A DNA stretch of 31,716 bases, from IMG/VR virus record IMGVR_UViG_3300023242_001137, positions 1 through 31,716 of that record; one strand, written 5' to 3'. The notes under the pieces were generated by a model. It searched no databases, had not been told where the DNA came from, and saw nothing but the letters and a program-made list of their open reading frames with translations. The translations under genes and the position numbers were made by a program. Origin of the DNA: a virus. Of this stretch, positions 1-31,716 are shown one piece after another (the first letter of the stretch is position 1; each line of letters opens with the position of its first letter).

Positions 1-117
1 AGCGCGTACCCTAGAATGTGGATTTATTTAAAGCTACAAAAAACCGTAAAAGAAAGGGGTTGCTCGATTTCTGAAATAGTTTGTGAGGCGTTATTTCAAT
101 ATTTTAATAAAAAGTAG
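1..117 (+). CDS. Small ribbon-helix-helix-like protein, 5' end cut by window edge
   Basis: Reads in frame from base 1 to a TAG at 115-117. It is identical to codons 8-45 of the complete gene at 30564-30701, so only the first seven codons are missing. The protein is short and basic, with a strand-like start (RMWIYLKLQ) followed by a helical part (CSISEIVCEALFQYF), which resembles an Arc/CopG-type DNA-binding fold. The family assignment is by pattern only. It sits just upstream of the capsid promoter, so a regulatory role is possible. Confidence 0.75.
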   Translation, partial: SAYPRMWIYLKLQKTVKERGCSISEIVCEALFQYFNKK

Positions 118-125
118 TATATTTG
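118..125 (+). promoter_or_regulatory. Candidate Bacteroidota -7 box (TATATTTG)
   Basis: TATATTTG fits the TAnnTTTG consensus and directly follows the TAG of the RHH-like gene. The same box lies at 30702-30709, where it precedes an open reading frame. Here only about 45 bases separate it from a terminator and there is no gene. No clear TTG -33 element is seen at the right distance. Confidence 0.4.
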
Positions 126-169
126 ATTGACATAATTAGTTAAATTTTTTAAAAGAAAGGAGACCAAAG

Positions 170-198
170 CCGTTGCATTAATTTGTAACGGTTTTTTT
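170..198 (+). terminator. Intrinsic terminator before the head operon
   Basis: Stem CCGTTGC (170-176) pairs with GTAACGG (185-191) around an eight-base loop and is followed by seven Ts. A preceding AAAAGAAAGGAGACC (151-165) is kept in the diverged copy before the terminator at 31019-31047. It ends transcription coming from the RHH-like gene and separates it from the capsid promoter. Confidence 0.8.
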
Positions 199-208
199 GT
201 ACCGTACA
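198..208. promoter_or_regulatory. Candidate operator palindrome TGTAC-C-GTACA
   Basis: A perfect 11-bp palindrome with one central base. It lies between the upstream terminator and the -33 region of the head promoter. The same 11 bases occur at 31446-31456 in the diverged copy, although the bases around them differ. The position next to the -33 element would suit a regulator of late transcription. Function is inferred. Confidence 0.45.
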
Positions 209-210
209 TT

Positions 211-242
211 TTGTAATTTATAAATTATTAATATAATCTTTG
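211..242 (+). promoter_or_regulatory. Putative head-operon promoter, probably leaderless
   Basis: A TTG at 211-213, a 21-base spacer and AATCTTTG at 235-242 approximate the Bacteroidota TTG/TAnnTTTG promoter. AATCTTTG is conserved at 31483-31490 in the second copy. The ATG of the protease gene starts only four bases after the box in both copies, so the transcript would begin at or within a few bases of the start codon. Confidence 0.55.
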
Positions 243-246
243 TGCT

Positions 247-1179
247 ATGAAAGTTTATAAAGCAAAATTAAAGGCGGGTACTGATGTTAATTGTTTCTCA
301 ATAGTATTGGGCGCCGCAGTTGAAACTAAACTTTCAAAGTTTGCTGAGGAAGTTTTAAAACCCGTATTTTTTGCAAACGAAGAAAAACGAATCATTTACT
401 CGGTTGCAATGCGACCAAATAAGCAGATTTTTCGTAAAGATATAAACGGAGAGCCAGCTTATATAACTTTTGATGCAGAAGAAGTTGAAAAGATGCAGCA
501 GTCTTACTTTAAAAGCAATAATAAAGGTTTGGCTAAAATGAGTTTAAATCATTCCGACGAATTAATAACCGACGTTTACCCAATTGAAAGTTGGATTGTT
601 TTAGATCCAGAATTAGACAAAAGCAAAACGCTTTTAATGGAAGATGTGCAGGCGGGCGATTTGATACTTGGTTTCAAAATTGACAACGATGAAGTTTGGG
701 AAAAGTTCATTAAAACAGGCGAAGTAGACGGTATCTCATTAGAGGCTTTTTTAGATTACGAAATAATTAACCCAAAAATAAATATGAATACAGAAGAAAA
801 GAAATCCTTTATAGCAGAAGTAATAGAGGTTGCAAAATCTTTATTTATGATGAATGATAAAGAAATGGAAGACATGGCAGAAGTGCCAGAGGTTGTGGCA
901 ACAGACCCACCGGCAGATCCAATGGCTGCACTTCAAACAATGTACGATGCTGCAATGGCAGAGAATGCAGACTTAAAAGAAAAGCTCGCAACTATGCAGG
1001 CTAAAGATGTGGAAGACGCTACTACATTGGAAACTATGAAATCAGAAAAGGCAAAAGCAGAAAATGATTTAGCGGTGTTTAAAGCCGAAAAATTAGCAAT
1101 AATTAATTTGCCAAAACAAAAGGAATTTGGAGAAATGACTTCGTTAGAAAAGTATCGAGAATCAAAAAAAAACCAATAA
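247..1179 (+). CDS. Prohead serine protease (XkdF-like) with C-terminal scaffold-like coiled coil
   Basis: Residues 1-175 look like the XkdF family of phage head-maturation proteases: a YSVAMRPN strand, FRKDINGEPAYIT, then candidate catalytic His102 (SLNHSDE) and Ser164 (DGISLEAF). Residues 230-300 are rich in Ala, Glu and Lys with heptad character, as expected for a scaffold fused to its protease. It lies directly before the capsid gene, the usual place for protease and scaffold. An in-frame ATG at 784 (residue 180), preceded by aaaaataaat, could give a separate scaffold product. The 74 residues visible in the second copy at 31495 differ at four positions. Confidence 0.8.
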   Translation: MKVYKAKLKAGTDVNCFSIVLGAAVETKLSKFAEEVLKPVFFANEEKRIIYSVAMRPNKQIFRKDINGEPAYITFDAEEVEKMQQSYFKSNNKGLAKMSLNHSDELITDVYPIESWIVLDPELDKSKTLLMEDVQAGDLILGFKIDNDEVWEKFIKTGEVDGISLEAFLDYEIINPKINMNTEEKKSFIAEVIEVAKSLFMMNDKEMEDMAEVPEVVATDPPADPMAALQTMYDAAMAENADLKEKLATMQAKDVEDATTLETMKSEKAKAENDLAVFKAEKLAIINLPKQKEFGEMTSLEKYRESKKNQ

Positions 1180-1193
1180 AAAAATAAAATAAA

Positions 1194-2210
1194 ATGGCAA
1201 TAACTTATAGCCCAATAGCAATCAGAGGTGAGGCAGTTTCACCAATTATTCAAGAAATCTTTTTCTTAAATAAGACAGTCGAAAAAGGACTTGTAAATTT
1301 CGCAGACGACGTAAAAGCTTCAACAATTATTACGGAAACAGCCGTTAACGTTGTTGGTCAAGCTTACACAGGCGAAAGATTAAGCTCGCTAGGTGGTCCC
1401 GTATTAAAAGACCGAGTGGCAAATCCAAAGAAAATTGAGTACAAATATACTTTCAAAATGGAAGCTTTAAGACAATCTAGATTTAATCGTGATATGGCAC
1501 AAGGCGCATTGAATATTGACAGTTCAGAGTTTAACACTCAAGTACTACAATTGACCGCACCAAAGACATCACAGGATGCACAATTAAAGTTTTGGGCTGG
1601 ATTTTCATCAGCTACTCAAACAGCAGTAGCAGCATTAACAGCTGGAGCGGGTCAAGGTTCTATAACGGCAGCGGCAAAAACAGCAGTAGGTAGTTACACC
1701 GCTGATGCAGCAGGAGTTGATGGTGTATTATCGAGAGTTTTATTTGATGAAACAGCATTAGGAGAATATAGAAAAGTAACAGGAACAACAGTAACTTCTG
1801 CAAACATAGCAGCTGAATATGCTAAAATATTTGCGGCAGTAAAGCCAGAGAGTTTTGAAGCAGCAGAATTACCAGTAATGTATGCACCATACGCACACAG
1901 ACAATTAATCTTAATTGCAAACAATGCAGTTGGAGCAGCACAACAAGTCAACTTTTTAGTTACTGGTGCTGGAGCAGCAGAAGTAATTTCATACAACGGA
2001 GTTGTGATTGAATTTGTACCAATTCCAACAGGATTTGTTTACGTTCAAAGACCTTCTGTAATTTACTTTTCAACGGATTCGACGGCTGATGTAGCATCTT
2101 TTGAAACTGGTAAAGTAGACAATGATAGCGATGTAATGTTTGTTAGAACAATTTACACTTTAGATGCGACAGTAATGGCACAAGCCGACGGAGTTCTTTA
2201 CGGAGGATAA
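1194..2210 (+). CDS. Major capsid protein
   Basis: A protein of 338 residues directly after the protease/scaffold gene. It has the mixed alpha/beta, Ala/Thr-rich make-up and size of HK97-type coat proteins. An early segment (KASTIITETAVNVVGQAYTG) precedes a helical region (KMEALRQSRFNRDMAQGAL) resembling a spine helix. The middle (about 140-170) is low complexity and Ala-rich. The C-terminal part holds strand-rich segments such as VMFVRTIYTLDATVMAQ. It is followed by a hairpin at 2219-2241, a common way to set capsid expression apart from its neighbours. The assignment rests on context and general features, as no short motif defines the family. Confidence 0.8.
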   Translation: MAITYSPIAIRGEAVSPIIQEIFFLNKTVEKGLVNFADDVKASTIITETAVNVVGQAYTGERLSSLGGPVLKDRVANPKKIEYKYTFKMEALRQSRFNRDMAQGALNIDSSEFNTQVLQLTAPKTSQDAQLKFWAGFSSATQTAVAALTAGAGQGSITAAAKTAVGSYTADAAGVDGVLSRVLFDETALGEYRKVTGTTVTSANIAAEYAKIFAAVKPESFEAAELPVMYAPYAHRQLILIANNAVGAAQQVNFLVTGAGAAEVISYNGVVIEFVPIPTGFVYVQRPSVIYFSTDSTADVASFETGKVDNDSDVMFVRTIYTLDATVMAQADGVLYGG

Positions 2211-2218
2211 AAAATAAT

Positions 2219-2241
2219 AAGGGCGTTGAGAATACGCCCTT
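2219..2241 (+). terminator. Hairpin after the capsid gene
   Basis: AAGGGCGT (2219-2226) pairs with ACGCCCTT (2234-2241) around a seven-base loop. Few Ts follow on the plus strand, so it may act as a partial terminator or mRNA-stabilising hairpin rather than a full stop. Confidence 0.55.
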
Positions 2242-2258
2242 CTTAAAACTAAAAAAAT

Positions 2259-2807
2259 ATGTGTGTTACATTAGGAGGTTCACGTAAATTAGCGTGCATA
2301 AGCGGACAAGCTGGAATAGATGCCGTATCAATTGGAGTTTTCAATTCACTTACAAAAGTAGTTACAACAGCTACTGGAGTGCTAGAGATTGCGACATCAT
2401 TTGCTTCGACAACTTTAGCGAGATTTGAAGTAAAGGCTACTACTGCTAATTACGTAGAAAATGGAATTTCAGGCGGCGATAATCGAAGCAAAGGCGTTAC
2501 AGGTAATTTGCCAATTATATTAAACGTACCGAAATCTGATGGTGTTAAAACCGTTAGCGATGTTAAGAAGTTATTAGACGGTGAAGTCGTTTTATTTCTT
2601 GAGAGAAAAGATGGAACTATAACGGTTGCCGGTTCACAAAATGGAGCAATTGCTATAACTATTGACGATCAAACAGGTGGTACAATTGGAGACTTAAACG
2701 GATTTACCGTTACTTTTCAAACGATGGAACCAGATTTTTCAAGAGAATATTTACTTACAGCACCAGCTTTGGTGGAATATGCAGCAGCGTTAAAAGCGGT
2801 AGTATAA
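2259..2807 (+). CDS. Putative phage structural protein (tail-tube or head-decoration like)
   Basis: 182 residues, rich in beta strands. It opens with MCVTLGGSRKLAC and ends with a pattern seen in Bacteroidota phage structural proteins, where a GDLNGFTVTF segment is followed by an MEP motif (here TMEPDF). The central VKTVSDVKKLLDGEVVLFLERKDG resembles the region in that family that resists or replaces the tube-subunit core. It lies between the capsid and portal genes and has its own hairpin before it and a strong terminator after it, consistent with high separate expression. It could be the tail tube or a capsid decoration protein; sequence alone does not decide. Confidence 0.5.
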   Translation: MCVTLGGSRKLACISGQAGIDAVSIGVFNSLTKVVTTATGVLEIATSFASTTLARFEVKATTANYVENGISGGDNRSKGVTGNLPIILNVPKSDGVKTVSDVKKLLDGEVVLFLERKDGTITVAGSQNGAIAITIDDQTGGTIGDLNGFTVTFQTMEPDFSREYLLTAPALVEYAAALKAVV

Positions 2808-2827
2808 TTCTAAAATACTAAACAAAG

Positions 2828-2853
2828 AGCCGTGAGAAATTACGGCTTTTTTT
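2828..2853 (+). terminator. Intrinsic terminator
   Basis: AGCCGT (2828-2833) pairs with ACGGCT (2842-2847) around GAGAAATT and is followed by a run of seven Ts. No promoter is evident between it and the next gene at 2869, so expression of the portal block probably depends on read-through. Confidence 0.8.
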
Positions 2854-2868
2854 ATACAAAAAAATAAA

Positions 2869-3195
2869 ATGAAAGTACTTTTTTTAAATACACCGTTAGT
2901 TTTTTCATTAATTCCTAGAATTTACCCATTTGAAAGCGATAATTTGGTTTTGACTTTACGAAAAGAAACGAACAATACAATTTTAACACCTGATTTTACT
3001 TTTACAGTTGGGCAAAAATTACAAATTACAATCACCACGCAACCGCTTCTATTTAAAGTTTTAGATAAATTTGAGTTTGAATTAAAAAAGGGAAACGATA
3101 TTATTTATTTGGGAAAAATACAGATTTTAAAAGAGGGAACGAACATTCAAAATTTTAATTATGCCGAACAAAACGAACGATTTACCTACAAATAA
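2869..3195 (+). CDS. Hypothetical protein in head module
   Basis: 108 residues, mostly predicted strands with an FTVGQKLQITI core. No known family is recognised. It starts 15 bases after the terminator run and its last 35 bases overlap the start of the portal gene in another frame. That tight coupling, and its place between structural genes, suggests a small virion or head-assembly protein. No membrane segment or cysteine motif is present. Confidence 0.65.
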   Translation: MKVLFLNTPLVFSLIPRIYPFESDNLVLTLRKETNNTILTPDFTFTVGQKLQITITTQPLLFKVLDKFEFELKKGNDIIYLGKIQILKEGTNIQNFNYAEQNERFTYK

Positions 3196-4576
3196 AGGGC
3201 TGCAAACTTTCACTTTTGAAAGTAAAGTTGAAAAATTTAGCGTTTACCAACCGATTGACATAAAGCCAAGAGTAGGTATTGACTATATTTTAAATAGCAA
3301 AAACAATACAAACAACGCAAATTATATAACTTATAAAGATGCGTATGAAGATAGTCCGACAAACAGTTCAATATTAAACGATATTCGTACTTATATGTAC
3401 GGTGAAGGATTAATTGACGAGGGCGTTGGAAAAGTTAACTTAAGACAATATATGTCGCCAGAGGACGTGTTATTGACTTGCAAAGATGACGGAATTTATG
3501 GCGGTTTTGCCGTGCAAGTTATTTGGAACGAGCAAACAAAAATACCGCTAAAAATAAAGTATATTCCAATTTATAAGTTAGGAATAAGATACAATCAACT
3601 CTCTTTAGAAGTTGAGGGATATTGGTTTTCTTACGATTGGGATAATAAACAAAGATACAGGCCCGAATTTTATCCAAGATTCACGGGTCAATATATAGAA
3701 GGGCAAAACTTAGAAATTCTTTTGGTTCGACAACCAACATCCGAGCCGTTTTTTGCCGTGCCTGATTATTTTAGTTGTATTCCTTTTGCAAAGTTTGAGG
3801 GTGGAGTTGGAAACTATGCTGCTAATTACATTGAAAATTCCGCTCACGATGTATTAATCGTGAATTATAACCAAGGTAGACAAGCTACACCAGAATTAGC
3901 AAGATCCGAAGCCGAAAAGGTCCGGGATAGAGTTTCAGGAACAAAGAACACAGCAAAAGTAATTGTTTCTTTTAACGATAGCATTGAAGAATCTGTAACA
4001 TTTGACAAAATACCACCTAGCAATTTAAGTGAAAACATTACATTCTTTACTGAAGAAGCCGAACGCAAAATTAAAGTTGCACACGGAATGCCTAACATAT
4101 TATTTAGTGGCAACAATCAAGGTGGGGGATTTTCAAATAATGCAGACGAGTACTCAATGGCATTGAAAATATTTTATCGTAAAAAGATTAATCCACGACG
4201 TCAAAATTGGGTAGATGGAATTAAACAAGTTACGGATTTAATTGATGGTGAAATTATGCCTTGGTTTAAGGATTTTGAAGAAGAAACGCAACTAGATAAA
4301 ACAGAATCAGTTGCAACTGCAACAAATGTGGCAAGAGTTGACAGCGTAGTGATTGACGGGGATACTATTGCACTAGATGAAAAGACTTTGGATGCGCAGG
4401 CTAGCCTTAAAGGGTCGGTTGGTGGAGTGCAAGCCTTACTTGAAATACAAAGTTCGTACAGTGCAGGTACAACAACGTATGAAAGTGCCATTGCAATGTT
4501 AGATTTAATTTTTGGATATGATAAACCGACGGCTGTTCGTCTATTAGGACAGCCTAAAATAGACACAACGATATGA
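3161..4576 (+). CDS. Phage portal protein
   Basis: 471 residues, the normal size for an HK97/SPP1-type portal, which forms the dodecameric DNA-entry ring. Visible portal features: an N-terminal region ending in DSPTNSSILNDIRTYMYGEG, then DDGIYGGFAVQVIWNEQ, a strand-rich wing, and a C-terminal helical region with KVAHGMPNILFSGNNQGGGFSNNADEYS, the typical 'gly-rich then helical' stem/clip part. The start is the ATG after aattttaatt at 3161, which overlaps the previous gene. It is downstream of the capsid gene and far from terL, an unusual order. Confidence 0.85.
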   Translation: MPNKTNDLPTNKGLQTFTFESKVEKFSVYQPIDIKPRVGIDYILNSKNNTNNANYITYKDAYEDSPTNSSILNDIRTYMYGEGLIDEGVGKVNLRQYMSPEDVLLTCKDDGIYGGFAVQVIWNEQTKIPLKIKYIPIYKLGIRYNQLSLEVEGYWFSYDWDNKQRYRPEFYPRFTGQYIEGQNLEILLVRQPTSEPFFAVPDYFSCIPFAKFEGGVGNYAANYIENSAHDVLIVNYNQGRQATPELARSEAEKVRDRVSGTKNTAKVIVSFNDSIEESVTFDKIPPSNLSENITFFTEEAERKIKVAHGMPNILFSGNNQGGGFSNNADEYSMALKIFYRKKINPRRQNWVDGIKQVTDLIDGEIMPWFKDFEEETQLDKTESVATATNVARVDSVVIDGDTIALDEKTLDAQASLKGSVGGVQALLEIQSSYSAGTTTYESAIAMLDLIFGYDKPTAVRLLGQPKIDTTI

Positions 4577-5031
4577 AAATATGGCTTACAGAAAACGACA
4601 TCCCAGCACTAACAAGCTTTGCGGGAAATATTGACACCGATGCATTAAAACCATTCATAGTAATCGCTCAAACAAACGATATTTTACCAATTTTAGGCGT
4701 AGATTTGTATAATAAAATAAATATAGACATTGAAAATAATACTTTGTCGGGTATATATTTGGAATTTTACGATAAATATATAATATTTATGCTTGCTTAT
4801 TTTAGCTGTAGTCATTATATCGCAATTAATACAAGTCAGATAAGCCAAAACGGAATTATAAAGCCCGATCAAAGGACAGATTTAAGCGAAATTAATCGAC
4901 TATCGGCACTTTACAATCAATTGGGAAACAATGTTTTTATACAATTTAAGGAATTTATTAAATTAAATCCAGTTCTTGAGTACAAAATTGAACAAGTGAC
5001 AAGAGAAACTAATATAATTCAATTTTATTAA
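4573..5031 (+). CDS. Head-tail connector-like protein (DUF6712-like)
   Basis: 152 residues, overlapping the portal stop by four bases (ATGA). The layout LKPFIVIAQ, DILPILGVDLYNKI, YDKYIIFMLAYFSCSHYIAI and LYNQLGN resembles a helical Bacteroidota phage family found just after portal genes and thought to act as a head completion adaptor. The assignment is by pattern and position. No catalytic motif is visible. Confidence 0.55.
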   Translation: MKIWLTENDIPALTSFAGNIDTDALKPFIVIAQTNDILPILGVDLYNKINIDIENNTLSGIYLEFYDKYIIFMLAYFSCSHYIAINTSQISQNGIIKPDQRTDLSEINRLSALYNQLGNNVFIQFKEFIKLNPVLEYKIEQVTRETNIIQFY

Positions 5032-5034
5032 ATT

Positions 5035-7170
5035 ATGGCACAAGAAGACTTTAACGTATCGTTCCCTAACGATGGATTAGGCGACAAATTAAGAGCGGCC
5101 TTTATAAAAGTACAAGCTAATTTTACCGATTTGTTTACCAATAAAGTAGACAAAGAAATTGGAAAAGGATTAAGCGCTGAAAATTATACTACAACTGAAA
5201 AAAATAAGCTTGCTAATATTCAGGAGTTTGCACAAGTAAACGTGCAAAGTGATATGGCTCAAAACGATGAAACAGCAGATGATTTTATAAAGAATAAACT
5301 ATCGATTTTTGGACTAGCTACAACTCAAATTATAAACGTTGGTAGTATTGGAAGTGCGGAAATTCAAGATGTAGTTAATTTAGATAATGGATACGTTATT
5401 CAAGGTCAAGAGCTTGGTATTAGATTAGTTACTTCCAACGATAATGGTGTCGCTAAAAACTATTTATTTCTTGCCCCTGGCGGCACTTACGGCATAGATC
5501 TACTTCAAACAGTAGCGGCAGACTTTCAGATTTTTGGAAACGCAAACGGTGGAGTTGTCATAAACGACAATACGCCATCACTTACAGAGGTTTATAGTTC
5601 TGCAAAAGTTGAAGATGAATTAAATTCAAAAGCTGATAAAGCAACAGGATTGAGCCAAGGAGGCTTATTAACGATAAATACCGATGCTGCAAAGTTTGAT
5701 CTTTCCGCAGGATTTGGATACGTTGTCAACGGACATTCTGATCCTGACAATACTACATATACAAAAGTTACTTGGACAGCTAAGATAGCTAATGAAATAC
5801 CTAACCTCGCAACTCAAAAACAAACTTATGTATCTTTAGATATTAATGGAGATTTGTTTTTTACAAACGTACCACTAACAGCAACACAAAGGCGTAATTT
5901 TATAAGAATTGGAGTTTTAATTCACTTAAACAATTCCGCAGTAACTTACATTGACAACCAACCAACTATCAATATTGAAATGGGTGGTCAGGTTCAAGAT
6001 ATTTTGGAAGCTTTAGGGTTTAGATCTTTAAGCGGTAACCGTATTTTTCCCGTTTCTACAAATTTAAAAATAAAAAAAGAATTAGGACGAGTTTTTAAAC
6101 CTGGAGCCAATTTTAATAATCTAACAACTCAGCCACATTCGTTTACTTTGGCAGCTCAAGAGAATATAACTTTTAGATATAGAACTCAAACTGGATCAGA
6201 GGGGGCAGATCTAACAGATATAACGCCCGCAATTTATGATTTAAACGGGACAATTACACCCGTAGCGGCCACGGCAACTTTAGCCACTATTCAAAGAGTT
6301 TACATTTTTCAGGATGGGGCAATTCGTATACAACCTGGACAAAGAGTGTTTACATCTTTAAATTCCGCAATTACGGCCTTAAACTCAGATGTTTTTATCA
6401 CTGATTTGGATATTGCTGAAAACGGTTTATATCTCGGGGCGATTGTGTTAACAAGAAATACAATAGATTTAAGCAACATTTCACAAGCTATTTTCGCGCC
6501 TTCTATTGGCACAACTGCTAACGGGTCAGTTGCATCACCAGCTTTAGGATATGCCGCGGAAGACGTGACAAACAAACAAAACAGTTTAGCAGTTGACGGA
6601 ACGGCCGCAAAATACCCAACAGTCGATGCAGTTAATGCGGGATTAATCTTAAAACAAAACATACCTCGTTTAGTAAACGCAAACACAACCGCTTTAAACA
6701 ACGAAATTTTTCACGTAACAGCCGATGCAACTATTGCAGATATAGTTGGCGCAGTTGCAGGAAACGTTTATAAAGTAGTTGTTATTAACGGGCTTGCTAC
6801 AATTGGCGGTCAAATTTATGGTAAAGGCGAAACAATAAAAAGATACTTTGACGGTACAATTTACATTACAACGCTACCAAACGGTCAAAAATACATTGAC
6901 GTTACTGCAAACGCAACGGTTACGAATGATTGGTATTTAGCAATAGTTAGAATAAAAGCAACTTCTACAATTACAATTCCTTCAGGATTAAACAGACGTA
7001 TAGCATTTACTTGCTTTGCTTATCCTACGATAACTGCTACTTTTGTAGCAGGCGCAGGAGAAACGGTTACGAGCGCAAAAGGTTTAGTTTTGAAAAATGG
7101 AACGACAAACAGTGTATTTTCAGATGGATTAAATGCGGTAATAATAATCGGTGAAATGACAATATTATGA
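5035..7170 (+). CDS. Large fibre/appendage protein
   Basis: 711 residues. The N-terminal part has a motif common in phage fibres: NKVDKEIGKGLSAENYTTTEKNKLANI, a trimeric fibre-shaft module. Further such linkers follow (SSAKVEDELNSKADKATGLS near 190-210; AEDVTNKQNSLAVDGTAAKYPTVDAVNAGL near 500-530). The middle contains strand-rich domains with DLNGTITP-like turns, and the last 180 residues are Thr- and Ile-rich beta. The likely role is a tail or baseplate fibre, with the partner gene at 7167 carrying the tip. It starts four bases after the connector gene. A head fibre is an alternative because the gene follows the head block. Confidence 0.7.
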   Translation: MAQEDFNVSFPNDGLGDKLRAAFIKVQANFTDLFTNKVDKEIGKGLSAENYTTTEKNKLANIQEFAQVNVQSDMAQNDETADDFIKNKLSIFGLATTQIINVGSIGSAEIQDVVNLDNGYVIQGQELGIRLVTSNDNGVAKNYLFLAPGGTYGIDLLQTVAADFQIFGNANGGVVINDNTPSLTEVYSSAKVEDELNSKADKATGLSQGGLLTINTDAAKFDLSAGFGYVVNGHSDPDNTTYTKVTWTAKIANEIPNLATQKQTYVSLDINGDLFFTNVPLTATQRRNFIRIGVLIHLNNSAVTYIDNQPTINIEMGGQVQDILEALGFRSLSGNRIFPVSTNLKIKKELGRVFKPGANFNNLTTQPHSFTLAAQENITFRYRTQTGSEGADLTDITPAIYDLNGTITPVAATATLATIQRVYIFQDGAIRIQPGQRVFTSLNSAITALNSDVFITDLDIAENGLYLGAIVLTRNTIDLSNISQAIFAPSIGTTANGSVASPALGYAAEDVTNKQNSLAVDGTAAKYPTVDAVNAGLILKQNIPRLVNANTTALNNEIFHVTADATIADIVGAVAGNVYKVVVINGLATIGGQIYGKGETIKRYFDGTIYITTLPNGQKYIDVTANATVTNDWYLAIVRIKATSTITIPSGLNRRIAFTCFAYPTITATFVAGAGETVTSAKGLVLKNGTTNSVFSDGLNAVIIIGEMTIL

Positions 7171-7838
7171 TAGTAGCTAACATTATGACATTTGGCAGAC
7201 AGTATTTAAAACCTAATACTTTTATTGGGGGAGTTGGCGCTCAGGTTACTAGCGAGGCTATTTTAGCGCTAGTATTGTCTCCTGAATTAGTGGCGTCAGA
7301 TATTAAGATTTTTAAAATAACAGGATTAAACATTAGTTGCTACATTGAAAAAAGATATAATTTAATTCTCGATACATTCAATGTATTAAGTAGTGGTAAC
7401 ACTGGAAACTGGTTTACAAATTTTGGAAACAGCAGAACGCTGACTTATTTTTTAGATTTGGAAGGCAAAGTAATATCAGGAGGCGACCAAAACTTTCTTT
7501 TTCAACAAAACTGTAATTTTATTTTTTTGCCTCGAGTATCTTCATTAAATGCTAGTCAAATGTTTAGAGGTATTGGTGGTTCGTGTGTTTACTTAAATGG
7601 AGATTATCCTTTTATTGGGGGGACTTCGTCTAGTGTCTCTGGAACTTATTTTAACCAGTATTTTTCAAACCCAAATAAAGTTTACGCTACAAGGTTGATG
7701 CAAACAAATAATTCAGGAGGAGTTGATGCAACAATAGCGGCGTATCTTTCAACTCAGGCTGGAGCGAGCATTCAGTACTTAGATTCTTTAGATGAAATAC
7801 CTGCTGACGTACAAACAAGAATTAATAACATAATATAG
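7167..7838 (+). CDS. Putative fibre-tip or receptor-binding protein
   Basis: 223 residues, overlapping the fibre gene by four bases (ATGA). The protein is rich in Ser, Asn, Gly and aromatic residues. Its segments NFLFQQNCNFIFLPRVSSLNA and GGTSSSVSGTYFNQYF look like repeating beta-structure turns. There is no signal peptide or recognised enzyme motif. Translational coupling to the fibre suggests the distal tip or a chaperone of it. The same kind of split long fibre followed by a small tip gene is known in many phages. Confidence 0.5.
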   Translation: MIVANIMTFGRQYLKPNTFIGGVGAQVTSEAILALVLSPELVASDIKIFKITGLNISCYIEKRYNLILDTFNVLSSGNTGNWFTNFGNSRTLTYFLDLEGKVISGGDQNFLFQQNCNFIFLPRVSSLNASQMFRGIGGSCVYLNGDYPFIGGTSSSVSGTYFNQYFSNPNKVYATRLMQTNNSGGVDATIAAYLSTQAGASIQYLDSLDEIPADVQTRINNII

Positions 7839-7843
7839 CGATA

Positions 7844-8266
7844 ATGGCAAAAATTAGAACAAAAACAAAAATCAATTGGGGTGGTTTTAATCCTGAAATT
7901 CAAAATACAATTATCAGTACGGCTACTGAATTGGTAAAAAACGAAAGAGGATGCACTTTTCAAATAAGTGATGTAGCAATGTTGGAGCATAGTGTTTTAG
8001 ATGAAAATGGTAAAGTTACTTCAACTTACGAGACCGAGTTTCAAGAGTTAAGAAACAAGCAAATAAACATTAATCCCGAAGAGTACGAACAACTATTCCA
8101 AGCAAGCAATTTGTACATGGATGAACATTATCCAATCTTAAACACAATCGAAAGAGAAGTTAAAAGATTGGATGTGGCGTTTTATTTGCACTTTACCTCT
8201 GACTTTTTACCAGGTGGAAAGTTGGGATATGGCACTGAAAGTAGCGATTGGCAAATTGTACAATAA
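7844..8266 (+). CDS. Hypothetical protein, end of fibre block
   Basis: 140 residues of mixed composition with an acidic middle (ETEFQELRNKQININPEEYEQLFQASNLYMDEHYP). It begins five bases after the fibre-tip gene. The pattern ISTATELVKNERGCTFQISDVAML is not one I can assign to a family. Its position between fibre and lysis genes suggests a virion-associated or assembly factor. Confidence 0.6.
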   Translation: MAKIRTKTKINWGGFNPEIQNTIISTATELVKNERGCTFQISDVAMLEHSVLDENGKVTSTYETEFQELRNKQININPEEYEQLFQASNLYMDEHYPILNTIEREVKRLDVAFYLHFTSDFLPGGKLGYGTESSDWQIVQ

Positions 8267-8283
8267 TGTAAAACTTCTTTGAA

Positions 8284-8553
8284 ATGATAGATAAATTACT
8301 AGACAGCTCGGGCGTAATTGCCACTATTTTAACTGGAATAATTGCTTTTTTTGGCGGTAAAAAGATGCGAAGCATTGACGAGAAAAAAGCTAACAGCGAC
8401 GCGTTAGAGGGTATTCAGCGGGTGTATGAAAAATTTGCCGAACAAACAGAAAATAAATTTGACCAAATGAATAGCGAGCTAGGAGAGGTTAAGATTTTGC
8501 TAAAAAAATACATTGACCAATGCAGTAAATGCGAAAATAATAAGATAAAATGA
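8284..8553 (+). CDS. Holin-like small membrane protein
   Basis: 89 residues. One hydrophobic segment (about 10-26, GVIATILTGIIAFFGG) is followed by basic KKMR, a predicted coiled coil (30-75) and a C-terminal CSKCENN motif. This layout, one transmembrane helix plus a charged cytosolic coil just before the amidase, matches holin-like lysis accessories in Bacteroidota phages. It overlaps the amidase start by four bases. A true holin function is inferred from position only. Confidence 0.5.
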   Translation: MIDKLLDSSGVIATILTGIIAFFGGKKMRSIDEKKANSDALEGIQRVYEKFAEQTENKFDQMNSELGEVKILLKKYIDQCSKCENNKIK

Positions 8554-9053
8554 AAGTAGCAGTAGTAGTTGGGCATGATAGGGTAGAACAAGGCGCGTAT
8601 TCAAATTTGCTAAAACAAAGTGAGTTTGCGTATAATTCAGAAGTTGCTAAACTTACGGGGTGGGATACCTATTTCAGAGATACAAAGGGCGGTTATTCTA
8701 CTAAGATAGCGGAACTTTCTAAGCGAATAAACGCTAAACAATATGATTTAGTTATAGAGCTTCATTTTAATTCATTTAACGCTATTGCTAACGGTTGCGA
8801 GGCGTTGTACTTTCAAGGCAGCGTAAAAGGGCAACGTTTTGCAGAAATGTTTACAGCAAGAATAGTTCAAGAATATGGCACAATTCCGCGTGGTGCAAAA
8901 TCTAAGATTGTAACTGATAGAGGAGGTTTATTTTTAAAATCAATTAACGCTCCTTGTATAATTTTAGAGCCGTTTTTTGGCGATAATAAAGAAGCATTGC
9001 TTTTTAAATGCCATTCTAAATATGCTGAAATAATTAAAGACATTTACAGATGA
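8550..9053 (+). CDS. N-acetylmuramoyl-L-alanine amidase (Amidase_3 type endolysin)
   Basis: 167 residues, close to the length of the catalytic domain alone. Zinc ligands and the catalytic Glu of the Amidase_3 fold can be placed: His9 (VVVGHD), Glu25 (QSEFAYN), His72 (ELHFNSF) and Glu140 (IILEPFFGDN). It cleaves the amide bond between MurNAc and the stem peptide. There is no signal peptide and no separate cell-wall-binding domain, so export would rely on the holin-like protein encoded directly before it. Confidence 0.9.
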   Translation: MKVAVVVGHDRVEQGAYSNLLKQSEFAYNSEVAKLTGWDTYFRDTKGGYSTKIAELSKRINAKQYDLVIELHFNSFNAIANGCEALYFQGSVKGQRFAEMFTARIVQEYGTIPRGAKSKIVTDRGGLFLKSINAPCIILEPFFGDNKEALLFKCHSKYAEIIKDIYR

Positions 9054-9682
9054 AACAAATAAACTTAAATTTTAAAATCCCAAACTGGATTAAATGGAGT
9101 GGCTGGGTAGTTGCGGTTGCAATTATTTTATTTTTCAAAGCTTGCAATCCTGAACCTAAATTTGTAACTGTAAAAACGCCCGAAATAAAAGGACAATTTA
9201 TCGGGCAAAAGCCTGATGCGGAAATTATTCACGATACCGTTTATTTAAAAGTAAATACAGTTGTAAAAGTAAATCCATTAAGCGCTGAACTCAAATACGA
9301 AAACAATATTTTAATAGAACAGTTTTTAATTGTTGATTCCATAAACAAAGTTTTGCTTTACGAAAAAGCAATAGCAATAAGTAAATTTTCAACTAAGTTT
9401 GACGATGAATTTTTAGAGTTAAATATTGAAGGAATAGTTCGTGGCGAGGTTCAAGAAATTACCCCAAATTATAAAATAAAATCACAAAAATTAGAAGTTC
9501 CGATAAAAATTAAACAACCTTATTTTAGTTTGCGAGCTGGTGCTGAAATTGGAAATAATAAAAATTTTGATGGTTTTGTTTACAAAGGAAATATTTTTAT
9601 CAACAACTTTTCTTTTGCAATTGATAATCAAAAAAATTATTTTATTGGTTACTCAATTCCTGTTTTGACTTTAAAAAAATAA
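9050..9682 (+). CDS. Membrane-anchored protein of the lysis cassette
   Basis: 210 residues with one N-terminal transmembrane helix (about 18-31, VVAVAIILFFKA) followed by CNPEPK. The remainder looks periplasmic and strand-rich, with KVPIKIKQPYFSLRAGAEIG near the end. It overlaps the amidase stop by four bases. A spanin-like or envelope-binding role would fit the position. The Cys after the hydrophobic segment is not in a clear lipobox. Family unknown. Confidence 0.55.
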   Translation: MKQINLNFKIPNWIKWSGWVVAVAIILFFKACNPEPKFVTVKTPEIKGQFIGQKPDAEIIHDTVYLKVNTVVKVNPLSAELKYENNILIEQFLIVDSINKVLLYEKAIAISKFSTKFDDEFLELNIEGIVRGEVQEITPNYKIKSQKLEVPIKIKQPYFSLRAGAEIGNNKNFDGFVYKGNIFINNFSFAIDNQKNYFIGYSIPVLTLKK

Positions 9683-9703
9683 AACCACCCTAATTTAGTG
9701 GTT
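9683..9703 (+). terminator. Weak hairpin at end of the lysis block
   Basis: AACCAC (9683-9688) pairs with GTGGTT (9698-9703) around CCTAATTTA, followed by ATTTTGG. It directly follows the last late gene, so it probably marks the end of the late transcript. The T run is short. Confidence 0.5.
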
Positions 9704-9913
9704 ATTTTGGGCTTATAGTTCATAAAAACGCAAGTTTATCCTTATATCTACTAGTTATAAGCTCTTAACAACAGAAAGAAATAACGAGCTTGTTCTTCGA
9801 TTAAAATTTCTACTTAATAAATCCGCCAGCTTCTAACGCTTGCTAACCAAAATTTTTGTGAAAAACAAAAACTATCGGTTAGCTAAATGTTGTGCGAGAT
9901 GCTACTAAACCGC
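9704..9913. other. Non-coding stretch with two stem-loops
   Basis: No gene is supported here. Two imperfect inverted repeats are visible. In the first, AAGCTC (9759-9764) pairs with GAGCTT (9786-9791), extended by TTA/TAA with one unpaired C. In the second, GCTAACC (9842-9848) pairs with GGTTAGC (9877-9883), with an inner TTTTTGT/ACAAAAA pair. It lies at the 3' side of the minus-strand gene at 9914. The repeats could be terminators of that leftward transcript or recombination or replication sites. Confidence 0.55.
9743..9757 (+). repeat. 15-bp direct repeat TATATCTACTAGTTA, copy 1
   Basis: The same 15 bases recur at 10511-10525. The two copies bracket the DUF551-like and HTH genes. Nearby bases are also similar (aaaacgca upstream of each), which suggests that a longer ancestral repeat has decayed. 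Confidence 0.7.
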
Positions 9914-10141
9914 TTAAAAAGGACTATCTATTTCAGTCCAATAAACAACGTTTCTAATTTCATAATCATTCGAGTCGTAAAAATCACAGAAATCGCTTCC
10001 ATCCAAAAAACCTTCATACATTTCTGCGATATGCATTTTACCACCTCGTGTTGCAACTAATATTTTGTCGCTTTTTAATCCGTCCCAACATCCTGATTCT
10101 GTTGCAATCGGTTTCTTTTTTTCTAGTTTATACCAAAGCAT
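9914..10141 (-). CDS. DUF551-like small protein
   Basis: 75 residues. The pattern KILVATRGGKMHIAEMYEG, then FCDFYDSND, then NVVYWTEIDSPF resembles DUF551, a small phage and prophage domain with a 'vlv.. ..g....a.y' start and an aromatic 'W..lP.PP' end. Its function is unknown. It is the last of four leftward genes in the repeat-rich region. The start follows aaaattATG on the minus strand. Confidence 0.6.
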   Translation of the reverse strand: MLWYKLEKKKPIATESGCWDGLKSDKILVATRGGKMHIAEMYEGFLDGSDFCDFYDSNDYEIRNVVYWTEIDSPF

Positions 10142-10166
10142 AATTTTATATTTTAATTGTTAATAT

Positions 10167-10244
10167 TTATAAGCACCATCGCACAGCATCGGTTTGGCAA
10201 AAAAGCGGGTTTAGTTTATAATTAAAGTTTTGTTTTTTATTCAT
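10167..10244 (-). CDS. Possible 25-residue peptide
   Basis: A short frame (MNKKQNFNYKLNPLFCQTDA then VRWCL) begins 17 bases after the HTH gene on the minus strand and ends before the DUF551-like gene. There is no homology evidence. The bases it covers also contain an AGCACC motif shared with nearby repeats, so this may be non-coding spacer. Confidence 0.2.
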   Translation of the reverse strand: MNKKQNFNYKLNPLFCQTDAVRWCL

Positions 10245-10260
10245 AGTTTCTTTTTCTTTA

Positions 10261-10473
10261 TTAATTTAAAGTTAAAGTTACTTTTACGTTTTTGTAATAA
10301 AAATTCAATTCAGATACACCAACTATTTGGGCGTACTCAATTAGAGATTCAAAAGTCATATTACCGCCATTTTTTTTTTGACGGCTAATATGTTGTGGGT
10401 GCCGACCCACTTTTTCAGCAAATTCTTTTTGATTTAAACCAGAAGTTTCAATCAATAATTTTATTAAATTCAT
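10261..10473 (-). CDS. XRE/Cro-type helix-turn-helix protein
   Basis: 70 residues. LNQKEFAEKVGRHPQHISRQKK (about 13-35) is a clear lambda-repressor-like helix-turn-helix, followed by FESLIEYAQIVGVSELNFYY, the usual last helices of the fold. There is no extra C-terminal cleavage or dimerisation domain, so it is Cro-sized rather than CI-sized. It is the only clear DNA-binding gene transcribed against the early operon, so it may control the divergent promoters at 11315-11394. Confidence 0.75.
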   Translation of the reverse strand: MNLIKLLIETSGLNQKEFAEKVGRHPQHISRQKKNGGNMTFESLIEYAQIVGVSELNFYYKNVKVTLTLN

Positions 10474-10510
10474 AATTTTTTTTTATTTGTTAAAAACGCA
10501 TAAACCTGCG

Positions 10511-10525
10511 TATATCTACTAGTTA
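10511..10525 (+). repeat. 15-bp direct repeat TATATCTACTAGTTA, copy 2
   Basis: Identical to 9743-9757. It leads directly into the left arm of the 14-bp inverted repeat that brackets the gene at 10539-10790. Confidence 0.7.
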
Positions 10526-10536
10526 GCACCAATAAA
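10523..10536. repeat. 14-bp inverted repeat, left arm (right arm 10802-10815)
   Basis: TTAGCACCAATAAA here is the reverse complement of TTTACTGGTGCTAA at 10802-10815 with one mismatch. The arms lie two bases beyond the stop and 11 bases before the start of the Cys-rich gene, so they enclose one complete reading frame. Confidence 0.7.
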
Positions 10537-10538
10537 AA

Positions 10539-10790
10539 CTAACGGGAACGTTCCTTGAAAAATTCATCTATTGATGTTTCATTTCCATCTATGTAACTAT
10601 CTTTTGGAGTTACCATAAACTTTTCTATTTCTTTCGTTATTTGCCCTTCTGTTTTAGGATTTAAACCTTCTTTTTGTAGGTATTCTTTAAATTCTGACTT
10701 ACAATAATTGCAGATATAACCTGCTGAATTAACATAAGTGTCACACATTATGCTATTACAATCTTTTCTTAAACAACTCATTACTCCCAT
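10539..10790 (-). CDS. Small Cys-rich protein, putative zinc ribbon
   Basis: 83 residues. Cys6, Cys11 and Cys16 are followed by CNYC (27-30), which suggests metal binding. The rest is charged and helical (KEYLQKEGLNPK, ITKEIEKFMV). It is not assigned to a family. The frame is enclosed by short inverted repeats on both sides and has non-coding DNA on both flanks, which is unlike the tightly overlapped plus-strand genes of this genome. Confidence 0.6.
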   Translation of the reverse strand: MGVMSCLRKDCNSIMCDTYVNSAGYICNYCKSEFKEYLQKEGLNPKTEGQITKEIEKFMVTPKDSYIDGNETSIDEFFKERSR

Positions 10791-10801
10791 AATTCCTAAA
10801 A

Positions 10802-10815
10802 TTTACTGGTGCTAA
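10802..10815. repeat. 14-bp inverted repeat, right arm
   Basis: Partner of 10523-10536 with one mismatch. It runs into the larger inverted repeat that starts at 10808. Confidence 0.7.
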
Positions 10816-10908
10816 CAGCGTATATACAAGATACGCCTACAAGCATTTATTTATAATTTAAAGTTAATCGTTTGGCGTACCTCGTATATACGCAATCCGT
10901 TGAGCACC
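10808..10908. repeat. Large imperfect inverted repeat (about 100 bp)
   Basis: GGTGCTAAC (10808-10816), A, then GCGTATATACAAGATACGCC (10818-10837) is mirrored by 10874-10893, AATCC and GTTGAGCACC (10899-10908). The 20-base inner arms match at 18 positions. The outer arms match except for one extra C. The loop is 36 bases. It lies in the gap between two leftward genes. It could be an origin, a cruciform regulator or a recombination site; nothing here decides. Confidence 0.7.
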
Positions 10909-11084
10909 TACTTAACTACTTTATTATTAATTAGTTAGTGGCTTAAAATCAATGACAGGTACTTGTTTGAGCACCGCACTATTCTTATACTTAAAGTTAT
11001 GAGCAACCTCCTAATATAGTGGCAATATTGGTTCTAAAATTATTTTGTAATAGTTTGTATTAATAGTTTTAATAAATTAATTTT
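10909..11084. other. Non-coding stretch
   Basis: No gene is supported. Another GAGCACC occurs near 10970 (tgtttgagcaccgcac), the same core as in the repeat arms to the left. The remainder is AT-rich. Confidence 0.5.
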
Positions 11085-11291
11085 TTATTCCGGTTTAATT
11101 ATCCAATCTTTAAGCTCTATTTGCTCGCACTCTTTTAGTAAACAAAACAATTTTGTTTCGTTTTTTAATTTTATTTCAAAAGAAGTAATATTTTTCAAGC
11201 ATAGTCGTTTAATCACAAACTCATCTCCTTTTTTGATTGTTCCGTTGCCATCACAAGGGGCAATTACCGTCATTCCGTCTTTTAATTCCAT
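11085..11291 (-). CDS. Hypothetical small beta protein
   Basis: 68 residues, first gene of the leftward group. The pattern MELKDGMTVIAPCDGNGTIKKGDEFVI suggests a small SH3- or KOW-like barrel, followed by alternating strands and WIIKPE at the end. Family unknown. A TAACTTTG box lies 24 bases upstream on the minus strand. Confidence 0.6.
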   Translation of the reverse strand: MELKDGMTVIAPCDGNGTIKKGDEFVIKRLCLKNITSFEIKLKNETKLFCLLKECEQIELKDWIIKPE

Positions 11292-11314
11292 AATTACTAT
11301 ATTTTAAGTTTCAA

Positions 11315-11322
11315 CAAAGTTA
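11315..11322 (-). promoter_or_regulatory. Leftward -7 box (TAACTTTG)
   Basis: Read on the minus strand, TAACTTTG fits TAnnTTTG and lies just upstream of the leftward gene ending at 11291. No strong TTG is present at the ideal distance. It is back to back with the rightward early promoter at 11368-11394. Confidence 0.5.
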
Positions 11323-11367
11323 CAACCGAATTCAATATTAAAATGTTAAAGTATGTTAAAAAATACC

Positions 11368-11394
11368 TTGAAAGGTTATTTAGTTGTATTTTTG
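11368..11394 (+). promoter_or_regulatory. Early rightward promoter
   Basis: TTG (11368-11370), a 16-base spacer and TATTTTTG (11387-11394) fit the Bacteroidota promoter pattern. The ATG at 11419 follows after about 24 bases. This explains why the in-frame ATG at 11353, which lies upstream of the promoter, is unlikely to be the start. Confidence 0.65.
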
Positions 11395-11418
11395 CTAAAA
11401 CAAATAAATATTAATATT

Positions 11419-11904
11419 ATGGAATCAGAACATTTAGACTTTTTAAGTCCAGCAAACGAAACGCCGAGAGAAAGAAACTTTGAAGACGTGTTCGCAGAAT
11501 TAAACAGAGAAGATGCCCTTATAATAGAGGAGCATATCAACAACATTCCTAGAGTAAATTTTAACTTTGAAAACTGCTTAAAATTTATGCACAAGTATTT
11601 AGTTGATGCTGTTGTTAATGGAAATTATGTAATCCTAGAGCACTGTGCGCACACTTGTGTTATTGAAGTTAGCGACTTGGCTTATGGGCTTTGGATTGCA
11701 AACGGGGCAGAATATTTTAAATTTTACAATAGCGGGTCGTGGGGCGGAACTAATAATATTGAAAGTAAATTTATTTTTACCCGTAGCCAAAAAGAAAAGG
11801 CACATAAAATGTTAATGAATAAAATATCAGAAATGCCATTGACCGCAAAAGACATTTTGCAACAAGAAATTGATTTATTAAACGCTAAAATGAACGCTTT
11901 ATGA
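11419..11904 (+). CDS. Hypothetical early protein
   Basis: 161 residues from the ATG at 11419, chosen because the promoter box ends at 11394 and the codon follows ttaatatt. Notable stretches are the acidic EDVFAELNREDALIIEEH start and a central CLKFMHKYLVDAVVNGNYVI followed by AHTCVIEVSDLAYGLWIANG. Family unknown. It opens the rightward replication operon, so an early host-takeover or replication role is possible. Confidence 0.65.
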   Translation: MESEHLDFLSPANETPRERNFEDVFAELNREDALIIEEHINNIPRVNFNFENCLKFMHKYLVDAVVNGNYVILEHCAHTCVIEVSDLAYGLWIANGAEYFKFYNSGSWGGTNNIESKFIFTRSQKEKAHKMLMNKISEMPLTAKDILQQEIDLLNAKMNAL

Positions 11905-12017
11905 AGATAGAATTAGTAAATGGTAGATGGCTTGTGAATGGCAAGCCATACGCTGAATTAAGCCCGAACGAAATAAAGATTTTAGATAACTTTTTTGAAA
12001 ATTATAAAAACAAATAA
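11901..12017 (+). CDS. 38-residue peptide
   Basis: The frame MKIELVNGRWLVNGKPYAEL, then SPNEIKILDNFFENYKNK, starts at an ATGA overlap with the previous gene and ends two bases before the next ATG. The perfect fit between neighbours supports it as a real small gene. Function unknown. Confidence 0.6.
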   Translation: MKIELVNGRWLVNGKPYAELSPNEIKILDNFFENYKNK

Positions 12018-12019
12018 TT

Positions 12020-12460
12020 ATGAGCAAATTACAATTCTTTGAAATGCGAGCCGAAGAGATGGCTACATTGTATGATAGCACTTTTACCAAAAAAGAAGCT
12101 ATTAAAACAGGCGAAAATTTAGTACAAAACGTATTAGATAACGGACAAGTTGGAGTTTTAGAATTAACATGTAGTTTAGTGAGACTGCAAGAAGTAGTAA
12201 GTAGTGCGGTTTCTAAATTGCGAAATCATTTGCCAACTGAAAAAACCGAATTAATGGGCGCTACTTTTACGCCAACAAATGGTGGTAACACGGTAAATTA
12301 TTCAGATGATGAAATTTACCGAACAATTAAATCAGACTTAGACGCACGCACCGAGCAACTAAAATTAGCACAAAAGCAAGATGTTTTTGATGCATACGGT
12401 AATCAGGTACCAAAAGTTTCTACAACTCCACGAAAAGATTCAATAACCATTAAATTTTAG
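12020..12460 (+). CDS. Hypothetical protein upstream of the ERF gene
   Basis: 146 residues. The N-terminal half is helical (EMATLYDSTFTKKEAIKTGENLVQ), and the C-terminal part contains FDAYGNQVPKV. It is not assigned to a family. It sits directly before the ERF and SSB-like genes with two bases between genes, so it probably belongs to the recombination unit. Confidence 0.6.
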   Translation: MSKLQFFEMRAEEMATLYDSTFTKKEAIKTGENLVQNVLDNGQVGVLELTCSLVRLQEVVSSAVSKLRNHLPTEKTELMGATFTPTNGGNTVNYSDDEIYRTIKSDLDARTEQLKLAQKQDVFDAYGNQVPKVSTTPRKDSITIKF

Positions 12461-12462
12461 TT

Positions 12463-13092
12463 ATGGAAAAAGATAAAAATTTATACCAGAAATTGCACTA
12501 CATCCAAACCAAAATTAACGGACTTGGAAAAGACAAGGCAAGTAATAATTACAGATATGTTACGGGAGACAAGGTTTTAGGAGAAATAAAGCCTTTAATG
12601 AACGAATTGGGATTAATACTGAAACAAGAAGTTTTAAGCATTGAAAATGAACGTATGGATTATAAAACGGGTATAGGAACGCAATACGAAAAAGCAAAAT
12701 CTGAAATACTTTCAAAAGTAATGATGCGGTTTACTTGGATTGATGTCATTAGCGGACAAAAAGACGAAAATAGTTTTGGCGCAAACGGTCAAAACGATTG
12801 GGAAAAAGGACTTGGAAGCGCGTTAACTTATGCAGAAAGATACTTTTTATTAAAGTTTTTCCACATCGCTACTGATGAAGACGACATTGATAATTCCGAA
12901 AGAAAACCGATTGAAAAAGAGGTTGCAAAAGTTATTGAATTAACGCCAGATCAATTGCAAAATGATAAAAATTTAGCAAATGCAACAACAGTAACATTGT
13001 TGCGCGATGTTTTTCTGGCCTTATCGGAATCTGAAAGAGCAAGAACGGATGGAGAAACAGCAAAATTAAAAGATAAATTAATCAATAAATAA
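12463..13092 (+). CDS. erf: ERF-family single-strand annealing protein
   Basis: 209 residues. The N-terminal region matches the ERF superfamily: KLHYIQTKINGLGKDKASNNYRY, a region leading to LIL-KQEVLSIE, then FTWIDV and GLGSALTYAERYFLLKFFHIATDEDD, the strongest block of the family. ERF proteins form rings that anneal single strands in phage recombination and circularisation. The C-terminal third is charged linker. The next gene encodes an SSB-like protein, the usual partner. Confidence 0.85.
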   Translation: MEKDKNLYQKLHYIQTKINGLGKDKASNNYRYVTGDKVLGEIKPLMNELGLILKQEVLSIENERMDYKTGIGTQYEKAKSEILSKVMMRFTWIDVISGQKDENSFGANGQNDWEKGLGSALTYAERYFLLKFFHIATDEDDIDNSERKPIEKEVAKVIELTPDQLQNDKNLANATTVTLLRDVFLALSESERARTDGETAKLKDKLINK

Positions 13093-13101
13093 ATTAAAAT
13101 C

Positions 13102-13467
13102 ATGAGTGAAGTAATTGGTAAAATCCATTTAATTGGAAAAACAGAAGTAGTAGGAAGTGCGGGAACTTTCAAAAAAAGAACAGTAGTTGTTGTTACGGAC
13201 GAGCAATATAGCCAGTCAATCCCAATTGATTTTGTGCAAGACAAATGTGATTTGCTAAACAGCTATTCAATTGGTCAAGAAGTAAAAATATCTATTAATA
13301 TTCGTGGAAATGAGTACAACGGTAAATTTTATGTAAGTTTAAACGGTTGGAGAATTGAAAATACAAACGCAACATCGTCAAACCACCCGACAAACAATGC
13401 GCCAGCAAGTCAAGCTAAACCGCAAACTTTTGCAGAGGAAAACGAGCCAGACGATTTGCCATTCTAA
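13102..13467 (+). CDS. DUF3127 single-stranded-DNA-binding-like protein
   Basis: 121 residues. The pattern GKIHLIGKTEVV, GTFKKRTVVVVTDEQY, NIRGNEYNGKFYVSLNGWRI is that of DUF3127, an OB-fold family in Bacteroidota. The last residues, EENEPDDLPF, copy the acidic DDIPF tail through which SSBs bind partner proteins. A Ser/Asn/Pro linker separates the two parts. It takes the place of a normal SSB next to the ERF protein. Confidence 0.85.
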   Translation: MSEVIGKIHLIGKTEVVGSAGTFKKRTVVVVTDEQYSQSIPIDFVQDKCDLLNSYSIGQEVKISINIRGNEYNGKFYVSLNGWRIENTNATSSNHPTNNAPASQAKPQTFAEENEPDDLPF

Positions 13468-13474
13468 AAAAAAC

Positions 13475-13496
13475 ACCCGCTATTTATTTAGCGGGT
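13475..13496 (+). terminator. Hairpin after the SSB-like gene
   Basis: ACCCGCTA (13475-13482) pairs with TAGCGGGT (13489-13496) around TTTATT. The plus side has only TAATTT after it, while an A run precedes it, so it could stop transcription on either strand. Confidence 0.6.
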
Positions 13497-13510
13497 TAAT
13501 TTAAAAAACT

Positions 13511-13735
13511 ATGTACACTATATCAGAAGTTGCAAAAATGCTTAAAATGACAGATAAAGGCATCAGAATAAGATGCTCAAGGCTTGAAATTAAAAGCAAA
13601 ATAAGACCTTTAATTATTTCAGAAAAAAATTTTATCAGAATAAAAAACTACAAATTTTTACAAGTATTTAGAAGTAGTTTCTACTTTTCAAAAGACGGTA
13701 AATATTTAATAATTAATTCACGTTTAAATAAATAG
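13511..13735 (+). CDS. Small helix-turn-helix protein
   Basis: 74 residues, strongly basic. YTISEVAKMLKMTDKGIRIRCSR at the start resembles a MerR/excisionase-like winged helix. The rest (KFLQVFRSSFYFSKDGKYL) is strand-like. It may act as a phage regulator. It follows the SSB hairpin with no promoter in between. Confidence 0.6.
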   Translation: MYTISEVAKMLKMTDKGIRIRCSRLEIKSKIRPLIISEKNFIRIKNYKFLQVFRSSFYFSKDGKYLIINSRLNK

Positions 13736-13740
13736 ACATT

Positions 13741-13968
13741 ATGAACACAATAAACAACACACAAGTAGATTGCACTAATCTTACAATTCAAGAAATTCAA
13801 GAACTAGCAACAGGATTGCCGGTTTGGAAAAACGAAAGATCATTAATTAGAAGTAATATGGAATGTTACTTTACAAAGTTTGAAAGTGATAACGAGTTTT
13901 ATGTAAGAAAGTTTTCAAGCGTAAAAACAACCGTTTCTTTTGATGACTTTTTGAAATTAAAAACCTGA
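13741..13968 (+). CDS. Hypothetical protein
   Basis: 75 residues. TNLTIQEIQELATGLPVWKNERSLI precedes a strand-rich tail, VRKFSSVKTTVSFDDFLKLK. No family is recognised. Its stop shares one base with the next start (TGATG). Confidence 0.55.
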   Translation: MNTINNTQVDCTNLTIQEIQELATGLPVWKNERSLIRSNMECYFTKFESDNEFYVRKFSSVKTTVSFDDFLKLKT

Positions 13969-14207
13969 TGAATGCAAAGAAAAAACACCAACTGATGCAT
14001 CAGCTAGTTTGCATTAAAATGATTGAACTAGAAATTTACGATCAGCTAAAAACAACTTCTGAAACAATGAAACAGCAGATAAAGTTTTGCGAAGAGTTTA
14101 TCGACAGCATAGCCGATACTTTAATAGTTCAAAAAACAAGGTATTTTAACGATATGGTCAAAAAGATTGTAACAATTATTAGAAAAGATTTTAACGATAC
14201 AATGTAA
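13968..14207 (+). CDS. Hypothetical helical protein
   Basis: 79 residues, mostly helical with basic charge (QLMHQLVCIKMIELEIYDQL at the start, NDMVKKIVTIIRKDFND near the end). It is the last gene before a 286-base non-coding stretch holding three promoter boxes and two terminators. Confidence 0.55.
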   Translation: MNAKKKHQLMHQLVCIKMIELEIYDQLKTTSETMKQQIKFCEEFIDSIADTLIVQKTRYFNDMVKKIVTIIRKDFNDTM

Positions 14208-14215
14208 TAATTCAC

Positions 14216-14223
14216 TATCTTTG
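14216..14223 (+). promoter_or_regulatory. -7 box TATCTTTG, first of three
   Basis: It matches TAnnTTTG just after the stop of the preceding gene. A transcript from here would run about 60 bases into the terminator at 14262-14290 and contains no open frame. No clear -33 element is seen. Confidence 0.45.
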
Positions 14224-14261
14224 TTTTTTCATAGTTTAATTTTTTTGTTTTTAAAGTTAGG

Positions 14262-14290
14262 AAGCCAGTCGAAAGATTGGCTTTTTTTTT
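14262..14290 (+). terminator. Intrinsic terminator with GAAA loop
   Basis: AAGCCAGTC (14262-14270) pairs with GATTGGCTT (14275-14283), with one G-T pair and a GAAA tetraloop, followed by a long T run. The end of the T run forms the first base of the next promoter box. Confidence 0.85.
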
Positions 14291-14297
14291 ATCTTTG
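14290..14297 (+). promoter_or_regulatory. -7 box TATCTTTG, second of three
   Basis: It matches TAnnTTTG and directly abuts the upstream terminator. The expected start lies near 14302-14304, at the 5' stem of the RNA annotated next. A TTG lies only ten bases upstream, too near to act as -33. Confidence 0.45.
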
Positions 14298-14300
14298 GCA

Positions 14301-14388
14301 CAATAGAAATGTAAAAGCGTTTTCAAGGAAAGTTGAACGGCATAAATCTATTGTTTAAAACCACCGTTGATCTGGTGGTTTTTTTATT
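14301..14388 (+). ncRNA. Putative structured small RNA 1
   Basis: A seven-base closing stem, CAATAGA (14301-14307) with TCTATTG (14347-14353), encloses a second hairpin (CGTTTTCAA 14318-14326 with TTGAACG 14333-14339). A terminator hairpin follows: AAAACCACC (14357-14365) with GGTGGTTTT (14374-14382), then more Ts. The closing stem starts where the upstream box predicts transcription start. There is no reading frame of useful length. It is probably a small RNA or an untranslated leader. Confidence 0.5.
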
Positions 14389-14414
14389 TTAAAACTTTAA
14401 CACTGCATTAACAT

Positions 14415-14442
14415 TTTGGAACACTTTTGTGCCTTATATTTG
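14415..14442 (+). promoter_or_regulatory. Promoter for the gene at 14494
   Basis: TTTG (14415-14418), a 16-base spacer and TATATTTG (14435-14442) form the third promoter of this stretch, with a leader of about 45 bases before the ATG at 14494. Confidence 0.65.
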
Positions 14443-14493
14443 TACCAGAGTTAAGGAAGTGATTTAAACGGCAAACTCAAAAAACTAGAAATT

Positions 14494-14709
14494 ATGGAAG
14501 CATCTTACGGATTTACAATTACAAGAACAACGCACACAGGTTTAATGGAATTTTTAACTGAAAAAGGATTTAGAAGCGAGAGAGCAATTTTAGAAAATGG
14601 ATTAGAAAAATCAACTTTTGACAAAGTAGTCGGTTCTAAATTAGTTAGGGAATTGAAAGCTGATTGCAGGATTGCGTCTATGAAAAAATCAATAACGTTA
14701 AACTACTAA
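14494..14709 (+). CDS. Hypothetical small protein
   Basis: 71 residues. TITRTTHTGLMEFLTEKGFRSERAI, then FDKVVGSKLVRELK, suggests a short helical protein. No family is recognised. It is the first gene under its own promoter and the start follows aaattATG. Confidence 0.6.
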   Translation: MEASYGFTITRTTHTGLMEFLTEKGFRSERAILENGLEKSTFDKVVGSKLVRELKADCRIASMKKSITLNY

Positions 14710-14710
14710 A

Positions 14711-14896
14711 ATGACCCCAAACGATAAAATAAAATCCCTGACCGCTACATTAGGAATGTCAGGTAAACGTGCTGCAGAAGTCATTGGAATGCCTTATGGA
14801 TCATATCGTAAAAGAAAATGCAAAACACGAAAAGAAGTGTTTAGCGAAGAGAATTATTTAATATTATTAAAATTTACGAAATCATGGAAAAATTAG
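14711..14896 (+). CDS. Small HTH-like protein
   Basis: 61 residues. LGMSGKRAAEVIGMPYGSYRKRK looks like a helix-turn-helix in which the second helix is basic, preceded by NDKIKSLTATL. It may be a phage repressor or Cro-like factor. Its end overlaps the next gene by 13 bases. Confidence 0.55.
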   Translation: MTPNDKIKSLTATLGMSGKRAAEVIGMPYGSYRKRKCKTRKEVFSEENYLILLKFTKSWKN

Positions 14897-15354
14897 AATT
14901 AAAAAATTTAGCGGGATATTTACCTTATCAGTTACGGTTTAAATTATTGGATTATAAATGTGATTATGTTGGAGAAGAGTATGGTATTTGCAACGGATAT
15001 TATATGATTGGAGACGGGATTTATTACACGTTTAAAGACAGAAATACAGCGGGCAAAAGCTTTAATAACTGTAAGCCGATTTTGAGACCTTTATCTGACA
15101 TTACAAAACCAATTACAATTAACGGAATTACGTTTGTTCCTAATGCGTGGATTTACCACAATATTAAAACAGATGTTGAAATTTATAAATTTTTAAATGG
15201 CAAAATATCATTAGATATTGAAACGGAAAATTACAATCAAACAATTGATTTAATGAGTGGATATTTAATAATTCAAAAGTTAAATGAATGGCATTTTGAT
15301 TGGCAAGGACTTATTGATAAAGGATTAGCGATTGACATTAACACATTGAAATAA
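14884..15354 (+). CDS. Conserved Bacteroidota phage protein (KPILRPLSD type)
   Basis: 156 residues. LKNLAGYLPYQLRFKLLDY at the start, KPILRPLSDIT in the middle, and HFDWQGLIDKGLAIDINTLK at the end are hallmarks of a common but uncharacterised family in Bacteroidota phages and prophages. The function is unknown. The family often sits in the early region near YopX-type genes, as here. Confidence 0.7.
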   Translation: MEKLELKNLAGYLPYQLRFKLLDYKCDYVGEEYGICNGYYMIGDGIYYTFKDRNTAGKSFNNCKPILRPLSDITKPITINGITFVPNAWIYHNIKTDVEIYKFLNGKISLDIETENYNQTIDLMSGYLIIQKLNEWHFDWQGLIDKGLAIDINTLK

Positions 15355-15584
15355 TGAACACAACCAAATTAGCAGTAGAAATATACAATTCTCACTACGC
15401 ATCTATAATGGAATATGGAGAGGATTTTGGACAAGAAATATTAATTTCTGTTTTAGCAATTAAAGCAAGTGTAATTACGGTTGATCAAAAAATCGAAACA
15501 GCAAAAGAAGTCAGTGGATATGTAGAATCAAAAATCTACATTAATTTAATGGAGGAAGTAAAACAAAAAATATTAGAATTATGA
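15354..15584 (+). CDS. Hypothetical small protein
   Basis: 76 residues, helical and acidic. ILISVLAIKASVITVDQKIETA is the longest hydrophobic part but is too interrupted for a membrane helix. It overlaps by one base with the gene before and by four bases with the broken YopX gene. Confidence 0.55.
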   Translation: MNTTKLAVEIYNSHYASIMEYGEDFGQEILISVLAIKASVITVDQKIETAKEVSGYVESKIYINLMEEVKQKILEL

Positions 15585-15940
15585 GAACGATAAAATTTAA
15601 AGGATTACGGATTAACGGTAAAGGGTGAGTGTATGGATATTTAGTCAAAACTTAAAACGGACAATGTTATATTTTTAACTATCATTTTATTCCAGCGCTG
15701 ACTTTACCTAGTGAAAAGTTTATTGAAGTAATTTCCGAATCAGTCGGTCAATTCACTGGCAAACTACTAACAAGCGATGAAGTGGAAATTTACGAAGGAG
15801 ACTTAATAAAAACGTGGATCGGCGTTATTCCTAAAGTGGTAAATTGGAATGAAAAAGAGTGTAGCTGGTACTTTAGAATTAAACCACTCGCAAATTTGCA
15901 ATTTTTAGACAAAATTATCGAAAATATTCACGATAAGTAA
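15581..15940 (+). pseudogene. YopX-family gene with two in-frame stops
   Basis: Read through from the ATG at 15581, the frame gives RTIKFKGLRINGKG, a stop, VYGYLVKT, a stop, then 94 open codons including SESVGQFTGKLL and EVEIYEGDLIKT, the typical YopX signature, ending at TAA 15938-15940. The stops are TGA at 15626-15628, where the family has Trp (GEWVYGY), and TAA at 15653-15655. Each is one base from a sense codon. The rest of the frame is intact, so inactivation looks recent. The standard code holds elsewhere in the window. Confidence 0.85.
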
Positions 15941-15951
15941 AAAGTATTTCT

Positions 15952-15959
15952 TATATTTG
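15952..15959 (+). promoter_or_regulatory. -7 box TATATTTG before structured RNA 2
   Basis: It matches TAnnTTTG and follows the YopX pseudogene by 11 bases. The expected transcription start, about 15963-15966, coincides with the first base of the 5' hairpin. No TTG is seen at -33. Confidence 0.5.
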
Positions 15960-15962
15960 CAG

Positions 15963-16054
15963 TTGAATACTTGGTAGAGCACTTATTCAATTTAAGAAAT
16001 TTTTAAAAAGCCTTACAGTGCGGAACTCTACTTCCAATCTGTAGGGCATTTTTT
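15963..16054 (+). ncRNA. Putative structured RNA 2 with kissing loop and terminator
   Basis: Hairpin 1: TTGAATA (15963-15969) with TATTCAA (15984-15990), 14-base loop containing GTAGAG (15974-15979). Hairpin 2: GCCTTACAG (16010-16018) with CTGTAGGGC (16039-16047), an inner stem GGAA/TTCC (16022-16025 with 16032-16035) and a six-base apical loop CTCTAC (16026-16031), followed by ATTTTTT. The apical loop is the exact complement of GTAGAG in hairpin 1. The gene at 16068 starts 13 bases after the T run, so the RNA may be a small RNA, an attenuator or an antitermination leader. Confidence 0.6.
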
Positions 16055-16067
16055 ATAAAATAAAGTT

Positions 16068-16730
16068 ATGGCAAAAGATAAAAAATCATTTATTTTATAT
16101 GCTGACCAGCTAGAGCACTTTGAGGATTTAACAGATGAAGAAGCAGGACAACTAATTAAACACGTTTTTCGTTACGTTAACGATAAAAATCCAGAGGCAC
16201 CAAATAGAATTATACAAGTAGCTTTTAATCCTGTAAAACAGCAATTAAAACGCGATTTAAAAACCTATGAATGCACTAAAGATGAGCGAAGTAAATCTGG
16301 GATTTTAGGTAATTTAAAAAAGTATAATTTAGATTTATTTGATAAAGTGATTGCAGAAAAATTAACTTTAGATGAAGCGCAAAGCATCGCAAAAACTCGC
16401 AAAGCATCGCAAAGCGAGAAAGTTGTCGCAAATCTCGCTGTAAATGATAATGTAAATGATAATGTAAATGTAATATCATTAAACCGTTCTGATGATTTTG
16501 CTTTGCAATGTTTACAAGACCAAATTTGGAAAGAAGCAATATTTATGCAAAAAGTATTAAACCCCTTAAACATAGAATTTGCATTAAAAGATTATAACAT
16601 ACATTTAACCCAGCAAGGCGAAAATAAAAACTCCTTAAAAGACTATAAAAGCCATTTCGTAAATTGGGTAAAGAAAAAAAAGGAACTAAAAGCAAAAGAC
16701 GTTCAATATCAAAATAAAGACAGGTTATGA
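16068..16730 (+). CDS. Replication-initiation-like protein (DUF6291 N-terminal domain)
   Basis: 220 residues. KDKKSFILYADQLEHFEDLTDEEAGQLIKHVFRYVNDKNPE, with IQVAFNPVKQQLKRDLKTYE, is the DUF6291 domain found at the start of phage replication proteins. The C-terminal part, ALKDYNIHLTQQ then LKDYKSHFVNWVKKKKE, resembles the DnaD-like tails of such proteins. Between them is a variable linker with DNA repeats (16378-16472). It probably binds the origin or loads helicase. It is first behind the terminator of structured RNA 2. Confidence 0.7.
   Translation: MAKDKKSFILYADQLEHFEDLTDEEAGQLIKHVFRYVNDKNPEAPNRIIQVAFNPVKQQLKRDLKTYECTKDERSKSGILGNLKKYNLDLFDKVIAEKLTLDEAQSIAKTRKASQSEKVVANLAVNDNVNDNVNVISLNRSDDFALQCLQDQIWKEAIFMQKVLNPLNIEFALKDYNIHLTQQGENKNSLKDYKSHFVNWVKKKKELKAKDVQYQNKDRL
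16378..16472 (+). repeat. Short repeats in the linker of the DUF6291 gene
   Basis: CGCAAAGCATCGCAAA occurs at 16378-16393 and again at 16398-16413. TAAATGATAATG is repeated twice and then partly at 16441-16472, coding VNDNVNDNVNV. Both lengths keep the reading frame. Such linkers in phage replication genes can double as iteron-like origin sites. Confidence 0.75.
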
Positions 16731-16993
16731 TAAATACAAATCGGGAATCAAAAATTACAAACTTACTTTTAGCTTCGTTGGTTTTAACAGATAATGAATC
16801 GTTTGATTTGAAAAACACAATCAAAGATATTTATCAGGAATTTGCAGAAATTAAATTTAAAATTATAAAGCAAGGTATTTTAAACGGGATTAAACATGAT
16901 TTTAATAAATCAGATAAATTTTGCACCCAGCTTATTTGCATTTGGATAAGAAATCAAATTAAAATAATTGAAAATAAAAAACCAAAATTATGA
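16727..16993 (+). CDS. Hypothetical replication-operon protein
   Basis: 88 residues, helical and basic. LLLASLVLTDNESFDL near the start and FCTQLICIWIRNQIKIIENK at the end. No family is recognised. It overlaps the genes on both sides by four bases, so it is translated with the replication genes. Confidence 0.6.
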   Translation: MINTNRESKITNLLLASLVLTDNESFDLKNTIKDIYQEFAEIKFKIIKQGILNGIKHDFNKSDKFCTQLICIWIRNQIKIIENKKPKL

Positions 16994-17445
16994 GTTGGCA
17001 AGAACAAACCGCATTAAGACGTATATTTAACGTTTTCAAACGCAACCGAACAAATGTATATCCAGAAGATATAAACGCCTTAAAAACGCTTAATGAAAGT
17101 CTAGAGGCATATCAGAAACAATTTGTAAATGACAATAAGCTATTCGCCAAACTACTATCTTTACAAATTACTCAAAATGTAAGATATTACGGAAGCATCG
17201 AAACGGCTCTAGTAGCTTTAAAAGACGACCTTAAAAACCCGCTAGAGTATAACATTACATTTTTGCAACAAGAGTTAAACCAACGTACCGTAAATGATTT
17301 TATAAACCAAAATAAAAGCATTACACGAGAGAACGAAAAGGAACTTCAAGAAAAAATTTTAGAAAGTTGGAGTTTGGAAAATGTTGAAAAATCTTTCTAC
17401 AATACTGCCAACGAAATAATTAAAAATATAGACTTTTACAAGTAA
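16990..17445 (+). CDS. Hypothetical protein, possible replication accessory
   Basis: 151 residues, all-helical, no cysteines. TALRRIFNVFKRNRTNVYPEDI and FAKLLSLQITQNVRYYGSIETAL are characteristic parts. Located between the DUF6291 gene and the RecA-like ATPase, so it may be a helicase loader or primase-associated protein. There is no direct motif evidence. Confidence 0.6.
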   Translation: MSWQEQTALRRIFNVFKRNRTNVYPEDINALKTLNESLEAYQKQFVNDNKLFAKLLSLQITQNVRYYGSIETALVALKDDLKNPLEYNITFLQQELNQRTVNDFINQNKSITRENEKELQEKILESWSLENVEKSFYNTANEIIKNIDFYK

Positions 17446-17449
17446 AATT

Positions 17450-18289
17450 ATGGAAAAGCTAAACTTTGACGAACTAGACAAAACAATAAATACCCAGCCG
17501 TTAATTAATTTTGCTGATATTTACAAAGAAGCATTAATTGACCCAAGCGAAGAAATTAAACAACAGCCGATTGCCATTAGCATAGGAGAAAGTCAATACA
17601 AGGGAAATTACTACCCGATACCATTTGGAAGTTATGGAGACTTTTCCTGCATAGTTGGAGCTTCAAAATCCCGTAAAACGTTTTTTAAATCAATGATTGA
17701 AGCGGGTTATATTGGTGGGACTGCATCGGTATTTAATCCTGGAATAAAAGGACATGAAACTAAAGATAAATTTGTAATTTCGTTCGATACTGAACAAAGC
17801 AATTTTCACACACAAAGAGTACAAAGGAGGGTTTTAGAATTAATTGGCGGAAACTATGAACTTTACAAAACTTTTTGTTTAAGGAAATATTCTCCAAAGG
17901 AAAGATTTGATTTTATTGATTGGATTGTTTTTGAGAGTGATTTTAAAGATAAAATTGGATTAATGTCAATTGATGGATTTGTTGATCTAGTGACTGATTT
18001 TAATAGTTTAGAGCAAGCGACGGGACTAACTCAAAAGTTACTAGAATGGACTTCAAAAGGTAACTTGCATTGTACTGGAATACTTCACAAGAATTTCGGC
18101 ACATCAAAACCAGTTGGCCACATTGGTTCATCGATATTAAAAAAAGCAGAAACGGTTGTTTTTGTTGAAAAAGACGAAAATAATACAATTGTAAAATGTG
18201 AATATTCAAGAAATCAACCTTTTGAACCAATTACTTTTTATGTTGACGATAACGATTGGTTGCCGAAAAGCACAAAGGATTGGATGTAA
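17450..18289 (+). CDS. RecA/RepA-like AAA ATPase
   Basis: 279 residues. The P-loop is GASKSRKT (70-77), with Arg75 where most Walker A motifs have Gly. FVISFDTEQSNFH (108-120) follows, then Walker B IGLMSID (169-175) and the sensor-like CTGILHKNFGT (208-218). The order fits the RepA/RecA-like hexameric helicase group used by phages for replication. The Arg variant of the P-loop may be normal for this Bacteroidota subfamily. It is the motor of the replication block. Confidence 0.75.
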   Translation: MEKLNFDELDKTINTQPLINFADIYKEALIDPSEEIKQQPIAISIGESQYKGNYYPIPFGSYGDFSCIVGASKSRKTFFKSMIEAGYIGGTASVFNPGIKGHETKDKFVISFDTEQSNFHTQRVQRRVLELIGGNYELYKTFCLRKYSPKERFDFIDWIVFESDFKDKIGLMSIDGFVDLVTDFNSLEQATGLTQKLLEWTSKGNLHCTGILHKNFGTSKPVGHIGSSILKKAETVVFVEKDENNTIVKCEYSRNQPFEPITFYVDDNDWLPKSTKDWM

Positions 18290-18363
18290 AATAAAAACAA
18301 CTTAAATTTATAATTATCAAAAAACAACATTTATTTCAGGGAATTGCATATCCAAAGACGAAT

Positions 18364-18606
18364 TTGCAAGAAGTTTTACTAACTTTGATTCTGCAAGGCA
18401 ATGTTACTTTATTTCACTTTCCCGTAATGGCAGGGTTCAGAACTAGAGTATCTAATTTGGTTTTAAAGTATGGTTTACATTTAGAAACCACAAAGGCTAA
18501 ACGATGTAATAAGTTTGGCAACAGCTATACTTACCATATTCACAAGCTGCCAGCAGATCAAAAAGACAAAGCAATTGCAATTTACAATAAAATGGTAAAG
18601 AGATGA
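18364..18606 (+). CDS. Conserved small DNA-binding-like protein, start unclear
   Basis: TLILQGNVTLFHFPVMAGFRTRVSNL, then CNKFGNSYTYHIHKLP, is a pattern seen in Bacteroidota phage proteins with a wHTH-like look. The given start is a TTG. The open frame extends upstream to 18295 and encodes a plausible N-terminus (KKQHLFQGIAYPKTNLQEV) after ttataattATC at 18316, exactly where an ATG would be expected. The first in-frame ATG (18427) would cut the conserved part. The true start could be ATC at 18316, TTG at 18364, or an ATG lost by mutation. Confidence 0.6.
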   Translation: MQEVLLTLILQGNVTLFHFPVMAGFRTRVSNLVLKYGLHLETTKAKRCNKFGNSYTYHIHKLPADQKDKAIAIYNKMVKR

Positions 18607-19244
18607 AAGTATTAAACTTATACGCTTGTTTGGGAGGTAATCGTTTACTTTGGGACAATTGCCAGGTAACAGCGGTTGAACTTGACCCAGAATTAGCAAG
18701 GCTTTATCAAGAGCGTTTCCCTAATGATATTGTAATCGTTACAGATGCACATCAATATCTCCTGGACCACTACAAAAAATTTGATTTTATTTGGAGTTCG
18801 CCGCCTTGTCCTAGTCATTCTAGGATAAGATACGGACAAGCAAATAGCGAAAGAGAAAATTATAAAGCAATATATCCAGAAATGACATTGTATCAAGAAA
18901 TAATATTTTTGGATAATTATTTTAAGGGGAAATATGTGGTTGAAAATGTTATTCCTTTTTACGAACCGTTAATAGCTGCACAAAAAAGAGGTAGGCATTT
19001 ATATTGGACAAATTTTATATTACCAAACAATTTAAACGGAAGGCCTCAGCCAAAAGGATTTATAGAAAGTGGCAGTAAACCAAACGAATTATTTCATAAA
19101 ATAGACTTATCTAATTACAAAGGGAAACAGCGAAAAGATAAAATAGCTTGTAATTTAGTTGATTATGAAGTAGGCAAAACAATTTTTGATACGGCACGTG
19201 GAATAATGCAAGAAAACAAAACTAATCAAATGCAAATGTTTTAA
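18603..19244 (+). CDS. DNA (cytosine-5) methyltransferase
   Basis: 213 residues. Motif I NLYACLGGN (5-13), motif II VELD (25-28), motif IV SSPPCPSHS (65-73) with catalytic Cys69, motif VI YVVENV (111-116), and motif VIII-like RGRHLYWTN (129-137). Motif IV has Pro after the Cys instead of the usual Gln. Motifs IX-X and a long target recognition domain are missing, so it is a minimal enzyme. No restriction gene is nearby, so it probably marks phage DNA against host restriction. It overlaps the previous gene by four bases. Confidence 0.85.
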   Translation: MKVLNLYACLGGNRLLWDNCQVTAVELDPELARLYQERFPNDIVIVTDAHQYLLDHYKKFDFIWSSPPCPSHSRIRYGQANSERENYKAIYPEMTLYQEIIFLDNYFKGKYVVENVIPFYEPLIAAQKRGRHLYWTNFILPNNLNGRPQPKGFIESGSKPNELFHKIDLSNYKGKQRKDKIACNLVDYEVGKTIFDTARGIMQENKTNQMQMF

Positions 19245-19245
19245 G

Positions 19246-19587
19246 ATGAATGAAATAGAAAAACTAAACAGATATGTAAATCAGTATTACAACTGCAATT
19301 TACAGGACGGTGCTGAATTATCAATGTTAATTCAGAAGATAACAGGGTTGCTTTATTATTTGGAATCAATACGATCTGATGTTCACAATCATTATGAAGT
19401 TATGGTATTTGATTTAGTAAAGCAAAAATTTACTGTTTCTAGGGCCGTAAACGAAGCTAATGTATGTTTCCCGCAAATGTATCAATTGAGACGTGTTATG
19501 GATTCGGGTTATAAAATATGCGATGCGATTCGAACAAATATAAGTTTTCTTAAAAGTGAAATGTCCCACAGTAAACAACAAGGATAA
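19246..19587 (+). CDS. Hypothetical protein
   Basis: 113 residues, helical. LSMLIQKITGLLYYLESIRSDVHNHYE and FPQMYQLRRVMDSGYKICDAIRTNIS suggest a helical bundle. No family is recognised. It lies between the methyltransferase and NinG genes with a one-base overlap to the latter. Confidence 0.6.
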   Translation: MNEIEKLNRYVNQYYNCNLQDGAELSMLIQKITGLLYYLESIRSDVHNHYEVMVFDLVKQKFTVSRAVNEANVCFPQMYQLRRVMDSGYKICDAIRTNISFLKSEMSHSKQQG

Positions 19588-20117
19588 TGAGATGTAAAAA
19601 TTGCAAAGAAAAATTTATTGCTAAAAAATTCCTTCAAAAATATTGCATGGAAAAAGACGAATGTATAAAAGCATTTTTATCTGCAATAAAAGCGACAAAA
19701 TGGAAAGCCGATAAAGCCGCTTTGAAGGACAAACTAAAAACTTTAGGACAATACGAAGCCGATGCAAAGATTGCGTTCCAAAGGTGGATTCGATTAAGGG
19801 ATTTAGGTAAGCCCTGCATAAGTTGCTCAAAAGTTACAGATGAAATGGATGCGGGTCACTTTAAAAAGGCAGAGATTTACTCAGGTGTAATATTTAACGA
19901 AAACAATTGTCACAGTCAATGCCGAAAGTGTAACCGATTTCAAAACGGCAACGAGTTAAACTATCGACTAGGTTTAATTGAGCGGTACGGATTAGATTTT
20001 GCAAACGATATTGAGCAACTTGCAAACGATACCAGACAGTTTAAATTTACCAAAGAGCAACTAATTGCAAAAAAAATTCAGTACGATTTAAAATATAAAG
20101 AGGACAGCAAAAAATGA
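19587..20117 (+). CDS. ninG: NinG-like recombination protein
   Basis: 176 residues. Cys pairs at the N-terminus (RCKNC, YCMEKDEC) form a zinc finger, then a helical region, then CISC with DAGHFKKAE, then CHSQCRKCNRFQNGN and IERYG. This is the layout of lambda NinG/Rap, an HNH-like structure-specific endonuclease acting on branched recombination DNA. It fits the ERF and DUF3127 genes upstream. Confidence 0.85.
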   Translation: MRCKNCKEKFIAKKFLQKYCMEKDECIKAFLSAIKATKWKADKAALKDKLKTLGQYEADAKIAFQRWIRLRDLGKPCISCSKVTDEMDAGHFKKAEIYSGVIFNENNCHSQCRKCNRFQNGNELNYRLGLIERYGLDFANDIEQLANDTRQFKFTKEQLIAKKIQYDLKYKEDSKK

Positions 20118-20233
20118 AACATAAAAAGCCAACTATTGCGAAACTTGAAAAAGAAAAGCAATCTGCAACTTCCGCACGTCGTAAAGAAATACAGGCTTAC
20201 TTGGATTGGATTTATTGGGGCATAAAACTTTAA
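20114..20233 (+). CDS. 39-residue basic peptide
   Basis: Starts in an ATGA overlap with ninG and reads MKHKKPTIAKLEKEKQSATS followed by ARRKEIQAYLDWIYWGIKL. It is rich in Lys, with a hydrophobic aromatic end. The coupling to ninG supports translation. Function unknown. Confidence 0.55.
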   Translation: MKHKKPTIAKLEKEKQSATSARRKEIQAYLDWIYWGIKL

Positions 20234-20256
20234 CAAACTTTAACACTTGAAAAGTA

Positions 20257-20286
20257 TTGAAAATGTAAATACATATTGTATCTTTG
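20257..20286 (+). promoter_or_regulatory. Strong promoter of the late packaging/tail operon
   Basis: TTG (20257-20259), a 19-base spacer and TATCTTTG (20279-20286) are the best match to the Bacteroidota consensus in the window. The ATG at 20324 follows a leader of about 30 bases. It separates replication from small membrane genes and packaging genes. Confidence 0.75.
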
Positions 20287-20323
20287 TACAAGCAATAACG
20301 CTAAAACAAAAAATATAGGAATT

Positions 20324-20485
20324 ATGTTAGGAAATTACAACACGGTTGCAGACGCTAAAAAAAAATTAATGGCTTACGGTTTTGAAATCAGCGCAAATGT
20401 TTATGGCGAAATTGAGTACTTAAACACGCATAATGTAAAAGTTACTATGCGAAAATATAGTGACGGTTCTTGTAAGATTTTTTAA
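20324..20485 (+). CDS. Hypothetical small protein
   Basis: 53 residues from the ATG at 20324. This ATG is preferred because the longer in-frame TTG at 20276 would overlap the promoter. NYNTVADAKKKLMAYGFEISAN, then EYLNTHNVKVTMRKYSDGSC, looks like a small alpha/beta protein. No family recognised. Confidence 0.6.
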   Translation: MLGNYNTVADAKKKLMAYGFEISANVYGEIEYLNTHNVKVTMRKYSDGSCKIF

Positions 20486-20486
20486 A

Positions 20487-20630
20487 ATGAGCAAGCAACC
20501 AACAGAAAAGCATTTAGCAACATTTCGACTTTCGAAAGAATGTAGGGAGAAGTTAAAGCAATTAGCCGAACAACAAAAAATATCTCAAGCAAGTATAATA
20601 GAGAAATTAGTAAAAAAAGAAAATTTATGA
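20487..20630 (+). CDS. Ribbon-helix-helix-like protein
   Basis: 47 residues: HLATFRLSKECREKLKQLAE, then ISQASIIEKLVKKEN. This is the strand, helix, turn, helix arrangement of Arc/CopG DNA-binding proteins. It begins one base after the previous stop and overlaps the next gene by four bases. A regulator of the late operon is likely. It is unrelated in detail to the RHH-like gene at 30564. Confidence 0.7.
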   Translation: MSKQPTEKHLATFRLSKECREKLKQLAEQQKISQASIIEKLVKKENL

Positions 20631-20905
20631 AAATATCAGAATTACCACCAATCCAAAAGCGTAAAGCATTAGAGTATCAAAAAAATGCTGATAAATGGTG
20701 GGATAAAAAAACAGATGATTTAAGCCATGCATTTAATTGGGAAAATACACAAGAAGACTTTAATTATTGGGAAAAATTAGATGACAATACAAGTGAAATT
20801 TCTCAAATAAAAGAAGAAGAAAAACGGCACGAAAAGATAGCTGCAATTTGTATAGTTATAATCGTTATATTTGCAATATCAGGATATTTAATTTTTTTAA
20901 ACTAA
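20627..20905 (+). CDS. Tail-anchored membrane protein
   Basis: 92 residues. A charged, Trp-rich N-terminal part (WWDKKTDDLSHAFNWENTQEDFNYWEKL) is followed by EEEKRHEK and one C-terminal transmembrane helix (about 71-91, IAAICIVIIVIFAISGYLIFL). This orientation keeps the body in the cytoplasm. Its place beside a lipoprotein gene and before terminase suggests a host-envelope modifier, such as superinfection exclusion, rather than a lysis gene. Confidence 0.6.
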   Translation: MKISELPPIQKRKALEYQKNADKWWDKKTDDLSHAFNWENTQEDFNYWEKLDDNTSEISQIKEEEKRHEKIAAICIVIIVIFAISGYLIFLN

Positions 20906-20912
20906 AATAATA

Positions 20913-21128
20913 ATGAAAAAACTATTATTATTTTGTGCAATTGCTTTGAGTAGTTGCACAAAAGATGAGCCACAGACCAAATGCGATTGCAAAGCGGTTA
21001 CAACAATTAACGATGTACCTAACGGAGAAACATATACTTATAGCAATGATTGTAGCGACGACGGCAAATTGTTATTTGAGTTTTACGAACCCGGATATGT
21101 AAGTAGAAGAATTGTAAAATGTGATTAA
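20913..21128 (+). CDS. Small phage-encoded lipoprotein
   Basis: 71 residues. MKKLLLFCAIALSSC is a classic signal peptide with lipobox LSSC (Cys15), followed by charged residues and several Cys (CDCKAV, NDCSDD, VKCD). The mature protein is about 57 residues and would be anchored in the outer or inner membrane. Phage lipoproteins often protect the infected cell against further phages (known for T5 Llp). That role here is inferred. Confidence 0.75.
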   Translation: MKKLLLFCAIALSSCTKDEPQTKCDCKAVTTINDVPNGETYTYSNDCSDDGKLLFEFYEPGYVSRRIVKCD

Positions 21129-21130
21129 TT

Positions 21131-21334
21131 ATGAAGAATAAATTTACAAAAGAGCAAAAAAAAGTTATTAAAGATTTAAAAAAAATAAACAAAAAAATAA
21201 ATGATTTAGTTTTGAAAATTGAATGTTTTGATTTAGAAAAAAACGCAACATTAAACCAAAAGCTAATGATTTTACAGCTTGTAAGTATGAGAACTTACAG
21301 GCTTAATTTATGGCAAAGAATGAGTAATTTTTAA
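21131..21334 (+). CDS. Hypothetical coiled-coil protein
   Basis: 67 residues, Lys-rich (KEQKKVIKDLKKINKKINDLVLKIE), likely one helical hairpin. It starts two bases after the lipoprotein stop. No family recognised. Confidence 0.55.
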   Translation: MKNKFTKEQKKVIKDLKKINKKINDLVLKIECFDLEKNATLNQKLMILQLVSMRTYRLNLWQRMSNF

Positions 21335-21359
21335 CTAAACTAAAGTAGATTAGACTAGT

Positions 21360-21629
21360 ATGGCAGCACCTAAAGGACAAGAGAAGAAAGGCGGAAGAAC
21401 AAAAGGCACGCCAAACAAAGAAAACAAATCTATTCGGGATGCGTTTCAATTGCTTGTGGAAAATAATATTGAAAAGCTACAATCTGATTTTGATGCTTTA
21501 AAGGAAGTTGAACGAATTAAATACACAATTGAACTTGCTAAATTTTGCCTACCAACTTTAAAGGCAATTGAAATGCAAGGCGAGATTAAAACCACAATAA
21601 GACAACCGATTGTCTTTGTTAAAAAATGA
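21360..21629 (+). CDS. Terminase small-subunit-like protein
   Basis: 89 residues. GQEKKGGRTKGTPNKENKSIRDAF at the N-terminus is the glycine- and Lys-rich motif seen in DUF5681-like small terminase proteins, followed by helices (LVENNIEKLQSDFDAL, YTIELAKFCLPTLKAIEMQG). It overlaps terL by four bases, the usual place for terS. It is short for a full DNA-recognition subunit. Confidence 0.65.
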   Translation: MAAPKGQEKKGGRTKGTPNKENKSIRDAFQLLVENNIEKLQSDFDALKEVERIKYTIELAKFCLPTLKAIEMQGEIKTTIRQPIVFVKK

Positions 21630-22894
21630 TCACTTTTTCAGAAAAATATTATCCATTATTCGATTTATTAAATGGTATCTATCCAGAAGTAGATATCGTT
21701 CTTATTTCAGGGGGCAGAGATAGCGGGAAAACATTTGCCGTTACTTGTTTTGTGCCATTAGCCGCGGCTGACTACAACCACCGAATTCTATTTACTAGAC
21801 AAACAATGTCAAGCACAGATCGCTCAATTACTTTAGCGCTAGATAACCGTATGGAATTGCTAGGAGTTGAAGATGAATTTACATTTGCAAATAACGATTA
21901 TAAAACCAAACACAATAAAGGTTTAATTTCTATCACAGGACAAAAGACAAGCGTTGGAACTCAAACGGCAAAGTTAAAATCATTAGAAGATTATTCAATG
22001 TTTATAACAGAAGAAGGTGAAGAATTGACGAATTATGACGAATGGAAAAAAGTTAAACGTTCGGTTCGTGCAACCGATTTACAAGGAATTTCAATGATTG
22101 TATTTAACCCACCGACAAAAGCGCACTGGATGTACGAACAATGGTATAAAACTATTCCTGAAGGCTTTAACGGGGTTTTGGGCAAAATAATGTACATTCA
22201 TACAAACTATTTAGACAACGGTAAAGAAAATATGTCCCCATCAAATTGGGAGGATTACGAAAGTTTACGATTGCTTTATGAATTGTATTTAGCAACACCA
22301 AAAGAAAAACGAGCCGATTTAAGCAAGAAAATAATCAAAGGATATAAAGAGTACAAGAATATTGTTTTAGGAGCGTTCAGAGACACAGCAGAAGGAGTGG
22401 TGTTTGATTATGAGATAGGCGATTTTATTTCAACGGAGTACGAAGATACCTTTGGGATGGACGTTGGATATAACGACAGCACGGCAGTTGTTAAGGTGTC
22501 AGTTGACAAAAAGCAAAAGAAAATCTACTTGCAAGAGGTTTTTTATAAATCAAATCAAATCCCTGATACCATTGTAGATGCGATTAAACTAATTGTAGGA
22601 CATAGTCGTATATGGTGTGACAGTCAGGCGAAAATGTTTATCAAAGATTTGTCAAATAGAGGCTTAAATATTAAACCGTGCGAAAAGCCAAAAATTAGAG
22701 ATTCTATTATGTCGATTTTAAATTATGATTTAATTGTAACTTCGTGTTCTAAAAATCTTATCTTTGAACTAAATAATTATAAATGGTCGGATAATAAAAA
22801 AGACGAACCGATTGACCAGTTTAATCACGCAATAGATGCTTTTAGATACGCAGCCATTATAAAAATATCACGCAAAACACCAATGCCATTATGA
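21626..22894 (+). CDS. terL: Terminase large subunit
   Basis: 422 residues. The ATPase Walker A is SGGRDSGKT (28-36), with Walker B and catalytic Glu at MFITEEGEE (125-133). The C-terminal RNase H-like nuclease has GMDVGYNDSTAVV (Asp279), WCDSQA (Asp332) and NHAIDAFRYA (Asp404), the usual acidic cluster. It cuts and pumps DNA into the prohead through the portal. The PBSX/SPP1-like layout would suit headful packaging, consistent with the circular permutation suggested by the repeated ends. Confidence 0.92.
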   Translation: MITFSEKYYPLFDLLNGIYPEVDIVLISGGRDSGKTFAVTCFVPLAAADYNHRILFTRQTMSSTDRSITLALDNRMELLGVEDEFTFANNDYKTKHNKGLISITGQKTSVGTQTAKLKSLEDYSMFITEEGEELTNYDEWKKVKRSVRATDLQGISMIVFNPPTKAHWMYEQWYKTIPEGFNGVLGKIMYIHTNYLDNGKENMSPSNWEDYESLRLLYELYLATPKEKRADLSKKIIKGYKEYKNIVLGAFRDTAEGVVFDYEIGDFISTEYEDTFGMDVGYNDSTAVVKVSVDKKQKKIYLQEVFYKSNQIPDTIVDAIKLIVGHSRIWCDSQAKMFIKDLSNRGLNIKPCEKPKIRDSIMSILNYDLIVTSCSKNLIFELNNYKWSDNKKDEPIDQFNHAIDAFRYAAIIKISRKTPMPL

Positions 22895-23064
22895 CAACAC
22901 AGAAATTACATCTACGTAGATTATTTCCGTATTTGAAAACCGAATATAGAAAATTGGACAAAAAAGAATTAAGAAAAAAAGAAACTTTAAAAGAATTATT
23001 TGGAGATGCAGAAAAAAACTTGGAAAAGCTTAAAGTTATTTTTGATTATCAAAATCTTTTATAA
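22891..23064 (+). CDS. 57-residue basic protein
   Basis: Starts in an ATGA overlap with terL and is Lys/Arg-rich: LHLRRLFPYLKTEYRKLDKK, then LFGDAEKNLEKLKVIF. It is likely helical. It overlaps the beginning of the next frame if that gene starts at 23006. No family recognised. Confidence 0.55.
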   Translation: MTTQKLHLRRLFPYLKTEYRKLDKKELRKKETLKELFGDAEKNLEKLKVIFDYQNLL

Positions 23065-23482
23065 GATTGACGTAACATTTAAAAATGTGGGCAGGTTTAT
23101 TGACTTAGAAACGTTTATAAAAGATGAAGATGATAAAGCATTCATAAAGGCGACCGTAACGCCTCGCCTTTGGTTTTTGACGATTCCAGAGTACGTTCAG
23201 CGTTACGCAGTTGCTTTGTACATTCAAGAAGCCGATGAAGTTAAAGCTAATTTTCCTTGGATTTACAACCCGCCACAGTTCGCCAACACAAGCGAAATAA
23301 GTCAAGGAAGTATGGAAAGAGAAAACTTTTCTTTAACATACGGAGGTTACACCGAAATGGTATATCTTTGTGCTATCTTTGAGGCAGTTAGTCCGCAATT
23401 GATCTTTACATATGATACAAAGTACTTTTTATTTTGGAGCGAATATTTACTTAGAAAAAGAACGGTGGAAAATTTAAAATAA
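23006..23482 (+). CDS. Putative head-tail adaptor, start uncertain
   Basis: The body (VGRFIDLETFIKDEDDKAFIKA, VQRYAVALYIQEADEV, FSLTYGGYTEMVYL) resembles adaptor or head completion proteins that follow terminase in other phages. The ATG at 23006 adds about 20 residues that share DNA with the preceding gene. The alternative is a non-AUG start (ATT at 23066) one base after that gene's stop. The family position is an inference. Confidence 0.5.
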   Translation: MQKKTWKSLKLFLIIKIFYKIDVTFKNVGRFIDLETFIKDEDDKAFIKATVTPRLWFLTIPEYVQRYAVALYIQEADEVKANFPWIYNPPQFANTSEISQGSMERENFSLTYGGYTEMVYLCAIFEAVSPQLIFTYDTKYFLFWSEYLLRKRTVENLK

Positions 23483-23489
23483 TATAATT

Positions 23490-23570
23490 ATGCAAATAAT
23501 AGATTTTATAATTGGATTAACAATAGGAATAACTATAATTGGTTTAGCTAAAATATATAGAAACAGGTAA
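23490..23570 (+). CDS. 26-residue transmembrane peptide
   Basis: MQIIDFIIGLTIGITIIGLA then KIYRNR. One hydrophobic helix and a positively charged end. It fits exactly between the adaptor gene and the next ATG, after taattATG. A small membrane effector is possible. Expression is not proven. Confidence 0.45.
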   Translation: MQIIDFIIGLTIGITIIGLAKIYRNR

Positions 23571-23575
23571 AACTT

Positions 23576-24019
23576 ATGAATGAAATATTTTTTTTAACTA
23601 ATTTTTTAGTTGACAATTTCCAAGAAAACGATTTGGTTAATACTGTTACTTTGGTTGAAACAAAGCACCTTGACAACAACAAAGAGAACATCTATTGTTT
23701 AGTCAACATCGATTATTTGGAAAACGAAACTAGAGAGGATGTGATTATAGCAACGTATTTAATTACGGTTGTTCAGCAGCGAGATATACGCCCGCAAAAA
23801 ACAGACAGTAAATTACAACTAGATACAAATTTAATTGATAACTTAGGAGAAACATCGGCAGTAATTACTAGATTTTTAAATCAAATGCGAAGTAATAACT
23901 TTATATACAACATACAATTGTTTTCAAATTCGGTATCAAAAAGGTATGATCAAAATAGTTTAGATGGGCATCAGATTACGATTGAGTTAGCAATGGCAAA
24001 TTTAGGCTCGGGATGTTAG
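23576..24019 (+). CDS. Putative tail completion/terminator protein
   Basis: 147 residues. YLITVVQQRDIRPQKTDSKLQLDTNLIDNLGETSAVITRFLNQM, then LDGHQITIELAMAN, follows a family found before tail genes in Bacteroidota phages, similar in layout to tail terminator proteins. It overlaps the next gene by seven bases. Confidence 0.5.
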   Translation: MNEIFFLTNFLVDNFQENDLVNTVTLVETKHLDNNKENIYCLVNIDYLENETREDVIIATYLITVVQQRDIRPQKTDSKLQLDTNLIDNLGETSAVITRFLNQMRSNNFIYNIQLFSNSVSKRYDQNSLDGHQITIELAMANLGSGC

Positions 24020-24387
24020 ATGAAGCCGGCATTCGAGCTGTTGCACAAAGCATAATTGACCAATCAAAGTCAACAGCAAGAGTAGATACGGGAGCTTTAA
24101 AACGTTCTATATCCTTCACTTATGTAAAGGAGCAGGTTATTTTTAGAATGCTTTATTACGGGCAGTTTGGCAAAAATTCCAAGCTAGAAGCAAACGCAAG
24201 GCGGCTAATGCCGTCGGGGGTCAAGTGGAAAATTATCTATACCGAGTTTGGAGGCGGAACTTATGAGGTCGGAGTAACTCAAACAGGCAGAAATTCAACT
24301 AGGAAAATAATAGATTCAATAACTAGAAGTAGCACAACAGCGGTTACCTCATTATTAAATAGAATTCGTGGCAAAAAGAAGGACTAG
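24013..24387 (+). CDS. HK97 gp10-like tail completion protein, copy 1
   Basis: 124 residues. TARVDTGALKRSISF (residues about 21-35) is the hallmark VDTG-L--S motif of HK97 gp10-like proteins, followed by MLYYGQFGK. It is probably needed to join head and tail. The next gene carries the same motif and is likely a paralog. Confidence 0.6.
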   Translation: MLDEAGIRAVAQSIIDQSKSTARVDTGALKRSISFTYVKEQVIFRMLYYGQFGKNSKLEANARRLMPSGVKWKIIYTEFGGGTYEVGVTQTGRNSTRKIIDSITRSSTTAVTSLLNRIRGKKKD

Positions 24388-24673
24388 ACAACAGATAGAT
24401 GCCGATAAGATAATAAAGGCACAGTTAAACGAATTAGGCGAAAAAGTTTTCCAGCAAGCTAGAAATAATTCAAGAGTAGATACGGGGCGTTTAAGGGATT
24501 CAGTTAATTATATGGTAAAGCCTGATACTGTTTTAACAGTTGCACAAGTTTTCTATGGTAGATTTCAGGACCCAAACGAATTGGAAGTTGCAATAAACGC
24601 AAACGTAGATGAAACAATAAATTTAGTAGTCAAAGAAATATTAGATCAAATAACGCAAAATTATGATAGTTAA
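24368..24673 (+). CDS. HK97 gp10-like tail completion protein, copy 2
   Basis: 101 residues starting at GTG 24368 (20 bases inside the previous gene). It has NNSRVDTGRLRDSVNY and VFYGRF, matching the VDTG-L--S and YGxF motifs of the preceding protein but in a different frame. Two gp10-like genes in tandem are unusual. It overlaps the next gene by 11 bases. Confidence 0.55.
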   Translation: MAKRRTRQQIDADKIIKAQLNELGEKVFQQARNNSRVDTGRLRDSVNYMVKPDTVLTVAQVFYGRFQDPNELEVAINANVDETINLVVKEILDQITQNYDS

Positions 24674-26162
24674 AAGAATTGAAGTTGTACAATTGCAAAC
24701 TGTTTTTAATAACAGAAAAGGAATTATCTTTTATACTGATACTATCACAGGGATTTCAAATCAAATTACCGTTACCAATTTATCAGGCGGTACTTTGTCG
24801 GCCTCTCAATGGATGCTTTATTTTATAACTAATTCAATTTACTCAAGTGATTTATTTACAGCGATTAATTTAGGAACTTTATTTGCATTTCAGGCAAAAC
24901 TTGCAAACATAAATATCACAAAGTTTGCTTTATATACTGCATCAAATGTAGAAATTGAGCCTGGTTCAGATTACACCTTTACAATTACAGGGGTTACCGT
25001 GCCAGACGTTGCACCCGTGCCGCCAGTTTTACCGTTAAATGTTCGTACAGCAATTGACAACGAAAGCAAAGTTAAATTAATTAACAGCCCTTTATTTATT
25101 CGTGAAACCGCATCAATCTCAACAAAATCCGTAACTGTAAATCTTTACATTTGGGATGGTAATCAAAACAAAGTCATTAACCAGCCTACAATTGTTTTAA
25201 CAAAAGACAAAGTTAGCCAGCTTGATAATTATATTTCACTTGAAATTTCAGACTTAATAAAACCATATATTAAACCGAAGTTCGCGTATAACCGAGCGGC
25301 ACCTGCTGCAATCACAAACCAAGGCGTATTTATTCAGGCGCAAATAATCTCAATTAATTTTGATGGAAGTCAAACAAGCCGTTACACAAACACTTTCTTT
25401 TGCACGCTAGGTTACAGATGGAACTATGAGCAAAATCTAATAGCTGATAACGGCGTAGATAATTACGGTGCATCTGGATTTATTGTGCCAGTCGAAAAAT
25501 GGTTTAATCCAAAGATCCACAATTATTTTGACCAAACTTTTAATTTCACTCGAACTGTTGCCGAAGCCACAACGGCAAATGTTATAAATTACATTCCGTT
25601 AACTCCAACAAAAGTAAGATGTACTCTTGATCCGTGCTTACTTGTGTTTATTGATAAGCGTGGCTTATGGGAGACATTCACACCGCACGGAAAGAATACG
25701 GCAAGCGTAAAAGTAAATCGCACTATTAGTAATATTTCACATCGTGATCCTTCGCAAGTTGATAACACATTCATTCATTCGAAGCAAATAACTTCTATTG
25801 ATGCCGAGCAATCGTATGTTATTAATACGGGTTCTCTAGACGAAAATATGACTTCGATAATAGAGGAATTAATTTATAGTCCAATAGTTTATTTGATTAA
25901 TTTTAAAGGAGATTTGGAATTGGTCACAACTGTAGGAATCACAATTGATAATGCGGTTGTAAGCATAGACAACACTAATATTTCAATAGACAGCCAAAGC
26001 ATTACAGCTGAATCGATAGGATTCTTTAAAACTCACCAGCAAATACCAGTTGTAATAACCGATGAAGATTTTACGCGCAAAACAAGGCTAAATGATAGGA
26101 TAGCGATTGATTATAATCTAAAGCTAGATGAGACCAACAATAAAATAAACAATATACGATGA
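24663..26162 (+). CDS. Large tail/baseplate protein
   Basis: 499 residues, rich in Asn, Thr and beta strands. The first 115 residues form an Ig-like part ending in PDVAPVPPVLPLNV, a proline linker. The remainder includes PVEKWFNPKIHNYFDQTFNF and DPCLLVFIDKRGLWETFTPHGK, the latter a pattern common in Bacteroidota phage tail proteins. The position before another 700-residue tail protein and the tape measure supports a tail-tip or baseplate role. Confidence 0.6.
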   Translation: MIVKRIEVVQLQTVFNNRKGIIFYTDTITGISNQITVTNLSGGTLSASQWMLYFITNSIYSSDLFTAINLGTLFAFQAKLANINITKFALYTASNVEIEPGSDYTFTITGVTVPDVAPVPPVLPLNVRTAIDNESKVKLINSPLFIRETASISTKSVTVNLYIWDGNQNKVINQPTIVLTKDKVSQLDNYISLEISDLIKPYIKPKFAYNRAAPAAITNQGVFIQAQIISINFDGSQTSRYTNTFFCTLGYRWNYEQNLIADNGVDNYGASGFIVPVEKWFNPKIHNYFDQTFNFTRTVAEATTANVINYIPLTPTKVRCTLDPCLLVFIDKRGLWETFTPHGKNTASVKVNRTISNISHRDPSQVDNTFIHSKQITSIDAEQSYVINTGSLDENMTSIIEELIYSPIVYLINFKGDLELVTTVGITIDNAVVSIDNTNISIDSQSITAESIGFFKTHQQIPVVITDEDFTRKTRLNDRIAIDYNLKLDETNNKINNIR

Positions 26163-26467
26163 AAGGAAAATATTTAATAACAGCGGATAATTGGTTTTAT
26201 ACTCCCGATGGAAGGCAGTACAAAGCAGTTTGGGGCGAAGTAGAAATATTATCAGATGAATTTTTAGGAATCAAAACAAATGTTCGTTCATCTAATTGGT
26301 TTGCAAAAGTGGGAACAGAAGAAAATCATGTTATAATTGCAGGATGTCAAATACATTATGCTTGTAAATGCGAAAAACAACCACAAATAAATTATTTAGA
26401 AATAAATATTACTGATGGAATTACCAAAACAGAAGAAAGGCCTTACGCAATTTATATAGCAATATGA
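26159..26467 (+). CDS. Conserved Bacteroidota phage tail-region protein
   Basis: 102 residues. ITADNWFYTPDGRQYKAVWG is a hallmark of an uncharacterised family found between the large tail genes of Bacteroidota phages. NHVIIAGCQIHYACKCE may bind metal through its Cys/His. It overlaps both neighbouring genes by four bases, so it is translated together with them. Confidence 0.65.
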   Translation: MKGKYLITADNWFYTPDGRQYKAVWGEVEILSDEFLGIKTNVRSSNWFAKVGTEENHVIIAGCQIHYACKCEKQPQINYLEINITDGITKTEERPYAIYIAI

Positions 26468-28566
26468 TAACAGAAGTATTTGTGTCACTAGACGGCTTAA
26501 ATTATAACAAACTTGACCTAATTAAGGATGAATCAATCCCGATGCGGTACACTTTTGTCGATACTAAAGATATTAGCAAAGTCTTTTCGCCTTATTCTTT
26601 GAACTTTACCTTTGATGCAACGCCTAATAATCTTAATTCATTGGGGTATTTTGGTAATACAGAGGTAATTAAAACCTCAGACTTGCGAAAAGTACGTGCC
26701 AAAGTCTATGTCAACAGCATTTTAAACCAAACAGGACTGTTAAAATTAGAAAAAATTGTCTATAAAATGGGTAAACCATCTGTTATAACCGCAAGTTTTG
26801 CCACTAATTTGACAAACTTAAAGGATAATATAGGTGATGATACTATTGATATGTTAGGTAGCTTAGTTGTTACGTGGAACCCAGCAGCAGTAAAATCATT
26901 ATTACAAGGTATTGTTTCCACAAACATTGAAGGAATCCCAATAAAGTACTTAGTTCCGTTGGCATCAACCAATCGCGTGATACAATATAATGTAGACGAA
27001 ACAGGACTAGATAATGTATTTTTTAACCCTGCAAATGTACCTACGTCAAACAAAGTTTTAAAAGCAAATGAATTAAGACCAGCCATTTCATTTAGCACAA
27101 TAGTAGAATTAATTAAATTGAAATACGGTTTGCAGATTGTTGCGCCTCTTGAAAACCGAACTGAATATAAAGATGCTTACATCTGGTGTATGGGAAAAAC
27201 TTTTGGAAGCAAGTTGCAAAGTGTTTTCAAAATTACAGATTTGCAAGTATCAACTGCATTTTCTTTTAATAATTTCATTAGGTTTTTTCCAGCAACAAAC
27301 TCAATTAGAATAAATTACGAACCTAGTGAAAGTTTTAGAGATACTTTGCAAACCGTGCGACTTGAGGGTATAAACTATCTTTCAGGAAGCTCGAGCGATG
27401 CGACAATACGCATTTTTAAACTTGGAGAAAGTTTTTCAATTATTACAGAAACTTTTACTTTAACTGAAATTAATCACGATTTATCGGTAAGCATTTCATC
27501 CGTTTTTTTTGAAAATTTTAATAATTCAGATATTGAGTACACAATTCAAATAGAATTTTCACAGCCGATTAGTTGGCAAATTGCAAAATTGAATACAAGA
27601 ATAAGATTTAGAGCGGTTACAAATCAAGGCACATTGATTTTGCCATTAACATTAGAAAGGAGTTACAATAATTTTATGCAGATGGGTGGATCAAAAATTG
27701 ACCTGATCAAATCTTTGCCCGAAGTAAAAGTGATTGACTTTTTAACCTCGTTTTTAAAAGCATTTAACATTGCAATTTTAGACATAAACCCAGACGATGA
27801 TAGTTTGTTTTTTTATACGCCGCAAGATATTTTAGAAAACAAAAAAGAAGTTACCTACGTAGCCGATATTTCAGATGTAGAAAAAACAACGCAAGACGAT
27901 TCCAACTATTATATTTTTAAACACGCTGACAGCAACTTTAAGTCAAATGTAGATTATAAAATTGGAGCGGGCCAGAATTACGGACAAGCATCATTTCCAG
28001 AAATAAAACCACCTAACGCAAAAGAATTTAAAATTGAAACTAATTTTACAATTATTCCACCCGTAAGTATTGCAGGCACAAACGTTACAACTATTTACGG
28101 ATTCGAAGGTGGACAACCCGAAATATTAGATAGTGGCGAAGCGAGGTACACGCCAAACTTTGGCGAATTGGTTTTATTTTACTCGCACGGCAACAAGCCG
28201 CTAAACGCTTTATTTGGCGTTCAAAGTTTATTGCAAAGTGGCGTTCTGCAAACTCAAAGCATTTCATCTTACATTGAAGTTTTGCCCTACACAGCCGACA
28301 ACAAAAGTTTTGCATGGTCGGTTTTAGTTAACAATAACGTGGCGTATCGAGACAATTTATTTAGTAGGTATTATATTGACATTATAAAAAGATACATTGA
28401 CCAGAATGTTATGAAACAAGATTTTACTATAAATCTAAATGCAAACGAGGTGCGGGATTTTAGGCTTGAAAATGATGTTATAATATGCGAAAATAAGTTT
28501 ACGATAGTAGATGGAACGATAGATATTACAACAGGCAAAACTAAATTAACTCTATTGAATTATTAA
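26464..28566 (+). CDS. Large tail/baseplate-hub-like protein
   Basis: 700 residues. MITEVFVSLDGLNYNKLDLIKDESIPMRY at the start and DTKDISKVFSPYSLNFTF are typical of a large tail protein family in Bacteroidota phages. LPEVKVIDFLTSFLKAFNIAIL, near residue 420, is a conserved core and resembles the hub region that handles the tail tip. No peptidase or lytic motif is recognised. The gene sits before the tape measure. Confidence 0.65.
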   Translation: MITEVFVSLDGLNYNKLDLIKDESIPMRYTFVDTKDISKVFSPYSLNFTFDATPNNLNSLGYFGNTEVIKTSDLRKVRAKVYVNSILNQTGLLKLEKIVYKMGKPSVITASFATNLTNLKDNIGDDTIDMLGSLVVTWNPAAVKSLLQGIVSTNIEGIPIKYLVPLASTNRVIQYNVDETGLDNVFFNPANVPTSNKVLKANELRPAISFSTIVELIKLKYGLQIVAPLENRTEYKDAYIWCMGKTFGSKLQSVFKITDLQVSTAFSFNNFIRFFPATNSIRINYEPSESFRDTLQTVRLEGINYLSGSSSDATIRIFKLGESFSIITETFTLTEINHDLSVSISSVFFENFNNSDIEYTIQIEFSQPISWQIAKLNTRIRFRAVTNQGTLILPLTLERSYNNFMQMGGSKIDLIKSLPEVKVIDFLTSFLKAFNIAILDINPDDDSLFFYTPQDILENKKEVTYVADISDVEKTTQDDSNYYIFKHADSNFKSNVDYKIGAGQNYGQASFPEIKPPNAKEFKIETNFTIIPPVSIAGTNVTTIYGFEGGQPEILDSGEARYTPNFGELVLFYSHGNKPLNALFGVQSLLQSGVLQTQSISSYIEVLPYTADNKSFAWSVLVNNNVAYRDNLFSRYYIDIIKRYIDQNVMKQDFTINLNANEVRDFRLENDVIICENKFTIVDGTIDITTGKTKLTLLNY

Positions 28567-28567
28567 A

Positions 28568-30562
28568 ATGGAAGACAAAGAACAAAAAATAAAGATACAG
28601 TTTGACACCAACGCAAACAAAACCGCCGAGGAAGTTCGCAAGTTAGAATCGGCAACTATTAAAGTTGAAGAAGCCGAAATTAAATTAAAAAAGGCTAACG
28701 AAGCTTTAGCAAATTCAACGGGCAAATCAGTTGAAGAAATTAGGAATTTAGAGATAGCACAAAAAAAGGCGGCTATTGCAACGGCAGATGCAAAATCCAG
28801 CGTTGAAAAGTTAAGCAACACGCAACAAAAGGCAGAAAAATCTACTAAAAGTTTAGGCGAAAACATAAAAGGACTAGACAATCCGATAACTGGCGCAATT
28901 TCTGGATTTAAAGCCTTGCTCGTTCAAATGTTTGCTATTGTCGCAAATCCAATAGGAGCGGTTTTAGCGCTTATAGTGGGGGCGGTTGCATTATTGGGCA
29001 AAGCATTCTTTAGTACTGAAGCCAACGGAGATAAATTCGGAAAAGTATTAGCGGTTATTAGCGGATTGTTTAGCGGACTATTAAAAGTACTTGAACCCGT
29101 TGCTACATTTTTAGTAGATAAGATCATTAAAAGTTTTGAAACAGCAGGCAATGTAATTTTAGCAACATCAGTGCTTTTACAAAAAGGATTGCGAGCCTTA
29201 GGCTTAGACGCTGCTGCGAACGGACTGAAAGTTTTAACCGATGCAGTAGATAGCAATGTAAAGGCAAGCGTAAAACTTGCAGACGCAGAAGCTAAGTTAG
29301 TAGATGCAAGGCGTATTTCAGCACAAACACAATTAGACTTCCAAAACAAAGCCGAAAAGATACGGCAAAAAAGAGACAATGACAGTAATTTATCTATAGC
29401 AAAAAGAGCCGAATTAAACGAACAACTTGCATCTGTTTTAAAGCAACAATCTTTAGAAGAATTACGTTTAGCAAATTTAGCTAAAACGGTTTCAGATTTA
29501 AGAATTGCTCAAGAAGGTAAAAGTAGCGCGAACCTAGATGAAAGGGCAGCGGCTTTATTGCAAATTTCAGATATAAACGAACGTATTTCAGGTCAAGAAT
29601 CAGAGCAGTTAGCTAATGCAAATAGTTTAAGAAATGAGCAAAAGGCCTTAGACAAAGAAGCAGCTGCAGCAAAAGCCGCGTCCGATAAAGTAATTGAGGA
29701 CGCACGACTTGCATTACTTAAAGAAGGCATTGATAAAGAAAATGCTTTACGTTTAGCGAACGAGGACTTAAACGATAAAACCGAAGAGCAAAAACTGGAA
29801 AGGCTAAAAGAACGAGCAAATCAAGAGATTGAAATCCTAAAACAAAAAGGAATTGACATTAAAAGTATCACTATTTTAAATGCTGAAAAGTTTGCTATTT
29901 TGGAGCGGGATTTAGCACAAAAAAGAATTGACGAAAACAAAGTTATATTTGACAAAGAATCAGAGGAAAAAGTTGCGGCTGCCAAAGATTTAGCAGAAAA
30001 AGAAGTTGAAATTGAACGCGCTAAACTTCAACAAAAGAGAGAAATACAAGAGCAAGGACTAAATTTAGCCGGTAAAGCAGTCGCGTTTTTATCTCAGGTA
30101 TTTGGCAAAAGCAAAAAAGTACAAAAAGCTGCAATGATTGCAGAGGGCGCTGTTGCTATTGGAAAACAAGTAGCGGCAACAAACACCTCGATAGTCGGCG
30201 CATTAGCTACACCACAAGCAATTGCAACTGGCGGAGTAAGTGCTATTCCTGTAATTGCTTTAAATGCAGCACAAGGAGCAATTGGAGTAGCAAGCACAAT
30301 TGCATCTACAAAAACTGCTTTAAAATCATTAGGCGGTGGTTCAGTTGAAGGCGGTGGCGGTACAAGTGGCGGAGCAAGAGGGGCAGGTGCAGCGGGCGCA
30401 ACTCCACAAGTAGCATTTCAAGCAAGTAGCGAAAATCAAATAGGTAACGCAGTGGCAAGTAATATTAATTCACAACCGCCGATCCAAGCTTTTGTAGTCA
30501 GTAAAGACGTAAGTGATGCGCAACAATTGGATAACAATAAAATTAATTCAAACTCAATCTAA
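28568..30562 (+). CDS. Tail tape measure protein
   Basis: 664 residues. It starts with a long coiled coil (about 15-100), then a hydrophobic stretch (about 114-148, LLVQMFAIVANPIGAVLALI), then coils rich in Ala, Glu and Lys (240-510) and a Gly-rich linker (about 590-615). The end, FVVSKDVSDAQQLDNNKI, is the typical tail of Bacteroidota phage tape measure proteins. By the usual 1.5 angstroms per residue the tail would be around 100 nm. It lies after the large tail proteins, not before. Confidence 0.8.
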   Translation: MEDKEQKIKIQFDTNANKTAEEVRKLESATIKVEEAEIKLKKANEALANSTGKSVEEIRNLEIAQKKAAIATADAKSSVEKLSNTQQKAEKSTKSLGENIKGLDNPITGAISGFKALLVQMFAIVANPIGAVLALIVGAVALLGKAFFSTEANGDKFGKVLAVISGLFSGLLKVLEPVATFLVDKIIKSFETAGNVILATSVLLQKGLRALGLDAAANGLKVLTDAVDSNVKASVKLADAEAKLVDARRISAQTQLDFQNKAEKIRQKRDNDSNLSIAKRAELNEQLASVLKQQSLEELRLANLAKTVSDLRIAQEGKSSANLDERAAALLQISDINERISGQESEQLANANSLRNEQKALDKEAAAAKAASDKVIEDARLALLKEGIDKENALRLANEDLNDKTEEQKLERLKERANQEIEILKQKGIDIKSITILNAEKFAILERDLAQKRIDENKVIFDKESEEKVAAAKDLAEKEVEIERAKLQQKREIQEQGLNLAGKAVAFLSQVFGKSKKVQKAAMIAEGAVAIGKQVAATNTSIVGALATPQAIATGGVSAIPVIALNAAQGAIGVASTIASTKTALKSLGGGSVEGGGGTSGGARGAGAAGATPQVAFQASSENQIGNAVASNINSQPPIQAFVVSKDVSDAQQLDNNKINSNSI

Positions 30563-30563
30563 T

Positions 30564-30701
30564 ATGCCTAGAAACAAACAAATAAGCGCGTACCCTAGAA
30601 TGTGGATTTATTTAAAGCTACAAAAAACCGTAAAAGAAAGGGGTTGCTCGATTTCTGAAATAGTTTGTGAGGCGTTATTTCAATATTTTAATAAAAAGTA
30701 G
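30564..30701 (+). CDS. Small ribbon-helix-helix-like protein, complete copy
   Basis: 45 residues from the ATG at 30564, one base after the tape-measure stop. An earlier in-frame start at 30513 would lie inside that gene. It is basic (MPRNKQISAYPRMWIYLKLQ), then KTVKERGCSISEIVCEALFQ. The strand then helix pattern fits a small RHH regulator. Bases 30585-30701 equal bases 1-117 of the window. It closes the tail operon and precedes a promoter box and the head genes. Confidence 0.7.
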   Translation: MPRNKQISAYPRMWIYLKLQKTVKERGCSISEIVCEALFQYFNKK

Positions 30702-30711
30702 TATATTTGAT
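30585..30711 (+). repeat. Exact 127-bp direct repeat, copy 2
   Basis: Identical to 1-127. After it the sequence differs: the first copy runs straight to a terminator and the protease gene, while this copy has two extra genes first. Confidence 0.95.
30702..30709 (+). promoter_or_regulatory. -7 box TATATTTG before the first extra gene
   Basis: Same box as 118-125, here 16 bases before the ATG at 30726. No TTG at -33 is evident. It would drive the 89-residue gene. Confidence 0.45.
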
Positions 30712-30725
30712 AAAACAAAATAATT

Positions 30726-30995
30726 ATGGAACTAGAATTTAGAATTTTACAAAATGCAAAAGACTTATTTATAATTCAAAAAAAAATAACCCGTGTTCAC
30801 TTTGAGGGGTTTTGGTTTTGGAAAAAAGAATACGAAACGCAACATTGGTGCAGGGTTGATTGTTTTGGAAATAAAGCAGAATTGAGTATTTATTTTAACA
30901 ATTTAGAAAATCTTATTGATTATAAAACACTAGAAGATGCCCAAAAATGGATTCACAACTATCATAAATACCCAATAATTCACGAGGTTAAATAA
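30726..30995 (+). CDS. Hypothetical protein, extra gene 1
   Basis: 89 residues. LEFRILQNAKDLFIIQKKIT, then FWFWKKEYETQHWCRVDCFG, is rich in Trp and Phe. There is no membrane segment or known family. It has a promoter box before it and a terminator after it. The equivalent locus at the start of the window lacks this gene, so it behaves like a cargo (moron) gene. Confidence 0.65.
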   Translation: MELEFRILQNAKDLFIIQKKITRVHFEGFWFWKKEYETQHWCRVDCFGNKAELSIYFNNLENLIDYKTLEDAQKWIHNYHKYPIIHEVK

Positions 30996-31018
30996 TCACT
31001 AAAAGAAAGGAGACCCGA

Positions 31019-31047
31019 ACCGCTACATAATTTGTAGCGGTTTTTTT
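31019..31047 (+). terminator. Terminator of extra gene 1
   Basis: ACCGCTAC (31019-31026) pairs with GTAGCGGT (31034-31041) around ATAATTT and is followed by seven Ts. The same AAAAGAAAGGAGACC precedes it (31001-31015) as at 151-165. The stem bases have changed in compensating fashion compared with the copy at 170-198. Confidence 0.85.
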
Positions 31048-31091
31048 GTGTTAAAGTCTTATTGAATAGTACCTAATAAGGTTATTTGTTT

Positions 31092-31099
31092 TATATTTG
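31092..31099 (+). promoter_or_regulatory. -7 box TATATTTG before extra gene 2
   Basis: It matches TAnnTTTG, 17 bases before the ATG at 31116. The nearest upstream TTG (31062-31064) is 27 bases away, too far for an ideal spacer. Confidence 0.45.
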
Positions 31100-31115
31100 T
31101 TTAAACTTAAAAATT

Positions 31116-31397
31116 ATGGAAATTATGGAAAAAATATGTTACCAATATTACAATCACAGCCCTAGAATGCACGTTAATATAACTCAAGAGGTTAGCACAG
31201 TGCCTATTGTAGGCGATATTATAACTGTTTGCGAAGATGAGTTTTATAGCTTAAATAAAAAAATTGCAGATAAAAATAATTTTATTAAATTTAAAGTTGT
31301 AAGTCGTGAAACAAGGGCGGTTTATAGAAAAACATTTTACAGTAATTGGACTATTAACCTAGAACTTATAGATATTAATATTTTAAATAATAAATAG
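31116..31397 (+). CDS. Hypothetical protein, extra gene 2
   Basis: 93 residues from the ATG at 31116; an in-frame TTG at 31086 would overlap the promoter box. A second ATG at 31125 also follows aaatt. The sequence YYNHSPRMHVNITQEVSTVPIVGDII, then FKVVSRETRAVYRKTFY, suggests a small beta-rich protein. It has its own promoter and terminator and is missing from the locus at the start of the window. No family recognised. Confidence 0.65.
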   Translation: MEIMEKICYQYYNHSPRMHVNITQEVSTVPIVGDIITVCEDEFYSLNKKIADKNNFIKFKVVSRETRAVYRKTFYSNWTINLELIDINILNNK

Positions 31398-31418
31398 CCC
31401 CAAACAACCAACTAATTT

Positions 31419-31446
31419 AACCCACTCATAACGAGTGGGTTTTTTT
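31419..31446 (+). terminator. Terminator of extra gene 2
   Basis: AACCCACTC (31419-31427) pairs with GAGTGGGTT (31433-31441) around ATAAC, then a T run. The T run continues into TGTACCGTACA, as at 192-208. Confidence 0.85.
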
Positions 31447-31490
31447 GTACCGTACATTTTCATGTTTTTAAATTATTAACACAATCTTTG
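31446..31490 (+). promoter_or_regulatory. Second copy of palindrome and head promoter
   Basis: TGTACCGTACA (31446-31456) and AATCTTTG (31483-31490) repeat the elements at 198-208 and 235-242, and the spacing from box to ATG is again four bases. The bases between differ, and the TTTTG of the first copy is TTTTC here, so the -33 element may not be essential. Confidence 0.5.
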
Positions 31491-31494
31491 TTCT

Positions 31495-31716
31495 ATGAAA
31501 GTTTACAAAGCAAAATTAAAGGCGGGTACTGATGTTAATTGTTTTTCAATTGTACTTGGGGCAGCGGTTGAAACTAAACTTTCAAAGTTTGCTAATGAGG
31601 TCGAAAAACCCGTGTTCTTTGCAAACCAAGAAAAGCGAATTATTTATTCAGTTGCAATGCGGCCAAATAAAGAAATCTTTCGCAAAGACATAAACGGCGA
31701 ACCAGCTTATATAACT
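31495..31716 (+). CDS. XkdF-like prohead protease, diverged second copy, 3' end cut by window edge
   Basis: 74 codons are visible and align from the first codon with the gene at 247. Only four residues differ (positions 34, 37, 45 and 60), while many third codon positions have changed. This shows that two related genes under purifying selection are present, not a sequencing repeat. The catalytic region lies beyond the window. Confidence 0.85.
   Translation, partial: MKVYKAKLKAGTDVNCFSIVLGAAVETKLSKFANEVEKPVFFANQEKRIIYSVAMRPNKEIFRKDINGEPAYIT

Follow-up and report, generated by a model that had tools for sequence, protein, structure and literature searches.

Covarying kissing-loop hairpins in the leaders of Bacteroidetes phage replication operons, a candidate attenuator of initiator expression

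The stretch of DNA analysed here (the window) is a 31.7-kb virus record in which a TATATTTG box is followed by hairpin 1 (HP1), a linker, the terminator hairpin 2 (HP2) and a DUF6291 replication gene with its ATG at 16068, the element itself spanning positions 15952-16054 (Table 1). The first-pass annotation had described the box, two hairpins and loops GTAGAG (L1) and CTCTAC (L2) that match in six of six bases. Direct reading gave the same sequence, and homologues with different complementary loops at 71 loci settle that the arrangement is real; HP1, which had been placed at 15963-15990, is present but slightly longer. The proposal that loop pairing would touch the terminator stem had to be given up, as the kissing interaction touches the apical loop of HP2 and leaves its stem free.

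Table 1. Coordinates of the leader element and of the operon behind it in the window.
Feature	Position	Strand	Basis
TATATTTG, -7 box of Bacteroidetes-type promoter (TAnnTTTG)	15952-15959	+	direct reading; about the same place in most relatives
HP1, 9-bp outer stem	15961-15992	+	RNAfold; stem covaries in relatives
L1, GTAGAG, apical region of HP1, pairs with L2	15974-15979	+	direct reading; L1/L2 covariation in relatives
A/T-rich linker	15993-16009	+	alignment A2; little divergence compared with other regions
HP2, with a lower terminator stem of 9 bp, an internal loop and an upper stem (GGAA/TTCC) of 4 bp	16010-16047	+	RNAfold; both stems covary in relatives
HP2 lower stem	16010-16018/16039-16047	+	direct reading
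HP2 upper stem, GGAA/TTCC	16022-16025/16032-16035	+	direct reading
HP2 apical loop L2, CTCTAC, fully complementary to L1	16026-16031	+	direct reading; covariation
T-run TTTTTT of the intrinsic terminator, ending 13 nt upstream of the ATG	16049-16054	+	direct reading
DUF6291/DUF7833 protein, probable phage replication initiator	16068-16730	+	Pfam PF19808 (E 4.9e-21), PF25200 (E 9.2e-12); relatives annotated 'replication protein' in cultured phages
Downstream operon genes	16727-18289	+	ORF list

HP1 and HP2 together form the predicted minimum-energy fold of the leader (RNAfold, -26.6 kcal/mol, z -3.1), a value matched by 1 of 200 shuffled sequences. When shuffled leaders were supplied with the -7 box and the T-run and passed through the element scanner at a lenient threshold, 39 of 5000 reached that threshold, so that the leader of the window taken by itself is only moderately unlikely. 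With its G+C-rich hairpin and the T-run behind it HP2 corresponds to an intrinsic terminator as usually defined; a generic terminator scan of the window missed it, probably because of the internal loop. Since the -7 box is conserved but a -33 motif is not enriched upstream of the elements, we treat the promoter as putative. None of the downstream operon genes matched a PHROG; the ATPase-like protein encoded at 17450-18289 may be a helicase partner of the initiator, judging by its place in the operon and by comparison with other phages.

Homologous loci were collected with the replication protein as query in an IMG/VR search (80 loci), in an alignment-based search (80 loci, partly overlapping) and from 24 bacterial contigs. 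Most viral copies of the gene have the same upstream layout with different loop letters, and the 71 loci that keep the architecture with perfectly complementary loops display 37 distinct loop-1 strings. L1/L2 pairs among these relatives comprise TCGGGCAGG/CCTGCCCGA, CCTTCGAC/GTCGAAGG, AGTCCTAC/GTAGGACT, GCTCTCAC/GTGAGAGC, GGCTGGAC/GTCCAGCC, ACGACCAA/TTGGTCGT and others. The GTAGAG loop of the window recurs at loci L004, L007 and L020, and its near relatives bear GTAGGAG/CTCCTAC (L100) or CGGGCAGG/CCTGCCCG (L006 and phage 11b). The pair can be switched on near-identical backbones, as in L139 (CTCTCAC/GTGAGAG) versus L140 (CTTCCAC/GTGGAAG) and in L145 (CGTCTAAC/GTTAGACG) versus L155 (GGTCTAAC/GTTAGACC). 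A structural scanner returned 115 matches at a score of at least 28 in 1.2 Mb of locus sequence, compared with one in the reversed sequence. Among cultured phages the element is carried by Olleya phage Harreka_1, by the Flavobacterium phages 11b, lillamy and other mumin phages and the elemo phages, and by the Cellulophaga phages phi13:2 and phi19:3, the elemo isolates of one host having two loop alleles. Two elements with different loops reside in a single phage in several cases (L007, L087, L134, L152 and phi13:2); in L007 they stand in tandem at 2418-2530 (GTGAGACAC/GTGTCTCAC) and 2898-2990 (GTAGAG/CTCTAC), each followed by a gene of its own. The elemoA phages L086 and L200, otherwise almost identical, diverge in patches that comprise the element and the preceding tRNA region. 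An unusual version was seen in the Pedobacter sp. Leaf170 chromosome (L103, about 7850-7990), where a DUF6291 gene is accompanied by a perfect inverted repeat of 18 nt and by what looks like a GATTGACA/TGTCAATC pair. In Cellulophaga phages phi38:1 (first 50 kb) and phi18:1 we found no convincing element, the one weak match in phi18:1 lying inside a gene.

Covariation was evaluated in alignment A2, which contains 32 members of the main subclass; the window belongs to a neighbouring subclass and was excluded. The loop-loop helix is 96.5% paired, and double changes occur in seven of its eight pairs; the aligned sequences are related, so that these changes are not independent events, yet there are 37 different loop strings. 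All five pairs of the HP1 stem change on both sides, and the upper and lower stems of HP2 covary in relatives as well. For the whole structure including the kissing helix 92.2% of the cells are paired, with a covariation score of 0.679 versus 0.204 in shuffles, none of 500 reaching the observed value. Sliding the partners by one to three columns abolished the signal (27-49% paired, score 0.05-0.15). G-U pairs are absent from the 247 paired cells of the kissing helix, whereas the HP1 stem and the HP2 upper stem have 12 in 247 (p = 4e-4). The compensating changes in related phages that the first-pass annotation had named as its check are thus present, and in the neighbouring subclass covariation is visible in the loop pairs of the window, L100, L006 and phage 11b. 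At the level of sequence comparison these results demonstrate folding of both hairpins and pairing of their loops, and the covariation rules out an ordinary chance terminator. Although the sequences are unrelated, the distance between L1 and L2 clusters at 47-56 nt (full range 41-69 nt, without helical periodicity), as would be expected if both loops pair in the same molecule.

Loop variety alone is no proof of diversifying selection. Among the closest backbones the divergence of the loops is 0.36, compared with 0.42 and 0.36 in ordinary stems; the loops change no faster than the stems, drift is enough to account for their variety, and we rejected diversifying selection on these grounds. The linker, with a consensus of about GRADTTATTNA in the main subclass (alignment A2), and the internal loop of HP2 are nearly invariant across relatives. 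The simplest reading of these patterns is that the kissing helix is a structural helix which would drift through compensatory changes, the unpaired motifs of the scaffold around it being conserved.

The element lies within 2.5 kb upstream of 78 of the 121 distinct viral DUF6291 genes (reversed control, 2), and in 62 of the 121 it is at most 60 nt from the start codon. The scanner rules are strict, and several DUF6291 genes without a scanner match have an element by eye. When the element is not directly adjacent to the DUF6291 gene, the interval is occupied by small ORFs, a ParB-like gene or homing endonucleases. A DNA-pattern scan that does not depend on the protein placed the element at the head of further operons, some encoding another putative initiator (MSGWIKIHR...) together with an ATPase/helicase-like protein and one including a thymidylate synthase-like gene, these names being read from the sequence. 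The element therefore belongs to operons rather than to one gene: it heads replication-initiator operons irrespective of the initiator family and of which gene comes first, and in occasional cases it heads other early operons. The suspected link to replication is borne out by the presence of the element before a different putative initiator and by the annotation of the DUF6291-type gene as 'replication protein' in elemo phages and Harreka_1. Like elements also precede NUMOD4/HNH-like homing endonuclease genes (L134 2697, L152 3938, L044 970 and L018 2353; names read from the sequence), and one stands before a T5orf172/GIY-YIG-like gene on a bacterial MAG contig (L104 173-290). Between the terminator and the small first gene a second similar stretch, AACTAAATAGTT ... 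CGGTAATCTTTAAACCG with variants, was noticed in L011 (about 2738-2775), L007 (about 2530-2566) and L195 (about 14200-14250), which may be another hairpin or a binding site.

Loop 1 recurs as a third copy (L3) at about -13 to -1 of the initiator start codon in six loop groups. Copies of at least six letters were counted at nine loci, compared with 0.15 expected by permutation, although at one of the nine, L043, the copy is inside the initiator gene rather than ahead of it; most members, the window included, have none. In these groups L2 therefore has L3 as a second potential partner and, by pairing with it, can cover the start site instead. In L024 and its relatives, which have no third copy, the start codon of the rep gene sits in a small inverted repeat, TTTTGC-AATG-GCAAAA.

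According to their description (PMC7077304) the mumin phages, which are among the carriers, can replicate only lytically, and of 23 bacterial contigs with DUF6291 four have the element. We therefore consider a general role in lysogeny unlikely, and lysogenic immunity as the general purpose of the element was discarded as unsupported. A search of 296 Flavobacteriales genomes with model R1 gave no match, a weak result given the strict filters and a model sensitive mainly to the main subclass.

We hold with moderate confidence that the element is a conserved 5' leader of Bacteroidetes phage replication-initiator operons which works as a cis kissing-loop attenuator limiting initiator expression. 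Transcription would begin just past the -7 box, HP1 would fold first and HP2 next, and L1 would kiss L2 in cis; the product would be a compact RNA, roughly 90 nt long, with its 3' end at the intrinsic terminator of HP2. The majority of transcripts would end there, leaving a stable small RNA, and initiator mRNA would arise from read-through alone, which would keep initiator expression low. L2 could also block translation via L3 or pair with sister transcripts, providing feedback as genome copies rise. The gap between L2 and the ATG has a median of 41 nt and contains a second TAnnTTTG in 3 of 97 units; as the T-run ends shortly before the ATG and a second -7 box is rare, mRNA from this promoter must pass the terminator, making the leader an attenuator by position. 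Against this reading count the elements that precede non-initiator genes (homing endonucleases, a ParB-like gene, a thymidylate synthase operon), the absence of L3 from most members and the outcome of our search for an antiterminator. We found no convincing competing antiterminator stem; pairing of AAGG in the linker with CCTT is possible in many members but is lost when the linker changes (by eye, alignment A2), and was rejected.

Control of replication by kissing apical loops with private loop sequences is known from ColE1 RNA I/RNA II and other plasmid copy-control antisense RNAs. The element resembles the ColE1 pair in its complementary apical loops (7-nt loops in subclass II) and in the replication function controlled, but both of its loops are on the + strand of one leader, mostly 47-56 nt apart, whereas the ColE1 RNAs come from opposite strands of one DNA. 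Phage P4 silences its own replication genes by means of CI RNA, which base-pairs with two flanking copies, seqA on the upstream and seqC on the downstream side (PMC4825925). The parallel comprises the leader of a phage replication operon, an internal segment complementary to an upstream copy (always here) and to a downstream copy (in six loop groups, the window not among them) and the expected stop of replication genes. In contrast to P4, the L2 segment forms the loop of a terminator hairpin rather than part of a processed RNA, the complementarity comprises 6-9 nt between loops, the downstream copy is usually absent, and the carriers include virulent phages. IsrK of Gifsy-1, a structural relative of the P4 leader, is likewise a small RNA from early leader termination that pairs with downstream sequence of the same transcript, but its complementarity is longer and it controls translation leading to an antiterminator gene in a prophage. 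The element might be a trans-acting self-antisense RNA of the P4 CI kind: terminated leader molecules would build up, and their L2 would bind L1, and L3 where present, of other copies, shutting replication genes of the phage itself and of co-infecting phages with the same loops (RNA incompatibility or superinfection exclusion). The L1-L2-L3 layout, the 37 private loop pairs, the two alleles among elemo isolates of one host and the different loops on two elements of one phage would suit such a role, which we nevertheless rate as possible but rather unlikely, since drift suffices for loops that diverge no faster than stems, L3 is confined to a minority of members and L1 on the same molecule quenches L2. 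A self-targeting lock-and-key among virulent phages, each with private kissing loops, in which the terminated leader would act in trans on the replication genes of same-loop phages and the loop type would define an RNA incompatibility group, is similarly doubtful.

The conserved unpaired linker and the HP2 internal loop could be a protein site, and the element heads several early operons, features that would be expected of a put- or nut-like antitermination platform in which RNA polymerase or a phage protein would be bound by the folded leader and polymerase would pass HP2 and later terminators. In HK022 put, too, two adjacent stem-loops come right after an early phage promoter, according to the available text of PMC9378689. 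As described in that text, put suppresses pausing and termination and is itself no terminator, and a loop-loop helix is not reported for it; the second hairpin of the element is itself a terminator and no partner protein was identified, so that we consider this function unlikely. The compact fold, the conserved unpaired motifs and the members that precede unrelated genes would equally be compatible with a stable small RNA that has a protein or RNA target elsewhere, its place before replication genes being secondary, but an element that consistently heads replication operons with different initiator families renders this improbable. The lack of G-U in the pairing is what one would expect if L1, L2 and L3 were DNA sites, operator half-sites or iterons inverted by chance. 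Here, however, L1 and L2 are in hairpin loops closed by independently covarying stems, and the lack of helical periodicity in their spacing also speaks against DNA operators, which were ruled out for these two reasons; chance inversion of DNA sites is accordingly highly improbable.

At gathering score the Rfam 15 covariance models had no match in the window or in 20 relatives, all matches of the window being far below that score. In the literature, largely outside subscription papers and outside large RNA catalogues such as PMC8040213 with its thousands of candidates, we found no description of the element. As there is no Rfam match and the defining features of P4 CI, ColE1 and put are not all established for it, we judge the element to be a new RNA family of the phage leader-attenuator kind.

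The preservation of lock-and-key pairing with quite different letters in dozens of phages suggests that viral replication is under a form of RNA control not described before. If the attenuator reading is right, a widespread group of Bacteroidetes phages would control its commitment to DNA replication by a previously undescribed leader RNA whose first hairpin senses the terminator loop. The loci would then amount to a natural collection of kissing-loop pairs, dozens of them built on one scaffold, and to a testable case in lytic phages of RNA-controlled replication, for which plasmids and temperate elements such as P4 have so far been the main examples.
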